Origin: Bacteroidota bacterium
GTDB lineage: Bacteria; Bacteroidota; Bacteroidia; Flavobacteriales; Flavobacteriaceae
Reading direction: 5' to 3'
NCBI GenBank assembly: GCA_027619415.1
Contig: JAQCFO010000005.1
Span: 1-64,000, forward strand
Length of the DNA stretch: 64,000 bases
A program made the position numbers and the translations under genes. Positions within the stretch are counted from its first letter, which is position 1; each line of letters begins with the position of its first letter. The notes under the pieces are model-generated. The model made no database searches. It saw nothing but the letters and a program-made list of their open reading frames with translations, and was not told the origin of the DNA. Positions 1-64,000 of this stretch are shown piece after piece.

Positions 1-150
1 AATTAAATCTGGTACAATAATATCATTATTATGATTAGTATTTAGATTTAAATAAATAAATAAAAAAAATATTAGAAAACCAGTAATTAAAGAAGCTACT
101 AACAATTGATTAAAAAAATATTTACTAAAAAAATACTTGAGTAAATTCAT
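1..150 (-). CDS. PASTA domain protein, N-terminal part only
   Basis: Reading the minus strand from the ATG at 150 gives 50 codons that stay open to the window edge. The product starts with a short positively charged stretch and one hydrophobic membrane segment (about residues 18-40), followed by an Asn-rich linker and the motif IIVPDLI, which is how a first PASTA repeat begins. In flavobacteria a short membrane-anchored PASTA protein of unknown role commonly lies divergent from ddl, as here. PASTA repeats bind peptidoglycan or muropeptides in other bacteria, so a cell-envelope role is inferred. Only the anchor and the first residues of the domain are visible; the rest is outside the window. 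Confidence 0.7.
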   Translation of the reverse strand, partial: MNLLKYFFSKYFFNQLLVASLITGFLIFFLFIYLNLNTNHNNDIIVPDLI

Positions 151-194
151 ATATAAATTTTAAACAAATATATAAAATATGTGTTCTTTATGGC

Positions 195-220
195 TTGACT
201 TAAAATAAATGATATTTTTG
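195..220 (+). promoter_or_regulatory. Candidate promoter of ddl-coaD
   Basis: TTG at 195-197 and TATTTTTG at 213-220 fit the Bacteroidota TTG/TAnnTTTG pattern, with a 15-base spacer that is shorter than usual. The -7 box ends 5 bases before the ddl ATG, so a transcript from it would have almost no leader. Confidence 0.45.
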
Positions 221-225
221 TTGAT

Positions 226-1200
226 ATGAAAAGAAATATTGCTGTTTTAATGGGTGGATTTTCTCCAGAAAGAGATATTTCAATAAAAAGTGGTGCAGTC
301 ATATATAATAATATAGACAAGGAATCTTATAATCCATATAAAATAATAATAAGTAAAGAAAAGTGGATTTATATAGACGATAATAATAATGAGTTTAAAG
401 TTTCAAAAGATGATTTTTCAATAAAGGTTGACAAAGTCAAAATAAATTTTGATGTTGCCTTTATTGTAATACATGGTTCTCCTGGAGAAGATGGCTTACT
501 TCAATCTTATTTTGAACTAATCGGCATACCTTACACGGGTTGTGATTCTTACACGTCTTCTATTACATTTAACAAAAGAGACTGTATCTCTATTTTACAG
601 AAATATGATATTCCATCAGCAAATTCTATTCATTTAAATATTGGGGATACAATAATTGAAAATGAAATTATTGAAAAAGTAGGTATCCCTTGCTTTGTAA
701 AGGCAAATAAGTCTGGAAGTAGCTTTGGTGTATATAAAGTCAATGATCGAAAAGATCTAATTAACTCAATTAATAATTCGTTTAAAATTGATAATGAAGT
801 GCTAATTGAATCTTTTTTAGATGGTATAGAAGTTTCAGTTGGAGTTATGAATTATAAAAATGAAATTAAAGTTTTAGGCATTACTCAATTGATTACAGAA
901 AATGATTTTTTTGATTATAGCGCAAAATATGAGGGAAAATCTACAGAAATTACTCCTGCAAATATTTCAGAATTACAGAAAAATAATGTAACAAAAATTG
1001 CTAAAAAAATATATAAAAAGCTAGGCCTTAAAGGTTTTTCTAGAAGTGAGTTTATTTTTATAGGCGACACTCCATATTTTCTGGAAATAAATTCAATCCC
1101 TGGCATGACAAATGAAAGTATACTTCCAAAGCAAGCTGAAAATAGTGGAATCTCATTAAAAGACATATGTTCTGAAATAATTGAAGAAGCCATAAATTAA
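226..1200 (+). CDS. ddl: D-alanine--D-alanine ligase
   Basis: ATP-grasp ligase that joins two D-alanines for the peptidoglycan stem peptide, in the cytoplasm. The 324-residue length is normal. Visible motifs are the N-terminal GGFSPERDISI (Glu15 is the conserved first-D-Ala contact), HGSPGEDG at 83-90, the ATP-binding FVKANKSGSSFG near 157-168, FDYSAKY near 229-235 and the C-terminal EINSIPGMT (287-295) that carries magnesium and phosphate ligands. The ATG start places the GG loop at residue 10, as in homologues. coaD follows after 17 bases and is probably co-transcribed; the PASTA gene is divergent. A strong family assignment. Confidence 0.96.
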   Translation: MKRNIAVLMGGFSPERDISIKSGAVIYNNIDKESYNPYKIIISKEKWIYIDDNNNEFKVSKDDFSIKVDKVKINFDVAFIVIHGSPGEDGLLQSYFELIGIPYTGCDSYTSSITFNKRDCISILQKYDIPSANSIHLNIGDTIIENEIIEKVGIPCFVKANKSGSSFGVYKVNDRKDLINSINNSFKIDNEVLIESFLDGIEVSVGVMNYKNEIKVLGITQLITENDFFDYSAKYEGKSTEITPANISELQKNNVTKIAKKIYKKLGLKGFSRSEFIFIGDTPYFLEINSIPGMTNESILPKQAENSGISLKDICSEIIEEAIN

Positions 1201-1217
1201 TTTAATTATATTTAAAT

Positions 1218-1673
1218 ATGAGAAAAGCTGTTTTTCCAGGATCTTTCGACCCTTTCACTTTGGGCCATTTAGACATTCTTAAAAGAAGTTTATCACTTTT
1301 TGATGAAATCACTGTTGGTGTTGGCGGAAACAATGAAAAAAAAACCATGTTTAGTGAAAGACAAAGAATCAAGTTCATTAAAAAATGTTTTGAAAATGAA
1401 CCTAAAATTAAAGTTGAAAGCTATGAAGGCTTAACAATTGATTTTTGTAAAAAAAATGATGCACAATTTATAGTAAGAGGGATTAGAAATAATGGAGATT
1501 TTGAGTTTGAAAAAGCAATTGCTAGAACTAACAGAAAGCTTTCTGAAATTGAAACCATATTTTTATTGACATCTGCTAAAACTTCTTTCATTAGTAGTAG
1601 CATTGTAAGAGAGTTAATTATAAATAAAGGGGATTATCAAATTTTTGTTCCAGATTCGGTTAAAGTAAATTAA
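1218..1673 (+). CDS. coaD: Phosphopantetheine adenylyltransferase
   Basis: Catalyses the penultimate step of coenzyme A synthesis, transferring AMP from ATP to 4'-phosphopantetheine. The 151-residue protein is the usual size. It opens with FPGSFDPFTLGHLDI, containing the TxGH nucleotidyltransferase signature (Thr14, Gly16, His17). RGIRNNGDFEFEKAIA in the middle and ISSSIVREL near the C-terminus (the family's ISST-x-VR motif) also match. It lies 17 bases after ddl on the same strand. Its stop codon overlaps the end of the convergent NUDIX gene by 4 bases. Confidence 0.96.
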   Translation: MRKAVFPGSFDPFTLGHLDILKRSLSLFDEITVGVGGNNEKKTMFSERQRIKFIKKCFENEPKIKVESYEGLTIDFCKKNDAQFIVRGIRNNGDFEFEKAIARTNRKLSEIETIFLLTSAKTSFISSSIVRELIINKGDYQIFVPDSVKVN

Positions 1674-2248
1674 ACATCTAACAGTAATTTAATATTTGGA
1701 TAAATATTTTTTTTATTTAAAATTTCTGTTTTATTTTTCCAAATAACTTTAGTGATCCCTTCATTTTCTTCAGGAATAAGATTGCTGATATTATTTGCTT
1801 TCATATCATACCAAGTAGTTTCTTTTAAAAAAAACTTTTTATTATTTTTAAAAATATGATAAGTAATAGAATTTAGATTTATTATTTCTAAATCTTTAGC
1901 TCCGGTTTCTTCTGAAACTTCTCTAATAGCTGTTTGATCAATTGATTCATGATTATCCATTTTACCCTTAGGAAAATCCCATTTTTTCCTTCTATAAATA
2001 AATAAAATTTGATTTAATGAGTTTTTAACTATACCTCCACCTGCTTTAATTACTTTTATTTTTTTAAAAAATAACGAAAGGAGCTTTTTGGGCTTTGAGT
2101 GATATAAAAATATTTTATTATGTTTTTTAGCTTTCGTTACTACTTCATCAATACTTATCTCTTTTAAAGAATATATATTTATTTTTGATCCAAATGGAAT
2201 TTGACTCGTTAAAACTACTAGATTTTGGTTGACAAAAACTTTATACAT
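1670..2248 (-). CDS. NUDIX hydrolase
   Basis: A 192-residue protein with a complete NUDIX box at about residues 95-117: Gly95, five residues, Glu101, seven residues, then REVSEETGA, supplying the glutamates that bind the catalytic metal. The box is preceded by a GGGIV strand (about 70-74), typical of the fold. The N-terminal 65 residues form an extra region that I do not recognise, although flavobacterial members next to pyrE usually carry one. The substrate (a nucleoside diphosphate linked to another moiety) cannot be told from sequence. Its ATG and the pyrE ATG face away from each other with only 8 bases between them. Confidence 0.9.
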   Translation of the reverse strand: MYKVFVNQNLVVLTSQIPFGSKINIYSLKEISIDEVVTKAKKHNKIFLYHSKPKKLLSLFFKKIKVIKAGGGIVKNSLNQILFIYRRKKWDFPKGKMDNHESIDQTAIREVSEETGAKDLEIINLNSITYHIFKNNKKFFLKETTWYDMKANNISNLIPEENEGITKVIWKNKTEILNKKNIYPNIKLLLDV

Positions 2249-2251
2249 TTG
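2244..2251 (+). promoter_or_regulatory. Candidate -7 box of pyrE
   Basis: TACATTTG matches the Bacteroidota -7 consensus exactly, with possible TTG elements at 2225-2227 (16-base spacer) or 2229-2231. It overlaps the start codon of the divergent NUDIX gene and ends 5 bases before the pyrE ATG. Confidence 0.45.
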
Positions 2252-2256
2252 TATTT

Positions 2257-2892
2257 ATGATTTTAGATTTAGAAACAGCTAAAAAAACAGCAGAACTTCT
2301 TTTACAAATTAATGCAATAAAATTGAATCCAAAAAATCCATTTACATGGGCTAGTGGATGGAAATCACCAATTTATTGTGACAATAGGTTAATTCTTTCA
2401 CATCCACAGATAAGAGTTTATGTAAGAGAGCAAATGGTTAAACAAATAAATAAACTATATGCTAAACCTGATATTATAGCTGGAGTGGCAACTGGTGCAA
2501 TTGGAATAGGGATGCTTGTAGCGGACTTAATGAACCTTCCCTTTATTTATGTTAGACCAGATTCTAAAAAACATGGTAGAAAAAATCAAGTTGAGGGTCA
2601 ATATAATAGCGGACAAAATGTTGTTGTTATTGAAGATTTAATTAGTACTGGCAATAGCAGCTTAATAGCTGTAAATGCTCTCAGAGAAGCTGGTTTAATA
2701 GTAAAGGGCATGCTTAGTATTTTCACTTACGGATTTGAAATTTCTTATGATAATTTTAAAAATAATGATGTAGAATTACACACCTTAAGTTCATATGATA
2801 TGTTGCTGGAGCAAGCATTATCAACAAATTATATAAATGATTCTGATTTCAAAACACTTAAAAAATGGAAAAAAGACCCTGAAAATTGGTAA
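2257..2892 (+). CDS. pyrE: Orotate phosphoribosyltransferase
   Basis: Converts orotate and PRPP to orotidine 5'-monophosphate in pyrimidine synthesis. The 211-residue length is normal. The PRPP-binding motif VVVIEDLISTGNSS lies at about 122-135, with the two acidic residues followed by the TG-containing loop. Upstream, WASGWKSPIYCDNR is the orotate/PRPP-side motif and the flexible loop contains KKHGRKNQVEG. It is the first gene of a run pyrE-SRPBCC-SDR with gaps of 15 and 9 bases. Confidence 0.95.
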   Translation: MILDLETAKKTAELLLQINAIKLNPKNPFTWASGWKSPIYCDNRLILSHPQIRVYVREQMVKQINKLYAKPDIIAGVATGAIGIGMLVADLMNLPFIYVRPDSKKHGRKNQVEGQYNSGQNVVVIEDLISTGNSSLIAVNALREAGLIVKGMLSIFTYGFEISYDNFKNNDVELHTLSSYDMLLEQALSTNYINDSDFKTLKKWKKDPENW

Positions 2893-2907
2893 AATAAAAC
2901 TTAAATT

Positions 2908-3303
2908 ATGAATTTAATTAGCGAATCAAATAAAGTAAACACTCAAGATGAAACTCTATTTGAAAAACTTAGTAAAGTTGAAAATTTCAAATTAATTATG
3001 CCACAGAATGTTTCGAAATTTGAAATAATTGATTCTAATTCTTTCATATTTTCAATAAAAGGCATACCTGCAATTAAATTAAAAATTGGAGAAAAAATAA
3101 AACCATCAAAAATAATTTTGGAATCAATAGAATCTAAAATTAACTTTACACTAACAGCCTTCATAAGTGTATTTGATTCTGAAACCTGTTCTTTTCACTT
3201 AGAATTTGACGGAGACTTAAATCCAATGATTCAAATGATGGTAAAAACACCCTTACAATCGTTTATAAATGACCTTTCTAATAATATTAATAATTTGATT
3301 TAG
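2908..3303 (+). CDS. SRPBCC (START-like) family protein
   Basis: A 131-residue protein without a signal peptide or membrane segment. The N-terminal pattern (LFEKLSKVENFKLIMPQ) and the alternation of short beta strands followed by a C-terminal helix ending in FINDLSNNINNL fit the helix-grip SRPBCC fold. I recall a protein of this kind directly after pyrE in many flavobacteria. SRPBCC proteins bind hydrophobic ligands in a central cavity, but no ligand or partner can be read here. The position 15 bases after pyrE suggests co-transcription. Function unknown. Confidence 0.75.
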   Translation: MNLISESNKVNTQDETLFEKLSKVENFKLIMPQNVSKFEIIDSNSFIFSIKGIPAIKLKIGEKIKPSKIILESIESKINFTLTAFISVFDSETCSFHLEFDGDLNPMIQMMVKTPLQSFINDLSNNINNLI

Positions 3304-3312
3304 TTTATAAAT

Positions 3313-4116
3313 ATGTGTGAAAAAAATTCTTATGCACTAATTACTGGAGCTTCATCGGGAATAGGGTTAGAAATCGCTCATTCATTAGCAAAAAGAGGTT
3401 ATAATATAATTTTAACTGCAAGAAATGAAAGTAAATTAAAAACCATTTCCCAAGACTTACGCTCAAAGTATAATATTGAAGTAGATTATTTTATTTGTGA
3501 CTTAGCTGATAAACAAGGACCGAAAAATATTTTTGATTTTTGTGAAACAAAAAAATATTTTGTTAATATATTAGTGAATAATGCTGGCTATGCTATGTCA
3601 ACAAACTTTGAGGAGACTAAAGTTGAAGATGAAGAAAAGTTTATAAGAGTGTTAGGAACAGCTGTTATTTCTACTACTAAACTTTTTGTTAGAAAAATGA
3701 TTAAAAATAACAATGGTAAAATTATGATTGTATCGTCAGTTGCTGCTTTTGCACCGCCATCAACTATTCAATCTTTATACGGACCAATTAAAACATTCAT
3801 GAATCGATTTAGTGAAGGAATAAATTTAAGCTACAACCATAAAGGCATTACTTCTACTGCATTGTGTCCAGGTTATACAATAACAAATTTTCATACTGCT
3901 AGTGGTGTTCAAGATGAAATGGATAGAGTACCCGGATTTTTAAAAAAACCTGCAAGTAGAATTGCAGAAGAAGGAGTTACTGGAATGTTAAAAGGTAAAA
4001 AAATTGTTGTACCAACTAAAACCTGGAAAATTATTGTTTTTCTTATTAAAATTGTTCCTCAATTTATTTTTAATATTTTATCTTCTCTATTAGCACCCGG
4101 AAGGTATGAAGATTAA
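3313..4116 (+). CDS. Short-chain dehydrogenase/reductase
   Basis: A classical SDR of 267 residues. It has the cofactor loop TGASSGIG (11-18), NNAG (89-92), the catalytic serine in IVSSVAAFAPP (about 139-149) and YGPIK with catalytic Tyr156 and Lys160, so all catalytic residues are present. Arg37, after the second beta strand, suggests NADP(H). The last 35 residues are hydrophobic and may associate with the membrane, as in SDRs acting on lipid substrates such as long-chain acyl compounds. The substrate is not determinable. It follows the SRPBCC gene by 9 bases. Confidence 0.88.
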   Translation: MCEKNSYALITGASSGIGLEIAHSLAKRGYNIILTARNESKLKTISQDLRSKYNIEVDYFICDLADKQGPKNIFDFCETKKYFVNILVNNAGYAMSTNFEETKVEDEEKFIRVLGTAVISTTKLFVRKMIKNNNGKIMIVSSVAAFAPPSTIQSLYGPIKTFMNRFSEGINLSYNHKGITSTALCPGYTITNFHTASGVQDEMDRVPGFLKKPASRIAEEGVTGMLKGKKIVVPTKTWKIIVFLIKIVPQFIFNILSSLLAPGRYED

Positions 4117-4119
4117 TAA

Positions 4120-4569
4120 TTAAAAAATTGATATTCCCCAAATAGTTACAGCAGTCCAAAGTATATATTTAACTAGTTTTCCTATAAACATCCAAATAGA
4201 TGCTTTTACGAAATTTATTCTAAAAAAACCTAAACTTACTGCCAAGGGGTCACCAATTAATGGTAAACAACAAAGAAATGCTAACGAACTTCCCCACTTA
4301 TCAATTCTATATTTAAAACGAGCGATTTTTTCTTTTTTTATACGGAAATATTTTTCTAAAAAATTCCAATTACCTAATCTCCCTAAATAATAACTACTAA
4401 GTCCTCCTAACCAATTTCCAATTGTAGCAATTATAATGCTTAAATTTAAATCATATCCATTTATAATCATTCCACTAAGAACAACTTCTGAGCTCAAAGG
4501 AATAACGGTAGCTCCTAAAAAACTGGAAATAAATAATCCCAAAAAACCCCATTCTATAAATGACTCCAT
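4120..4569 (-). CDS. VTT-domain (DedA/YqaA-like) membrane protein
   Basis: A 149-residue integral membrane protein with about four hydrophobic segments. It matches the YqaA branch of the VTT (SNARE-associated/DedA) family: a first helix near FSSFLGATVIPLSSE, the motif GNWLGGLSSYYLGRLG at mid-protein, and a later re-entrant-type CCLPLIGDPLAVSLGFFR. VTT proteins include phospholipid flippases and proteins needed for envelope stability; the transported lipid is not known for this one. It starts 1 base after the birA stop codon on the same strand, so the two are probably translated from one message. Confidence 0.85.
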   Translation of the reverse strand: MESFIEWGFLGLFISSFLGATVIPLSSEVVLSGMIINGYDLNLSIIIATIGNWLGGLSSYYLGRLGNWNFLEKYFRIKKEKIARFKYRIDKWGSSLAFLCCLPLIGDPLAVSLGFFRINFVKASIWMFIGKLVKYILWTAVTIWGISIF

Positions 4570-4570
4570 T

Positions 4571-5323
4571 TTAATTATTTAAGACCATTTGTATTTCTTG
4601 AAAACTATAATTCACAATACTATTATTATCCTTTTGAATTTTAATCATTCCACGCTTATTAACTTCTAAAATTTTTCCTTTAAAAAAACCTTCATCATTT
4701 ATAAAATCACTTTGTTCTCCTAATCGATATAAATTTTGATGATATTGATAGTTTACTTTAAAAAATTCATCTTCTGAAAATCCATTTATTGCATTGGTTA
4801 AATAATTGTATTTTTTTAAGCTCTGGAAAATTAAAAAAACTAATCCCTTTAAATCATAATCTATTTTATTAATTAATTTTAGTGAAGAAGCGTTTGGAAG
4901 ATTAGTAAAATTCTCTTGATTAACATTTATTCCAAAACCAATGATGATATTTTCTATAAATCTTCCTTTAACCTTAATCTCGCTCAATATTCCACAAACT
5001 TTAGTTTTTCCTGACATTATGTCGTTAGGCCATTTAATTTTTAAATCTGGAGTGCCTAATGATTTCAATATATTTAAAATAAATAAAGAAAATTGCATAC
5101 TTAAAACAAACTGATCTTTTACATTAACATTCTTAGGGTAAAAAATAATTGATAGAGCTATGTTTTTCTCTGGTTCACTAGTCCATACTTTACCTCTTTG
5201 TCCTTTACCTTTAGTTTGATTAAATGTATAGGCAACTTGTGTCTCTTTGGAAAGATTTTTTTGAATATTATCTTTTAAATATTCATTAGTTGAGTTAATG
5301 GCATCAAGTTTGATTAATCTCAT
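4571..5323 (-). CDS. birA: Biotin--[acetyl-CoA-carboxylase] ligase
   Basis: Activates biotin to biotinyl-AMP and attaches it to the biotin carrier domain of acetyl-CoA carboxylase and similar enzymes. The 250-residue protein begins directly with the catalytic domain, so it lacks the DNA-binding domain of E. coli BirA and should not be a repressor. Motifs: STNEYL (11-16), GKGQRGKVW (39-47) of the biotin/adenylate loop, KWPND (97-101) with the catalytic Lys, and GILSE (111-115) followed by GINVN. It is divergent from rsfS, an arrangement I associate with flavobacteria. Confidence 0.94.
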   Translation of the reverse strand: MRLIKLDAINSTNEYLKDNIQKNLSKETQVAYTFNQTKGKGQRGKVWTSEPEKNIALSIIFYPKNVNVKDQFVLSMQFSLFILNILKSLGTPDLKIKWPNDIMSGKTKVCGILSEIKVKGRFIENIIIGFGINVNQENFTNLPNASSLKLINKIDYDLKGLVFLIFQSLKKYNYLTNAINGFSEDEFFKVNYQYHQNLYRLGEQSDFINDEGFFKGKILEVNKRGMIKIQKDNNSIVNYSFQEIQMVLNN

Positions 5324-5397
5324 GTAAGAAACTATATTTCTATAAAACTATATTAGTAGGTTTAAATATCCTAAATTTACATCATAAAATAATTACA

Positions 5398-5754
5398 TTG
5401 AATACAGACAATTTAATAGCTAACGTAATAAAAGGAATTGAGAATGTTAAAGGAATAGATATTAACATTTTAGACCTTAGGAAAATAGATAATATTGCTT
5501 GTAAATATTTTATAATTTGTACTGGAAATTCTAATACTCAAGTTAACGCAATCACTAGCTCCATTAAAAAATGTGTTAGTAAATCAATGGCTGAGAAACC
5601 TTGGCATATTGAAGGTCTAGAAAATTGTAAGTGGGTTTTAATGGATTATGTAGACGTTGTAGTGCATGTATTTAATCGAGAAACAAGAGAATATTATCAA
5701 ATTGAAGAGTTATGGTCAGAAGCCACATCAACATTAGTAAAAACTAAATATTAA
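5398..5754 (+). CDS. rsfS: Ribosomal silencing factor
   Basis: A 118-residue protein of the RsfS/Iojap family, which binds ribosomal protein uL14 and blocks joining of the subunits in starvation. The core FIICTGNSNTQVNAI, the patch KPWHIEG and the end WVLMDYVDVVVHVFN-REYY are the family signatures. The start is a TTG (5398), since no ATG or GTG lies in frame upstream; it gives the expected length. TAAATTTA near 5366 could be a weak -7 element. ftsH begins 3 bases after its stop, so the two form an operon. Confidence 0.94.
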   Translation: MNTDNLIANVIKGIENVKGIDINILDLRKIDNIACKYFIICTGNSNTQVNAITSSIKKCVSKSMAEKPWHIEGLENCKWVLMDYVDVVVHVFNRETREYYQIEELWSEATSTLVKTKY

Positions 5755-5757
5755 TTA

Positions 5758-7677
5758 ATGGATAAAAACAATAAAAAAATTAACAAACCAAAATTTAATT
5801 CGTACTGGATATATGGATTAGTATCATTGTTTTTTATAAGCACATACTTTATAGGAGGAGATAATTCTGTTAGTGCATCAAAAAATATTAATATTTCTAG
5901 TTTTGAGAAATTTTTAGCCAAAAGTGAAATAAAAGAAGTAACAGTAGTTAATAAAAGTATCGCTCAAGTAACATTAAAAAGAGACGCGTTAAATAGTCCT
6001 GACCATAAAAATGCTAATTCTACAAATTTTTTAGGTCAAAAAAATATTAATGGTCCTCATTATGTTTTTGAAATAGGAAATTTAGAACTTTTCCAAAATA
6101 AACTTGAATTAGCCGAAAAAAAAGGAATACAATTCAATTATAATTTTAAAACTGTTGAAAATAAATGGTTTGATGTTATTATTGGTTTTTTACCTCTTAT
6201 AATTCTAGTTGGTCTTTGGATTTTTTTCATGAAAAGAATGTCGGGTGGAGGTGGAGGTGGTTCTCAAATATTTAATATTGGAAAATCAAAAGCAAAGCTT
6301 TTTGATGAAAATATAGATGTAAAAACAACATTTAAAGATGTTGCTGGTCTTCAAGGTGCGAAAGAAGAAGTTCAAGAGATAGTGGATTTTTTAAAAAATC
6401 CAACAAAGTACACTAAACTTGGAGGGAAAATACCAAAAGGTGCTTTACTAGTAGGACTTCCAGGAACTGGAAAAACTTTACTTGCTAAAGCTGTAGCTGG
6501 AGAAGCAAAAGTTCCTTTTTTCTCACTCTCTGGTTCTGATTTTGTTGAAATGTTTGTTGGGGTTGGAGCTTCAAGAGTTAGGGATCTTTTTAAACAAGCT
6601 AAAGAAAAATCTCCTGCTATTATTTTTATTGATGAAATAGATGCCATTGGAAGAGCAAGAGGAAAAAGTAATATGACAGGTGGAAATGATGAGAGAGAAA
6701 ATACCCTAAATCAATTGTTAACAGAAATGGATGGTTTCGGGACCAACTCCAATGTTATAGTTATTGCTGCAACAAACAGGGCAGATGTTTTAGATAAAGC
6801 TTTAATGAGAGCTGGAAGATTCGATAGACAAATCTATGTAGATCTTCCTGATGTAAGAGAAAGAAAAGAAATATTTGCTGTTCATTTAAAGCCAATCAAA
6901 ACTATTAAAAATTTAGATACAGATTTCTTAGCAAAACAGACTCCTGGCTTTTCTGGAGCAGACATTGCTAATATTTGTAATGAAGCTGCATTAATAGCTG
7001 CTAGAAAACTAAAAAAATCAGTAAACAAACAAGACTTTTTAGATGCCGTTGATAGAATAGTTGGAGGTTTAGAAAAGAAAAATAAGATCATATCACCAGA
7101 AGAGAAAAAAATAATTGCTTTCCATGAAGCAGGTCACGCAACTGTAAGCTGGATGTTAGAACATGCATCTCCACTTGTAAAGGTCACCATTGTTCCTAGA
7201 GGACAATCATTAGGAGCTGCATGGTATTTACCTGAAGAACGTCAAATAATTAAGCCAGAACAAATTTTAGATGAAATGTGTGCTGCACTTGGAGGTAGAG
7301 CTGCTGAAAAAGTAATTTTTAACAATATATCTACTGGTGCCTTAAGTGATTTAGAGAAAGTTACTAAACAAGCTAGATCTATGGTTACAGTTTATGGTTT
7401 AAATGATAAAATAGGAAATTTAACATATTATGATTCTAGTAGTCAAAACGAATATGGTTTTACTAAGCCATATAGTGATGTAACGGCTCAAATAATAGAT
7501 CAAGAAATTTCAAAAATTATAGAAACGCAATATCAAAGAGCAATAAAATTACTTAAAAAACATAAAAATAAGCTAGTAGAATTAGCTGATTTTTTACTAG
7601 ATAAAGAAGTTATTTTTAAAGAAGATTTAATTAGAATTTATGGAGAAAGACCTTTTGACCTTAAAAAGTCAAAATAA
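5758..7677 (+). CDS. ftsH: ATP-dependent zinc metalloprotease
   Basis: Membrane-anchored AAA+ protease that degrades misfolded membrane proteins and selected soluble regulators. In order: a first membrane segment (about 16-33), a periplasmic domain, a second membrane segment (about 139-158), a Gly-rich linker, Walker A GLPGTGKT (233-240), Walker [10 protein letters not shown] (about 288-297), the second region of homology ending RAGRFDRQ, and zinc site HEAGH (456-460). The length of 639 residues is normal. The usual GPPGTGKT reads GLPGTGKT, a mild substitution. It lies between rsfS and the LUD gene. Confidence 0.97.
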
Positions 7678-7727
7678 TTGTTTTATCTAAAAATATTAAC
7701 ATAAATAGAGTTAATAGTAAGTTTTTT

Positions 7728-7735
7728 TATCTTTA
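7728..7735 (+). promoter_or_regulatory. Candidate -7 box of LUD-cdsA-psd
   Basis: TATCTTTA is a one-base variant of TAnnTTTG, lying 17 bases before the TTG start of the LUD gene. The same octamer occurs at 44300-44307 before the M23 peptidase gene. No clear TTG was found at the proper distance. Confidence 0.25.
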
Positions 7736-7752
7736 CTTATTAAAATTTATAA

Positions 7753-8364
7753 TTGAAAAAATTTATTAAGTCTTTTTTTAATAAAAATTCAGAAAATAAA
7801 CCTATTGAAAATATTGAAGGTAAATACATGCCTAAAAAAATAGCTCCAATAGAAGAAAGATTCACATTCAACTTCACCGAAAACGGTGGGAAATTTTTAT
7901 ACTGTGAAAATAAATCTGAATGTGATAATTTTTTTTCTCAAATTATAGATGAAAATCAATGGGAAAATGTAGAAATACTTTGTTACGATGATTCTCTTCT
8001 AGATTTTTTTAAAGAAAAGTCAAAACTGAATATTTCTAAAACAAATTTAAACTCTAAATTTTTTCTTACAACATGTGAATTTTTAGTAGCAATTGACGGT
8101 AGTTTACTGATATGTGATAAACAAATAAAATCACACAAAGTAAATGACCTTCCTAAGAATTTTATAGTATTTTCAAAAATTAGTCAATTTACTGAAACTT
8201 TAAGCGGTGGTTTAAATGGAATTAAAAGTAAGTATCCTAACAATCTTCCTACTAACATAACAACAATAAAAAATTTCAATATCCAGGTCAAAGAAAATAA
8301 TAATTTTTTAACTTATGGAAGCGCTGCTAAAAACCTATATCTTCTTTTATTAGAAGACTTATAA
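7753..8364 (+). CDS. LUD domain protein (LutC/YkgG family)
   Basis: A 203-residue cytoplasmic protein matching the LUD domain of LutC. The pattern FLTTCEFLVAIDGSLLICD followed by LPKNFIVFSKISQ resembles the family's stretch in which bound substrate or cofactor is contacted. LutC works with LutA and LutB in lactate oxidation, but neither partner is nearby. In flavobacteria this gene sits between ftsH and cdsA, so its role may differ. The start codon is TTG at 7753. It overlaps cdsA by one base. Confidence 0.75.
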   Translation: MKKFIKSFFNKNSENKPIENIEGKYMPKKIAPIEERFTFNFTENGGKFLYCENKSECDNFFSQIIDENQWENVEILCYDDSLLDFFKEKSKLNISKTNLNSKFFLTTCEFLVAIDGSLLICDKQIKSHKVNDLPKNFIVFSKISQFTETLSGGLNGIKSKYPNNLPTNITTIKNFNIQVKENNNFLTYGSAAKNLYLLLLEDL

Positions 8365-9209
8365 TGAAAGAATTTTACACAAGGTCCTTAACAGCCATTA
8401 TATATGCCAGCGCAATATTATTTCCTTTATTTATTGATGAATACCTATTTTATTTTATTGGATTCATTTGTAGCTTAATTCTTGTTTTTGAATTCATTAA
8501 ATTAATTGCAAATTATAATCATCAATTCTTTTCAATTGACTCTGGTAAGTCTAACCTGATACTTTATTTAACGTTTCCTTTATACACTTCCCTTTTCATA
8601 TTATCTAGAAATTGTGAATTTTTAGAGTATCTTTTTTTACTAATTATAGTACTAACCAATATACTATTAGGAGTTTCACTTCTTAAAAATAAATTATTTT
8701 CTTTTTCAATTCTTAAAAACCGTTTCATTGGACATTTTTATTTAGTAGGCTCACTTGTTATATTCTTTTCAATGCCAAACGTTTTCAACACATATAATCC
8801 TTTAGTTGTATATAGCTTTTTAGCATTAATATGGATTTCTGATTCTGCCGCTTATGTATTTGGAGTAAATTTCGGGAAAAGACCATTGCTTAAATCTGTT
8901 TCACCAAAAAAGAGTATGGAGGGTTTTGTAGGTGGAATAATATTTTCCATTATACTTTCTATATTGTTTTATAAATATTTAAATACAGAATTTTTTACAT
9001 TAACTCAATGGGTAGTTTTAGGTCTATTAACAAGTTGTTTAGGTGCTCTTGGAGATTTGGTTCAGTCACAATTCAAAAGAGAGGCAGGAGTTAAAGACAG
9101 CGGAAAATGGTTGCCTGGTCATGGAGGTCTTTACGATAGAATGGATAGTATTATATTTGCCGCGCCATTTATCTATTTAACTATAAAAATATTTAGCTAT
9201 GTTTCATAA
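8364..9209 (+). CDS. cdsA: Phosphatidate cytidylyltransferase
   Basis: Makes CDP-diacylglycerol from CTP and phosphatidate, the branch point for phospholipids, in the inner membrane. The protein has 281 residues and about seven hydrophobic segments. The signature is clear in the C-terminal third: SPKKSMEGFVGG, then ALGDLVQSQFKREAGVKDSG and LPGHGGLYDRMDS, which carries the metal-binding Asp residues. It overlaps the LUD gene by 1 base and psd by 11 bases, so the three are translationally coupled. Confidence 0.95.
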   Translation: MKEFYTRSLTAIIYASAILFPLFIDEYLFYFIGFICSLILVFEFIKLIANYNHQFFSIDSGKSNLILYLTFPLYTSLFILSRNCEFLEYLFLLIIVLTNILLGVSLLKNKLFSFSILKNRFIGHFYLVGSLVIFFSMPNVFNTYNPLVVYSFLALIWISDSAAYVFGVNFGKRPLLKSVSPKKSMEGFVGGIIFSIILSILFYKYLNTEFFTLTQWVVLGLLTSCLGALGDLVQSQFKREAGVKDSGKWLPGHGGLYDRMDSIIFAAPFIYLTIKIFSYVS

Positions 9210-9849
9210 AGAAGGTTATACTATCATATCAATTTCTTTAATTATTACTATTATTATTAACTTAACTTCATCGTATTTATTAGATCATTTGATGATTTCA
9301 AAAATAATAGGAATAATTACTTTAATTATAATAATTTTAATTCTTCAGTTTTTTAGAAACCCAAAAAGAGTTACTGAACTTAACAATTCATTAATCATTT
9401 CTCCAGTTGATGGTAAAGTTGTTGCTATCGAAAAAGTATATGAAAAAGAATATTTCAAAGATGAAAGAATACAAATATCTGTTTTCATGTCGCCTTTAAA
9501 TGTACATGTAACAAGATATCCAAATAGCGGTATTGTAAAATTCAGCAAATATCATCCTGGCAAATATTTAGTTGCATGGCACCCTAAATCATCAGAAAAA
9601 AACGAAAGAACTACAGTCGTGGTTGAAAATATGAATTTTGGAGAAGTATTGTATAGGCAAATTGCTGGAGCTGTTGCGAGAAGAATAGTTAATTATGCGA
9701 AAGTTGGTGATGACGTAACCCAAGGAGCTGATGCAGGTTTTATAAAGTTTGGTTCGAGAGTTGACCTATTTTTACCCTTGGATTCAAAAATAAAAGTTGA
9801 ATTAAATCAAATAGTAAAAGGTGGCTTAGACACTATTGCTGAAAAATAA
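9199..9849 (+). CDS. psd: Phosphatidylserine decarboxylase
   Basis: Forms phosphatidylethanolamine, acting downstream of CdsA and phosphatidylserine synthase. It is 216 residues long, the short bacterial class. Two N-terminal hydrophobic segments anchor it. The motif SPVDGKVVAIEK and the stretch VFMSPLNVHVTRYP are typical. The self-cleavage site that makes the pyruvoyl group is read as Gly-Ser in IKFGSRVDLFLP, corresponding to the LGST motif of longer enzymes. Its start lies inside the end of cdsA. It converges with valS, one base apart. Confidence 0.94.
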   Translation: MFHKEGYTIISISLIITIIINLTSSYLLDHLMISKIIGIITLIIIILILQFFRNPKRVTELNNSLIISPVDGKVVAIEKVYEKEYFKDERIQISVFMSPLNVHVTRYPNSGIVKFSKYHPGKYLVAWHPKSSEKNERTTVVVENMNFGEVLYRQIAGAVARRIVNYAKVGDDVTQGADAGFIKFGSRVDLFLPLDSKIKVELNQIVKGGLDTIAEK

Positions 9850-9850
9850 T

Positions 9851-12460
9851 TTATTTTTTTAATTTCAATTCAAGTATTTTAACCTTCTTTAAGGTGTCTT
9901 CCTCTTTTTTTCTCTCATTTTTTATAACATCTTCTGGCGCATTATCAACAAACCTTTGATTACTTAATTTAAATTGTATAGATTTTAAAAAACCTAAATT
10001 ATAATCTAAATCTTCCTTTACTTTACCTAAATCTTCTTCTTGGTTTGATAGATTATTAATGAAATATTCAATACTTCCGACAATAATAGAATGCACGTTT
10101 TTAGATTTACTTGAAAAATCCTCTCTAAGATCTGCGTTAGATAACTTTAACACTACACTTTTCATTTTACTGTTTTGACTAACTAGAGAAAATAGTTCTA
10201 ATTTTTCTTTGTAGGAAATACCTTTTTCATTTCTATATTTTCTGATATTAGTAATAAGTTGCGAGATATGTTCAAAATCATCTAAAATAGAATGGTTTAT
10301 TTTTTTTGATTTTGGCCATTCTAAAACAATTAAAGGATCATCATTTTCATCTTTAATTCCGCTCCATATTTCTTCAGAAATGAAAGGCATAAAAGGGTGT
10401 AAAATTATTAAGCAATTTTTTAATAATCTCAGTGTTTGATTATAAGTTTCTAAATCAATTGCTTCACCATAACCAGGCTTAATCATTTCTAAATACCAAG
10501 AACAGAAATCGTCCCATATTAGCTTGTATATAGTCATTAATGCATCTGAAATTCTATATTTAATAAAATGATCGTCAATTTCAATTAATTTAGAATTAAA
10601 TTTATTTTTAAACCAATCTATTGCAGTTAAAGAAGAATTACTTTGAAAAGCACTATCTGAAACTTCCCACGATTTAACTAACCTAAAAGAATTCCACACT
10701 TTATTTGAAAAATTTTTTCCTTGTTGACATAAAGACTCATCAAATAATAGATCATTTCCAGCTGGAGCACTTAACAATAGACCTACCCTTACACTGTCAG
10801 CTCCAAAATCTTCAATTAATTTCAATGCATCTGGAGAATTGCCAAGTTGTTTTGACATTTTCCTTCCTTGCTTATCTCTAACTAATCCAGTGAAATACAC
10901 AGAATTAAAAGGTTTTGTTTTCTTAAACTCAAAACCAGAAACTATCATTCTAGCAACCCAAAAAAATAAAATATCCGGACCAGTAACTATATCATTTGTA
11001 GGATAATAATATTTAAAATCTTCATTATCTGGATTTCTAATACCATCAAACACACTTATAGGCCATAACCAAGAAGAAAACCAAGTATCTAACACGTCAC
11101 TCTCTTGTGTTAAGTCTTTAACTATCAGTTTAATATTTCCACTCTTTTCTCTAGCTTTTTCAAGAGCTTTATTAATATTTTCAGCAACAACATAATCTTT
11201 ATTATCTTTTCCATAATAATAAACCGGAATTTGATGCCCCCACCAAAGCTGTCTAGAAATATTCCAATCCCTGATATTTTCCATCCAATTTCTATAGGTA
11301 TTTTTAAATTTTTTAGGAAAAAGTTTAACTTCATCATTCATTACAGCATCAAGCGCAGGTTTTGAAATTTCTTCCATTTTTAAAAACCACTGTTCTGATA
11401 ATTTAGGTTCGATAACACACTTAGTTCTTTCTGATTTGCCAACATTATTAATATAGGACTCAACTTTTAATAACGAATCTAAAGATTTTAATTCTTCAGA
11501 AATTTTTGTTCTAACTACGAATCTGTCTAAACCGCTATAATGTAATGCGAAATCATTTAATGTTGCATCATCATTTAAAATATCTACTATTTCTAAATTA
11601 TGTTTATCTCCTATTATTTTATCATTTTCACTATGAGCTGGGGTCACTTTTAAGCAGCCAGTTCCAAATTCAATATCCACATAGTCGTCGGTAATTATAG
11701 GAATTTCTTTATTTAGTATTGGGATTATTGCTTTTTTACCTTTTAAGCTAACATACCTCTGGTCACTAGGATTTACAGCAATTGCAGTGTCACCAAATAT
11801 TGTCTCAGGTCTAGTAGTGGCTACCGTTATTGTTTCCTTAGAATTTGAAATTTTATATTTTATATAATAAATTTTACTATTTACCTCTTCATAAATAACT
11901 TCTTCATTTGACAAAGTCGTTTTTGCTTCTGGATCCCAATTAACCATCCTGTACCCTTTGTATATTAAATTCTTTTCGTGTAAATCGACGAAAACTTTAA
12001 TAACTGATTCAGACATGTCATCATCTAAAGTAAACTTGGTTCTATCCCAATCACAAGAACAGCCTAATTTCTTTAATTGCTCTAATATTAAACCTCCGTG
12101 CTCTTCTGTCCATTTCCAGGCATGAACTAGAAACTCATCTCTAGTTAAGTCATTCTTAGTAATGCCTGATTTTTTTAACTTTTCTACAACTTTAGCTTCA
12201 GTTGCAATTGAAGCATGATCGGTACCAGGGACCCAGCAAGCATTAAAGCCCATCAATCTTGCTCTTCTTACTAGAATATCTTGAATTGTAACATTCAACA
12301 TATGTCCCATATGTAAAATACCAGTTACATTAGGGGGCGGAATTACTATAGTGTATGCAGTTTTGTTATTTGGCTTAGATTGAAAATAATTATTTTCCAT
12401 CCAAAATTTATACCACTTTGATTCCAAAGTTTTAGCATCAAATTTTTTAGCTATTTCCAT
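9851..12460 (-). CDS. valS: Valyl-tRNA synthetase
   Basis: Class I synthetase of 869 residues charging tRNA-Val. The HIGH motif reads HMGH (50-53) within PPPNVTGILHMGHMLN and the KMSKS motif reads KMSKQ (534-538). The editing (CP1) domain includes TTRPETIFGDTA (about 215-226) and GTGCLKVTPAHSEND (266-280). WNISRQLWWGHQIPVYYY is the Val/Ile signature. The protein ends in a Lys/Glu-rich helical hairpin typical of the ValS tRNA-binding arm. The cognate tRNA-Val(TAC) lies about 10 kb away in this window. Confidence 0.97.
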   Translation of the reverse strand: MEIAKKFDAKTLESKWYKFWMENNYFQSKPNNKTAYTIVIPPPNVTGILHMGHMLNVTIQDILVRRARLMGFNACWVPGTDHASIATEAKVVEKLKKSGITKNDLTRDEFLVHAWKWTEEHGGLILEQLKKLGCSCDWDRTKFTLDDDMSESVIKVFVDLHEKNLIYKGYRMVNWDPEAKTTLSNEEVIYEEVNSKIYYIKYKISNSKETITVATTRPETIFGDTAIAVNPSDQRYVSLKGKKAIIPILNKEIPIITDDYVDIEFGTGCLKVTPAHSENDKIIGDKHNLEIVDILNDDATLNDFALHYSGLDRFVVRTKISEELKSLDSLLKVESYINNVGKSERTKCVIEPKLSEQWFLKMEEISKPALDAVMNDEVKLFPKKFKNTYRNWMENIRDWNISRQLWWGHQIPVYYYGKDNKDYVVAENINKALEKAREKSGNIKLIVKDLTQESDVLDTWFSSWLWPISVFDGIRNPDNEDFKYYYPTNDIVTGPDILFFWVARMIVSGFEFKKTKPFNSVYFTGLVRDKQGRKMSKQLGNSPDALKLIEDFGADSVRVGLLLSAPAGNDLLFDESLCQQGKNFSNKVWNSFRLVKSWEVSDSAFQSNSSLTAIDWFKNKFNSKLIEIDDHFIKYRISDALMTIYKLIWDDFCSWYLEMIKPGYGEAIDLETYNQTLRLLKNCLIILHPFMPFISEEIWSGIKDENDDPLIVLEWPKSKKINHSILDDFEHISQLITNIRKYRNEKGISYKEKLELFSLVSQNSKMKSVVLKLSNADLREDFSSKSKNVHSIIVGSIEYFINNLSNQEEDLGKVKEDLDYNLGFLKSIQFKLSNQRFVDNAPEDVIKNERKKEEDTLKKVKILELKLKK

Positions 12461-12484
12461 CTTATAAATTAGTTATTCTTGAAA

Positions 12485-12492
12485 CAAAAGTA
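12485..12492 (-). promoter_or_regulatory. Candidate -7 box of valS
   Basis: On the minus strand the octamer TACTTTTG matches TAnnTTTG exactly, 24 bases before the valS ATG at 12460. No clear TTG lies 17-23 bases further upstream. Confidence 0.35.
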
Positions 12493-12524
12493 GTCAACTA
12501 AAAAGTAATTTAAAAGGTATGTTG

Positions 12525-12532
12525 TATTTTTG
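12525..12532 (+). promoter_or_regulatory. Candidate -7 box of the DUF1573-murB cluster
   Basis: TATTTTTG matches TAnnTTTG, 42 bases before the DUF1573 ATG. The upstream -33 element is not clear. Confidence 0.35.
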
Positions 12533-12574
12533 TAATATATTTAAAAGACATACTTAATAACAAAATGAAATAAA

Positions 12575-12979
12575 ATGAAAAAAATCTTATTAATTTTGAT
12601 CATGTTTTTAATAGCAAATAGTGTAATATCTCAAGAAAAGCTTGCTGAAATTGAATTTAAAGAGACCATAATAGATTATGGAATTATCGAAAATGGAGAA
12701 GACGGTAGTAGAATTTTTGAATTCACTAACATAGGAAATGCACCTTTAACTTTTTCTAGAATATTTTCTTCTTGTGGATGTACAATTCCTAAAAAACCTG
12801 AAAAGCCTATTCTTCCTGGTGAAAAAGGTAAAATAGAAGTTAAATATGATACTAAAAGAACTGGAATTTTTCAAAAAGCAATTACTGTAAATTCTAATGC
12901 TAAAACTGCAAACGTAATTTTAAGAATTAAAGGAGAAGTTTTGCCAGAACCTGAAGAAAAAAATATAGCTAATAAATAA
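12575..12979 (+). CDS. DUF1573 domain, secreted
   Basis: A 134-residue exported protein. Residues 1-19 form a signal peptide (MKKILLILIMFLIANSVIS), probably cut before QE. The rest is one DUF1573 domain, an immunoglobulin-like fold, with its markers IDYGIIENGEDGSRIFEFTN, APLTFSRIFSSCGCTIP and YDTKRTGIFQKAITVNSNA. The double Cys in SCGC is characteristic. Bacteroidota encode many such proteins, thought to act in the periplasm or at the surface; no specific role is known. murB starts 21 bases downstream, so it may be co-transcribed. Confidence 0.88.
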   Translation: MKKILLILIMFLIANSVISQEKLAEIEFKETIIDYGIIENGEDGSRIFEFTNIGNAPLTFSRIFSSCGCTIPKKPEKPILPGEKGKIEVKYDTKRTGIFQKAITVNSNAKTANVILRIKGEVLPEPEEKNIANK

Positions 12980-13000
12980 AAAATATCATATTTAAAAAAA

Positions 13001-14020
13001 TTGAAAACAAAATACAAAACATCTCTTAAGAATTTAAATAGTTTTGGAGTAGAGTGTTTTTCTTCAAATTTCAATATTATAAATAACGAAAAAGAAATTA
13101 TTGACTTTATTACTTTAAATAATAATCCCGAAACAATAATTCTTGGTGGAGGAAGCAATATGCTATTCAAAAATAATATAGACAAACCTATACTTAAAAT
13201 TGAAATTAAGGGAATTGAGATAATAAATGAAACTAAGGAAAAAGTTCTAATTTCAGTTGGAGCTGGTGAAGTTTGGAATGACTTAGTAAGTTGGAGCTTA
13301 TCAAATAATTATGGTGGCTTAGAAAATTTAAGCTTAATTCCTGGAAATGTAGGAAGTGCACCTATTCAAAATATTGGAGCTTACGGGGTTGAATTAAAGG
13401 ATGTATTCGAAAGCTGTAGGGCTATTTCAATTGAAACAGGTTTACTTAGAATTTTTAAAAATAATGAATGTAATTTTTCTTACAGAAGCTCTATTTTTAA
13501 AGAAGAATTTAAAAATAAATACATTATTACAAATGTAGTTTTCAGCCTTTCAAAGTTCAATCATGTGATAAATTACACTTACGAACCTTTGAAAAATGAT
13601 TTAAAAAATAACAATATCTTAAGTCCAAATATCAATGATATTTCAAAATCAGTCATTACAATAAGATCCCGTAAATTACCAAATCCAAAAGAAACTGGGA
13701 ATTGTGGAAGTTTTTTTAAAAATCCTATTATTAAAGATTTAGATTTTAAAGAACTTACAAAAAAAGATAAAGACATACCTTTTTTTAAAATTTCAAAAAA
13801 TAAAATTAAAATTCCTGCAGCTTGGCTTATTGAAAAATGTGGATTCAAAGGTTTAAAAGATGGGAATACAGGGACTCACGATAAACATGCTTTAATTATA
13901 ATAAATCATGGTAATGCTACAGGTTGTGAAATTTTCAATTTTTCTCAAAAAATCAAAAATAAGGTTTTAAAAAAATTTAATATATTGCTTGAAGAGGAAG
14001 TAAACATTATAGACAAATAA
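13001..14020 (+). CDS. murB: UDP-N-acetylenolpyruvoylglucosamine reductase
   Basis: FAD enzyme that reduces UDP-GlcNAc-enolpyruvate to UDP-MurNAc in peptidoglycan synthesis. The 339-residue length and YRSSIFKEEF place it in the type I group. Other motifs are GGGSNMLF (FAD binding), PGNVGSAPIQNIGAYGVE, and NCGSFFKNPII with the catalytic Ser; the C-terminal AAWLIEKCGFKG is also conserved. The start is TTG (13001). A 5-gene run (DUF1573, murB, small membrane protein, sigma factor, Nramp-like) continues with gaps of 21, 4 and 4 bases and a 1-base overlap. Confidence 0.95.
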   Translation: MKTKYKTSLKNLNSFGVECFSSNFNIINNEKEIIDFITLNNNPETIILGGGSNMLFKNNIDKPILKIEIKGIEIINETKEKVLISVGAGEVWNDLVSWSLSNNYGGLENLSLIPGNVGSAPIQNIGAYGVELKDVFESCRAISIETGLLRIFKNNECNFSYRSSIFKEEFKNKYIITNVVFSLSKFNHVINYTYEPLKNDLKNNNILSPNINDISKSVITIRSRKLPNPKETGNCGSFFKNPIIKDLDFKELTKKDKDIPFFKISKNKIKIPAAWLIEKCGFKGLKDGNTGTHDKHALIIINHGNATGCEIFNFSQKIKNKVLKKFNILLEEEVNIIDK

Positions 14021-14024
14021 TTAT

Positions 14025-14228
14025 ATGTTATTTATAATCACATTTATACTACTAGGATTGGCATTTGCAGGAATTGCGATTAAAATTATAGTTAAAAAAG
14101 ATGGTAAATTTTCTGGAACTTGCGCTAGCGCAAGTCCATTTTTAAACAAGGATGATAAGCCTTGTGGAATTTGTGGAAAACTACCTGATGAAACAGATTG
14201 TAAAAATCCTGAACTAAATTTGAATTAA
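14025..14228 (+). CDS. Small membrane protein with four cysteines
   Basis: A 67-residue protein with one N-terminal membrane helix (about residues 2-22), then a basic Lys-rich turn and a short tail with Cys residues in GTCASASPFLN, PCGICGKLP and TDCKN. The Cys pattern could bind a metal or form disulfides. I recall flavobacterial homologues of similar length beside sigma-factor genes, usually called membrane or secreted protein; no function is known. It lies 4 bases after murB and 4 before the sigma factor. Its coding region includes an 18-base perfect palindrome at 14118-14135. Confidence 0.75.
   Translation: MLFIITFILLGLAFAGIAIKIIVKKDGKFSGTCASASPFLNKDDKPCGICGKLPDETDCKNPELNLN
14118..14135. 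repeat. 18-base perfect palindrome in a coding region
   Basis: ACTTGCGCTAGCGCAAGT reads the same on both strands. It encodes Thr-Cys-Ala-Ser-Ala-Ser in the small membrane protein. It is GC-rich compared with its surroundings and lies about 100 bases before the sigma-factor gene. Confidence 0.9.
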
Positions 14229-14232
14229 TAAT

Positions 14233-14772
14233 TTGACAGATAATACTATAATTAAAAATCAAATAACTCTTGCCAAAGCAAATAACCAGAATGCATTTAG
14301 CTTCTTGTTAAATAGATATTGGAATGATGTCTTTAATTTTCAGCTAAAAAGAACAAATAACGAATCTAATGCAGAGGATATCACAATTGAATGTTTTGCA
14401 AAAGCTTTTGAAAAAATAAATTCTTATAAAGAAAAGTATACTTTTAAAACTTGGTTAATTGCCATTTCTAAAAACCTTCATATAGATCAATTAAGGAAAA
14501 ATAAAATTAATTTTAATGAGCCAGATGAATTTAGTATTATTACTGAAACCTCGCCAAGTCCTGAAGACAATCTAATTAATGAACAAAAATTAAAATCTTT
14601 AAAATCTAAAATAAACAAATTAAAACCTAGTTATAAAAAAGTGATTGAACTTAAATATTTTAATGAATTAAGCTATAAAGAAATGTCTATTAAACTAGGC
14701 CAACCTATAAATAATATAAAGGTTAGGGTTTTAAGAGCAAAAAAAGTATTAGCAGAATTAATAGAAAAATAA
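14233..14772 (+). CDS. ECF-type RNA polymerase sigma factor
   Basis: A 179-residue sigma-70 family protein. Region 2 spans about residues 15-85, with AEDITIECFAKAFEKI and the -10-recognising FKTWLIAISKNLHIDQLR. Region 4 lies at about 125-175 with the helix-turn-helix ELSYKEMSIKLGQPINNIKVRVLRAK. The start is a TTG at 14233; this length matches ECF factors. No anti-sigma gene follows, since the next gene overlaps by one base and encodes a transporter-like protein. In most Bacteroidota ECF factors an anti-sigma or sensor lies next to the gene, so control of this one may be different. Confidence 0.9.
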   Translation: MTDNTIIKNQITLAKANNQNAFSFLLNRYWNDVFNFQLKRTNNESNAEDITIECFAKAFEKINSYKEKYTFKTWLIAISKNLHIDQLRKNKINFNEPDEFSIITETSPSPEDNLINEQKLKSLKSKINKLKPSYKKVIELKYFNELSYKEMSIKLGQPINNIKVRVLRAKKVLAELIEK

Positions 14773-15983
14773 TGAATGGGTTAATGAGAAAATTCGGTCC
14801 TGGATTATTATTTGCAGGTGCAGCTATTGGAGTTTCACATTTAGTGCAATCAACAAGAGCTGGTGCAGATTTTGGTTTTGGTTTAATATGGGCTCTAGTT
14901 CTTTCAAACTTATTTAAATATCCTTTTTTTTTATTTGGACCTAAATATTCTTTAGCAACAGGAGAAACATTACTACATGGATACAAAAAACTCGGAAATT
15001 ATGTTTTAGTTATTTATCTCGTATTATCACTTGTTACTATGTTTACAATTCAAACAGCGGTAACAATAGTAACAGCTGGTTTAGCGATAGAATTGTTCGG
15101 CATATCAACCGATATTACTATTTGGGCGGCTATAATTACCACTTCTTGCCTAATTATTTTATTAATAGGCAGATATAAATTTCTAGACAACTTAATGAAG
15201 TTCGTTATTATAACGCTGGCAATCAGTACAATAATTGCAGTTATCTTTGCTGGCTTTAGCTCAACAAATACACTTGAATTAACACAAGTTTTTCCAAAAG
15301 AAGCAGCTAGCATTGCATTTGTTGTTGCATTTATGGGCTGGATGCCAGCTCCATTAGATATCTCTATTTGGCAATCTATATGGACTTTAGAAAAAAAGAA
15401 AAAAGAAAAAAATATTAAAAATAGAGATATTATATTTGATTTTAACACAGGATATGTAACAACAATTATATTAGGATTATGCTTTGTTTTTCTTGGAGCT
15501 CTAGTTATGAATGGCAGTGGAGAAGAATTCTCTAATAGTGGGGGAAATTTTGCAAATCAATTGATAAACTTATATACTAGTTCAATTGGAAATGGAGCAT
15601 TTTTAATTATAGCTATTGCTGCTTTTACTACAATGTTTAGCACAACTATTACATGTTTAGACGCATCGCCTAGGGCAATGAAAATTACATCAAAATTACT
15701 TGGGCTTCATAAGTTGAATAATTATAATTTTTGGATAATTCTTTTAGCTTCTGGAACTTTAATTATTTTCGCTTTCTTTATCTCAGAAATGGGCTTATTA
15801 ATTAAAATAGCTACTATTCTTTCTTTTATAACTGCTCCCTTTTATGCATTTATCAATTTCAGACTTATAAATAGTCATCATACACCCAAAAGTTCTAGAC
15901 CTTCATTATTTATAAATATATTAAGTATTCTGGGAATACTATTTCTAACTGGTTTCAGCATATGGTATCTGACGTTTTTGTAA
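14772..15983 (+). CDS. Nramp-family transporter, non-canonical metal site
   Basis: A 403-residue membrane protein with about 11 hydrophobic segments and the Nramp fold: TM1 begins GPGLLFAGAAIG and is followed by the family's FGFGLIWALVLSNLFKYP. In classical Nramp proteins TM1 carries DPGN and TM6 carries MPH, which together bind manganese or iron. Here the DPGN position reads GVSH (20-23) and MPH reads MPA (191-193), so the standard ligands are missing. It could move another ion such as magnesium, or another substrate altogether. It overlaps the sigma-factor stop by one base, so the two are translationally coupled. Confidence 0.82.
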   Translation: MNGLMRKFGPGLLFAGAAIGVSHLVQSTRAGADFGFGLIWALVLSNLFKYPFFLFGPKYSLATGETLLHGYKKLGNYVLVIYLVLSLVTMFTIQTAVTIVTAGLAIELFGISTDITIWAAIITTSCLIILLIGRYKFLDNLMKFVIITLAISTIIAVIFAGFSSTNTLELTQVFPKEAASIAFVVAFMGWMPAPLDISIWQSIWTLEKKKKEKNIKNRDIIFDFNTGYVTTIILGLCFVFLGALVMNGSGEEFSNSGGNFANQLINLYTSSIGNGAFLIIAIAAFTTMFSTTITCLDASPRAMKITSKLLGLHKLNNYNFWIILLASGTLIIFAFFISEMGLLIKIATILSFITAPFYAFINFRLINSHHTPKSSRPSLFINILSILGILFLTGFSIWYLTFL

Positions 15984-16012
15984 TATAAATTAATCAATAG
16001 TTTGTACATTTG
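15978..16012 (+). promoter_or_regulatory. Candidate promoter of lipA
   Basis: TTG at 15978-15980 and TACATTTG at 16005-16012, with a 24-base spacer that is slightly long. The box ends 23 bases before the lipA ATG. The match to the -7 consensus is exact. Confidence 0.45.
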
Positions 16013-16035
16013 AACAAGAAATTAATTTACTATAC

Positions 16036-16911
16036 ATGCTAGTTGATTCAACCAATATAGAACCTAAAATTGCAAAAAAACCAAAGTGGATTCGTGTAAA
16101 ACTTCCAACTGGTAAGAAATACACTGAATTAAGGTCGTTAGTAGATAAATACAGCTTAAATACGATTTGCTCTTCGGGAAGTTGTCCTAACATGGGAGAA
16201 TGTTGGGGAGAAGGAACAGCTACTTTTATGATTTTAGGTAATATCTGTACACGTTCATGTGGATTTTGTGGAGTAAAAACTGGAAGACCTGAAAGTGTTG
16301 ACTGGGAAGAGCCTGAGAAAGTAGCAAACTCAATTAAATTAATGAAAATTAAACATGCTGTTATAACTTCTGTAGATAGAGATGATTTGAAAGACATGGG
16401 AACTTTAATTTGGACTGAAACAGTAAAAAGTATTAGAAGGTTAAATCCTTCAACAACATTAGAGACTCTTATTCCAGATTTTCAAGGAATTGAAAAACAT
16501 TTAGATAAAATTATTTCTGTAAAGCCAGAAGTTGTATCGCACAATATTGAGACAGTTAGAAGGCTAACACGTGAGGTTAGAATTCAAGCTAAATACGACA
16601 GAAGTCTTTTAGTTTTAAAATACTTGAAAGACAATGGAATTAATAGAACTAAATCAGGGATAATGCTTGGTCTTGGAGAAAAAAAGGAAGAAGTTTTTGA
16701 ATCGTTAACAGATTTAAAAAACAATAATGTAGACATTGTAACTATTGGACAGTATTTACAACCTTCAAAAAAGCATCTTCCTGTAAAAGAATTTATTGAT
16801 CCTGCTCAATTTAAAAATTATGAAATTTTTGCAAAAAAATTAGGTTTTAGACATGTAGAAAGCGGTCCATTAGTCAGATCTTCATATAAAGCTCAAAAAC
16901 ACATTACTTAA
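16036..16911 (+). CDS. lipA: Lipoyl synthase
   Basis: Radical SAM enzyme inserting two sulfurs into protein-bound octanoyl groups. The 291-residue protein has both iron-sulfur clusters: the auxiliary set Cys45, Cys50, Cys56 (CSSGSCPNMGEC) and the radical-SAM set Cys71, Cys75, Cys78 (CTRSCGFC). The C-terminal RSSY motif, whose Ser ligates the auxiliary cluster, is present. It acts after LipB, encoded at 34.0-34.7 kb. Its end overlaps the convergent lpxK by 8 bases. Confidence 0.97.
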   Translation: MLVDSTNIEPKIAKKPKWIRVKLPTGKKYTELRSLVDKYSLNTICSSGSCPNMGECWGEGTATFMILGNICTRSCGFCGVKTGRPESVDWEEPEKVANSIKLMKIKHAVITSVDRDDLKDMGTLIWTETVKSIRRLNPSTTLETLIPDFQGIEKHLDKIISVKPEVVSHNIETVRRLTREVRIQAKYDRSLLVLKYLKDNGINRTKSGIMLGLGEKKEEVFESLTDLKNNNVDIVTIGQYLQPSKKHLPVKEFIDPAQFKNYEIFAKKLGFRHVESGPLVRSSYKAQKHIT

Positions 16912-17917
16912 TTATAGTATCTCTAATTATTTTTTTAAATAAAAATTGATTATCTAAAAAAGTAATTTCTATTTGTAAGTAGTACCATTTATTTTTTTTA
17001 TTAATCAATTTAATTTTTTGATAATCTTTTTCAGTAGTAATAATAATTCTATCACTATGCTCTAATTCAATTTTTTGGATATCCTTAAGAGAATAATTAT
17101 AATGATCTGAAAAGGAAATTTTGTCAAATTGAATGTTTTTTGATTTTAAATAATTAACTATTTCATTATCATTAGCGATCCCTGTAACTAATAAAACTTT
17201 TAAATTATTTAAATCACTTATTTTCATTTCACTTTCACCAGACAAACAATTATTATATTTAATTGATGTAAAAAATAACTTTTGATGACTCTTCAAGGAC
17301 ACTTCTCTTCTAATTTCTTCCATTACCTTTTTAGAAAGATCATTTGGACATTTTGTTATAACAACTAAATCAGCTCTTTTATACCCTGATTTAAGTTCCC
17401 TTAAATCTCCACAAGGCAAAACAAAATCTCTATAGAAAGGAGATTTAAAAGTAGTTAACAAAATATTCAATTGCAGTGAAATATTTCTATGCTGAAAACA
17501 GTCATCTAAAACTATTGAATGAAGGCTTGCGTTGTCTTTTAATAGATTTGTAACTCCCCTAACTCTATTTTCATCAACTGCAACATCAACATCTTTAAAC
17601 TTGCTAAATATTTGAAAAGGCTCATCTCCAATTTCATTTGAATTCGAAGAATCGTTAGCTTTAATGTAACCATTAGAAGATCTTTTAAATCCTCTACTTA
17701 AAAGTGCTAATTTAAACTCATTTGAAAAGAGTTTAAATATATATTCTGCCATTGGAGTTTTTCCAGTTCCTCCAGAACTTAAATTTCCAATTCCAATTAA
17801 TGGTATCTCAAATTTATGAGATTTAAGAATTTTTAAGTTGAAAAGACTGTTTCTTAAGCTTGTTATTAAAGTATATAAAATAGCAAATGGGAAAAGGAAA
17901 AGTCTAATTCTATTCAT
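16904..17917 (-). CDS. lpxK: Tetraacyldisaccharide 4'-kinase
   Basis: Phosphorylates the 4' position of the lipid A disaccharide at the inner membrane, so the organism makes lipopolysaccharide or lipooligosaccharide. The 337-residue protein has an N-terminal hydrophobic anchor (about 5-20) and a Walker A loop GNLSSGGTGKTP (44-55). The GFKRSS and VLDDCFQHR stretches carry conserved substrate and metal residues. It is transcribed alone, convergent with and overlapping lipA. The end of the protein lacks any extra domain. Confidence 0.94.
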   Translation of the reverse strand: MNRIRLFLFPFAILYTLITSLRNSLFNLKILKSHKFEIPLIGIGNLSSGGTGKTPMAEYIFKLFSNEFKLALLSRGFKRSSNGYIKANDSSNSNEIGDEPFQIFSKFKDVDVAVDENRVRGVTNLLKDNASLHSIVLDDCFQHRNISLQLNILLTTFKSPFYRDFVLPCGDLRELKSGYKRADLVVITKCPNDLSKKVMEEIRREVSLKSHQKLFFTSIKYNNCLSGESEMKISDLNNLKVLLVTGIANDNEIVNYLKSKNIQFDKISFSDHYNYSLKDIQKIELEHSDRIIITTEKDYQKIKLINKKNKWYYLQIEITFLDNQFLFKKIIRDTIIK

Positions 17918-18055
17918 TAAACTAAATTATAAACGAAAGTATTTTTTTAAATAATTTCATAATAAATTATTTCAATCGTCAATTGATAATTATAAAGATA
18001 TAAATTCAAAAACCAATAATTATAATAAATGAAAAATTTATGATTTAATATTTTT

Positions 18056-18063
18056 TAACTTTG
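18056..18063 (+). promoter_or_regulatory. Candidate -7 box of the Nif3-type gene
   Basis: TAACTTTG matches TAnnTTTG, ending 10 bases before the ATG at 18074. No TTG lies at standard spacing. Confidence 0.35.
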
Positions 18064-18073
18064 AATAAAAAAT

Positions 18074-18853
18074 ATGATTCTTAAAGAAATTATTGATATC
18101 CTAGAAAATTGGGCACCAATTGAAAATGCAGAAGATTTTGATAATGTTGGATTATTAGTTGGTGACCCTTCAATTAATGTTAATAAAGCATTAATTACTA
18201 TAGACACTTTAGAAAATGTAATAGATGAAGCTATTGAAAATAAGTGTGATTTAATTATATCCTTCCATCCTATAATTTTTACAGGATTAAAAAATCTCAC
18301 ACAAAAAACCTATGTAGAAAGAGTGGTTAGAAAAGCTATTAGAAATGATATAAACATATATTCTATTCACACTAACCTAGACAATCACCCAAAAGGTGTG
18401 AATTATCAATTATCTAAACAATTATCCTTATTAAATACCAAAATATTAATAAAGAAAGATCAATCTGAAAATGGGATGGGAATGACTGGAGAACTAAAGA
18501 GTGGCTTAACTGAATTAGATTTTTTAAAATATGTAAAAGAAAAAATGAATGTTACAGCTATCAAACACTCTTCATTTATTCATAAAAAAATTGAAAAAAT
18601 TGCTGTTCTAGGTGGATCTGGTAGCTTTGCAATTGAAGAAGCAATAAATAGTAATGTTGATTGTTTTATTACTGCCGATTTAAAATATCACGATTATTTT
18701 AAAGCTGAAAATAAAATATTATTAATTGATATTGGTCACTATGAGAGCGAGCAGTATACAAAAAACTTAATTTTAAATTTACTTAAGAAAAAAATTCCTA
18801 AGTTTGCGTGCATTATATCAAAATCAAAAACAAACCCTGTTAATCATTTTTAA
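18074..18853 (+). CDS. Nif3-like dinuclear metal center protein
   Basis: A 259-residue member of the Nif3/DUF34 family, a hexameric protein with a two-metal centre; some members are annotated as GTP cyclohydrolase I type 2, but the role is unsettled. Motifs are FDNVGLLVGD near the start, SFHPIIF (63-69), SIHTNLDN (97-104) and the C-terminal DIGHYESEQ. Flavobacterial members are often about 365 residues with an inserted PII-like domain; this one lacks the insertion. The usual HHP reads FHP, so one conserved His is Phe64. The zinc-ribbon relative follows after 2 bases. Confidence 0.88.
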   Translation: MILKEIIDILENWAPIENAEDFDNVGLLVGDPSINVNKALITIDTLENVIDEAIENKCDLIISFHPIIFTGLKNLTQKTYVERVVRKAIRNDINIYSIHTNLDNHPKGVNYQLSKQLSLLNTKILIKKDQSENGMGMTGELKSGLTELDFLKYVKEKMNVTAIKHSSFIHKKIEKIAVLGGSGSFAIEEAINSNVDCFITADLKYHDYFKAENKILLIDIGHYESEQYTKNLILNLLKKKIPKFACIISKSKTNPVNHF

Positions 18854-18855
18854 TT

Positions 18856-19635
18856 ATGGCTAAGAAATCAGAATTTTCTGTAGAAGATAAACTAAGAGCT
18901 CTATATGACTTGCAACTAATCGATTCTAGAATTGATAAAATAAGAAGTGTTCAAGGAGAACTTCCTTTAGAAGTAGAAGACTTAGAAGATGAAGTTTCTG
19001 GACTTGAATTTCGAATTTCTAAAATAGATGAAGAACTCAAACAATGTTCTTATGACATTAAAGCAAAAGGTCTTGCTACTGATGATTCAAAAACAATGAT
19101 TAAAAAATATAATGATCAGCAAAAAAATGTTAGAAATAACAGAGCTTTTGAATCATTAAGTAAAGAAATTGAATTTCAAGAACTTGAAATTGAATTATAC
19201 GCTAAGCAAATTAGAGAATTACACGCTCAAATCGAATTAAAAAATCAAACTTTTGAAGAAAATAAATCAAAACTTAATGAAAGAAAAGAACATTTGAAGC
19301 ATAAAAAAAATGAGTTAGGTGCTATATTAAAGGAAACAGAAAAAGAAGAGACTGGTCTTTTGAAAAAATCAAAAGATTATGAATCTAAAATTGATGAATC
19401 ATTACTTATTTCTTACAAAAAAATTAGATCTAGTGTGAAAAATGGATTGGCTATAGTAACTGTTGAAAGAGGTGCTTCAGTAGGATCATTTTTCACTATT
19501 CCTCCTCAAGTTCAACTTGACATAGCTTCAAGAAAAAAACTTATAACAGACGAACATAGTGGTAGAATTTTAGTTGACAAAAATTTAGCAGATGAAGAAA
19601 ATGAAAAAATGCAAAAACTATTTACCAGTTTTTAA
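18856..19635 (+). CDS. Coiled-coil protein of the C4 zinc-ribbon family, cysteines absent
   Basis: A 259-residue protein: a long helical hairpin (about 10-190) followed by a small C-terminal domain. It aligns with the family that normally ends in two CxxC knuckles around IPPQ-x-QLDI-x-SRKK. Here the knuckle positions read ASVGSFFTIPPQ (207-218) and DEHSGRIL (232-239), so no zinc can be bound. I recall the same change in other flavobacteria. It is co-transcribed with the Nif3-type gene (2-base gap), a pairing seen in other phyla too. Molecular function unknown; a strong terminator follows. Confidence 0.88.
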   Translation: MAKKSEFSVEDKLRALYDLQLIDSRIDKIRSVQGELPLEVEDLEDEVSGLEFRISKIDEELKQCSYDIKAKGLATDDSKTMIKKYNDQQKNVRNNRAFESLSKEIEFQELEIELYAKQIRELHAQIELKNQTFEENKSKLNERKEHLKHKKNELGAILKETEKEETGLLKKSKDYESKIDESLLISYKKIRSSVKNGLAIVTVERGASVGSFFTIPPQVQLDIASRKKLITDEHSGRILVDKNLADEENEKMQKLFTSF

Positions 19636-19661
19636 ACTAATTATTTTAAACTTATTTATTA

Positions 19662-19695
19662 AAAAAAAACCACTCAATTGAGTGGTTTTTTATTT
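19662..19695 (+). terminator. Rho-independent terminator, symmetrical
   Basis: Stem AACCACTC / GAGTGGTT around the loop AATT, flanked by an A-run on the left and a T-run on the right, so it can work on both strands. It closes the Nif3-type/zinc-ribbon operon. Confidence 0.88.
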
Positions 19696-19715
19696 TTACA
19701 CATATATACATTCAT

Positions 19716-19907
19716 ATGATTTGTTTTAAAACAGAAATTCCAAAAGAAATTTGTAATATTGATGACGAGCTAAAAGCAATATATCATAGTGAAAACTCAA
19801 TTTGTATTTGGATATTTAATAACAAATCCCAAAGAAATAAATTTATGGAGAATACTAATGGGATGTTAAAAACAGAAAGGGAAGACTATTATATAAAAAA
19901 TTATTAA
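19716..19907 (+). CDS. Hypothetical 63-residue protein
   Basis: A small cytoplasmic-looking protein (no signal peptide or membrane helix) with two Cys residues near the start and a mixed strand/helix pattern (ENSICIWIFNNKSQRNKF). I do not recognise a family. It lies 21 bases after a terminator and 3 bases before the next small reading frame, so the two tiny genes may form a unit with its own promoter. Codon use looks like that of its neighbours. It could be a genuine small protein or a remnant. Confidence 0.45.
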   Translation: MICFKTEIPKEICNIDDELKAIYHSENSICIWIFNNKSQRNKFMENTNGMLKTEREDYYIKNY

Positions 19908-19910
19908 TAA

Positions 19911-20140
19911 ATGAAAAAGTTTAACTTTTTTTTAAATGGTTATCTGGTTTTTTCGCTTTACTTTCATTGGACATTTTTATGGAAGGTTTTGTTTTTGAAT
20001 GGTTAAAGTGGAATGGGACTACAAAAAATGATTGGTTTTTTCAATTATGGTGGAGTCTTGTTATTTTATGGTTAATATTTGGATTGTTTATTTTATACTT
20101 AAAATTTAACAAAAATAAAAAAACCCCACTAAAGAAGTGA
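19911..20140 (+). pseudogene. Small two-helix membrane protein, frameshifted at a T8 run
   Basis: From the ATG at 19911 the frame reads MKKFNFFLNG and stops after 31 codons. The -1 frame is open from the eight-T run at 19926-19933 to the TGA at 20138-20140. Joining the frames there (equivalent to one more T, or a -1 slip) gives a smooth 76-residue protein with a first hydrophobic segment (WLSGFFALLSLDIF), a Trp-rich loop and a second membrane helix (about 45-64), ending in KNKKTPLKK. The coherent joined product suggests one gene. The break may be a base-call error, a real mutation, or slippage on the T-run. Family unknown. Confidence 0.5.
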
Positions 20141-20144
20141 GGTT
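20117..20144 (-). terminator. Terminator of tRNA-Val
   Basis: On the minus strand: AACCTCACT, loop TCTTT, AGTGGGGTT, then a T-run. There is one mismatch inside the 9-base stem. It lies immediately after the CCA end of tRNA-Val and overlaps the end of the frameshifted small gene on the other strand. Confidence 0.8.
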
Positions 20145-20147
20145 ATA

Positions 20148-20225
20148 TGGTGGGCGCTAAGGGATTCGAACCCCTGACCCCCTGGGTGTAAACCAGGTGC
20201 TCTGAACCAACTGAGCTAAGCGCCC
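20148..20225 (-). tRNA. tRNA-Val (anticodon TAC)
   Basis: A full cloverleaf of 75 bases plus an encoded CCA. The acceptor stem is GGGCGCT/AGCGCCC, the D stem GCTC/GAGC, the anticodon arm CCTGG-TTTACAC-CCAGG with anticodon TAC, and the T arm AGGGG-TTCGAAT-CCCTT. All stems pair as expected apart from wobble pairs in the T stem. It reads codons GUN, chiefly GUA. Confidence 0.96.
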
Positions 20226-20315
20226 TAAATTGAGCGGCAAATATAATATATTTTTATATACATCAAAGGATAAAAAATAAGAAGATTAGCAATTCGCTAA
20301 GTTCGTCTATTTACA

Positions 20316-21527
20316 TTATATAATTTCAGCAACAACAAAATTACTTCCTCCAATAAAAATCAAATCATCTTTACTAGATTCATTAAGACAGCTTGAATAT
20401 GCTGACTTAACACTAGAAAATTTTTTTGATTTCAATCCAATTTTTTTTGAATATGCGAAAATCTCATCTATTGGCAACCCTCTTGTTATATTGGGTTTAC
20501 AAAAATAATACGTTGCATCTCTGGGAAGGAGGTCTAATATTTTTTTAAAATCTTTTCCTTTTACAAAACCTAATACCAGCTTAAGATTTTGATAAGTTTC
20601 AGATTCTAAATAATTAATTATCTCTTTAAATGCTTCAATATTATGCCCTACATCAACAATAACTTTTGGGTTATAGTTTATCAACTCTAATCTACCCTTT
20701 AAACCCGTGTTTTTCATCACATTTAAAAGACCGATTTTTATATCATTTTTAGAAATTTTAAAATTATTTAAAAGAGATAATCCCTTAATAACCCCTTGCA
20801 TGTTTTTATTTTGATATCCCCCGTTTAAATCTGTTTTATATTCTTCAAAATATTCTTCATTAGCAACATAAATTTTAGAATTTAATTCCATAGCTTTTTC
20901 TCTAAATACTGAAAATACTTCTTTTTGATATTCACTTAAAACAACAGGAGTTTCTTTTTTTATAATACCAGCTTTTTCATTGGCTATGTCCATAATGTTA
21001 TCTCCTAAAAATTCAGAATGATCATTTCCGATGTTTGTTATAATACTTAATTCAGGTATAACAATATTAGTAGCATCAAGCCTTCCTCCTAACCCTGTTT
21101 CAATTATAGCTATATCAACTTTAGATTTTGAAAAATATTTAAATGCCAGGGCTACAGTCATTTCAAAAAAAGATATGTTATTATGATTAAAAAAATTGAG
21201 TTGATCTTCAACAAATGCTATAACAAATTTTTTTTCAATTTTTTTTCCATTTATTCTGATTCTTTCACGAAAATCTTTTAAATGGGGTGAAGTATATAAA
21301 CCAACCTTATATCCTGATTCTTGCAAAATAGAAGCTAACATATGGCATGTGGAGCCTTTTCCATTAGTTCCAGCAACGTGAATAGACTTAAAATTGTTTT
21401 GAGGATTATTAAGATTATTACAAACTGATTTTATAGAACTTAAATCAAGTTTATACTTAAAAACTCCATCTATTTGGTAAACAGGTAATTGGTTAAAAAG
21501 CCAATTAACAGTTTCATTGTAATTCAT
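20316..21527 (-). CDS. folC: Folylpolyglutamate synthase / dihydrofolate synthase
   Basis: A 403-residue Mur-ligase-family enzyme that adds glutamate to dihydropteroate and to folates. It has the P-loop VAGTNGKGSTCHML (about 51-64), the folate-site GLYTSPHLKDFRERI, ETGLGGRLDATN, and TNIGNDHSEFLGD with the metal-binding His. The C-terminal glutamate-binding domain includes VDVGHN. It starts 6 bases after nhaD on the same strand and is probably co-transcribed with it. Confidence 0.95.
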   Translation of the reverse strand: MNYNETVNWLFNQLPVYQIDGVFKYKLDLSSIKSVCNNLNNPQNNFKSIHVAGTNGKGSTCHMLASILQESGYKVGLYTSPHLKDFRERIRINGKKIEKKFVIAFVEDQLNFFNHNNISFFEMTVALAFKYFSKSKVDIAIIETGLGGRLDATNIVIPELSIITNIGNDHSEFLGDNIMDIANEKAGIIKKETPVVLSEYQKEVFSVFREKAMELNSKIYVANEEYFEEYKTDLNGGYQNKNMQGVIKGLSLLNNFKISKNDIKIGLLNVMKNTGLKGRLELINYNPKVIVDVGHNIEAFKEIINYLESETYQNLKLVLGFVKGKDFKKILDLLPRDATYYFCKPNITRGLPIDEIFAYSKKIGLKSKKFSSVKSAYSSCLNESSKDDLIFIGGSNFVVAEII

Positions 21528-21533
21528 TTGAAT

Positions 21534-22856
21534 TTAAAACACAAAATCTCTTAAAAGCATAAAAGTACCATACCCTGCCCAGAATCCTACCATCGCTAAA
21601 ATCATTATGTTCTTTATATACCAAAAGAAATCTATTTTTTGCATACCCATCGCAACAACTCCAGCTGCTGAACCAATTATAAGCATACTTCCACCCGTTC
21701 CGGCAGAATAAGCTATTCCATGCCATAGTGGATCATCAATAGGATTAGGAAACATTCCAATTGAAGCTGCTACCAATGGAACATTATCAATTAAGGCTGA
21801 CAGGTGACCAAGAAGAATAATTACAATATCAGAGTTTGGAATTACTTCATTTATATAACCAGCAAAATCAAATAAGATACCCACAGACTCTAAAGCTCCA
21901 ACAGCCATTAAAATTCCTAAAAAAAATAGTATACTAGGTAATTCAATTTTTGTAAGCGAAGCATGTATTGGACTATGGTTAGTTTCTTCATCAGAATCTA
22001 TTTTTGAAATACTAAATTTTTTGTTACTATAAAACTCTGCAACTGTGGCAACAAATGCTAAAGCAAGCATCATTCCTACATAAGGAGGTAAATGAGTAAC
22101 TGTTTTAAAAACTGGAACGAACAATATAGATCCTAAACCTATAAACAACATTTTATTAGCATAGGGATTTAATTCACTATCAACCAAGTTATCAGGTATT
22201 ACAAATTCACCTTTAAAGATTTTAAATTTTGAAGAAATAGTAAATGGAACGAGCATACAAACTAGAGATGGCAAAACTAAATATTTGATTAAATTGACAG
22301 TGGAAACCTTGTCAGAAATCCATAACATAGTAGTAGTTATGTCCCCAATTGGAGACCATGCTCCACCTGCATTAGCAGCAATAATTATTAAACCTGCGTA
22401 CCATAATTTTAGCTGTCTATTTGTTACTAATTTTTGAAGAATAGTAATAAGCACAATAGTGGCTGTTAGATTATCTATAATTGCAGATAAGAAAAAAGAA
22501 AGAAATCCAAAAATCCACAATAAAGTAACTTTACTTCTTGATTTAATTAATTTTTTAATTCCAGAAAATCCGCTAAAAAAATCTATGATTTCAACAATAG
22601 TCATTGCCCCAAGCAAAAATATTAATATCTCTGCAGTTTTACCAAGGTGATGTAATAATATTTCATCAATATGAGTTGGCTCTAATCTTAATTCTTCCAA
22701 GTTAATATCGAAAACTGGTAAGTGATTTAAAGCAATGACAGCCCATAAAATTCCCATCATTACTAAAGCAGGAATAAGTTTGTCAATTTTAATTGAATGC
22801 TCCATGGTTATTAATAAATAACCTGTAACAAATATTGAAATAAGTATTATTTCCAT
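21534..22856 (-). CDS. nhaD: Sodium:proton antiporter, NhaD type
   Basis: A 440-residue inner-membrane protein with about 12-13 hydrophobic segments. It matches the NhaD branch of the ion transporter superfamily: DNLTATIVLITIL (about 130) and ANAGGAWSPIGDITTTMLWI are its characteristic conserved loops, and a second DNVPLVAASIGMF occurs in the C-terminal half, giving the expected inverted-repeat layout. It exchanges sodium or lithium for protons, fitting a saline habitat. folC follows 6 bases downstream. Confidence 0.93.
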   Translation of the reverse strand: MEIILISIFVTGYLLITMEHSIKIDKLIPALVMMGILWAVIALNHLPVFDINLEELRLEPTHIDEILLHHLGKTAEILIFLLGAMTIVEIIDFFSGFSGIKKLIKSRSKVTLLWIFGFLSFFLSAIIDNLTATIVLITILQKLVTNRQLKLWYAGLIIIAANAGGAWSPIGDITTTMLWISDKVSTVNLIKYLVLPSLVCMLVPFTISSKFKIFKGEFVIPDNLVDSELNPYANKMLFIGLGSILFVPVFKTVTHLPPYVGMMLALAFVATVAEFYSNKKFSISKIDSDEETNHSPIHASLTKIELPSILFFLGILMAVGALESVGILFDFAGYINEVIPNSDIVIILLGHLSALIDNVPLVAASIGMFPNPIDDPLWHGIAYSAGTGGSMLIIGSAAGVVAMGMQKIDFFWYIKNIMILAMVGFWAGYGTFMLLRDFVF

Positions 22857-22993
22857 TCTTAAAATTTTAGAATTGTAAACATATTAAAAATAAAATTATG
22901 TTTTTGATAATAATACGTTAATAAAGTAAGAAATATTTAAAATTTATCAATTATATTATTAAGTCAGTATTAATTGTCAATTTAATACAAAAA

Positions 22994-23027
22994 CTCTTTT
23001 AAAAAGAGACAGTATTATCTAAGTTTA
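22994..23027 (+). promoter_or_regulatory. Palindrome and candidate -7 box before gltB
   Basis: CTCTTTT-A-AAAAGAG (22994-23008) is an inverted repeat with perfect 7-base arms. TAAGTTTA (23020-23027) is a one-base variant of TAnnTTTG, 20 bases before the gltB ATG. The palindrome would sit over the core promoter, where a regulator could bind; this is inference only. Confidence 0.3.
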
Positions 23028-23047
23028 GTAGTTACTAAAGTTAAAAT

Positions 23048-26000
23048 ATGCTACCTAAAAAACAAGGATTATATTCTCCTGAATTCGAACATGACAATTG
23101 TGGAGCTGGATTCATCTGCAGTTTAAAAGGGGAAAAAACTAACGATATAATTTTTAAAGCATTAAACATTTTAACATGCTTAGAACATCGTGGAGCAGTT
23201 AGTTCAGATGGTAAAACGGGTGATGGAGCAGGTATTTTAATAGAAATTCCACATGATTTTTTAAAAAATAAGTGTGATTTTATATTGCCTTTACCTTATG
23301 AATATGCTGTTGGAATGGTTTTTCTTCCTAAGAAAAAAAATCAACTTAACTATTGTGTTGATGTTTTTGAAAAAGAAATTAAAAATCAAGGTCTTTCACT
23401 TTTGGGATGGAGAGATGTTCCTGTTAATTCTAAAGTTTTAGGAAGAATTGCCGCAAAAACACAGCCAACCATTAAACAAGTTTTTATAGGAAAAAACAAT
23501 CAAAAATTATCAGATACTGAATTTAATACTAAATTATTTGTATCTCGAAAAATTGCAGAAAACACCATTTATAATATAGATTTTTCTCAAAAAAACTATT
23601 TTTATTTCACCAGCCTTCATAATAGGACATTAATTTATAAAGGATTACTTATTCCAGAGGACATTGACAAATTTTTTTTAGACTTGTCAAATCCAGAATT
23701 AGTTACTAGACTAGCTTTAGTTCATCAAAGATTTTCAACTAACACTTTCCCCACTTGGGATTTAGCACAACCATTTAGATACATGTGTCATAATGGAGAA
23801 ATAAATACTATAAAAGGGAATTACAGTAGAATGAACGCTAGAGAGGAACTTCTAAAGAGTGACTTTATAGGTGATGATATGAAAAAAATATTTCCAACTA
23901 TTTTAAAAGGCAAGTCTGATTCAGCCTGCATGGATATGGTTGTTGAACTATTACTAACAACTGGAAGAAGTTTGCCTGAGGTAATGATGATGATGGTTCC
24001 TGAAGCTTGGGAAAAGCACAAGTCTATGTCTGACCAAAAGAAAGCTTTTTATGAATTTAATTCGTGTATTATGGAGCCTTGGGATGGTCCAGCTTCAATT
24101 CCGTTTACAGATGGAAAATATATTGGTGCTCTTTTAGACAGAAATGGATTAAGACCGTCTAGATATAGTGTTACAAAAGATAATTATGTTTTCATGTCTT
24201 CAGAAACTGGAGTTGTAGATATTGAGCCTAGTAACATTGAAAAACATGGAAGGCTAGAGCCAGGTAAGATGTTTTTAGTAGACATGAATGAAGGCAGAAT
24301 CATTGAAGACGAAGAAATAAAAAATGAAGTGATTTCAAAATACCCTTATAGAAAATGGCTAAATGAAAATACTCTTCCATTAAAATTAGTTCCATACACA
24401 GGGAATAAAACCCCTAAAGAAAAATTAGATTTTGAAACTAGACTTAGGATTTTCGGTTATACTGAAGAGGATCTAAATACAATCATATTACCAATGTGTC
24501 TGTCTGGAAAAGAAGTCATAGGCTCTATGGGCACAGATACTCCTCTTGCTGTTTTTTCTAAAAAACCACAATTACTATTTAATTATTTCAAACAATTATT
24601 TGCTCAAGTTACCAATCCCCCTCTGGACGGAATTAGAGAGGAAATAGTTACTGACACAAGTTTAGGGCTTGGTAGTGATTACAATCTTTATGACATTGTT
24701 TCTGATCATTCAAAAAAATTGAAAATTGAAAATCCAATAATTTCTAATGAAGATTTAGATAAAATAAAGTTTATTAAACACTCTAATTTCAAAAGCTCAT
24801 CAATAAGCGCCTTATATGAATTAAAGAAAGGACATAATGGTATTGAAGAAGCTCTTCAAAAAATGGTAAATGAAGTCATTAGCTATGTTAAAGAAGGTAG
24901 CAATATTATAATTATAAGCGATAGAGGAGTTAATAAAAAAATGGCTGCAATTCCTATTTTATTAGCTTGTTCAACTATTCATCACTTTTTAATAAAACTT
25001 AAAAAAAGATCAAAATTTGGAATTGTAATAGAATCTTCTGAACCCAGAGAACCTCACCATTTTTCAATGTTATTTGGATATGGTGCTAGTGCCATTAACC
25101 CTTATTTAGTTAATGAGATTATTCATCATCATCATAAACAAGGATTCTTTAAAGATCAGTCACTAAAACTATCAATCGAAAAGTATAACAAAGCTATCGC
25201 TAAAGGTATTCTCAAAGTAATGAATAAAATCGGAATTTCTACTCTACACTCCTATCGTGGTGCTCAAATATTTGAAGCACTTGGTTTAAGAGAAAATTTT
25301 ACTAAAAAATATTTTAGTAATACTCCAAGTAGAATTCAAGGTGTTGGTCTATATGCTATTGAAAAAGAACTATCAATTAGACATAAAAAAGCTTTTGAAA
25401 AACAAAACTCATTTACAAGCCTTGAGATTGGAGGAAATTATAGGTGGAGAAGAAATGGTGAAGCTCATATGTTAAACCCTTCTACTATATCTAAACTGCA
25501 ACAATCGGTTAGAGAAAATAAATATGAAACATATAAGGTCTATTCTGATTTAATAAATAACCAAAATGAACAACTCATGACTTTAAGAGGAATGTTCAAA
25601 TTTGTTGACTTAGATCCAATTCCAATTGCAGAAGTAGAACCATGGACTGAAATTGTAAAAAGATTCAAAACAGGTGCTATGTCTTATGGCTCTATTAGTA
25701 AAGAAGCTCATGAAAACTTAGCAATTGCCATGAATAGAATTGGAGGCAAGAGTAATTCCGGTGAAGGCGGAGAAGATCCAGTTAGATTTAATAAAGAAGC
25801 CAATGGTGATTGGAAAAATAGCGCTATTAAACAAGTGGCTTCTGGGAGATTTGGAGTTAGTTCAAATTATCTTTCAAACGCAAAAGAAATTCAAATTAAA
25901 ATGGCACAAGGTGCCAAACCTGGTGAAGGCGGACAATTACCTGCAGCTAAGGTAAATCCTATGATTGCTAAAGTAAGGAATTCTACTCCTTATGTTGGTT

Positions 26001-27553
26001 TAATTTCTCCTCCTCCTCATCACGATATTTACTCAATTGAAGATTTATCTCAATTAATCTATGATTTAAAAAATGCTAATAGAGAAGCTAGAATTAATGT
26101 TAAGCTAGTCTCTGAAGTTGGAGTTGGAACTATTGCTGCTGGAGTAGCTAAAGCTAAAGCAGATGTTATATTAATTTCTGGTTATGATGGAGGAACAGGA
26201 GCTTCGCCTCTAACTTCATTAAGACACGCTGGCCTCCCGTGGGAACTTGGTCTCGCTGAAGCTCAGCAAACTTTAGTTATGAATGATTTAAGAGGAAGAA
26301 TAGTTTTAGAGTGTGATGGGCAATTAAAAACCGGCAGAGATGTTGCAATCGCTTGTCTTTTAGGTGCTGAAGAATTTGGATTCTCAACTGCCCCATTAGT
26401 TGCATCAGGCTGCATTATGATGAGAGCTTGCCATTTAAATACTTGTCCTGTTGGAATAGCAACTCAAGATCCTGAATTAAGAAAAAACTTTAAAGGAAAG
26501 CCAGAACATGTGATTAATTTCATGCATTTTGTTGCTGAAGAACTCAGAACAATAATGGCTGAACTTGGTTTTAGAACAATGGATGAAATGATTGGTCAGA
26601 GCCAAAAAATAAACATGAACGGTGCTCTAGAACATTATAAAACCAAACATATTGATTTATCAAATATTTTATACAAACCCAGTTTAGAAAAAAATGTTTC
26701 ATTAAAAAACAATTCTAAACAAGATCATAACTTAGAAAATGTATTAGATTTTAAAATTCTTAATATCTCCAAAGAAGCAATTAAAAATAATACTAAAATA
26801 GATTTATCATATAAAATAAAAAACACAGATAGAGCTGTTGGCGCTATTTTAAGTAATGAAATATCAAAAATTTACGGTATGAAAGGACTTAAGAATGATA
26901 CAATTAATTTAAATTTTCAAGGAGTAGCTGGACAAAGTTTTGGTGCATTTAGCGCTAAGGGACTAACTTTAACAGTAACAGGAAATACAAACGATTACTT
27001 AGGAAAGGGCCTTTCAGGAGCAAAAATAATTGTAAAAATCCCACCAGAATCGACTTTTGAGTCTAATAAAAATGTGATTACAGGTAATGTCGCTCTTTAT
27101 GGGGCCACTTCAGGCGAAGCATATATTAACGGGATGGCTGGTGAAAGGTTTTGTGTGAGAAACTCAGGAGCAACAGCAGTAGTTGAAGGAATTGGTGATC
27201 ATGGCTGTGAATATATGACAGGTGGAATTACTCTTGTTTTAGGGGATATTGGAAGAAACTTCGCTGCTGGAATGAGTGGAGGAATTGCCTACATCTATAA
27301 GGAATTAGATAATTTTGATGAAAGGAATTTTAATATGGAGATGATCGAACTTGAAGAACCAAACTCTCAAGACTTAGATTTGATTAAAAAATTAATTCAA
27401 GATCACTTAAGTTATACTTCAAGTAAATTAGCACAATATTTAATCTTAAACTGGAAAATAGAATCAAATAACTTTGTTAAAATAATGCCAACAGAATATA
27501 AATTGGCTTTAGAAAAAATGGCTATTGAAAAAGAATTTGAAATTATTAATTGA
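23048..27553 (+). CDS. gltB: Glutamate synthase, large subunit
   Basis: Makes two glutamates from glutamine and 2-oxoglutarate. The 1501 residues are full length. The class II glutamine amidotransferase domain starts at Cys18 (NCGAGFI), so the first 17 residues are a propeptide to be removed. EHRGAVSSDGKTGDGAGI and RFSTNTFPTWDLAQPFR follow. The central and FMN-binding domains contain GEGGEDPVRF and SGYDGGTGASP; the [3Fe-4S] Cys cluster is in ASGCIMMRACHLNTCPVG. The GXGXG-repeat beta-helix domain closes the protein. gltD begins 1 base after the stop, so the subunits are made together. Confidence 0.97.
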   Translation: MLPKKQGLYSPEFEHDNCGAGFICSLKGEKTNDIIFKALNILTCLEHRGAVSSDGKTGDGAGILIEIPHDFLKNKCDFILPLPYEYAVGMVFLPKKKNQLNYCVDVFEKEIKNQGLSLLGWRDVPVNSKVLGRIAAKTQPTIKQVFIGKNNQKLSDTEFNTKLFVSRKIAENTIYNIDFSQKNYFYFTSLHNRTLIYKGLLIPEDIDKFFLDLSNPELVTRLALVHQRFSTNTFPTWDLAQPFRYMCHNGEINTIKGNYSRMNAREELLKSDFIGDDMKKIFPTILKGKSDSACMDMVVELLLTTGRSLPEVMMMMVPEAWEKHKSMSDQKKAFYEFNSCIMEPWDGPASIPFTDGKYIGALLDRNGLRPSRYSVTKDNYVFMSSETGVVDIEPSNIEKHGRLEPGKMFLVDMNEGRIIEDEEIKNEVISKYPYRKWLNENTLPLKLVPYTGNKTPKEKLDFETRLRIFGYTEEDLNTIILPMCLSGKEVIGSMGTDTPLAVFSKKPQLLFNYFKQLFAQVTNPPLDGIREEIVTDTSLGLGSDYNLYDIVSDHSKKLKIENPIISNEDLDKIKFIKHSNFKSSSISALYELKKGHNGIEEALQKMVNEVISYVKEGSNIIIISDRGVNKKMAAIPILLACSTIHHFLIKLKKRSKFGIVIESSEPREPHHFSMLFGYGASAINPYLVNEIIHHHHKQGFFKDQSLKLSIEKYNKAIAKGILKVMNKIGISTLHSYRGAQIFEALGLRENFTKKYFSNTPSRIQGVGLYAIEKELSIRHKKAFEKQNSFTSLEIGGNYRWRRNGEAHMLNPSTISKLQQSVRENKYETYKVYSDLINNQNEQLMTLRGMFKFVDLDPIPIAEVEPWTEIVKRFKTGAMSYGSISKEAHENLAIAMNRIGGKSNSGEGGEDPVRFNKEANGDWKNSAIKQVASGRFGVSSNYLSNAKEIQIKMAQGAKPGEGGQLPAAKVNPMIAKVRNSTPYVGLISPPPHHDIYSIEDLSQLIYDLKNANREARINVKLVSEVGVGTIAAGVAKAKADVILISGYDGGTGASPLTSLRHAGLPWELGLAEAQQTLVMNDLRGRIVLECDGQLKTGRDVAIACLLGAEEFGFSTAPLVASGCIMMRACHLNTCPVGIATQDPELRKNFKGKPEHVINFMHFVAEELRTIMAELGFRTMDEMIGQSQKINMNGALEHYKTKHIDLSNILYKPSLEKNVSLKNNSKQDHNLENVLDFKILNISKEAIKNNTKIDLSYKIKNTDRAVGAILSNEISKIYGMKGLKNDTINLNFQGVAGQSFGAFSAKGLTLTVTGNTNDYLGKGLSGAKIIVKIPPESTFESNKNVITGNVALYGATSGEAYINGMAGERFCVRNSGATAVVEGIGDHGCEYMTGGITLVLGDIGRNFAAGMSGGIAYIYKELDNFDERNFNMEMIELEEPNSQDLDLIKKLIQDHLSYTSSKLAQYLILNWKIESNNFVKIMPTEYKLALEKMAIEKEFEIIN

Positions 27554-27554
27554 T

Positions 27555-29015
27555 ATGGGCAAATTAAAAGGATTTATTGATTACGAAAGAGTTGAAGAAG
27601 GTTATATTCCAGTTAAAAAAAGAATAAAAGACTATAAAGAATTTACTGTCAAACCTTCTGAAAAAAAACTTAAAGAACAAGGAGGAAGGTGTATGGACTG
27701 TGGGGTACCTTTCTGCCATAGTGGTTGTCCGTTAGGAAACTTAATTCCAGACTTTAATGATGCTGTGTATAATAATAAATGGGAAAAAGCATTAAGCATA
27801 CTACATTCAACTAATAATTTCCCTGAATTTACAGGAAGACTTTGCCCTGCACCATGTGAAGCATCATGCGTATTAGGAATAATCAACCCTCCAGTTTCAA
27901 TCGAAATGATTGAAAAATACATAATAGAACGAGGGTTTAAAGAAGGTTGGATTAAAGCTATCCTTCCTGTGAAAAGAACCAAAAAAAAGATTGCAGTTAT
28001 TGGGTCAGGTCCAGCTGGATTAGCTGCAGCCCAACAACTGAATAAAGCAGGGCACTCTATTGATGTTTTTGAAAGAGATTCAAAAATAGGCGGACTTTTA
28101 AGATATGGTATACCTGACTTTAAGTTAGAGAAAAATATAATTGACAGAAGGTTAGAAATTCTAATTAGTGAAGGAATTAATTTTAAAACTAATACTGAAG
28201 TTGGAAAAAATTTTCCCGTTGAAAATTTAAAAAATTATGATGCGATTGTTTTATGTGGAGGCGCAACAATAAAGAGATCCCTTCCTATTAAAGGATCGGA
28301 CCTAAATGGCGTCAAGCAAGCAATGAATTTTTTAAAACTTCAAAATCAAGTCGTTGATGGAATTGCCAAACCCGATCAAAAATTAAATGCTAAAGACAAA
28401 AATGTTATTGTAATTGGAGGAGGTGATACCGGTTCTGACTGCATTGGAACATCTAATAGACAAAAAGCAAAATCTGTTACAAATTTTGAAATTATGCCTA
28501 AACCATTATCTATCAGATCTGAAGATAATCCTTGGCCATATTGGCCTTTTAAATTGAAAACAACTAGTTCTCATGAAGAAGGTATACATAGAGAATGGAG
28601 CGTTTTAACTAAAGAGTTTATTGGAGACGGCAATGGAAATGTAAAAGCGCTGAAAACAGTAGAAGTGGAATGGATTAAAAAAGATGGTGAAAGACCTCAA
28701 TTAAAAGAAGTAAATGATTCAGAAAAATTATGGCCGTGTGAATTAGCTTTATTAGCATTAGGTTTTACTGGTCACGAACCAAGTTTAATTGATCAATTGA
28801 ATATTGATACTGATGACAAAAATCAATTATTATGCAAAAACTATCAGACAAGTATTCCGAATATTTTTTCTGCTGGTGACATGAGAAGAGGTCAATCCTT
28901 AATAGTTTGGGCAATTTCTGAAGGCAGAGAAGTAGCAGTTCAGGTTGATAAATTTTTAATGGGTTACTCTAATCTTGAAACCAAAGAAAAAGGAGATCTT
29001 CCCTTAGTTAATTAA
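27555..29015 (+). CDS. gltD: Glutamate synthase, small subunit
   Basis: FAD- and iron-sulfur-containing partner of GltB that passes electrons from NAD(P)H. The chosen start, ATG 27555, gives 486 residues beginning MGKLKGFIDYER as in homologues; an in-frame TTG 30 bases upstream lies inside gltB and is rejected. N-terminal cluster ligands are in CMDCGVPFCHSGCPLGN and CPAPCEASC. The FAD loop is VIGSGPAGLAAA and the second nucleotide loop VIGGGDTGSDC, with the final SAGDMRRGQSLIVWAI motif. The 3' end overlaps the convergent porin gene by 8 bases. Confidence 0.97.
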   Translation: MGKLKGFIDYERVEEGYIPVKKRIKDYKEFTVKPSEKKLKEQGGRCMDCGVPFCHSGCPLGNLIPDFNDAVYNNKWEKALSILHSTNNFPEFTGRLCPAPCEASCVLGIINPPVSIEMIEKYIIERGFKEGWIKAILPVKRTKKKIAVIGSGPAGLAAAQQLNKAGHSIDVFERDSKIGGLLRYGIPDFKLEKNIIDRRLEILISEGINFKTNTEVGKNFPVENLKNYDAIVLCGGATIKRSLPIKGSDLNGVKQAMNFLKLQNQVVDGIAKPDQKLNAKDKNVIVIGGGDTGSDCIGTSNRQKAKSVTNFEIMPKPLSIRSEDNPWPYWPFKLKTTSSHEEGIHREWSVLTKEFIGDGNGNVKALKTVEVEWIKKDGERPQLKEVNDSEKLWPCELALLALGFTGHEPSLIDQLNIDTDDKNQLLCKNYQTSIPNIFSAGDMRRGQSLIVWAISEGREVAVQVDKFLMGYSNLETKEKGDLPLVN

Positions 29016-30954
29016 AAAAATTCCAAACTAAACCAAATCTTATTGAAAAATCTCTATAGGGATAAGATGGAGAAGAATAAAAATTATTTCCTGTTAAACT
29101 TGAATTAAAATGTTCTGCTTTTAAAAACAATCTGGTCTGTTTTATTTTTGCATTTATAAAAAAATCAATTAATGGAAATCCTCCTGTTTTCTTTTCATTC
29201 TGTATATGAAATGAACTAATAAGGGGGTTATATTCATTCGAATAGTATTTTGAAAAATATTTAACACTTACACCTGATTGAAAAAACATTGCACCTTTTA
29301 AAATAGTATTAGAATAATAAATAGTATTTCTAGTCAAAAATTCAGGTAAGTTTAAAAAGTATCCAGTTTGCTTAACCCTTTGGAATATCAAAGAATTATC
29401 TAGACTAAACTTTCCAAATTTAAATTCTTTTTGCCACTTAACCTTTAAGTATTCTATGGTGGATTCTAGTTGATTAACTTTTGGAAGTAAGGTTGTGGTT
29501 TCAGCATCAACTAATCCATTATTATTAACTAAAGAAAAATACGTAAAGTCATTTATCAATCTGAAATCTATCCTTAAATCACCCATTGATTTAGAATTAA
29601 AGTCTAAAAAAACATTTTTAGTTTGAGTCTTCTTTATTTCATTATTCCAATTTAAATCATAATAACTACTTTTATATAATTCATAATAAAATCCAGGGTG
29701 ATTAGTTGTAATATTTACTCCAAATCGATATTTAAATTTTTCATTCTTTATTGAATTAATACTGAAATCTATTAAATCTCCTAACCTTTCTCCAAAAAGA
29801 CTCTTTGTTATTTTTCCACTTAAATGATGGTTAAAAATATTTTTGTTTGCTTTAAATGAAATCGCATTTTCATTCTCGTCAAAAGCTTTAAAATCATCTG
29901 AAAATGTGTTAGTTATATATTTATAATTGTAGTTAGTATAAATAACTTCTATTTTACCTAAAAAATTTGATTTTAGAAAAGTATAAAACTCATTTAAAGT
30001 GCTTCTGATTTCTGTTTTATCATTTACAAGATTCAATCCTGAACTAAGATTACCATAATATTCGTTAGCAGAGCTTTGAGAAAAAGAGTTATTTAAGGTT
30101 TCATATTCAAACCTATGACCAATTGACAATTTATTTCGTTTTGTAGAGTCCTTTTTTTTGGAAAAAGAAAATTGATGATCAAAATAATATCTTTTACTAG
30201 AAAAATTATTTATCGCATTTTCAAATTTAACAGAAAGTTTAGACCTCTCCTTAAATAATTGATCTTCCGATTCGAAATTAATTATTGACGAATCAGTTAA
30301 GCCACCATTTTCTTTATTTTCATAATTTTGATTTACAACATGTATTCTAAAATTATATCTGTCATTACTAGAATTATAATTAGTTGTAAATCTAAAAACT
30401 TTTGATCCAGCTAAAATATTTTGATAGTTTCCTAAAGATCTTAGACCCTTGAAAGCGATTGAAAAATTTAATTTTTCTGAAACATTAGAAGAAAAAAAAG
30501 TATCAGTAAATTGACCTTGTTCCATGACTGTTTTAAACAGGAACTCAGTTAAAGGAGTTGGAACATGATAGTAATTAATATCACTGGATTTTAAATAGAC
30601 AAATTGTTTTGAAGAAAAACTAAATGAAGGTAAAAAAGAATGTTCATTATATGAATGAGTTAAGACGTTATATGTTTGACCTATGTTAGAAAATTTAAGA
30701 AGTTCAAAATCATCTTTTCTTAAGTAATTAAACTTATAATGTTTTTTAATTGACAGGGTAGTGTCAAGATAAACGGAGTCTTTAATAGCATTTAGTATTA
30801 AATACTTTTTTATGCTAGGTAATTTCGATTTCGAAATAGAATCTGAATTTGAATTTAATAAGTTTTTAAAAGAACTAATTCCCTCATCTTGCTGAGAACA
30901 AAGCGAATAAATACAGAAATAAAATAAAATAAAAAATAATGAACCAGTTCTCAT
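29008..30954 (-). CDS. Putative outer-membrane porin (Bacteroidota type)
   Basis: A 648-residue exported protein. The N-terminus is a signal peptide (about 1-20, ending CSQQ). The rest is rich in alternating polar and aromatic residues with many short amphipathic strands (for example FKYRFGVNITT) and ends in FSIRFGLVWNFF, a C-terminal aromatic strand expected for an outer-membrane beta barrel. Flavobacterial genomes have a family of this size annotated as putative porin. No plug domain or TonB box was noticed. Substrate unknown. Transcribed alone, convergent with gltD. Confidence 0.75.
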   Translation of the reverse strand: MRTGSLFFILFYFCIYSLCSQQDEGISSFKNLLNSNSDSISKSKLPSIKKYLILNAIKDSVYLDTTLSIKKHYKFNYLRKDDFELLKFSNIGQTYNVLTHSYNEHSFLPSFSFSSKQFVYLKSSDINYYHVPTPLTEFLFKTVMEQGQFTDTFFSSNVSEKLNFSIAFKGLRSLGNYQNILAGSKVFRFTTNYNSSNDRYNFRIHVVNQNYENKENGGLTDSSIINFESEDQLFKERSKLSVKFENAINNFSSKRYYFDHQFSFSKKKDSTKRNKLSIGHRFEYETLNNSFSQSSANEYYGNLSSGLNLVNDKTEIRSTLNEFYTFLKSNFLGKIEVIYTNYNYKYITNTFSDDFKAFDENENAISFKANKNIFNHHLSGKITKSLFGERLGDLIDFSINSIKNEKFKYRFGVNITTNHPGFYYELYKSSYYDLNWNNEIKKTQTKNVFLDFNSKSMGDLRIDFRLINDFTYFSLVNNNGLVDAETTTLLPKVNQLESTIEYLKVKWQKEFKFGKFSLDNSLIFQRVKQTGYFLNLPEFLTRNTIYYSNTILKGAMFFQSGVSVKYFSKYYSNEYNPLISSFHIQNEKKTGGFPLIDFFINAKIKQTRLFLKAEHFNSSLTGNNFYSSPSYPYRDFSIRFGLVWNFFN

Positions 30955-31033
30955 TGAAATAATTTAAAGTAAAGTTATTGTTTTCATTTTACTTATATTT
31001 TAATTATTATCTATTTTTAAGACAAATACAATT

Positions 31034-31606
31034 ATGTTAAAACCATTTTTTTCTAGCTATGTTGAATGTGGGACTGACGAAGCAGGAAGAGGTTGCTTAG
31101 CTGGACCAGTTACTGCTGCTGCAGTTATTTTACCAAAAAAATTTAAAAATATAATTTTAAATGATTCGAAATTACTTTCATTAAAATCAAGAAATAATTT
31201 GAAAAAAATCATAATTGATAATGCATTGGATTATGCAATTTATCATGTGTCAGTTAAAGTAATCGATGAAATAAATATTTTAAATGCATCAATTTTAGCA
31301 ATGAATCAAGCAATTGATCAACTAAAAATAAAGCCAGAATTCATAATTGTTGATGGAAACAGGTTTGAATCGAATAATATGATTCCTTTTAAATGTATAA
31401 TAAAAGGAGATTCTAAATATATGAATATCGCTGCAGCTTCAATTTTAGCTAAAACAAGCAGAGACGATTTAATGATTGATCTTTCGAAAAAAAATTCACA
31501 TTACGGATGGGAACAAAATAAAGGCTATCCAACAAAAATCCACAGAGAAGCCATAAAAAAATATGGTATTTCAATACATCACAGAAAAAGTTTTAAATTG
31601 ATTTAA
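31034..31606 (+). CDS. rnhB: Ribonuclease HII
   Basis: Removes ribonucleotides and RNA primers from RNA-DNA hybrids. The 190-residue protein has the acidic catalytic set: Asp15 and Glu16 in [12 protein letters not shown], an Asp in FIIVDGN (about residue 110) and the downstream Asp in [14 protein letters not shown]. The tail [11 protein letters not shown] is family-typical. The lipoprotein gene follows after 52 bases with a possible promoter of its own. Confidence 0.95.
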
Positions 31607-31636
31607 AATGCACTATAAATTAAAATAAGAGTTCAT

Positions 31637-31644
31637 TACATTTA
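31637..31644 (+). promoter_or_regulatory. Candidate -7 box of the 796-residue lipoprotein gene
   Basis: TACATTTA differs by one base from TAnnTTTG and ends 14 bases before the ATG. No TTG lies at standard spacing. Confidence 0.25.
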
Positions 31645-31658
31645 CACTTATAACATAG

Positions 31659-34049
31659 ATGAAAAAAATTCTATTAATAATATTTACTTTATCAATTATT
31701 AACTGTGAAAATAGTTATGAAAAAACATCTAGATTAATAGATTTTGTTCCTACAAATCCTTTGCTTTTAATTAAATATGAATCAGCCATAGATCATAAAT
31801 CAGATGTTTTTCACAAAAGCTTCAAATCTATAACAGAGTTGAAACCAGATTCCATCTTAAATAAATTTTTAGAAAAACCAATGTTAATTAGCTATCACAA
31901 TATTGGTAAAAACAGTTTAGAATATATTTTATTTACAGAATTTGAAAATGTATTAGAATTAAAAAATGAAGTGCTAGAGGATTCTATAAATTATAATGGA
32001 TTTATAATTAAAAAAATAAAAACAAACAATAAATCATTTTATTTTACAAAGAAAAATGGAGTTTACATGCAATCTCTTAATAAGCTTTTAATTGAAAATT
32101 CTTTAAGGAATTCAAATAACATTAGTAGTGATATAAATAATGAATTTTATAAGTTATATCAATCATCTAGCTCTAAAATCTCTCTATTAATCAATGATCA
32201 ACTTAAAAAGCATATTGATATTTCTGAAATATCAGATTTTTTTAGTGTTTCAGATATTTCAGATTGGATTCAGTTTGATGTAAACGTCAATCCCAGCCAA
32301 TTAATGCTTAATGGCTTAGCATTTAAAAAAGATTCTATTCCTAGAGGAATTAATCGCTTAAATGATATAGATTCATCTGTTGCAGACATTATTCAAATAG
32401 TTCCAAATAATTTTATCGAATTTGAAAGAAGGGCATATAATCACTCACAGTTTTTAATAAACGTAGAAAAAAACAACACTATAAATAAGCTAGAATTAAT
32501 AAAAAACGACTCCTTATTTTATGACATATTTGAAATAGGCTCAATAATTTTAAATAAGGATTCTATTTCAACTTTTAGTTTTAAGAATAAAGAATTATTG
32601 AATTTTAAAATTCAACATAGCACAGAAAGCAGCTACAACTATAGAAGTACAAAAATTCATAAACTCTCGCAGCCTTTATTTAACTCAAATACAGCGAATT
32701 ACTTCTATAAACCCATAGACAATACTTATTTAACAATATTGAATGATATATTAGTATTGTCAAAAAATAAAATCGCAATAGAGACAATGATTTTAAACTT
32801 TTCTAACGAATCAACCATAAATAATTCAATAAAATTTAAAGAAATATATTCAAAAGTTCCTAAAAAAAGTAATCATTTAAAAATTTATAATCTTGAAAAG
32901 TTTAATAATGATTTTATTGGAAAATTTAAAGTTTCAACAGATGATTTTCCATATTGGATTAACCATTTATTAATTGATGATAAGCTAATTCATAAAACAC
33001 ATATAATTGAAAAAACAGTTGAAAAAATAAAATCTCCTGAAGTTGATTTGTTATTTAGTTTTAAATTAAAAAGTGCAATTCACTTAGAGCCTAAAATAGT
33101 TACTAATTATGTGACAAAAGAAAAAGAACTAATTACTCAAGATGATTTAAATAATTTATATCTCATTTCAATTAATGGTGAATTAATTTGGAGAAAAAAA
33201 CTTGAATCTAAAATAGTTGGAGAAATTTTTCAAATAGATTTGTATAAAAACGGGAGATTACAATATGTATTTGAAACAGAAAAAAGCTTATTAATTTTAG
33301 ATAAGAATGGAGACACAGTTAAAAAATTAAATCACAAAAAAACATCAAACCATGGATTAGCAGTTTTTGACTATGATAAAATAAATAATTATAGATTTTT
33401 AATTGATAGGGAAGGAGAAATTGAAATATTAGATGATAACTTTAAAAAAGTTAGAGGTTTTAATAAAAAGAATATTAGTAGTCAAATTGCCAATCTACCT
33501 AAACATTTCAGGATCGGATCAAAGGACTATTTAATAATTAATACTAAAAAAAGGTTATACATTACTGATAGAAGAGGAAATATTCAAGTAAAAGTTCCTG
33601 AATCCTTAAAAGTAAGTTCAAAAGAAATTTTCGTTAATAAAAATTCATTTGTCACTATTGACAAATCCAATAACTTTATTAGGATAAGCTTAAATGGTGA
33701 GATTTCAAAAAAACCCCTTCCTCTTGGCACTCCTTATTTAATTGCTGCAAATAATAATATTTTAGTTACCATTTCTGAAAATATTCTCACAATAAATGAA
33801 AGCATAGTTGAACTTCCGTTTGGGAATTATACAAACCCTAAAATATTAACAAGTAAAAAACAAGAATATATATCAATTACAGATAGAGATCAAAATAAAA
33901 TTTATTTTTTTGATTCTAATTCTAAGTTAATAAGTGGTTTTCCTGTATTTGGCACTAGTTCAATTGATTTTTCAATAAATGGGAAAGGCGAAAAAACCAT
34001 TACTTCTTTAGGAGAGTTAAATGAAATTTTAGTTTATTCCATTAACTAG
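31659..34049 (+). CDS. Large lipoprotein of unknown function with a propeller-like C-terminus
   Basis: A 796-residue protein with a lipoprotein signal peptide (LSIINC, lipid on Cys16), so it is probably anchored in a membrane facing the periplasm or exterior. Residues about 20-480 look like a mixed alpha/beta region I do not recognise. The C-terminal 300 residues contain at least five short repeats in which a beta strand is followed by a D-x-N/R-G-type turn (YLISINGELIW, LLILDKNGDTV, EIEILDDNFKKV, LYITDRRGNIQV, IYFFDSNSKLIS), as in PQQ-like or WD-like propellers. It follows rnhB. Its 3' end overlaps lipB by 21 bases. Function unknown. Confidence 0.7.
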   Translation: MKKILLIIFTLSIINCENSYEKTSRLIDFVPTNPLLLIKYESAIDHKSDVFHKSFKSITELKPDSILNKFLEKPMLISYHNIGKNSLEYILFTEFENVLELKNEVLEDSINYNGFIIKKIKTNNKSFYFTKKNGVYMQSLNKLLIENSLRNSNNISSDINNEFYKLYQSSSSKISLLINDQLKKHIDISEISDFFSVSDISDWIQFDVNVNPSQLMLNGLAFKKDSIPRGINRLNDIDSSVADIIQIVPNNFIEFERRAYNHSQFLINVEKNNTINKLELIKNDSLFYDIFEIGSIILNKDSISTFSFKNKELLNFKIQHSTESSYNYRSTKIHKLSQPLFNSNTANYFYKPIDNTYLTILNDILVLSKNKIAIETMILNFSNESTINNSIKFKEIYSKVPKKSNHLKIYNLEKFNNDFIGKFKVSTDDFPYWINHLLIDDKLIHKTHIIEKTVEKIKSPEVDLLFSFKLKSAIHLEPKIVTNYVTKEKELITQDDLNNLYLISINGELIWRKKLESKIVGEIFQIDLYKNGRLQYVFETEKSLLILDKNGDTVKKLNHKKTSNHGLAVFDYDKINNYRFLIDREGEIEILDDNFKKVRGFNKKNISSQIANLPKHFRIGSKDYLIINTKKRLYITDRRGNIQVKVPESLKVSSKEIFVNKNSFVTIDKSNNFIRISLNGEISKKPLPLGTPYLIAANNNILVTISENILTINESIVELPFGNYTNPKILTSKKQEYISITDRDQNKIYFFDSNSKLISGFPVFGTSSIDFSINGKGEKTITSLGELNEILVYSIN

Positions 34050-34736
34050 TTTAGCAGAAAAGGTAATTAAAAAATTATCAATTATTTTTTTCTTCACTAA
34101 GTCTATATCAATTTCTTTTTTTGTTTCATTTGAAATTGAAGACACTGCTTTATTTAGAATTCCACAGGGAATAATATTATCAAAAAAACTCAAATCGTTA
34201 TTTACATTTAATGCCAAACCGTGCATAGTTACCCATCTACTAGCTTTAACTCCCATAGCACAAATTTTTCTAGCTTCAAAAGTATTAGGATCTAACCAAA
34301 CACCTGTCTCATTAGAACTTCTTTCTCCTTTTAGTCCGAAACCACCTAAGGTTAAGATCACTACTTCTTCAAGAAATCTTAAATATTTATGAATATCTGT
34401 GAAAAAATTATCCAAATCTAGAATAGGATAACAAACTATCTGACCTGGGCCATGACATGTTATATCCCCTCCTCTATTAGTATTATAAAATTTTATACCC
34501 TTCTTCTTTAGCTCTTCTTTATTTAATAATAGGTTTTTCATTTCTCCACTTTTACCTAGCGTATACACATTAGGATGTTCCACAAAAACTAAATGATTAT
34601 TAGTGGCTAGATTCGTGTTATTTCTTCTGTTATTTAATTTTGACTGAATTATTTTATTAAACAAATTCAATTGATAATCTAAGGCTTTATCATAGTCGAC
34701 TAAACCTAAATCATGGACTATAATTGATTTATTCAT
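34029..34736 (-). CDS. lipB: Lipoyl(octanoyl) transferase
   Basis: Moves the octanoyl group from acyl carrier protein to lipoate-dependent enzymes; LipA (16.0-16.9 kb) then adds sulfur. The 235-residue protein has GRGGDITCHGPGQIVCYPI, the active-site Lys in CAMGVKASRWVTMHG and the active-site Cys in IIPCGI. It lies 9 bases downstream of a tiny YqaE/Pmp3 gene and is probably co-transcribed. The 3' end overlaps the convergent lipoprotein gene by 21 bases. Confidence 0.95.
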   Translation of the reverse strand: MNKSIIVHDLGLVDYDKALDYQLNLFNKIIQSKLNNRRNNTNLATNNHLVFVEHPNVYTLGKSGEMKNLLLNKEELKKKGIKFYNTNRGGDITCHGPGQIVCYPILDLDNFFTDIHKYLRFLEEVVILTLGGFGLKGERSSNETGVWLDPNTFEARKICAMGVKASRWVTMHGLALNVNNDLSFFDNIIPCGILNKAVSSISNETKKEIDIDLVKKKIIDNFLITFSAKLVNGIN

Positions 34737-34745
34737 TTAAAAAAA

Positions 34746-34904
34746 TTATTTATTAGGATTATTTAAAATAATTAAAGCTGCTATAATTCCTGGGACCCAT
34801 CCACATAAAGTTAATATAAATACAATTATAACAGAACCACAGCCTTTATCTATAACAGATAAAGGTGGAAAAACTATTGACAAAAAAACTCTGAGAAAAC
34901 TCAA
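34746..34904 (-). CDS. YqaE/Pmp3 family small membrane protein
   Basis: A 52-residue reading frame with a TTG start at 34904. It has the complete Pmp3/YqaE pattern: a first hydrophobic stretch with FPPLSVIDKGCG, then a second membrane helix IIVFILTLCGWVPGIIAAL and a short Asn-rich tail ending NNPNK. Family members are small inner-membrane proteins often linked to salt or cold stress and membrane potential; the mechanism is not settled. The stop is 9 bases before the lipB start, so the pair is likely an operon. No ATG or GTG start lies in frame. Confidence 0.82.
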   Translation of the reverse strand: MSFLRVFLSIVFPPLSVIDKGCGSVIIVFILTLCGWVPGIIAALIILNNPNK

Positions 34905-34959
34905 TTTTTAAATTTTAAAAACAAAGATAAATATATAATAGTGAATATAAATACTTAGG

Positions 34960-34989
34960 TTGTAGCTTGTTCATGATTCCTTATATTTG
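34960..34989 (+). promoter_or_regulatory. Promoter of lysS
   Basis: TTG at 34960-34962, a 19-base spacer and TATATTTG at 34982-34989: an almost ideal Bacteroidota promoter. It ends 21 bases before the lysS ATG, leaving a short leader. This is the clearest promoter in the window. Confidence 0.65.
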
Positions 34990-35010
34990 ATGTAATTTAA
35001 AAAAATAATT

Positions 35011-36708
35011 ATGCTATCTGAACAAGAGCAAATCAGAAGAGAAAAATTAAATAAACTCAAAGAATTGGGAATCAATCCATACCCGGCTCCCCTATTTCTA
35101 ATTAATACTGATACAAATGAAATAGTTTCAAATTTTTTAGAAAACAAATCCGTATCGATAGCAGGCAGATTAATGTCAAGAAGAATACAAGGAAAAGCTA
35201 GTTTTGCTGAAATTCAAGATAAAATTGGTAAAATTCAAGTTTATTTTAACAGAGATGAAATTTGTCATAACGATGATAAAACTATGTATAATGAAGTTTA
35301 TAAAAAACTTCTTGATATTGGAGATATAATTGGAATTGAAGGAACTTTATTCACTACTCAAGTTGGAGAAAAAACAATTTTAGTAAAAAAATTCACTCTT
35401 TTAAGTAAATCTTTAAGACCTCTTCCTTTGCCTAAAAGTGATTCAGAAGGCAATGTTTTTGATGAATTTACTGATCCTGAACTCCGATACAGGCAGAGAT
35501 ATGTCGACCTAATTGTCAACCCTAACGTTAAAGAAACTTTTTTAAAAAGAACTAAAATCATGAATATCATGAGGTCTTTTTTTAATAAAAAAGAATATCT
35601 TGAAGTTGAGACACCAATTTTACAATCAATTCCAGGTGGAGCAACAGCTAGACCATTTATCACTCATCATAATGCATTGAATATTCCTTTATACTTAAGA
35701 GTAGCAAACGAATTATATCTTAAAAGATTGATTGTTGGTGGATTTGATGGTGTTTATGAGTTTGCAAAAGCTTTTAGGAATGAAGGAATGGACAGAACTC
35801 ATAATCCAGAATTTACCATGGTAGAATTATATGTTGCCTATAAAGACTATTACTGGATGATGGAGATGACTGAAAATTTACTAGAAAAGATTGCAAATGA
35901 ATTAAATCAAACTAGTAAAGTAGAATTAGGAAATAAAACAATAGATTTTAAAGCTCCTTATAAAAGGATAAGTATTCTAGATTCAATAAAAGAACATACT
36001 GGAATTGACGTTTCAAAAATGAATGAAAAAGAATTATTTGAAACCGCTAATAGCTTAGGGATTGAAGTAGATAAAACAATGGGAGTTGGAAAGTTAATAG
36101 ATGAAATTTTTGGAGAAAAGTGTGAACATCTTTACATACAACCGACATTTATAACTGATTACCCCAAAGAAATGAGTCCCTTAACAAAAGAACATAGAGA
36201 TAATCCAAATCTTACCGAAAGATTTGAATTACTAGTTAATGGTAAAGAACTTGCAAATGCTTATTCTGAATTAAATGATCCTATTGATCAGTTATCTAGG
36301 TTTGAAGATCAATTGAAATTGTCTGAAAAAGGTGATGATGAAGCTATGTTTATTGATCATGACTTTATTAGAGCTTTAGAGTATGGTATGCCACCAACTT
36401 CTGGAATAGGCATAGGAATAGATAGGTTAGTTATGCTCTTTACAAATAATCAATCTATTCAGGAAGTTATATTTTTTCCGCAAATGAAGCCTGAGATTTC
36501 TAAACCTAAGCCTAAAGGAGAAGATTTTATTGAAATAGGAATTGATAAAAATTGGATTGATTATGTTATAGATGTTTACTCAAGTAAAGAAAATTTACTT
36601 TTAAATAAACCCACACAAGTACATCAAAAACTTAATGGCTATAGAAAGAAAAATAAATTAACTATTGATGCTCTTCAATTAATTGATGTAGAAAAATGGT
36701 TTGTTTAA
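35011..36708 (+). CDS. lysS: Lysyl-tRNA synthetase, class II
   Basis: A 565-residue class II synthetase charging tRNA-Lys. The N-terminal anticodon-binding OB domain (about 50-150) includes SIAGRLMSRRIQGKASF. Motif 2 is FRNEGMDRTHNPEFTMVE and motif 3 is GIGIGIDRLVML, both complete. About 60 residues follow motif 3; such a C-terminal tail occurs in several flavobacterial LysS proteins and is of unknown use. Transcribed alone, divergent from yqaE-lipB. Confidence 0.97.
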   Translation: MLSEQEQIRREKLNKLKELGINPYPAPLFLINTDTNEIVSNFLENKSVSIAGRLMSRRIQGKASFAEIQDKIGKIQVYFNRDEICHNDDKTMYNEVYKKLLDIGDIIGIEGTLFTTQVGEKTILVKKFTLLSKSLRPLPLPKSDSEGNVFDEFTDPELRYRQRYVDLIVNPNVKETFLKRTKIMNIMRSFFNKKEYLEVETPILQSIPGGATARPFITHHNALNIPLYLRVANELYLKRLIVGGFDGVYEFAKAFRNEGMDRTHNPEFTMVELYVAYKDYYWMMEMTENLLEKIANELNQTSKVELGNKTIDFKAPYKRISILDSIKEHTGIDVSKMNEKELFETANSLGIEVDKTMGVGKLIDEIFGEKCEHLYIQPTFITDYPKEMSPLTKEHRDNPNLTERFELLVNGKELANAYSELNDPIDQLSRFEDQLKLSEKGDDEAMFIDHDFIRALEYGMPPTSGIGIGIDRLVMLFTNNQSIQEVIFFPQMKPEISKPKPKGEDFIEIGIDKNWIDYVIDVYSSKENLLLNKPTQVHQKLNGYRKKNKLTIDALQLIDVEKWFV

Positions 36709-36807
36709 CATTTCGAGATTGATTTATGCCTTTATTAATTTATTTTCCAATAAAATTTAATTTTAGTTAATTATTTTTTTAACTTAATGTTTGAAAAAAT
36801 TTAAATC

Positions 36808-39276
36808 ATGAAAAATTACACTATATATTCTCTTTTATTTGTTTTTTTATTCTCATTTCAAATAAATGCACAAAGCCCCGCTAAAAAAGATAGTGACGAT
36901 GATAGTAAGGAGAAAAGTAAAGAAGCAAAGAAGCCTAAATCCTATGAAGATATAATAACTAAAGATGCCGTAACAGATCATGGTCTATTTGATATTCATA
37001 AGGTTAAAGAAAAATATTACTATGAAATAAACGATTCATTATTAGGAAGAGAAATGCTTATGGTTACTAGAATTGCCAAAACAGCTTCTGGTATTGGATT
37101 TGGAGGAGGAAAACAAAATACGCAAGTTTTAAGATGGCATAAGAAAGATCAAAACATATTATTAAGAGTAGTATCACATAGTGTTGTAGCAAATGATTCT
37201 TTACCTATCAGTGAAGCAGTTTTAAACTCGAATTTTGAACCTATCTTGTATAGTTTCAAAATAGAGACAGTAAATAGAGATTCGACTTCAACAGTTATTG
37301 AAGTCACAAAATTATTTACTGATGACGTTAAGCCATTAGGCTATCCTCAGTCAAGAAGAAAAAGTTATAAAATAACTAGTCTCGATTCCAAAAGATCATT
37401 TATAGAATCTTTAAAAAGCTATCCTCAAAATATTGAATCAAGACATGTAAAAACTTATAATTCTTCTGAACCTCCTTCAAATGCTAGTGTTGGTGCTATT
37501 TCTTTAGAAATAAATAACTCTATGATTTTACTTCCAAAAGTCCCAATGAGAAGAAGATATTCTGATCAAAGAGTGGGTTGGTTTGATAGATCTCAAGTTG
37601 ATTATGGGTTAGACAATCAAGAAAGCAAATCTTTAAAGTATTTAGACAGATGGAGATTAGAAGTTAAGGATGAAGATTTAGAAAGGTTTAATAATGGGGA
37701 ACTCGTAATTCCTAAAAAACAAATAGTTTACTATATTGACAGAGCTACTCCTGTTAAATGGAGACAATTCATTAAAGATGGTATAGAAGATTGGCAAGTT
37801 GCTTTTGAGGCAGCTGGATTTAAAGAAGCCATAATAGCAAAAGATCCACCAACTAAAGAAGAGGATCCTGATTGGAGTCCAGAAGATATTAGGTATTCCG
37901 TTGTAAGATACTTAGCATCTCCTATTCCAAATGCAAATGGACCCCACGTGAGTGATCCTAGATCTGGCGAGATTCTTGAGTCTGATATTAATTGGTACCA
38001 TAATGTTATGACTCTATTAAGAAATTGGTTCTTTGTTCAAACTGCTGCAATCAATGATGAAGCTAGAGGAGTTGCTTTTAAAGATGAGGTTATGGGAAGA
38101 TTAATTCGTTTTGTGTCTTCTCATGAAGTTGGTCACACGTTAGGATTGCCACATAATATGGGAAGCAGCAGTGCTTATCCAGTAGATTCTTTAAGGTCCG
38201 CAACATTTACAGATAAATTTGGAACGGCTCCATCTATAATGGATTACGCGAGGTTTAATTACATAGCTCAACCTGAAGACAAGGGAGTGGCTCTAATGCC
38301 AAATATTGGGGTTTACGATAAATATGCTATTAAATGGGGATATCGACCTATTCTAAGTGCAGAAAAAGCTGAAGATGAAAAAGCTGTATTAGATAAATGG
38401 ATATTAAATAATCAAAATAGTCTTCTTCATAGATTTGGTAGTGCTGGAATAGATCCAAGTTCACAAACTGAAGACCTTGGTAATGACGCTGTAAAAGCCG
38501 GTGAATATGGGATTAAAAATTTAAAAAGAATCGTACCTAATTTGATCGATTGGACTTCTGAAGATGGTAAAGATTATTCTGATTTAAATACAATGTACGG
38601 GCAAGTTCTTTCACAATTTAACAGATATATGGGGCATGTTGTTTCTAACATTGGGGGTGTATATCAATATTATAAAACTTATGATCAAGATGGACCAGTA
38701 TATACTCATGTACAAAAATCTCATCAAAAAAAATGTATAGAGTTTTTAAATATTCAACTTTTTGAAACTCCTAATTGGATGATTGACACTAACATTCTTA
38801 ATAAAATTGAATTTGCTGGAATTACAAATAGAATTAGAAGCACTCAGTCTAGAACTCTGAACAGCATATTAGATTTTGGAAAAATGGCAAGGCTAATTGA
38901 AAATGAAGCAATCAATGGAAGTAATGCTTATACTTTAATTGAAATGATGTCAGATTTAAAAAGAGGAATTTGGAAAGAGCTTTACACAAATAAAACAATT
39001 GATGTTTACAGACGAAATTTACAGTTAGCTTATTTAGATAGAATCAGTTATTTGATGAATGAAGAACAGGACTCCGTCCCATCTTTTGCTAGAGGAAGGG
39101 TTACCACTGTAAAGGTTAGTCAGTCTGACATAAGAACCATTGCAGTTGGCCAACTAATAGAATTAAGAAAAGATATTAAAAAATCTATCAAAAAAAATTC
39201 AGATAAAATGAATAAAATGCATCTTGAAATGGCTACAGCTAAAATAAATAGAATTTTAATAGGTAAGCCTATCTAA
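36808..39276 (+). CDS. Secreted zinc-dependent metalloprotease (DUF5117/DUF5118 type)
   Basis: An 822-residue exported protein: signal peptide about 1-21 (ending NAQ), then a Lys/Asp/Ser-rich linker and a long region of the Bacteroidota DUF5118/DUF5117 type. The zinc motif HEVGHTLGLPH lies at 439-449, the extended HExxHxxGxxH of metzincins, with the catalytic Glu present. A downstream SIMDYARFNYIAQPED carries the metzincin-like Met turn (MDYARF). It probably acts in the periplasm or at the cell surface. No T9SS C-terminal sorting domain is evident at the end. The natural substrate is unknown. Confidence 0.88.
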   Translation: MKNYTIYSLLFVFLFSFQINAQSPAKKDSDDDSKEKSKEAKKPKSYEDIITKDAVTDHGLFDIHKVKEKYYYEINDSLLGREMLMVTRIAKTASGIGFGGGKQNTQVLRWHKKDQNILLRVVSHSVVANDSLPISEAVLNSNFEPILYSFKIETVNRDSTSTVIEVTKLFTDDVKPLGYPQSRRKSYKITSLDSKRSFIESLKSYPQNIESRHVKTYNSSEPPSNASVGAISLEINNSMILLPKVPMRRRYSDQRVGWFDRSQVDYGLDNQESKSLKYLDRWRLEVKDEDLERFNNGELVIPKKQIVYYIDRATPVKWRQFIKDGIEDWQVAFEAAGFKEAIIAKDPPTKEEDPDWSPEDIRYSVVRYLASPIPNANGPHVSDPRSGEILESDINWYHNVMTLLRNWFFVQTAAINDEARGVAFKDEVMGRLIRFVSSHEVGHTLGLPHNMGSSSAYPVDSLRSATFTDKFGTAPSIMDYARFNYIAQPEDKGVALMPNIGVYDKYAIKWGYRPILSAEKAEDEKAVLDKWILNNQNSLLHRFGSAGIDPSSQTEDLGNDAVKAGEYGIKNLKRIVPNLIDWTSEDGKDYSDLNTMYGQVLSQFNRYMGHVVSNIGGVYQYYKTYDQDGPVYTHVQKSHQKKCIEFLNIQLFETPNWMIDTNILNKIEFAGITNRIRSTQSRTLNSILDFGKMARLIENEAINGSNAYTLIEMMSDLKRGIWKELYTNKTIDVYRRNLQLAYLDRISYLMNEEQDSVPSFARGRVTTVKVSQSDIRTIAVGQLIELRKDIKKSIKKNSDKMNKMHLEMATAKINRILIGKPI

Positions 39277-39294
39277 AGAGTATAATAGCACCAA

Positions 39295-40101
39295 TTATTC
39301 TTGTTTTGTTTTTAAGCTTTGGCCTAATTTAATGTCATTGTTTTTAAGCTTATTAAGGCTAATCAAATCTGATATACTAATATTGAATTTTTTTGAAATA
39401 GAAAATAAAGTATCTCCTTTTTTAACGATGTAATATTTATTTGATATTTTGATATTTATTGAATCTTTTTCAGAAAGGCTTTTTTCTTTAGATTTATTTA
39501 AAGATTTTTTAGATCCATCTAATTTCCAAAGCTCATACCTTTCAATAATTGAAATTAATTTATCCGCATAAGTTGGATCTGTAGCATAACCAGCTTTTTT
39601 TAAACCTTTAGCCCACTTTATATAATTATTTTCATTTAGTTTAAATAAAAAATTATATCGACTTCTAGATTTTAAAAACAAAGAATGATCTCTATATGAA
39701 GTTTCAGGATTTCTATACTTTCTAAAACATTCTCCCTTTTCATCATCATCATGATAAACCTTTTTACCATTCCAAGTGCTATGACATTTTATTCCAAAGT
39801 GATTGTTAGATTTTAAAGCTAAACTCCCCTTACCTGAACTTGATTCCAAGATTCCTTGAGACATTGTTATACTGGCAGGAATTCCATACTTTTTCATTTC
39901 ATTTATAGCTGTTTTGGAATATGTGTTTACGTACCAATGAGTTCGTTGCTCATTAGTCATTGTATTAAAAAACTTGTTAGTGGATTTTACAGATTTATTT
40001 TTAATTTTCTTTGGACTGCTATCCCTGTATGAAACTTTTTTCGACCCACATGAATACAAAAAAATTAAACAAAAAAATATTAATATTTTATGATTTCGCA
40101 T
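39295..40101 (-). CDS. Glucosaminidase-domain lipoprotein with LysM
   Basis: A 268-residue lipoprotein (LYSC, lipid on Cys18). The glucosaminidase (flagellar FlgJ/LytD-type) domain spans about 55-195, with the catalytic Glu86 in SQGILESSSGKGSLA, followed by HFGIKCH and GYATDPTYADKLI. A LysM domain closes the protein (about 222-266: YIVKKGDTLFSISKKF), which binds peptidoglycan. It should cleave the glycan strand during wall turnover. It overlaps the upstream PLP-enzyme gene by 22 bases, so the two are translated together. Confidence 0.92.
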   Translation of the reverse strand: MRNHKILIFFCLIFLYSCGSKKVSYRDSSPKKIKNKSVKSTNKFFNTMTNEQRTHWYVNTYSKTAINEMKKYGIPASITMSQGILESSSGKGSLALKSNNHFGIKCHSTWNGKKVYHDDDEKGECFRKYRNPETSYRDHSLFLKSRSRYNFLFKLNENNYIKWAKGLKKAGYATDPTYADKLISIIERYELWKLDGSKKSLNKSKEKSLSEKDSINIKISNKYYIVKKGDTLFSISKKFNISISDLISLNKLKNNDIKLGQSLKTKQE

Positions 40102-41000
40102 CCTTTCTTTTTTAATTTGTTATTCATTTCTTTTATTGACTGCAGACCTCCTGTGTTAATTAATAAAATTTTTTTTCCAAACCCCCATTGATTATTTTCT
40201 ATAAGTTTAATTATTTTAAATAACATTTTAGAATTATATATTGGATCTAATATCATTCCTGTATTTTTAAAAAAATTATTTATAAAACTAACTAACCTGT
40301 TGTCAATTTTGGCATACCCTCCAAAAATATCGTCATCAAAAATCTTCCAATTTTTTTTATCAGTAAATTTAGTAATTACATTATTTATTTCACTCCCTTT
40401 TAGAGCAGAAAAGCCTAAAACTTTATGACTATCATTACTTGAATTAATAATTCCTGCAATTGTTCCTCCAGAACCCACAGGACAACATATAACATCAAAA
40501 AAAGAATCCTCTAAACTTAAGATTTCTTCACAACCTAACACACCAAATTCATTAGTTCCACCTTCAGGAATAATATATGAATCTTTAAATTTATTTTTAA
40601 TGTAATTAATATAATCTATTTCATTTCTTTTTCTATAATCCTCTCTTGAAATAAAAATTAATTTCATTCCAAAATCATTACATTTTTGTAAAGTAGAATT
40701 ATAATTAATATTTTTCAATTCTTCTCCTCTAACAAATGCTAAAGTTTTTAAATTTTCATTTTTTCCTACATAAGCAGTTGCTAACAAATGATTTGAGTAA
40801 GCACCTCCAAAAGTTATTAAACAATTTTTTTTTAAACCTTTAGCCTCTTGTACATTGTACTTTAATTTTCTGAATTTATTTCCTGAAACTATTGGATGAA
40901 TTTGATCTTCTCTTTTTATATACATTTTAAAATCACCATCATTTAACATTGGTAAAATAAATTGTTGATTAACTGATTTAATTTTCTCAAAAAATGACAT
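40080..41000 (-). CDS. PLP-dependent deaminase/desulfhydrase (ACC deaminase-like)
   Basis: A fold-type II PLP enzyme related to D-cysteine desulfhydrase and 1-aminocyclopropane-1-carboxylate deaminase. I start it at ATG 41000 (MSFFEKIK, 306 residues), because a 17-residue upstream extension would begin inside the likely promoter. The PLP Lys lies in SGNKFRKLKYN, the phosphate-binding loop is CPVGSGGTIAGI, and FGGAYSNHL is the substrate-side motif. Which amino acid it acts on cannot be decided by eye. It precedes and overlaps the LysM glucosaminidase gene. Confidence 0.85.
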   Translation of the reverse strand: MSFFEKIKSVNQQFILPMLNDGDFKMYIKREDQIHPIVSGNKFRKLKYNVQEAKGLKKNCLITFGGAYSNHLLATAYVGKNENLKTLAFVRGEELKNINYNSTLQKCNDFGMKLIFISREDYRKRNEIDYINYIKNKFKDSYIIPEGGTNEFGVLGCEEILSLEDSFFDVICCPVGSGGTIAGIINSSNDSHKVLGFSALKGSEINNVITKFTDKKNWKIFDDDIFGGYAKIDNRLVSFINNFFKNTGMILDPIYNSKMLFKIIKLIENNQWGFGKKILLINTGGLQSIKEMNNKLKKKGCEIIKY

Positions 41001-41022
41001 AAATAAAAAACTAATATATTTA

Positions 41023-41053
41023 CAAAAATGAAACTGCGTTAAAAATAACACAA
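41023..41053 (-). promoter_or_regulatory. Candidate promoter of the PLP enzyme-glucosaminidase pair
   Basis: On the minus strand TTG (41053-41051), a 20-base spacer, then CATTTTTG (41030-41023), one base off TAnnTTTG. It ends 22 bases before the chosen ATG at 41000 and supports that start. Confidence 0.45.
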
Positions 41054-41105
41054 CTTAAAATGAATTAAGGCACAGTAATTGATTAATATATTTTAAATTG
41101 TAGTT

Positions 41106-41645
41106 ATGAAAAAATTATTCTTAAACATTGTATTACTATTTTCACTAGTATTTTATAGCTGTGGAACAATAAAAGTAGCTTCAGATTACGATTCAGAAAC
41201 AGATTTTAGCAAATATAAAACATACGCTTTTTACAAAACAGGTATTGATAAAGTAGAGATTTCAGATATTGATAAAAAAAGAATTTTAAAATCAATAAAA
41301 AAATCATTCACAAACAAAGGAATGTCTATTAACGAAACACCTGATTTATTAATTAATATTTCTACTAAATCATCAGAAAATATTTACATAGACAATTCTT
41401 TTTATAGTCCTTATTATACTGGATGGTATCCACATTATGGAAGAAGAAGCCACAGTAGGGTTGCTTATTCCACTTCAGAAGGTGCGTTATATATTGACGT
41501 TATTGATACAAAGTCTAAACAATTGATATGGCAAGGTAAAGGAATAGGTGTATTATCTTCTAACAAGACTAATCGAGATGAGTTAATTGAAAACTTTGTT
41601 AATAAAATTCTAGAAGTATACCCACCTGCAATATCAGAGAAATAA
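41106..41645 (+). CDS. DUF4136 lipoprotein
   Basis: A 179-residue lipoprotein (FYSC, lipid on Cys19). The DUF4136 pattern is clear: SDYDSETDFSKYKTYAF after the anchor, a middle region with DLLINISTKS, and GALYIDVIDTKSKQLIWQGKG followed by a helix and an IL-x-x-YPP end. Such lipoproteins are common in Bacteroidota and related proteobacteria; no biochemical role is established. It stands alone and converges on alaS, with a one-base gap between the stops. Confidence 0.9.
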   Translation: MKKLFLNIVLLFSLVFYSCGTIKVASDYDSETDFSKYKTYAFYKTGIDKVEISDIDKKRILKSIKKSFTNKGMSINETPDLLINISTKSSENIYIDNSFYSPYYTGWYPHYGRRSHSRVAYSTSEGALYIDVIDTKSKQLIWQGKGIGVLSSNKTNRDELIENFVNKILEVYPPAISEK

Positions 41646-41646
41646 T

Positions 41647-44256
41647 TTATATAAAAGAATCCGCTTCTTTTAATATTTTGGTGATTCCATTAATGTTATT
41701 TCCACTAGCTGTAGCAAAAAATGGTTGACCCCCTCCAAAACCATCTATATATCCACCTAATTTTTTAACTATTAAATTTGCATTCATTTGCTTAGATGCT
41801 ACTAAATTTTTAGAAACATAGCAAACAACGAAAGCTCTTCCTTCGAATTTAGATGTTATAATCAAAAATAAATTTTCAATTTCTTTTCCAGCTTTAAACA
41901 CAAGGTTTTTTAGAATATTAGGATCACATGAAAGTTCAAAAGCACAAAAATTAAGATCTTTAATTAGTGTAATTTTTTGTTTAATCTCTTGTAAATAGAA
42001 AGCAGAAAGTTCATTATTAACTTTTTCTAATTTTTTATTAAGTATTGTACTTTGATTTTTTATTTTATTAATAGCTTCAACAGGATCTTTATCAGTCAGT
42101 AAAATAGAATTAACTTTTTTAAGTGTTTTGGATTGACTAAATAAAAGTTTGATCGCTTCAGTTCCGCTAACTGCTTCAATTCTTCTAATCCCAGTTGATA
42201 TAGCAGATTCTGAAGAGATAATAAAACTCCTTAATTGGCTGGTGTTAGAAACATGAGTTCCTCCGCAGAGTTCATGTGAGTTCCCAAACTTTACAGACCT
42301 AACTGTCTCACCATATTTTTCATCAAAAAGTGCAATAACACCTTGATTAATACAATCTTTGTACAGAGCTGACCTGTTTTCTTCTAAAGGAATTTGATCA
42401 ATTATTTTTTGGTTAACAAGTGTTTCAACTTCTTCAATCTCTTTTTCACTCAATTTAGAAAAATGCGAGAAATCAAACCTCAAATACTTGTCTGAAACCA
42501 TCGATCCTTTTTGTTGAACATGCGTGCCTAAAACACTCCTTAAAGCTTCATGAAGCAAGTGAGTAGCAGTATGATTACTTGAACTTGCTAACCTATTTTT
42601 TTCGTTAACTATTAAAGTAAACTCGTTACTCAAATTCTTAGGCAAAGAATCTACTATATGAATGATAGAATCATTTTCTTTAACAGTATCATAAATTATA
42701 ATTTTTTCATTATCAAAAGACTCAATCATCCCAACATCTCCAAGTTGACCTCCGCCTTGTGCATAAAATGGAGTTTTATCAAATACTAGTTGAAAAACAT
42801 TACTACCTTTTTTAGAAATGGATTTTCTATATCTAACAAGTTTAGTGACAACATTTAACTTGTCATATCCTACAAACTCAGTTTGATCAGAATCTAATAG
42901 CCTCACCCATTCTTCATTAGAGCTATTAATTGCAGATTTTGATCTGTTTTTTTGAATTTTCATTAAAGACTTAAACTCATCAGAGTTGAAATTCATGTCA
43001 TTTTCTCTTAATATTAAAGCTGTTAAATCCTTAGGAAATCCAAATGTATCATACAATTCAAAAACATCTGATCCAGAAATCAGCTTATTATTGCTCTTTA
43101 ATATTATTTCATTCAATTTTAAAATTCCTTTTTCTAAAGTTCTTAAAAATGATAATTCTTCTTCTTTAATGACATTTTCTATTATTTCTACCTGATCTTT
43201 AATTTCAGGGAATGCAGTCTCAAACTGAACAGACAAACATTTAACAAGTTTATATATAAATGGTGTTTTAAGATCCAAAAAAGTATAACCATACCTAACT
43301 GCTCTTCTTAAAATTCTTCTAATAACATATCCTGCGCCATTATTTGAAGGCAATTGTCCATCTGCAATAGAAAAAGCAACAGCTCTTAAATGGTCAACAA
43401 TAACTCTAATAGCTATGTCATTCTTTTTGTTTTCACCATATTTTAAATCAGTTAATAGTTCCAGTTCCTTTATAAGAGGACTAAAAACATCTGTATCATA
43501 GTTTGAAGTAACTCCTTGTAAGACCATGCACAATCTTTCAAAGCCCATTCCAGTATCAATATGTTTTAAAGGTAGATTTTCTAAAGAACCATCTTTTTTT
43601 CTGTTAAATTGAATAAATACTAAATTCCAAATTTCAATAACTCCTGGATGATCCTTATTGACTAAATTTTTTCCAGGAACTAAAGCTTTATCTTTTTTAG
43701 ATCTAATATCTACGTGAATTTCCGAACATGGACCGCAAGGCCCTGTATCACCCATTTCCCAAAAATTATCTGCTTTATTTCCTAAAATAATTTTATCTTT
43801 TTCAACAACTTCGCTCCAAATATCATAAGCTTCTTGATCTAATAAAGTTTCATCGTCTTTCGATCCTTCAAATACAGTAACATAAAGTGATTCTTTATCA
43901 ATTTTATAAACTTCTGTCAACAATTCCCAAGCCCAATTAATTGCTTCTTTTTTAAAATAATCTCCAAAACTCCAGTTCCCTAGCATTTCAAACATTGTGT
44001 GATGGTAAGTATCAATCCCTACTTCCTCTAAATCATTATGTTTCCCTGAAACTCTTAAACACTTTTGAGTATCAACAACCCTTTTATCTTTGCTAATCGA
44101 ATTTCCTAAAAAATTATCTTTAAACTGATTCATCCCTGCATTAGCAAACATTAATGTAGGGTCATTCTTTATAACCATAGGAGCAGATTTAACTATCTTA
44201 TGATTTTTATTTTTAAAAAAATTTAAAAATTTTGAACGAACAAGATTAGAATTCAT
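41647..44256 (-). CDS. alaS: Alanyl-tRNA synthetase
   Basis: A class II synthetase of 869 residues. The aminoacylation domain includes LMFANAGMNQFKDNF near the start and GNWSFGDYFKKEAI (about 93-106). The editing domain carries the zinc ligands HTATH (562-566) and CGGTH (664-668). The C-terminal part has a coiled region and the GGYIDGFGGGQP glycine-rich C-Ala motif. All three parts are present and the length is normal. Confidence 0.97.
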   Translation of the reverse strand: MNSNLVRSKFLNFFKNKNHKIVKSAPMVIKNDPTLMFANAGMNQFKDNFLGNSISKDKRVVDTQKCLRVSGKHNDLEEVGIDTYHHTMFEMLGNWSFGDYFKKEAINWAWELLTEVYKIDKESLYVTVFEGSKDDETLLDQEAYDIWSEVVEKDKIILGNKADNFWEMGDTGPCGPCSEIHVDIRSKKDKALVPGKNLVNKDHPGVIEIWNLVFIQFNRKKDGSLENLPLKHIDTGMGFERLCMVLQGVTSNYDTDVFSPLIKELELLTDLKYGENKKNDIAIRVIVDHLRAVAFSIADGQLPSNNGAGYVIRRILRRAVRYGYTFLDLKTPFIYKLVKCLSVQFETAFPEIKDQVEIIENVIKEEELSFLRTLEKGILKLNEIILKSNNKLISGSDVFELYDTFGFPKDLTALILRENDMNFNSDEFKSLMKIQKNRSKSAINSSNEEWVRLLDSDQTEFVGYDKLNVVTKLVRYRKSISKKGSNVFQLVFDKTPFYAQGGGQLGDVGMIESFDNEKIIIYDTVKENDSIIHIVDSLPKNLSNEFTLIVNEKNRLASSSNHTATHLLHEALRSVLGTHVQQKGSMVSDKYLRFDFSHFSKLSEKEIEEVETLVNQKIIDQIPLEENRSALYKDCINQGVIALFDEKYGETVRSVKFGNSHELCGGTHVSNTSQLRSFIISSESAISTGIRRIEAVSGTEAIKLLFSQSKTLKKVNSILLTDKDPVEAINKIKNQSTILNKKLEKVNNELSAFYLQEIKQKITLIKDLNFCAFELSCDPNILKNLVFKAGKEIENLFLIITSKFEGRAFVVCYVSKNLVASKQMNANLIVKKLGGYIDGFGGGQPFFATASGNNINGITKILKEADSFI

Positions 44257-44299
44257 TAAGTGCTAATTATTAATTGACATTTACAAAAAAACTATTTTA

Positions 44300-44307
44300 T
44301 ATCTTTA
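44300..44307 (+). promoter_or_regulatory. Candidate -7 box of the M23 peptidase gene
   Basis: TATCTTTA, a one-base variant of TAnnTTTG, lies 60 bases before the ATG. It is the same octamer as at 7728-7735. The -33 element is not clear. Confidence 0.25.
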
Positions 44308-44367
44308 CTTAAGTTTTAATTAAAAAGATTGAATATAAATCACAGTAAAAATAGTATATTTTAGTTA

Positions 44368-45345
44368 ATGTTTAAGACCAAGTATTATTACGATCATAAA
44401 ACGCTTTCCTATAGAAAGGTTGAAACTAATAAGGTTATTCAATTAAGAAATGTTTTAGCTTTTTTATCAGCTTCAATATTTTTTGGAATAGTTGGATTAT
44501 TAGTTCTTCTTAATTCTTCAATTGTAAACACTCCAACTGAACTGTCACAAGCTAGGGAAATATCTAATTATAAATTTCAATTTAATTTACTAAATAAAAA
44601 AATAAATCAATTAAACATTGTTTTAGAAGACATTGAGCAAAGAGATAATAACGTATACAGAGTTTTATTCGAAACTAATCCTATTCCTATTGAGGTGAGA
44701 AAAGCTGGTTTTGGAGGAATCAATAGGTATGAAAATTTAGAGGGGTTTGATAATTCAAAACTTGTAATTCAAACCACTAAAAAAATTGAAATCTTAACTA
44801 AGCAAATTGTTATTCAGTCTAAATCTTTAGACGAGATTGAAAGACTAGCTACTGATAAAGAGAAACTACTATCTGCTATACCTTCAATTCAACCAATAAA
44901 AAATAATGATTTGACTAGAATGGCTTCTGGTTACGGCTACAGAACAGATCCTTTTAATAAATCAAGAAGAATGCATTGGGGAATGGACTTTACCGCGCCT
45001 AGAAACACTCCAATATATGCAGCAAGTGACGGTAAAGTAATTAGGGTTGATTCTAGATCATCTGGATATGGAAAACACATAAGAATTGATCATGGTTTTG
45101 GATACATAACACTTTACGCTCACCTTAACAATTATAATGTAAAAAAGGGGCAAAAGGTGATAAAAGGAGATATTATTGGCTATGTGGGAAGCTCAGGAAG
45201 GTCTCAAGCTCCACATTTACACTATGAGGTGCAAAAAGATAAAAAAAGAGTTAATCCGATCAATTTTTATTATGGCAACCTTACGCCTGATGAATTTGAT
45301 GCCTTATTGAAATTAGCTAATCAAGAAAATCAATCATTAGACTAA
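44368..45345 (+). CDS. M23 family (LytM-type) peptidase
   Basis: A 325-residue membrane-anchored peptidoglycan endopeptidase. One membrane helix (about 29-50), a coiled-coil region (about 60-175), and a C-terminal M23 domain. Zinc and catalytic residues are all present: His203 and Asp207 in HWGMDF, His252 in LYAHL and HLH (283-285). It should cut stem-peptide cross-links or regulate an amidase that does. It overlaps the MerR gene by one base, so the two are coupled. In flavobacteria I recall the pair in this order next to alaS. Confidence 0.93.
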   Translation: MFKTKYYYDHKTLSYRKVETNKVIQLRNVLAFLSASIFFGIVGLLVLLNSSIVNTPTELSQAREISNYKFQFNLLNKKINQLNIVLEDIEQRDNNVYRVLFETNPIPIEVRKAGFGGINRYENLEGFDNSKLVIQTTKKIEILTKQIVIQSKSLDEIERLATDKEKLLSAIPSIQPIKNNDLTRMASGYGYRTDPFNKSRRMHWGMDFTAPRNTPIYAASDGKVIRVDSRSSGYGKHIRIDHGFGYITLYAHLNNYNVKKGQKVIKGDIIGYVGSSGRSQAPHLHYEVQKDKKRVNPINFYYGNLTPDEFDALLKLANQENQSLD

Positions 45346-45662
45346 TGCATATTGATTTACCAGAAAAACTATATTATAGTATTGGAGAAGTTTCTGAGGC
45401 ATTTAACGTAAACACCTCATTAATTAGATTCTGGGAAAAAGAATTTGAAATTCTTAAACCAAAAAAAAATACTAAAGGAACAAGGAGATACTCGTCGATT
45501 GATATTGAAAAATTTCAAACTATACATCATTTAGTAAAAGAAAAAGGATACACTCTTGAAGGTGCTAAAGAACAATTGAAGATTTTAAATAAAAATTTTG
45601 AGGTTATTAAAAAATTAGAAAAAATAAAAAAAGTTCTAATCAATATAAAAAGTGAACTCTAA
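45345..45662 (+). CDS. MerR family transcriptional regulator
   Basis: A 105-residue protein, almost entirely the MerR DNA-binding domain: YYSIGEVSEAFNVNTSLIRF (helix-turn-helix) and GTRRYSSIDIEKFQTIHHLV (wing and second helix pair), then a short helix. No effector-binding Cys cluster or ligand domain follows, so what it senses is unknown. It is translated from the same message as the M23 peptidase, which hints at envelope or growth control. It converges on der with a 6-base gap. Confidence 0.9.
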   Translation: MHIDLPEKLYYSIGEVSEAFNVNTSLIRFWEKEFEILKPKKNTKGTRRYSSIDIEKFQTIHHLVKEKGYTLEGAKEQLKILNKNFEVIKKLEKIKKVLINIKSEL

Positions 45663-45668
45663 CTTATT

Positions 45669-46973
45669 CTATTTTTTTCTAAAAAATATATTAATTGGGA
45701 CTCCATTAAAATCATATATTTCTCTTATTTGATTCTCTAAGTATCTTTTATAGGGATCTTTAATGTACTGAGGTAAATTGCAAAAGAAAGCGAATTGTGG
45801 ATATGAAGAAGGTAACTGGGTACAAAATTTAATTTTAACATATTTACCTTTATAAGCTGGGGGAGGATTTCTCTCAATTATGGGTAACATTGCTTCATTA
45901 AACTTTCTGGTAATTATTGATTTTTTTCTGTTTTTATAAACTTCCATAGCAGTTTCGACTGCTTTAAAAATTCTTTGCTTAGTTAAGGTTGATATAAACA
46001 CAATAGGAACATCAACAAATGGTTCAAGTTCCTTTCTTATTTGTTCTTCAAATAATTTTATAGTATTGGTTTTTTTATCAACTAAATCCCACTTATTAAC
46101 CAATATAACTATCCCTTTATTATTTCTTGCAGCAAGCCAAAAAATATTTTTAACTTGTGAATCAAAAGATCTAGTGGCATCAAATATAATTAAACAAACA
46201 TCTGAATTCTCAATCGTACGGATTGATCTAACAACAGAGTAAAATTCAACATCATCACTGATTTTTGCTTTTCTTCTTATCCCAGCCGTATCAATTAATT
46301 TAAAATCAAATCCAAATCTATTAAAGTGTGTATCAATACTATCTCTTGTTGTTCCTGGTTCATCTTTTACGACATATCTGTCAATCCCAAGCAGAGCATT
46401 TATAAAAGATGATTTTCCAGCATTAGGTCTTCCTACGACAGCAAAACCTGGAATATCTTCAACTTCTATTTTATTATCGTCAGGAAAGAAACTTACCAAT
46501 TCATCTAAAAGTTCTCCACTACCACTTCCGTTAATTGCTGAAATATTAAATATTTTTTTAAAGCCTAAAGAGTGAAATTCGTTGGAATCTAATTGTCTTT
46601 TGTGATTATCTACTTTGTTAATCGCTACAATAACATCTTTATTAGATTTATGCAAAAGTCTGGCAATATCACTATCCGTTGAATTAAGGCCGCTTTCAAC
46701 ATCAACTGCAAAAATTATTACATCTGATTCTTCAATAGCAATCATTACTTGACCATTTATTTCTTTTTCATAATTATCATCCCCACCAAGCATATAACCT
46801 CCTGTATCAATGACTGTAAAATCTTTGCCGTTCCAGAAAGAAAACCCATAATGCCTATCTCTTGTTACTCCACTTTGAGAATCAACAATAGCTTCTCTTT
46901 TTTGAATTAATCGATTAAAAAGTGTTGATTTACCAACATTGGGACGACCTACAATTGCTACTATACAACTCAT
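45669..46973 (-). CDS. der: Ribosome biogenesis GTPase Der
   Basis: A 434-residue protein with two G domains and a C-terminal KH-like domain, acting in 50S subunit assembly. The first P-loop is GRPNVGKS (9-16), with DTGGYML and NKVD; the second is GRPNAGKS (about 181-188), with DTAGIRR and NKWD. It lies 50 bases downstream of era, so the two ribosome-assembly GTPases form a probable operon. Confidence 0.97.
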   Translation of the reverse strand: MSCIVAIVGRPNVGKSTLFNRLIQKREAIVDSQSGVTRDRHYGFSFWNGKDFTVIDTGGYMLGGDDNYEKEINGQVMIAIEESDVIIFAVDVESGLNSTDSDIARLLHKSNKDVIVAINKVDNHKRQLDSNEFHSLGFKKIFNISAINGSGSGELLDELVSFFPDDNKIEVEDIPGFAVVGRPNAGKSSFINALLGIDRYVVKDEPGTTRDSIDTHFNRFGFDFKLIDTAGIRRKAKISDDVEFYSVVRSIRTIENSDVCLIIFDATRSFDSQVKNIFWLAARNNKGIVILVNKWDLVDKKTNTIKLFEEQIRKELEPFVDVPIVFISTLTKQRIFKAVETAMEVYKNRKKSIITRKFNEAMLPIIERNPPPAYKGKYVKIKFCTQLPSSYPQFAFFCNLPQYIKDPYKRYLENQIREIYDFNGVPINIFFRKK

Positions 46974-47023
46974 GTTATTTATTAAAGGGGTACAAATCTA
47001 AACTTTTAAATGAAATAAAATCA

Positions 47024-47902
47024 TTATTGGTGGTAACCAAATCTTTTAAGTTGTTTTTCACTTGATCTCCAGTTCTTATTAACTTTCACTTGAAGATCAA
47101 GAAATATTTTTTTATTAAAAAAAACTTCCATATCAATGCGGGCTTTAGTACCTACTACTTTGATGGCTTCTCCTTTATGACCAATGATTATACCCTTTTG
47201 ACTAGACCTTTCAACCATTATTATTGATCTAATTCTAATGATATGCGATTCTTCTTCAAAAGATTCTGTTATAACTTCTACTGAATAAGGAATTTCTTTT
47301 TTATAATTAAGTAATATTTTTTCTCTAATAATTTCATTTACAAAAAATCGCTCAGGCTTATCTGTTAACTGATCTTTCGGAAAATAAGCAGGCCCTTCAG
47401 GAACAATTTCTAATATTCTGTTTAAAAGCTCATTAATATTAAACATTTCTTTAGCAGAAATTGGCCATATTTCTGCATTTGGAAGTTCAGCTTTCCAATG
47501 ATCAGTTTCAGATTCTAATTTTGATTGATCTATGTTATCTATTTTATTAATAATTAAAATCAGAGGGATTTTAGTATTCTTTATTTTATTAAATAATCTA
47601 GCATCTTTAAGATTGTAATCCTTGTATTCAACCATATAAATTAAAACATCTGCATCTTCAAAAGTCATATTTACAGAATCCATCATTGATTCATGTAGTT
47701 TATGAGCAGGCTTTATAATACCTGGTGTATCTGAAATTACTAGTTGATAATTTTCATGATTAATTAATGCAAGTATCCTATGCCTAGTAGTTTGAGCTTT
47801 AGAAGTAATAATAGAAAGTTTTTGACCTAATAAAGCATTGGTTAGAGTAGATTTCCCAACATTTGGGTTTCCTATAATATTTACAAAACCTGATTTATGC
47901 AT
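47024..47902 (-). CDS. era: GTPase Era
   Basis: A 292-residue GTPase binding 16S rRNA and the 30S subunit. The P-loop is GNPNVGKS (11-18), switch and G3 motif DTPGI, and G4 motif NKID. The C-terminal KH domain includes the RNA-binding loop IIIGHKGEAIKVVGTKAR. The divergent initiator tRNA begins 84 bases away. Confidence 0.97.
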   Translation of the reverse strand: MHKSGFVNIIGNPNVGKSTLTNALLGQKLSIITSKAQTTRHRILALINHENYQLVISDTPGIIKPAHKLHESMMDSVNMTFEDADVLIYMVEYKDYNLKDARLFNKIKNTKIPLILIINKIDNIDQSKLESETDHWKAELPNAEIWPISAKEMFNINELLNRILEIVPEGPAYFPKDQLTDKPERFFVNEIIREKILLNYKKEIPYSVEVITESFEEESHIIRIRSIIMVERSSQKGIIIGHKGEAIKVVGTKARIDMEVFFNKKIFLDLQVKVNKNWRSSEKQLKRFGYHQ

Positions 47903-47985
47903 ATAACTACAAATGTAATACTGTTAAATTATAATTGATATAACTTTTTGATTTATATTAAAAAGTTGTAAATTCGCGCTCACAT

Positions 47986-48058
<73 letters not shown>

Positions 48059-48062
48059 CAAC

Positions 48063-48098
48063 AACCCTTGTTAATCAATTGATTTTCAAGGGTTTTTT
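48063..48098 (+). terminator. Terminator after tRNA-fMet
   Basis: Stem AACCCTTG (48063-48070) / CAAGGGTT (48087-48094) with a 16-base loop, followed by TTTT. It begins five bases after the tRNA end. Confidence 0.8.
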
Positions 48099-48169
48099 AT
48101 TTAAATATATTTTATCTTCCAGGGAATTGCCAGTATTTAAGCTTTAGATTACTTATTCCTACCTATATA

Positions 48170-48222
48170 AAAACCCAAAAAGTTTCAGTGCATCACTTAA
48201 TTTAAAGTGAGGGGTGGGTTTT
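48170..48222 (-). terminator. Structured inverted repeat after the glycosyltransferase gene
   Basis: Outer arms AAAACCCA (48170-48177) and TGGGTTTT (48215-48222) enclose a second inverted repeat TCACTT (48193-48198) / AAGTGA (48205-48210). On the minus strand the outer arm is followed by a short T-run, so it may terminate the two minus-strand genes, about 115 bases after their end. Confidence 0.45.
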
Positions 48223-48335
48223 GTAGAAATGGTCTTCTTTTTTGAGGTTAGCTGTGATATCTATATATAATCTAAACTATGCTTGAGTTACATTACATCC
48301 CACCCATTAAAGTGCTTTTTCATTTTCACAACTTA

Positions 48336-49370
48336 TCAAATGGCATTTTCAAAGGTATTTTGAATCTGGGTCTTATGCCTTCTTTTTATGTAATCAATAA
48401 AAATTTGATTCAAAACTATTTGGCCAGATCCAGAATAAGAGACTTTAACTTTATTTTTTACAACCATCCATTTTTCCAGATGCTTTACAATAGAAGGATT
48501 AAATTCGTATAACACTTTAACCCCTATTTCTTTGAGAGCTTCTGCATTGCAAAGTTGCTCATACTGGTTTTTCATAGGAACAACTAAGAGTTTTTTTCTC
48601 AAATATAAGGCCTCTGCGGGTGTTTCAAAACCAGCACCACAAATAACCCCATTGCAATGAATGAGCTTTTTGTTAAACCGCAACTCATCAATAGGGTTTA
48701 TGTGAATGTTCTCAATTTTATAGGCGGTCTTTCTGTGTTTGGAGAACACCATCCATTTGGTTTCTGGAAATGCACCCAAAACTTCTATAATCCTCTGCTC
48801 GCTAAAAGCTGGTAAATAGACCACATAAAACCCTAGTTTTTTTGGTACGGCAAAACGGATTTGCTTCTTTATTACAGGCAAATGAATGTCACTGTGATAT
48901 TTTTTAAAATGAAATCCATAAGTCTTTGAGGTTGGGGCATAATATTTTAAAATTAGCCTAGAAAAAAAAGCTTTTTTATGAGGTTTTGGAACTGAAGGAT
49001 AAAGCAAGCTCGCCTGGTGACTCAATGAAATGGCATATTTTTTCTTCAGCAAACAAGCCCAGGCAGAAACTGGTTCAAAGTCATTAATAACTATGTCGTA
49101 CTCATCTAAAGAGAGTTCGCGTACATCACTAATAAACTGTTTAAAATTTAATCCCTTAATGGTTTGCCACAAATGAATACCCCCATGCTTTCCAAACACA
49201 AAACTCAATCCATGAAAGCGGTATTTTATAGGATAATCTAAAGCAATATCTGCCGCAGTACCACTAACCAAAATATCTAAATCAATGTTTTTTTGAAGTA
49301 GTGGAATAAGTTCTTGGGCTCTGGATATATGACCGTTTCCAGTAGCTTGAATGGCGTATAATACTTTCAT
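48336..49370 (-). CDS. Glycosyltransferase family protein (GT-B, MurG/GT28-like)
   Basis: A 344-residue protein with the GT-B layout. The N-terminal loop QATGNGHISRAQEL (8-21) resembles the GHxxRA substrate loop of GT28-like enzymes; the C-terminal half has HCNGVICGAGFETPAEALYL, the sugar-nucleotide site, then VVPMKNQYEQLCNAEAL. The donor and acceptor are unknown. It overlaps the phosphoesterase gene by 4 bases, so the pair is co-translated; I recall the same pair in other flavobacteria. A link to envelope glycolipids is inferred. Its G+C content is higher than that of the surrounding genes. Confidence 0.82.
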   Translation of the reverse strand: MKVLYAIQATGNGHISRAQELIPLLQKNIDLDILVSGTAADIALDYPIKYRFHGLSFVFGKHGGIHLWQTIKGLNFKQFISDVRELSLDEYDIVINDFEPVSAWACLLKKKYAISLSHQASLLYPSVPKPHKKAFFSRLILKYYAPTSKTYGFHFKKYHSDIHLPVIKKQIRFAVPKKLGFYVVYLPAFSEQRIIEVLGAFPETKWMVFSKHRKTAYKIENIHINPIDELRFNKKLIHCNGVICGAGFETPAEALYLRKKLLVVPMKNQYEQLCNAEALKEIGVKVLYEFNPSIVKHLEKWMVVKNKVKVSYSGSGQIVLNQIFIDYIKRRHKTQIQNTFENAI

Positions 49371-50218
49371 AGGCTGCTGTAATCGTGAAGATTAATGTCC
49401 AATACAAGGTCAGAAAATAAAGCTTTGGCGTTTTTGTGTTCAAACTCTTCAAGAGGATCAATTTGTAACTTATGTGCTTTGTATTCGTAAAGCGACCAGT
49501 GCTTTTTATGATACTCTAAAGCGGTCATATTTTCTATCCAGTCTCCTGAATTCAGGTAAGTGGTCTTGCCTTTTTCAGAACTAAAATCTTTTATACAGGG
49601 CTGGTGAATGTGACCGCAAACCACATAGTCATAGCTGTTTTGTATAGCTATATCTGCAACTGTTTGTTCAAAAACACCTATAAATGAAACTGCCGCCTTT
49701 ACCTTATTTTTAATGGTTTTTGAAAAAGACAACTTTTCCTTCCCTATATAATACAAGAATTTATTAACAAGCGCATTAAGTCCAATGAGTAAGTCATAGC
49801 TATACCCCCCAATTCTAGTTAACCATCTGGAGTGTTTCATGGCAACATCAAAAACATCTCCGTGAAAAAACCAGGCCTTTTTGCCGTCCAAATTAAGGAT
49901 TACTTTATTTACTATTTTAAATCCAGCCAACTCAAAATTCACAAAACGTCTTAAGGCTTCGTCATGATTTCCCGCCACGTAATATACTTGAACGCCATTG
50001 GAAATAAATTCCAAAAGTTGCTTAAGAACTTTTGTATGGTATTTGTCCCAATAGCGTTTACTAAACTGCCATACGTCTACAATATCTCCGTTTAATATAA
50101 CTGTTTTTGGATCAATAGACTTTAGGTATCTGTACAACTCTTCTGCACCAGCGCCAATACTACCCAAATGGGTGTCTGAGATAACCACTAAAGATACCTT
50201 TCTTTTTTTACGTTTCAC
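49367..50218 (-). CDS. LpxH-like UDP-2,3-diacylglucosamine diphosphatase family protein
   Basis: A 283-residue calcineurin-type metallophosphoesterase. The metal motifs are in order: SDTHLG (14-19), NGDIVDVW, AGNHDE, FHGDVFD and VCGHIHQP. The arrangement fits the LpxH/YbbF group, which hydrolyses UDP-2,3-diacylglucosamine to lipid X in lipid A synthesis. Bacteroidota carry several relatives, so whether this copy is the lipid A enzyme or acts on another substrate is open. It leads the two-gene minus-strand unit with the glycosyltransferase. Confidence 0.85.
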   Translation of the reverse strand: MKRKKRKVSLVVISDTHLGSIGAGAEELYRYLKSIDPKTVILNGDIVDVWQFSKRYWDKYHTKVLKQLLEFISNGVQVYYVAGNHDEALRRFVNFELAGFKIVNKVILNLDGKKAWFFHGDVFDVAMKHSRWLTRIGGYSYDLLIGLNALVNKFLYYIGKEKLSFSKTIKNKVKAAVSFIGVFEQTVADIAIQNSYDYVVCGHIHQPCIKDFSSEKGKTTYLNSGDWIENMTALEYHKKHWSLYEYKAHKLQIDPLEEFEHKNAKALFSDLVLDINLHDYSSL

Positions 50219-50490
50219 ACCATCAAAATTAGCTTAGTAAGAGATCAATGGTGTTAAGGGGCTATAAATAAAAAGTTAATAAATGGTTTTAAACAAACAA
50301 TTAAAATCAGAGGAACCCTTATTATTGGAGATTCTTCTTTTATGTCAAAAAAAAAATAAGTAAACTAACATTATATGTCACTTTTCATCCTTTATATATA
50401 CTCTGAAAACCAACACACTTCCCCGCAACCAGGCACAACAACATTCTAATCAAATTCAATTAGAAATTCTTTGTTCAATGCCTCTTATTT
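50219..50490. other. Intergenic stretch, no gene recognised
   Basis: 272 bases between the phosphoesterase gene and the decarboxylase remnant. A 26-codon frame from the ATG at 50283 is the only plus-strand frame noticed and has no recognisable product. The segment probably holds the promoter of the minus-strand pair. Confidence 0.4.
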
Positions 50491-50895
50491 TAATTAAGTA
50501 CAAATAGTGAGTTAAACGTTGTTGAAGTAGCTCTTGAAAATTACTCGCTAAAAGAAATAGAAGAACATATTGATTCTATTTATAAAAATTATGACCAACC
50601 GTTGTTGATACGTATTGATGGGGTTTTTAATAAAATGAAACTTCATAGTGTTAATTTACCTGAGGGTGAGCAAGTGTCATCGCCAGATGAAGCTCACCAA
50701 GGATTAACTCAATATGAGTTGAATGGTATTAGCGGATCTTTAATAGGTTTCTTTTCTCGCCATCATAAGGCTGTTTTTACGCATCATGATAGTTTTTTCC
50801 ATGCGCATTTTATCTCCGACGATCGTCAAGTATTAGGACATATCGATGAACTTAACTTTAATTCTTCTAAAGTAACCCTGAAAGTTTCAAAGTAA
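50491..50895 (+). pseudogene. Acetolactate decarboxylase-like remnant, 5' end missing
   Basis: The frame is open from the stop at about 50490 to TAA at 50895 but lacks a plausible start: the first in-frame start-like codon is a TTG at 50602 inside conserved sequence. The conserved part begins earlier (VVEVALENYSLKEIEEHI). The following stretch matches alpha-acetolactate decarboxylase: LLIRIDGVFNKMKLHSV, ISGSLIGFFS and HAHFISDDRQVLGHIDEL, whose two His in HxH and the following GH are the metal ligands. Full enzymes are about 240-260 residues; about half is left. It may be a remnant brought in with the foreign segment. Confidence 0.7.
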
Positions 50896-51030
50896 TTTTC
50901 TTGTCTGTGAATAGGGAATCAAAATTCAAACACCTGAATTTTGACAATGATTTTAATCAAATTATAGGTATTAATAAACTCTCTGTGGGATATATAAACG
51001 TTCGATATTTTAATTGAGTTATCTACTAAG

Positions 51031-51062
51031 GAGTAATCAGAAATGGTTACTCATTATTTTTG
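51031..51062 (+). terminator. Terminator-like hairpin before the acyl-CoA dehydrogenase
   Basis: Stem GAGTAATC (51031-51038) / GGTTACTC (51045-51052), one G-T pair, loop AGAAAT, then ATTATTTTT. It lies about 135 bases after the decarboxylase remnant and marks the right side of the accessory segment. It also argues against starting the next gene at 51043. Confidence 0.6.
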
Positions 51063-51111
51063 CTTAACAATTATTATTGGTAAATTACGCCACCAAATTT
51101 TATATAAAATT

Positions 51112-52926
51112 ATGAGTGATAAATACATTGATATTGATACGCTAAAATATATGCTTTATGACATTCACAAACTAGAAAATCTTCTTGATAGAGAAAGGTT
51201 TGTAGACCACGATAAAGAATCTTTAGATATGTTTTTAGACTCAACAAAAGATTTTGCAGACAGAGAACTTTTTCCATTCATAAAAGAAATGGATGAAAGA
51301 CCGGCTTATCATAAAGATGGAAAAGTGTTTGTTCACAGGCAAGTAGAAACTATGATGAAAAAAGGAGGTGAACTTGGATTTATTTCTGCACCTTTTGATT
51401 ATGATATAGGTGGAATGCAAATTCCACTGATGGTTCACACTGCAGCAACTTATATTCTTGATGCTGCAAATAATCATCTACCAGGTTATGCAGGTCTTAC
51501 CCAGGGAGCTGCAGAATTAATTATTCACTTTGCTAGTAAAGATCTTTTGGAAATATTTGTTCCTAACATGCTTTCAGGAAAATGGGGAGGAACGATGTGT
51601 TTGACTGAATCTCAATCAGGAAGTTCATTATCTGAAATTGCAACAAAAGCTATACCAAGCCAAAATGGATGTTATAAAATTAGTGGTCAAAAAATATTTA
51701 TTTCAGGTGGTGATAATCAATATGCTGAAAATATTGTTCATCTTGTTTTAGCAAGAGTAGAAGGGGCATCTAAAGGGACAAAAGGAATTTCTTTATTTAT
51801 TGTTCCCAAAAATAGAAATAACTCTGACGGATCACTATCCTCAAATGATGTGACAACGGTTGCTGATTTTCAAAAAATGGGTCAAAAAGGATACTGTACA
51901 ACTCATTTAAGTTTTGGAGATAAAGAAGATTGTCAAGGTTGGTTAGTTGGTGAAGAGAACCAAGGTTTGAATTATATGTTTTTAATGATGAACGCTGCTA
52001 GAATTGCCGTTGGTCGTGCATCCTCTGCAATTGCTTCAGCAGCTTATTATGCATCATTACAATATGCGAATGAAAGACCTCAAGGTAGAAAATTAACTAA
52101 TAATGGTAAAAAGAACATTGAACAAAGCCAATCTTTAATCATTGAACACCCAGATGTTAGAAGAATGTTGTTATTGCAAAAAGCAGTAGTAGAAGGATCT
52201 ATGAGTCTAGTTTTACTTGCAGCCAAATATTATGATTTAGAAAATACAGCTAAATCAAAAGAAGAAAGAATAAAATACAATACATTACTTGAAATGATTA
52301 TTCCTGTTGTAAAAACATATCCATCAGAAGCAGGTGCTTATTCTGTAAATAATGGACTTCAGGTTTTAGGAGGTTATGGATTTTGTTCTGATTTCATTCT
52401 TCAACAGTATTATAGAGACATTAGAATTTCATCAATCTACGAAGGTACAACAGGAATTCAGTCTCAGGATTTACTAGGAAGAAAAATAACAATGAATAAC
52501 GGCGAAGGTTTAAAGCTCTTATTAGCTGAAATATTATTAACTGTTAAAAAAGCAAATGATTTTCCTGAACTAAAAAACTATGCTGATTCTTTAAATCAAA
52601 AACTTATGTTGTCAGAAAAGGTTTTAAAAATATTGATGCCACATGCACTGAAAGGAGATTTTGAAAAATATCTTGCAGATGCAAGTGTTTTCATGGAGTT
52701 CTTTAGTCTTATTATTGTAGGATGGAATTGGCTTGAAATAGCAATCAATTCGCAAGAATCATTAAATATTAAAAATAACAAGTATTCAAATATCTTTTAT
52801 AAAAGTAAAATAGAAACAATGAAATACTTTTTCGATTATGAATTGCCTAAAACAGTAAGTCAGTCTGAAATACTAATGAATCCATCCTCTGTAACAATTA
52901 AAAAAGAAGAAGAAATATTAATTTAA
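51112..52926 (+). CDS. Acyl-CoA dehydrogenase (large, about 600-residue type)
   Basis: FAD enzyme oxidising an acyl-CoA to the 2-enoyl-CoA. I place the start at ATG 51112 (MSDKYIDIDTLK, 604 residues), because the longer frame from 51043 begins inside a terminator hairpin. Motifs are MCLTESQSGSSLSEI (FAD/substrate), GGYGFCSDFILQQYYRDIRI and IYEGTTGIQSQDLLGRK, carrying the catalytic Glu. The extra C-terminal domain (about 120 residues) puts it in the group that includes DmdC-like methylmercaptopropionyl-CoA dehydrogenase; the actual substrate is not known. No other beta-oxidation gene is adjacent. Confidence 0.92.
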   Translation: MSDKYIDIDTLKYMLYDIHKLENLLDRERFVDHDKESLDMFLDSTKDFADRELFPFIKEMDERPAYHKDGKVFVHRQVETMMKKGGELGFISAPFDYDIGGMQIPLMVHTAATYILDAANNHLPGYAGLTQGAAELIIHFASKDLLEIFVPNMLSGKWGGTMCLTESQSGSSLSEIATKAIPSQNGCYKISGQKIFISGGDNQYAENIVHLVLARVEGASKGTKGISLFIVPKNRNNSDGSLSSNDVTTVADFQKMGQKGYCTTHLSFGDKEDCQGWLVGEENQGLNYMFLMMNAARIAVGRASSAIASAAYYASLQYANERPQGRKLTNNGKKNIEQSQSLIIEHPDVRRMLLLQKAVVEGSMSLVLLAAKYYDLENTAKSKEERIKYNTLLEMIIPVVKTYPSEAGAYSVNNGLQVLGGYGFCSDFILQQYYRDIRISSIYEGTTGIQSQDLLGRKITMNNGEGLKLLLAEILLTVKKANDFPELKNYADSLNQKLMLSEKVLKILMPHALKGDFEKYLADASVFMEFFSLIIVGWNWLEIAINSQESLNIKNNKYSNIFYKSKIETMKYFFDYELPKTVSQSEILMNPSSVTIKKEEEILI

Positions 52927-52982
52927 AAATCATTGTTGTAGAGAGAACTATTGAAATTTAAAAATATTTTGATTGAAATAAA

Positions 52983-53008
52983 AAAACCCTCAAATTATTA
53001 AGGGTTTT
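52983..53008. terminator. Bidirectional terminator
   Basis: AAAACCCT, a 10-base loop and AGGGTTTT, with A-rich flanks on both sides. It separates the acyl-CoA dehydrogenase from the convergent ankyrin gene. Confidence 0.7.
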
Positions 53009-53053
53009 AAAAAAATACTATTATAATATATATGAAATCAACTTACAAATTAT

Positions 53054-53428
53054 TTAATAATTTAAAATTGTTATTACAATAAGCTCAGCTCTTGCGTAAT
53101 AACTTTCTGATTTTATAGCCCATTCTAACGCGTTGTATCCTTGATCACAATAATCTGTATAAGGTTGTGCTCCATATCTTATTAGTAAGTTTACCATATC
53201 TGGTTTATCGTTAATAACTGCATGAACTAATAGTGGCTTTCCATCAACAATTAAGCTAGCAGATATAAACCTATTTGAAAGTAATTCTTTGACTGAGTTA
53301 TAATCATTGGACTTAATACTTTCAATAATTTGCTCATTTAATTCTACTATTTGTATAGTTCTTAAAGTATCAAAATTTGCATTGATAAATGTATTAAAGA
53401 ACAACAAGAATAAAAAAATGTTTTTCAT
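53054..53428 (-). CDS. Exported ankyrin-repeat protein
   Basis: A 124-residue protein with a signal peptide (about 1-18, MKNIFLFLLFFNTFINA), so it is secreted or periplasmic. It holds about two to three ankyrin repeats: one near 35-65 (SNDYNSVKELLSNRFISASL), then GKPLLVHAVINDKPDMVNLL with IRYGAQP, and GYNALEWAIKSESYYARAEL. Ankyrin repeats bind protein partners; none can be named. It is divergent from the AraC-type gene, with 121 bases between starts. Confidence 0.78.
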   Translation of the reverse strand: MKNIFLFLLFFNTFINANFDTLRTIQIVELNEQIIESIKSNDYNSVKELLSNRFISASLIVDGKPLLVHAVINDKPDMVNLLIRYGAQPYTDYCDQGYNALEWAIKSESYYARAELIVITILNY

Positions 53429-53496
53429 ATATATATTAAATTTTATTCAAAAATAATACATATAAAGAGTAATATATTATGTATTTTATCATATAC

Positions 53497-53551
53497 TTGT
53501 ACTATATTAACATTAATTATATTATTTTTAATAATTATGTTAAATTAACAT
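53497..53551 (+). promoter_or_regulatory. Candidate promoter and operator of the AraC-type gene
   Basis: TTG (53497-53499), a 23-base spacer and TATTTTTA (53523-53530) form a possible promoter. A palindrome with 7-base arms, ATGTTAA-A-TTAACAT (53537-53551), lies at the expected transcription start and reaches the first start codon; a third copy TTAACAT lies at 53507-53513. Such repeated heptamers could be an operator for autoregulation. Confidence 0.4.
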
Positions 53552-54449
53552 GTATTCAATGATTCAAAACAAGAAATTATTAATAAAAGCTGATTTAGAG
53601 GCAATTCAGTTAGAAAATGCCTCGTTTTCTTATCAATTATTTGACATAAACAACAAAAATCTTAACAATAAGTTTAAGAAGTGGCACTATCACCCAGAAA
53701 TTGAATTAGTTTATGTAAATAATGGTAAAGGAAAAAGACAAGTAGGCTTACATTTATCAAACTTTCAAGATGGTGATTTAGTAATGATAGGATCCAATGT
53801 CCCACATACTGGATTTACTGAATATTTTGACATAGATAGAAAAGAAGTTGTCATTCAGTTTAATTCAAATTTTTTAGGAGATTCAATTGAGAAAGTTTTA
53901 GAATTCAAAAACATTAATAAATTATTTGAATTATCAAAAAAAGGACTTGTTTTTTCAGGTGAAACAAAAAAAACCATAGGAATTAGCATGTTAGGACTTC
54001 AATACGAAACGCCAATTCAAAAACTATTAACCTTAATAAAAATATTAAATGATCTTTCTATTAGCAAAGATGTTACTGTTTTAAATTCAGAAAATTTTGA
54101 TTCTGCAAATATACAAGAAAACGAAAGAATTAAAAAAGTTTTCAATTACATAAAGCTAAACTATAAAGAAGAGGTTTCATTAAATGAAGTTTCTGATCTA
54201 GTATTTATGACACCCCCATCATTTTGCAGATACTTTAAATCAACGACAAACAGAACATTTACAACTTTTTTAAACGAATATAGAATCAACAATGCCATAA
54301 AACTATTGGCTCAAAGCGAAATCGATATTAAGAACATCTGCTTTCAATGTGGTTATAATAATTTCTCTCATTTTAATAGACTTTTTAAAAAACAAATTCA
54401 CATGACGCCATCAGAATATAGGAAAAAAATGAATTCTCAAGGATCTTAA
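53550..54449 (+). CDS. AraC family transcriptional regulator
   Basis: A 299-residue regulator: an N-terminal cupin-like sensing domain (about 35-110, with WHYHPEIELVYV and GSNVPHTGF) and a C-terminal AraC DNA-binding domain with two helix-turn-helices (NEVSDLVFMTPPSFCRYFKS and IDIKNICFQCGYNNFSHFNR), closing FKKQIHMTPSEYRKK. The cupin suggests a small ligand such as a sugar. The ATG at 53550 overlaps a palindrome; the in-frame ATG at 53559 (MIQNKK) would free it and may be the true start. It converges on DoxX with a one-base gap. Confidence 0.9.
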   Translation: MYSMIQNKKLLIKADLEAIQLENASFSYQLFDINNKNLNNKFKKWHYHPEIELVYVNNGKGKRQVGLHLSNFQDGDLVMIGSNVPHTGFTEYFDIDRKEVVIQFNSNFLGDSIEKVLEFKNINKLFELSKKGLVFSGETKKTIGISMLGLQYETPIQKLLTLIKILNDLSISKDVTVLNSENFDSANIQENERIKKVFNYIKLNYKEEVSLNEVSDLVFMTPPSFCRYFKSTTNRTFTTFLNEYRINNAIKLLAQSEIDIKNICFQCGYNNFSHFNRLFKKQIHMTPSEYRKKMNSQGS

Positions 54450-54450
54450 A

Positions 54451-54822
54451 CTACTTTTTCTTATAATAATCTATAGAATATTTACCAGGACCAAAAAACA
54501 TTACAAGAACAAAGCATAATAAATACAAAATTGCTAATTCTTTTTTACCAAAAGAATCTTCAAAATGAACTACAAAAATAGCTATCAACATGGTGAATGC
54601 TGGAAAAAAAGATGCTAACCTAGTTTTATATCCTATTATGATAAATATAGGAAAAACAAATTCTCCTAAAACAGCGAGAAATAACGAATTTCTTTCGCCT
54701 ATAGATAGAAGATCGAAAAATCTAATTTTTTCATAAAAAAGTTTTTCTAGTTTAGGAAAACCATGAGTCATTAACAACAATGAACAGACTACTCTTAATA
54801 GTAATTTACCAACATGATCCAT
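54451..54822 (-). CDS. DoxX family membrane protein
   Basis: A 123-residue protein with four hydrophobic segments. The pattern LLRVVCSLLLMTHGFPKLEKL near the start, AVLGEFVFPIFIIIGYKTRLAS in the middle and MLIAIFVVHFED are typical DoxX motifs. DoxX proteins are small integral membrane proteins, sometimes tied to quinone chemistry or redox stress; no clear role is known. It is intact, unlike the DoxX-like remnant about 20 bases away on the other strand. Confidence 0.88.
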   Translation of the reverse strand: MDHVGKLLLRVVCSLLLMTHGFPKLEKLFYEKIRFFDLLSIGERNSLFLAVLGEFVFPIFIIIGYKTRLASFFPAFTMLIAIFVVHFEDSFGKKELAILYLLCFVLVMFFGPGKYSIDYYKKK

Positions 54823-54843
54823 ACATTTAATTTAATCAGTTAA

Positions 54844-55152
54844 TTTAAGCAAAAATTACAATCAAAAGAAAACATAAAACTTCTTATTCAAAATACAATT
54901 GCCGCAGAGGGTTTTAACGTCTGGTTGTTAAATTTTAAATTCAAATCAAAATACAAAGGAAGAGACTCTCAAAATATGGCTGATGAATTTAAGGCTTATG
55001 GTTTCCAAGTTTAATAGATATCTCTGTATTTTTTTATAGAATGTCTTATGGTTGGAGCTGTTTTCGTTCACTTAAATATAAATGATCCTTTTATTAAGTA
55101 CGTTCCTGCTTTTACAATGTTAATTCTTTGTTCTATTCTAATGGTAATTTAA
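54844..55152 (+). pseudogene. Decayed DoxX-like gene with internal deletion
   Basis: Two pieces of one DoxX-like (DoxX_2) protein remain. The first, open from 54844 with no ATG, gives NVWLLNFKFKSKYKGRDSQN then MADEFKAYGF and ends at a TAA at about 55013. The second, from the ATG near 55050 to TAA 55152, gives MVGAVFVHLNINDPF and KYVPAFTMLILCSIL. In intact relatives these stretches are separated by two membrane helices (about 50 residues), which are missing. So the gene is dead by deletion and loss of its start. The remaining 95 bases to aconitase hold only its promoter region. Confidence 0.72.
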
Positions 55153-55247
55153 AAAACCTATTAATCATATCGGAAACTAAATAAAAAAATATAAATTCTT
55201 TTAAATTCATATGATATAAACTATTTTTACAATATAAAATAAATTAT

Positions 55248-57515
55248 ATGGCATTTAATATAAAAATGATTGAGAAAGTATATCAGCAAATAAAAAATAA
55301 AGTTGATAAAGCTAGAGAAATAACACAAACGCCTTTAACTCTCTCTGAAAAAATACTTTATTCTCATCTTTGGAATTCTGAATTAGATTCTCCATTTAAA
55401 AAAGGAGAAGATTATGTTGACTTTGCACCTGACAGAATAGCCTGTCAAGATGCTACAGCTCAAATGGCTTTATTGCAATTTATGCAAGCAGGAAAAAGCA
55501 GAGTAGCCGTGCCAACAACTGTGCATTGTGATCACTTAATACAAGCATCACTTGGGGCAACCAAAGATCTTCAGTCGGCACTAAACAACAGTAACGAAGT
55601 TTTTAATTTCTTAGAATCTGTTTCAAATAAATATGGAATAGGATTTTGGAAACCTGGAGCAGGAATTATCCATCAAGTGGTTTTAGAAAATTATGCTTTT
55701 CCTGGAGGAATGATGATAGGTACAGATTCCCATACAGTTAATGCTGGTGGACTTGGTATGCTTGCAATTGGAGTTGGAGGAGCAGACGCTGTAGATGTAA
55801 TGGCGGGAATGCCCTGGGAATTAAAGTTTCCTAAATTAATTGGAGTAAAACTAACCGGAAAGTTATCAGGATGGACAGCTCCAAAAGATGTCATATTAAA
55901 AGTTGCCGGAATATTAACGGTGAAAGGAGGAACTGGAGCAATAATTGAATACTTTGGGCCAGGTGCTAAGTCTATGTCCTGTACTGGAAAAGGGACCATC
56001 TGTAATATGGGTGCTGAAGTTGGCGCAACAACCTCAACTTTTGGTTATGATGAGTCAATGGAAAGGTATCTAAGATCAACCGACAGAAATGATGTTGCTG
56101 ATGCTGCAAACAAAGTCAAAGAATATCTTACAGCTGATCCAGAAGTGTACGAAGATCCTGATAAATATTTTGATCAAGTAATTGAGATAAACTTATCTGA
56201 ATTGATGCCTCATGTTAATGGACCATTTTCCCCAGATATAGCTACTCCAGTTAATGAGATGGCTGAAATGTCTAAAAAAAATGATTGGCCTTTAAAGGTT
56301 GAATGGGGGCTTATAGGGTCTTGTACTAACTCGTCTTATGAAGATTTATCTAGAGCTGCATCAATTGCTCAACAAGCTATCGACAAAGGCTTGGAAACTA
56401 AAGCTGAATTAGGAATAAACCCAGGTTCAGAACAAGTCAGATACACTGCTGAAAGAGATGGTTTTTTAGCAACTTTTGAAAGTTTAAATGCAAAAATATT
56501 CACAAATGCATGTGGACCCTGTATTGGACAATGGGCGAGAAAAGATGCTGAATTAAAAGAAAAAAATACAATAGTTCATTCTTTTAACAGAAACTTTGCA
56601 AAAAGAGCAGATGGAAATCCTAATACTCATGCATTTGTTGCATCCCCTGAAATGGTTGCGGCTATAGCAATTGCAGGAAGGTTAGACTTCAACCCCTTAA
56701 CTGATTCTTTGATTAATTCTTCAGGAGAAAAAGTTATGCTTGAAGAACCGACCGGTTGGGAGCTCCCTCCAAAAGGTTTTGAAGTTAAAGATGCCGGTTA
56801 CTTAGAACCAGTTTCTGATGGATCAAAAATAGATATTATTGTAAATAAAGACTCTAAAAGACTTCAATTACTTGAACCTTTCAAACCGTGGGACGGAGAG
56901 AATATTACTAATGCTAGACTGCTCATTAAAGCATCAGGTAAATGCACAACTGATCATATTTCTATGGCTGGTCCTTGGTTAAAATTCAGAGGTCATCTAG
57001 ACAACATTTCTAATAATTGTTTGATTGGTGCTGTTAATGCTTTTAACCAAAAAACCAATTTTGTAAAAAATCAATTAAACGGAGAATACCAAGGAGTGCC
57101 TGATTTACAGAGAATATATAAAGAAAATAATATAGATACCGTAGTAGTAGGAGATCATAATTACGGAGAGGGTTCATCAAGAGAGCATGCAGCAATGGAG
57201 CCTAGGCACCTTGGAGTAAAAGTGGTTCTAGTTAAATCTTTTGCAAGAATTCATGAAACCAATTTAAAAAAACAGGGAATGCTTGGAGTAACCTTTGTTA
57301 ATGAAAATGATTATAACCTAATACAAGAAGACGATAGATTTAATTTTATAGATTTCGAAAAATTTAGTCCTGGGAAACAAATTAGCATTGAATTAATTCA
57401 TTCAGATGGATCTAAAAATTTAATAATGGCTAATCATACATATAATGATCAGCAAATAGAGTGGTATAAAGAAGGGTCTGCTTTAAATTTAATTAAAAAA
57501 CATAATTTAGTTTAA
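55248..57515 (+). CDS. Aconitate hydratase
   Basis: Interconverts citrate and isocitrate in the TCA cycle. The 755-residue protein is the mitochondrial-like/AcnA-side type. The [4Fe-4S] ligands are in [10 protein letters not shown] and [10 protein letters not shown]. Other family motifs are [29 protein letters not shown] and [17 protein letters not shown], which carries the swivel-domain active site. It starts about 95 bases after a pseudogene and ends 3 bases before the convergent ferredoxin gene. Confidence 0.96.
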
Positions 57516-57518
57516 GTT

Positions 57519-57836
57519 TTATTCAGGAGCCAACTCAAATTGAAAACCATCTAATTCTTCATTAATTTGAATTTGGCAACCTAACCTAGAGTTGCTTTTG
57601 ATATGGAATGCTTCCGAAAGCATAGCTTCTTCTTCTGCATTTTTTTGTTCAATTAATGCTTCTGATTCAACGTAAACTTGACAAGAAGCGCACATTGCCA
57701 TTCCTCCACAAACACCTTCAACAGGTAATTCATTGGCCTTGCAAAGCTCCATAATATTCATATTCATATCTGTAGGAGCTATTAAAGAATGTTTTTTTCC
57801 ATCCCTGTCTATAATATGAATCGTAATATCTTTCAA
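57519..57836 (-). CDS. [2Fe-2S] ferredoxin, adrenodoxin type
   Basis: A 105-residue electron carrier. Cluster ligands are Cys in GVCGGMAMCASCQVYV (spacing C-x5-C-x2-C) and the fourth Cys in RLGCQIQ, the adrenodoxin-type arrangement. Such ferredoxins serve in iron-sulfur assembly or donate electrons to oxygenases. It follows gldN by 22 bases on the same strand and could be part of the gld transcript, though a functional link is not known. Confidence 0.93.
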   Translation of the reverse strand: MKDITIHIIDRDGKKHSLIAPTDMNMNIMELCKANELPVEGVCGGMAMCASCQVYVESEALIEQKNAEEEAMLSEAFHIKSNSRLGCQIQINEELDGFQFELAPE

Positions 57837-57858
57837 TTAATTAAAAGTATAAAAAAAG

Positions 57859-58698
57859 TTACCTATTCCACATGTCTTGTTCAAAGTCACGAATTTCTTT
57901 TTTAATTCTTTGAGACTCAATAATAGATTCTAGACCAGGTTTTTTATATTCTTTAATAGCCCTGTCTCCGTATAGATTATCAACTTTATATATATATGAG
58001 CTAAAACGCCTAGTAGATAGAAGCTGATCAAAAGATATTCTATTAGCATTATTTTTATCATTAAAGACTAGTTCTTTATGTAAAATCTCTCTAATACTAG
58101 GGTACCAAATCCAAAATAAATCTGTATTATTTTTACCATTATCATCTTTAATATTTTTACCAATTGGCATAATTCCCAGTAGCCTATAGCGCATTTCACC
58201 ATGTCTCTTATCAAAGTACCACATGCCTTTAATTCTATATCCACTTATATCAATTGACTCAAGAACTTCTGGCTCAGTTATCACTCCATTGATTTTTTCA
58301 GAAAAAGAAACAACTTCCATAACATCCTTGTAAGTCATAGGGTCTTTAAAATTATCATTTCTATTAAAGTAAAGCTTATTAATGTTTTTATTAATAATAT
58401 TTTCTTTCAACACTCTCCATAATGATTTACGATTATTTTTATAAGTTTCATCGTTAACAGGATACAATAAAGGAAAATTTATTCTTTCGTTTAAATCAAT
58501 TTTTTCATAAACAACTCTAGACCAAAGAATATCTCTGTCGTCAATAAAATCATATTCAAAAAACGAATCCTGATTAGACTGAACCTGATCAAAATTCTGA
58601 ATTCCTATTTCTTCTGGCGTATTAGCATTTAAAATATTAGACTGGCCACGCGAGTCTGTAATTAAAATAACACTTAAAAAGATTATTAGTTTTTTCAT
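57859..58698 (-). CDS. gldN: Gliding motility / type IX secretion protein GldN
   Basis: A 279-residue exported protein (signal peptide about 1-18). GldN forms the periplasmic ring with the lipoprotein GldK near the outer membrane in the type IX secretion system. Typical stretches are DRDILWSRVVYEKIDLNERIN, KRHGEMRYRLLGIMP and FWIWYPSIREIL. It is somewhat shorter than Flavobacterium johnsoniae GldN (about 326, from memory). It overlaps gldM by 4 bases. Confidence 0.94.
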   Translation of the reverse strand: MKKLIIFLSVILITDSRGQSNILNANTPEEIGIQNFDQVQSNQDSFFEYDFIDDRDILWSRVVYEKIDLNERINFPLLYPVNDETYKNNRKSLWRVLKENIINKNINKLYFNRNDNFKDPMTYKDVMEVVSFSEKINGVITEPEVLESIDISGYRIKGMWYFDKRHGEMRYRLLGIMPIGKNIKDDNGKNNTDLFWIWYPSIREILHKELVFNDKNNANRISFDQLLSTRRFSSYIYKVDNLYGDRAIKEYKKPGLESIIESQRIKKEIRDFEQDMWNR

Positions 58699-60377
58699 TC
58701 TAAAATTAAAATAAAGTTTTTAACAAGATAATTTGGGTTTATAAAATCTCCATCCTTAGCATTAGCTTTTATATTAGATATTCTGATAACGGTTCCCTTA
58801 CCCTGAGTCTTAATATCCGCCTCGGCTTGTTTATTGAACCTAGGTGAATTTCCAATAACTTTTTTAGATGGTGAATTCCCTACTTTAATATCAAATGAAG
58901 TAACATTAATAGTGAAATTATATAAAAAATCTACTGGCTTATTTCCGGTAATCATTCCATTTGAAAGGTGTCTCTTAGAAATGTTTTCAGTAGGTTTATA
59001 AAATCTCTCATTAACCTTAATAGAGCCTTCAGCGGGTGGAGGCTCTAATATTCTAAACTCACCGCCATCAAATTTCCTTTCAATTCCATTTAACTCACCT
59101 ATAACACTAATTTTCATAGTTGTTATTTTAGAGTTTGTAGATGGTATTGCGCTCCATCCTTCTTTAACTTTTAAAAATTTCCCATTACTACTAAATGGTT
59201 TAATTGAATTAGCTGCTACCCCAGGAATAGAAATAGAAGTTGGGTTTCTTAATCCTCTATAAAATACCTTCATGTTTTCAGCTGAAACTACAGCAGAATT
59301 TGGTTCGCTAATAACTAGAATTTTTTGATCAACTGGAATTGATTTAAGCTCTTGTGTATTAACATCTTTTTTAGAGATAGTCCCAGTTAGTTTGTAATTA
59401 CCAGGAATTGTCAATCTTTTTTTAAGAATAACTTTACCACTTTCAATAAAGAACTCATCGTTGCTTAAAGGTATACCATTAATAAATAATTTCACTTCAT
59501 CTGGAGTGTAACCCTCGTCTTTCTTTCCCATTACAATTGCCGCATCAATCACATCACCAGTATAGTACACTGACTTAGTTGTCTCCAGTAAAGTCTGAAA
59601 AGTATCAAGACTAATACCCTTATCCTTAATAGCTTGTAAAATTTCATTAAGAACTTTGTTCTCAATATATCTTATATCACTTTGAATTTTAGTAAATTTT
59701 GCAATAGATGCTATTACTGGAAATCCTTTGAAATTATATTCTAAATATGGCTGCTTAATACCTTGACTGTTTATCACAAAATCCTGGTATTTGAACCTAT
59801 TTTTTAAATCCTTTTTAACAGATTCAAAATTAAATAATATTTTATTTTCTTTTTCACTACTATTTTCTAAAAATGTAATAGAATCCAAAATATTATTAAA
59901 AGTAGATGAGTAATTTTTATAATTAGAAATAAACAATTGACCATTTTCGTTTATTAAATCACGATCAAAAAAATAGTCATCTAGAGTTTGTGATTTATCC
60001 ATTTTTTGATAATCCACAAACGAAATAACAGTGTCTTCACCTTTTACATTAACCTCTTTAATGTATTTATTCTCATCACCATTAATTAAAGAATCTTTTA
60101 TTGCTTGAAGGAAATTATAATAATCATTAGATAATTTTTGAATTTTAACTAAATTGTTCGCAGCAATTTTATAATCTAAACTTTCTTTGTTAGAATTAAT
60201 TTGAGAATAACTTGATTTTGAAGAGTTTTCTAATTCAACAATTGAAGATTCTAAATCATTATCCAGAATTCCAATTGTTGCTAGCACCTCTTTATCAATT
60301 TGAAGAGCAAGCATAGCAATAAACACGAGGTACATCATGTTTATCATTTTCTGTCTTGTATCTAGTTTTGCTGACAT
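58695..60377 (-). CDS. gldM: Gliding motility / type IX secretion protein GldM
   Basis: A 560-residue protein with one N-terminal membrane helix (about 12-30, MYLVFIAMLALQ) and a long periplasmic part. GldM and GldL form the proton-driven motor; GldM spans the periplasm to reach the GldK/GldN ring. The family start KLDTRQKMINMMYLVFIAML is conserved, and GVAANSI and RFYKPTENISK stretches fit later domains. It is a little longer than the F. johnsoniae protein. It lies between gldL (6-base gap) and gldN (4-base overlap). Confidence 0.95.
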   Translation of the reverse strand: MSAKLDTRQKMINMMYLVFIAMLALQIDKEVLATIGILDNDLESSIVELENSSKSSYSQINSNKESLDYKIAANNLVKIQKLSNDYYNFLQAIKDSLINGDENKYIKEVNVKGEDTVISFVDYQKMDKSQTLDDYFFDRDLINENGQLFISNYKNYSSTFNNILDSITFLENSSEKENKILFNFESVKKDLKNRFKYQDFVINSQGIKQPYLEYNFKGFPVIASIAKFTKIQSDIRYIENKVLNEILQAIKDKGISLDTFQTLLETTKSVYYTGDVIDAAIVMGKKDEGYTPDEVKLFINGIPLSNDEFFIESGKVILKKRLTIPGNYKLTGTISKKDVNTQELKSIPVDQKILVISEPNSAVVSAENMKVFYRGLRNPTSISIPGVAANSIKPFSSNGKFLKVKEGWSAIPSTNSKITTMKISVIGELNGIERKFDGGEFRILEPPPAEGSIKVNERFYKPTENISKRHLSNGMITGNKPVDFLYNFTINVTSFDIKVGNSPSKKVIGNSPRFNKQAEADIKTQGKGTVIRISNIKANAKDGDFINPNYLVKNFILILE

Positions 60378-60383
60378 AATTTA

Positions 60384-60830
60384 TTAATCATTCATAGCAT
60401 TAAGTAAGCCTGTATATTTCTTATTAAGTTGAGCTACTTTATTTTTCATTTCTAATAATTCTTCATTTAAACCTTCTGGAACATGAATTGTACTAATAGA
60501 ATTACTTGCTTTGCTTAATTCTTCATTTAAAGTCGAAAGTTTTTTAACAGTACTATCTAAGGATTTTGTAAGGTCATAAGTTTCAACATCATCTTGCTTT
60601 TCAAATTCACCAGAATCAATTGTAAAGTATCCTTTTAAACCAGCAATAGCAAAAATAATTGCTTCAGAAATAAGTCCTACTGTTAGCATAAAATTACCTG
60701 TAATAGGTCCAAAATCAGCATAAGTTATTTTAAGTAATGCACCTAATATCACAATAGATGCACCCATGCCGAACATAAGTTCAATTAGATTATCTGAAAT
60801 AAAAAATTTCTTTTGTTTAATTGGTTTCAT
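60384..60830 (-). CDS. gldL: Gliding motility / type IX secretion protein GldL
   Basis: A 148-residue inner-membrane motor protein. It has two membrane helices, about 20-37 (FGMGASIVILGALLKI) and 47-66 (FMLTVGLISEAIIFAIAGL), and a C-terminal coiled-coil. Glu56 in the second helix corresponds to the Glu that, in studied GldL, is needed for proton-driven motion. The F. johnsoniae protein is about 215 residues; this one has a shorter coiled tail. It sits between gldK and gldM with gaps of about 5 bases. Confidence 0.94.
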   Translation of the reverse strand: MKPIKQKKFFISDNLIELMFGMGASIVILGALLKITYADFGPITGNFMLTVGLISEAIIFAIAGLKGYFTIDSGEFEKQDDVETYDLTKSLDSTVKKLSTLNEELSKASNSISTIHVPEGLNEELLEMKNKVAQLNKKYTGLLNAMND

Positions 60831-60835
60831 AACGT

Positions 60836-62329
60836 TTATTTGTTTTTAATTTTTTTAGAATTTTGATTCAAGCCAATATCTTCACCCAAATAATCTTGAA
60901 CAGTTCTAAACCCTATATAAGATCTTTTTTCATCTTTATATTCATAATCCCTAGAACTTACTCTTAAAAAGTAAGCAACATCTTTCCATGATCCTCCTCT
61001 TATTACTTTTCTTAAGTTAGTAGAATCTGAAATTTTAGGATTCAATCCAGAAGCAATATCATAAGAGCCCTTATCGTATGAAGATTCAGTCCATTCCGAT
61101 ACGTTTCCAGACATGTTGTAAAGACCAAAATCATTTGGCCAATAAGAATTAGCTTCAACTGTATATAACGCATTGTCTGAAGCATAATTCCCTCTGTTTG
61201 GTTTAAAATTTGCTAAAAAGTATCCTTTAGAATCTGTAGTATAAGGACCACCCCAAGGGTAAGTTGCAGATTCAATTCCTCCTCTTGCAGCATACTCCCA
61301 CTCAGCTTCACTAGGTAATCGAAATGAAGGTACTCCTTGAACTGATTTTTTAACCTTTGAAACAGTCAAGCCTCTAAACCATCTTAAATAAACATTTTCA
61401 CCATTCTTTCTTTGCCATTGATTTTTATACATTGTTCTCCAATGAGCAAAAGCTTTAGCCTGTTCCCATGAAACTCCAACCACAGGATAATCTGTATATG
61501 CATCATGCCAGAAATAATTATTATGCATCGGCTCGTTATAGCTGTATGAAAAATCTTTTATCCACACAGTCGTATCTGGGTAAATTGCAATAGATTTTTC
61601 TTTAAAAAATAATTTTCTAGATTCACTTTTAGATTTAATAGCAGCTTGAGCATCAAACGAGGTATAATTATATATTATTTTTTTTGTGTTAAAGGTTCTT
61701 TCTCCATTATAAGATTCTTCTTTTGGCAAAAAGAAACCAGTACCTTCCTCAAATTCCCCTTCCATAACTTGAGCATAAGCTAAATCTGGATAATTGTCTC
61801 TCTCCCAAATTAAATCATTATCATAATTTAAAACATAGGTTTTTTTATCAGAAAAATCAATTCCTATAAAATTATTTTCTTTATAAAGCTCATAACCTCC
61901 TTTTTCTTCATCTACAATATCTTCTACAACTTCATAAATTGGAAAAAATTTATTAATACTATTTTCTTTATCTAAATCCTCTTGAGAAGGTGTTTCACCT
62001 AAATCAAAAATAGCTCTTTCAGCAAGGGCGACTCTTACAACAGAATCTCTAACCCAGTTAACAAACTGTCTATATTCTCCATTTGTTATTTCAGTTTCAT
62101 CCATATAAAATGCCTTAATTGAAACTGTACTTACTGGAGCATTTTGTAAGTGAGCCATGTCATCATCAGACATACCCATTAAGTATGAACCACTTGGAAT
62201 CAAAGACATCCCTGGGGGTTTATTTGGGGAAAAATTTTTAGCCTTTGTACCAGTAAGCTCTCCTCTATCAGGTTTAAAACAGGATGTTATTAAGATAGAA
62301 ATAACAAAAAATAATAATATTTTCTTCAC
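60836..62329 (-). CDS. gldK: Gliding motility / type IX secretion lipoprotein GldK
   Basis: A 497-residue lipoprotein (LITSC, lipid on Cys17) in the outer-membrane ring of the type IX secretion system with GldN. The FGE-sulfatase fold is visible: SLIPSGSYLMGMSDDD near the start, FYMDETEITNGEYRQFVNW, FRLPSEAEWEYAARGG and the end RKVIRGGSWKDVAYFLRVSS. The Cys that makes sulfatase-activating enzymes catalytic is not expected here; the role is structural. It opens the gldKLMN run; the arginase-like gene lies 89 bases upstream. Confidence 0.95.
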   Translation of the reverse strand: MKKILLFFVISILITSCFKPDRGELTGTKAKNFSPNKPPGMSLIPSGSYLMGMSDDDMAHLQNAPVSTVSIKAFYMDETEITNGEYRQFVNWVRDSVVRVALAERAIFDLGETPSQEDLDKENSINKFFPIYEVVEDIVDEEKGGYELYKENNFIGIDFSDKKTYVLNYDNDLIWERDNYPDLAYAQVMEGEFEEGTGFFLPKEESYNGERTFNTKKIIYNYTSFDAQAAIKSKSESRKLFFKEKSIAIYPDTTVWIKDFSYSYNEPMHNNYFWHDAYTDYPVVGVSWEQAKAFAHWRTMYKNQWQRKNGENVYLRWFRGLTVSKVKKSVQGVPSFRLPSEAEWEYAARGGIESATYPWGGPYTTDSKGYFLANFKPNRGNYASDNALYTVEANSYWPNDFGLYNMSGNVSEWTESSYDKGSYDIASGLNPKISDSTNLRKVIRGGSWKDVAYFLRVSSRDYEYKDEKRSYIGFRTVQDYLGEDIGLNQNSKKIKNK

Positions 62330-62418
62330 TAATTTATTTTATTAAACTTATAGCTCATAAAAATAACTTTTTTTTAAATATGCTTAATGAAAATGGATAT
62401 AATTCTCATTATATTTAA

Positions 62419-63558
62419 TTATATAAAGTTTCTTTTTAAACTTAACAATAACTTATTTGAAATATCTCCATTACAAGCATTCAAATAATCATCATAATTA
62501 CATGGAATTAACGCTATATCATTAATTTTATTGCTTTCATTTAATAATTCAAACCACCACTTTTGACTTAAATCACTATGATAAAATTTTAATTGCTGAT
62601 TATTGAGGTCAACATGATAAAATTTTCCTTTAAAATTTTCAGATTTTGGATCCTCCATAATCCTTAAGCTAAACCCATCAATGAAACACCACATAGCTTG
62701 AGATAATAATGCGCTTGATATATCATTTTTAAAAACCTCAAAAACACCTACACTAGAGATTCTGCTACTGATTCCAGCATACCTAAAAATTGAACATATC
62801 TGATTAGCTTCAAAACCATTGGGATAATTATGTGCAAAATTCAATTCAGAAGATTTAATAGCTCTGAAATCAATTGACAAGATATCAGTAAATCTCAAGC
62901 AAGGCTCAACTAAATCTATCTTTTGATTTAATTCTCCCAACCTATAAGATTCAAAATGAAATTTTTCTAGTAAATCCAGCTCTTCTTGAGAATTTAAAAA
63001 TGTTTGAAAACCTATATTACAATAATGACTAAGCTTATTTTTTTCATCCATTATTATTTTAGACATATAAGATGATGAATCAAAATCATCTGTAATCTGC
63101 CCAAAATCAAATTTATTATCAATTGATGTTAAATTTACATACTCCTCTCTAAAGGCATAAGACTGATATACTGGGAATGTAATGTCCTGAGAACCTCCGA
63201 TAAAAAATGATAATATATTTTTATTTTTAAGAACTTCATTTATAGATCTAACAGCATAATAGGTGTCAAATTTACTTTCTCCATTAATCACATCACCTAA
63301 ATCGATGATATTTATTTTCCAATCTCCTAAATACAAGGAATAAAATTCCTTTCTGAAGGAGTTAACTTCTAAATATTCGTTATTGTTCTCTTTGGATATG
63401 ATTGTTTCCTTCAAACCAATAATAGCGATATCTACTTCGTTTAAATTTAAATTCTTGGAACTGTAAAAAGAAATGTTTTTTCCAATACTTAACTGAGGTA
63501 ATTCATTCTTGAAATTAACTATTTCCTTATTAACTGGTAATAAATACTCAGTTATCAT
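62419..63558 (-). CDS. Arginase/formimidoylglutamase-fold protein with degraded metal site
   Basis: A 379-residue protein of the ureohydrolase (arginase, agmatinase, HutG) fold. The canonical motifs are altered: GGDH reads GGSQD (121-125, His lost), DAHxD reads DNKFD (147-151, His lost) and the SxDxD region reads SIDFR (228-232, second Asp lost). Three of six metal ligands are thus missing, so classical two-manganese hydrolysis is unlikely. It lies between topA (4-base overlap) and gldK (89-base gap), a place I recall for such a gene in flavobacteria. It may be a structural or binding protein. Function unknown. Confidence 0.8.
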   Translation of the reverse strand: MITEYLLPVNKEIVNFKNELPQLSIGKNISFYSSKNLNLNEVDIAIIGLKETIISKENNNEYLEVNSFRKEFYSLYLGDWKINIIDLGDVINGESKFDTYYAVRSINEVLKNKNILSFFIGGSQDITFPVYQSYAFREEYVNLTSIDNKFDFGQITDDFDSSSYMSKIIMDEKNKLSHYCNIGFQTFLNSQEELDLLEKFHFESYRLGELNQKIDLVEPCLRFTDILSIDFRAIKSSELNFAHNYPNGFEANQICSIFRYAGISSRISSVGVFEVFKNDISSALLSQAMWCFIDGFSLRIMEDPKSENFKGKFYHVDLNNQQLKFYHSDLSQKWWFELLNESNKINDIALIPCNYDDYLNACNGDISNKLLLSLKRNFI

Positions 63559-64000
63559 TTCTGTTTTTTAGGTTTAGAAGACGTTTTCTTTGTTTTCTTT
63601 TTTTGAAATAAAGCTTTAACATCATCAATAGTATACTTATCTACATCTGTTCCTTTAGGAAGTTCGACTTTAACTTTACCTTTAATCACATTAAATCTCC
63701 CCCATCTAGCTTTTTCAATTCTAATCCCTTCATCATCCCATGATCTTAAGAGTTTCTCCACTTCTTTTTTCTTTTTAGCTTCAATTAAATTGGCACAATC
63801 TTCATGGCTTAAATTATCAAAATCATAATTTTTATTAATATTAATAAATAATCCATTCCATTTTATAAAAGGACCAAATCTACCTTTACCCTTAGCCACG
63901 TCAAAACCATCATAATTACTTATTGGAGCATCAGCTTTTCTTTTTTCTAAAATTAACTCAATTGCTTTGTCTAATGAAATTTCTAAAGGACTTAATCCTT
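63555..64000 (-). CDS. topA: DNA topoisomerase I, C-terminal end
   Basis: The frame is open from the window edge to the stop at 63555, so only about the last 148 residues are seen. They contain topoisomerase C-terminal repeat motifs: a GLSPLEISLDKAIELI stretch, then GKGRFGPFIKWNG and ARWGRFNVIKGKVKVELPKG, ending in a Lys-rich tail. The N-terminal catalytic domain lies outside. An ATG at 63899 inside this frame is internal, since the repeat continues upstream of it. It overlaps the arginase-like gene by 4 bases. Confidence 0.9.
   Translation of the reverse strand, partial: GLSPLEISLDKAIELILEKRKADAPISNYDGFDVAKGKGRFGPFIKWNGLFININKNYDFDNLSHEDCANLIEAKKKKEVEKLLRSWDDEGIRIEKARWGRFNVIKGKVKVELPKGTDVDKYTIDDVKALFQKKKTKKTSSKPKKQK

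Follow-up and report, generated by a model that had tools for sequence, protein, structure and literature searches.

The window, that is, the whole stretch of 64,000 nucleotides that was analysed, carries on its minus strand the gene order topA (C-terminal part), X, gldK, gldL, gldM, gldN (Table 1), in which X encodes a protein of predicted arginase fold with an altered metal site. This raises two questions: what a protein of this kind does if it is not a classical ureohydrolase, and whether its position beside T9SS genes reflects a part in secretion or gliding, which the initial annotation had thought possible. The description of X as standing at the head of the gldKLMN genes is correct in that it precedes gldK, yet it is loose, given that the start of X overlaps the stop of topA (TGA and ATG merge as ATGA) while 89 bp lie between X and gldK. 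Within the same cluster GldL is short, at 148 aa against a median of 216 aa for 108 GldL frames elsewhere, some of them cut at contig ends, and a comparison by eye with the frame of a relative (L133) shows that the section in the middle of the protein, following the membrane helices, is absent.

Table 1. Position in the window of the gene for X, of the motifs of its product and of the neighbouring genes.
Feature	Position	Strand	Basis
X, predicted arginase-fold protein, 379 aa, ATG start	62419..63558 (stop codon included)	minus	Open reading frame; Pfam PF00491, 24.6 bits; model and fold match
GGSQ motif of X, residues 121-124 (arginase H101 position is Q124)	63187..63198	minus	Alignment with enzyme-like ureohydrolases
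DNKFD motif of X, residues 147-151 (D124 and D128 retained; H126 replaced by K149)	63106..63120	minus	Alignment; column conservation
DFR motif of X, residues 230-232 (D232 retained; D234 replaced by R232)	62863..62871	minus	Alignment; column conservation
C-terminal extension of X, residues 301-379	62422..62658	minus	Outside the shared fold; W334 and C353 columns gapped in enzymes
topA, C-terminal part, runs off the window	63555..63998	minus	Open reading frame and profile match
gldK, GTG start, 89 bp after X	60836..62329	minus	TIGR03525, 530.2 bits
gldL, short (148 aa)	60384..60830	minus	TIGR03513, 59.9 bits, below the cut-off of 68.3
gldM	58695..60377	minus	TIGR03517, 235 bits
gldN	57859..58698	minus	TIGR03523, 225.8 bits

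The score of X against the Pfam Arginase family (PF00491), 24.6 bits, exceeds the gathering cut-off of 22 through a partial match that covers residues 78-212 only. Against the NCBIfam HutG family (TIGR01227) X reaches 28.3 bits, far under the cut-off of 229.15, and by score is not a member of this family; three relatives of X score 46.9 (L051), 60.8 (L099) and 102.5 (L213) against the same cut-off. Solved structures searched with the sequence of X alone gave two weak xylanase matches only, and with profile A1 they gave 3m1r as the best match (E 2.4e-14) and 16 others at E 0.01. The AlphaFold2 model of X, built from an input alignment (A2) of the window protein and 78 relatives that omits L134, which is cut, and L180, for which no start was found, has a pLDDT of 87.1 and a pTM of 0.90. 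The top Foldseek match of this model is the B. subtilis formimidoylglutamase (E 3.3e-14), and VIA-align superposes it on the T. cruzi enzyme 2a0m with a Z of 32.1 and an rmsd of 2.4 over 274 aligned residues, approximately residues 14-304; other fold matches are 4mxr (Z 32) and 3m1r (Z 30.1). On this model X has the ureohydrolase fold, as had been claimed from its motifs. A chance or artefactual origin of the match is ruled out because the model matches solved ureohydrolases at a Z of 32.1 and the reading frame recurs in many genomes. No signal peptide is apparent by eye at the N-terminus, and X is probably cytosolic.

Ligand positions are numbered here as in rat arginase I, in which the A metal is held by H101, D124, D128 and D232 and the B metal by D124, H126, D232 and D234. 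PMC6213053 gives the six manganese ligands of arginase as H101, D124, H126, D128, D232 and D234. Alignment with enzyme-like ureohydrolases places Q124, D147, K149, D151, D230 and R232 of X at these positions, that is, D124, D128 and D232 are retained and H101, H126 and D234 are replaced by Q, K and R, which agrees with the three replacements out of six read from the window alone. The comparison was extended to 251 aligned proteins, from which 16 enzyme-like rows were put aside to leave 235; among these are the copy from the window itself (L003) and a few near-duplicates, such as L133 and L134, which are the contigs of L005 and L016; 231 are distinct. The 16 enzyme-like rows carry HDHDDD in 11 cases, N for H101 in four and N for D128 in one. 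All six normal ligands occur together in none of the 235 X rows, an outcome of the motif alignment across homologues that favours the initial annotation. Nor do H126 and D234 occur together in any of these rows, in other words the two-Mn ligand set of HutG is absent; H126 is seen without D234 in 4 rows and D234 without H126 in 9. When the 379 columns are ranked by conservation, D124 and D232 stand at 27 and 28, and H126 and D234 at 294 and 247.

The change at H101 is not diagnostic of a dead enzyme, because the T. cruzi formiminoglutamase, which has been solved with Mn bound, carries the motif GGGND with N at this position (the entry title reads 'N114H variant'). Judging by the aligned sequences it is the B-site changes, at H126 and D234, that are the telling ones, unlike the change at H101. 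As a mark of a non-classical site, the motif changes pointed out earlier consequently hold for H126 and D234, while GGDH to GGSQ means little by itself. In family group f5 (L047, L048, L107-L110 and L112) D124, D128 and D232 are also lost in seven of seven loci and the protein is retained; topA adjoins X in two of these seven by the distance rule of the script.

Residues outside the metal site set X apart from the enzymes. E218, R222, G248, W290 and W334 are identical in all 235 X rows, of which E218, R222 and W290 are found in 0 of the 16 enzyme-like rows and G248 in 16, and the columns of W334 and C353, both in the C-terminal extension, are gaps in all 16. R69 is present in 233 of 235 X rows and 14 of 16 enzyme-like rows, and Q185 in 234 of 235 and 12 of 16. 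In a quick tree of 48 chosen X rows and 15 enzyme-like rows, which does not resolve the nearest enzyme group, the X rows form one clade (SH-aLRT 100) apart from the enzyme-like rows. The single clade, the altered metal site and the invariant residues uphold the view of X as a conserved, non-classical protein, and the invariant residues rule out that it is a pseudogene. Residue 53 of the window protein is Ile, a departure of this lineage from its family at a highly conserved position that is Arg in almost all the relatives aligned.

The extra C-terminal part of X, approximately 80 residues (301-379), lies outside the shared ureohydrolase fold. It was not seen outside the class: when 390 genomes of the phylum were searched with profile A1, the matches in the 12 out-of-class genomes with a 1e-30 match all ended by position 320 of 387, and the proteins found there are enzyme-like ones that lack the extension. 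Folded alone, this part has a pLDDT of 73.5 and a pTM of 0.62, and Foldseek gave no match for it at E 0.001 or better, which does not in itself establish that the fold is novel.

Profile A1 finds a match (E 0.001) in 367 of 395 genomes of the class, a count that includes five matches weaker than 1e-30 (G219, G504, G533, G535, G733), which are perhaps not X, and family group f106 (12 genomes, approximately 1e-44 to 1e-60), counted on its profile scores, a range in which out-of-class enzyme-like proteins reach 8e-48. By single-sequence search X is unmatched in 6 of 34 near-complete relatives. The X clade extends through much of the class, beyond the flavobacteria for which its position had been noted. 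X is a widespread protein that adjoins well-studied T9SS motor genes and whose nearest named family, formimidoylglutamase, is a name that its residues do not support.

The reading preferred here, with a probability of roughly 0.55, is that X is a repurposed ureohydrolase-fold protein that lacks the B-metal residues and has a general, probably ligand-binding role in the cytosol. X would descend from a formimidoylglutamase-like ureohydrolase; early in the class it would have lost the second metal site (H126, D234) and gained the C-terminal extension, and it would since then have been held under strong constraint. Binuclear hydrolysis of guanidino or formimino substrates would no longer be carried out, and the old pocket may bind a small ligand through Arg69, Gln185 and the Asp triad together with the Q/H/N residue, perhaps with one metal, the C-terminal extension serving as a cap or a partner surface. 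The E277 position holds E in no more than 126 of 235 rows, so that a ligand unlike the old substrate is conceivable. The role may be regulatory or metabolic, and would be general rather than secretion-specific, in which case the porP-gldKLMN neighbourhood would represent an inherited gene order. Against this, the pocket residues are perhaps structural, as the f5 loci (7/7) that lack the Asp triad retain X, and X is not universal among near-complete relatives. Moreover, inheritance alone does not easily account for a linkage to porP-gldKLMN as wide as that seen in 34 of 49 family groups.

Given the asymmetry between the two metal sites, X may have become a mononuclear metalloenzyme that uses the A site (Q/H/N101, D124, D128, D232) to hold one Mn, Mg or Zn for a new hydrolysis. 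The pattern of H, Q or N followed by three Asp ([HQN]-D-D-D) is kept at the four A-site positions in 211 of 235 rows, in 207 of the 231 distinct rows and in 105 of 123 rows at <70% identity, the two B-only positions vary freely, and Arg69 and Gln185 are common to most enzyme relatives. Nevertheless, this is unlikely: N replaces D128 in 10 of 235 rows, none of the 7 f5 loci retains the Asp triad, K or R at position 126 (164/235) may occupy the place of the metal, and Gln, which stands at position 101 in 179 of 235 rows (35 have H and 15 have N), binds metals weakly.

The same weighing applies to the proposal that X serves the T9SS or gliding motor as a cytosolic accessory, for example of GldL, that this explains its place with porP-gldKLMN, and that where the T9SS is lost X survives only fortuitously or because it has another role besides. 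The gene neighbourhood speaks for it. The fixed place between topA and gldK, which had been noted for other flavobacteria, is confirmed: by the distance rule of the script, topA immediately precedes X and gldK immediately follows it in 77 of the 80 named loci of Flavobacteriaceae; of the other three, contig ends truncate L134 and L180, and in L197 the topA overlap falls beyond that rule. In 39 further loci of the class, picked from the high-scoring matches listed and with L247 left out from here on, the usual order is topA-X-porP-gldK-gldL-gldM-gldN, and gldK is absent from the fetched stretch in 8 of the 39, some of them at contig ends. In 4 of 4 scanned loci PorP/SprF (TIGR03519) is encoded between X and gldK. 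When family groups are scored by their commonest state (f93 being split 1 to 1), topA and GldK are both near X in 34 of 49, neither is near in 7, topA is accompanied by a contig end in 4, and GldK only or topA only is near in 2 each. The link with gldK is conserved in most family groups of the class, and such a conserved porP-gldKLMN neighbourhood is what a T9SS component would show. Two groups, f110 (L226) and f20 (L085), have X by gldK with topA not found alongside. However, X is unlinked in the examined loci of f17, f18, f19, f22, f23 and f104. Where it is unlinked in f17, a thioredoxin-like gene is next to it in three of six loci and rmuC in two of six, and no common partner gene was found across the scanned f17 and f18 loci. 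In f18 (13 loci), where X is likewise unlinked, 6 of the 10 loci scanned (L086, L093, L099, L101, L102, L106) have a gene for an S13 D-Ala-D-Ala carboxypeptidase next to X.

The spacing of the genes bears on the same point. The median gap between topA and X is 0 bp in 14 loci of the genus, 3 bp in the 77 named loci and 31 bp in 33 loci of the class, whereas that between X and gldK is 194.5 bp (14 genus loci) and 133.5 bp (77 named loci), with gldK starts guessed, and that between X and porP is 144 bp (31 loci). X is thus tied more closely to topA than to the secretion genes, because its gaps to topA are far shorter. The motif TAnnTTTG, which is taken here to be the consensus of the -7-like promoter element, occurs in 35 of 89 X-gldK gaps, some of which include gldK codons, against 15.6 expected and at most 25 in shuffles. 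The full two-part promoter element occurs in 5 of 89 gaps against 1.8 expected, and shuffles give up to 7. These counts give a hint of a separate promoter between X and gldK, and only a hint because that of the full element falls within the shuffle range.

Simple co-occurrence counts are uninformative, because X and GldK are both near-universal (GldK is over cut-off in 367 of 395 genomes of the class, and the X profile likewise matches 367 of 395). Individual losses are more telling. In f17 (121 genomes) GldM is present in 116 and X in 120, and among its near-complete genomes X is found in 111 of 111 and GldM in 108 of 111. The three near-complete genomes without GldM, G415, G799 and G884 (99% complete), all retain X; as one genus code covers both G415 and G884, they perhaps represent two losses. 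In G415 GldN is missing as well and no GldK is over cut-off; for G799 and G884 the result concerns GldM. Of the two drafts of f17 without GldM, G857 (87%) retains X and G853 (83%) is without it. Outside these, G502 (95% complete) has X and is without GldM, GldN, SprA and GldK over cut-off. SprA is uninformative for f17, having no match in G061, which has GldM. In drafts the absence of T9SS genes can be due to assembly gaps, as in G714 (91%), where X and SprA are present and GldM, GldN and GldK over cut-off are not. Conversely, GldN is over cut-off and X is unmatched in 14 near-complete genomes (G450, G621, G771, G403, G720, G738, G246, G305, G427, G779, G644, G755, G466, G562), five of which (G427, G738, G755, G771, G779) are X-less by elimination, as 20 of the 28 non-matching genomes were listed. 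In favour of a T9SS accessory, five genomes without T9SS genes (G286, G294, G407, G472, G685; two of them are genomes of 0.5 and 1.2 Mb) are also without X. Loss of the T9SS is thus accompanied by loss of X in these five and not in the three f17 genomes or in G502, and X and T9SS genes can each persist without the other. The dedicated T9SS or motility role suggested in the initial annotation is not supported, given the retention of X in G415, G799, G884 and G502 and its absence from 14 genomes with GldN, and an accessory role of the kind set out above is accordingly held to be improbable. A search of the full-text literature, in which most subscription journals are not covered, found no paper that ties X to the T9SS or gld genes; the lone match for gldK with arginase was a paper on a duck pathogen, in which the words are incidental.

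A further reading combines the metal site with the neighbourhood. Histone deacetylases, kin of the arginase fold, retain one metal site of the two, namely the B site (D124, H126, D234); in X it is the A-site residues that remain. This raises the possibility, rather doubtful at present, that X binds a single metal at the A site alone and represents a third metal solution for the arginase-deacetylase fold, a mirror of the deacetylases, capped by the class-specific C-terminal part. It would then be a core enzyme or sensor in the cytosol of this class and would couple topoisomerase expression to the adjoining envelope machinery.

The window's genome encodes a true HutG (L002; 277.7 bits against the cut-off of 229.15) and an agmatinase (218.4 bits against 174.3) elsewhere, so X is not needed for either reaction. 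These two enzymes could serve as partners if X were instead the catalytically dead subunit of such a true ureohydrolase, for which the beta subunit of metformin hydrolase is a precedent (MefH beta; PMC11399263). This is very improbable given that 7 of the 28 near-complete relatives with X (G016, G037, G043, G046, G050, G052, G058) have no PF00491 match besides X, which rules it out as an obligate subunit of another ureohydrolase unless the drafts miss a partner.

If X is a repurposed ureohydrolase-fold protein, as preferred here, it is a further variant of the degenerate ureohydrolases that are already known. The Trypanosoma brucei arginase-like protein is a eukaryotic single protein that in the wild type is not known to hold the metals. 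It shares the ureohydrolase fold with X (4rhm, the entry title of which describes a quadruple mutant introducing D, H, D, D) and differs in that other residues are replaced. MefH beta likewise combines this fold with a degenerate metal site; according to PMC11399263 four of its six ligands are lost and neither subunit is active alone. MefH beta works with an active alpha subunit, whereas X occurs in near-complete genomes without another match to the family. HutG (TIGR01227; 3m1r, 4mxr) provides the best fold and profile matches of X and has R69 and Q185 in common with it, but X lacks H126 and D234, carries the C-terminal extension and scores 28.3 bits where 229.15 are needed. The out-of-class relatives L116 and L118-L126 are formimidoylglutamase-like, with a motif of the DxDxxxxSDAP type, and four of them (L121, L122, L123, L126) have GGxND instead of GGxHD.
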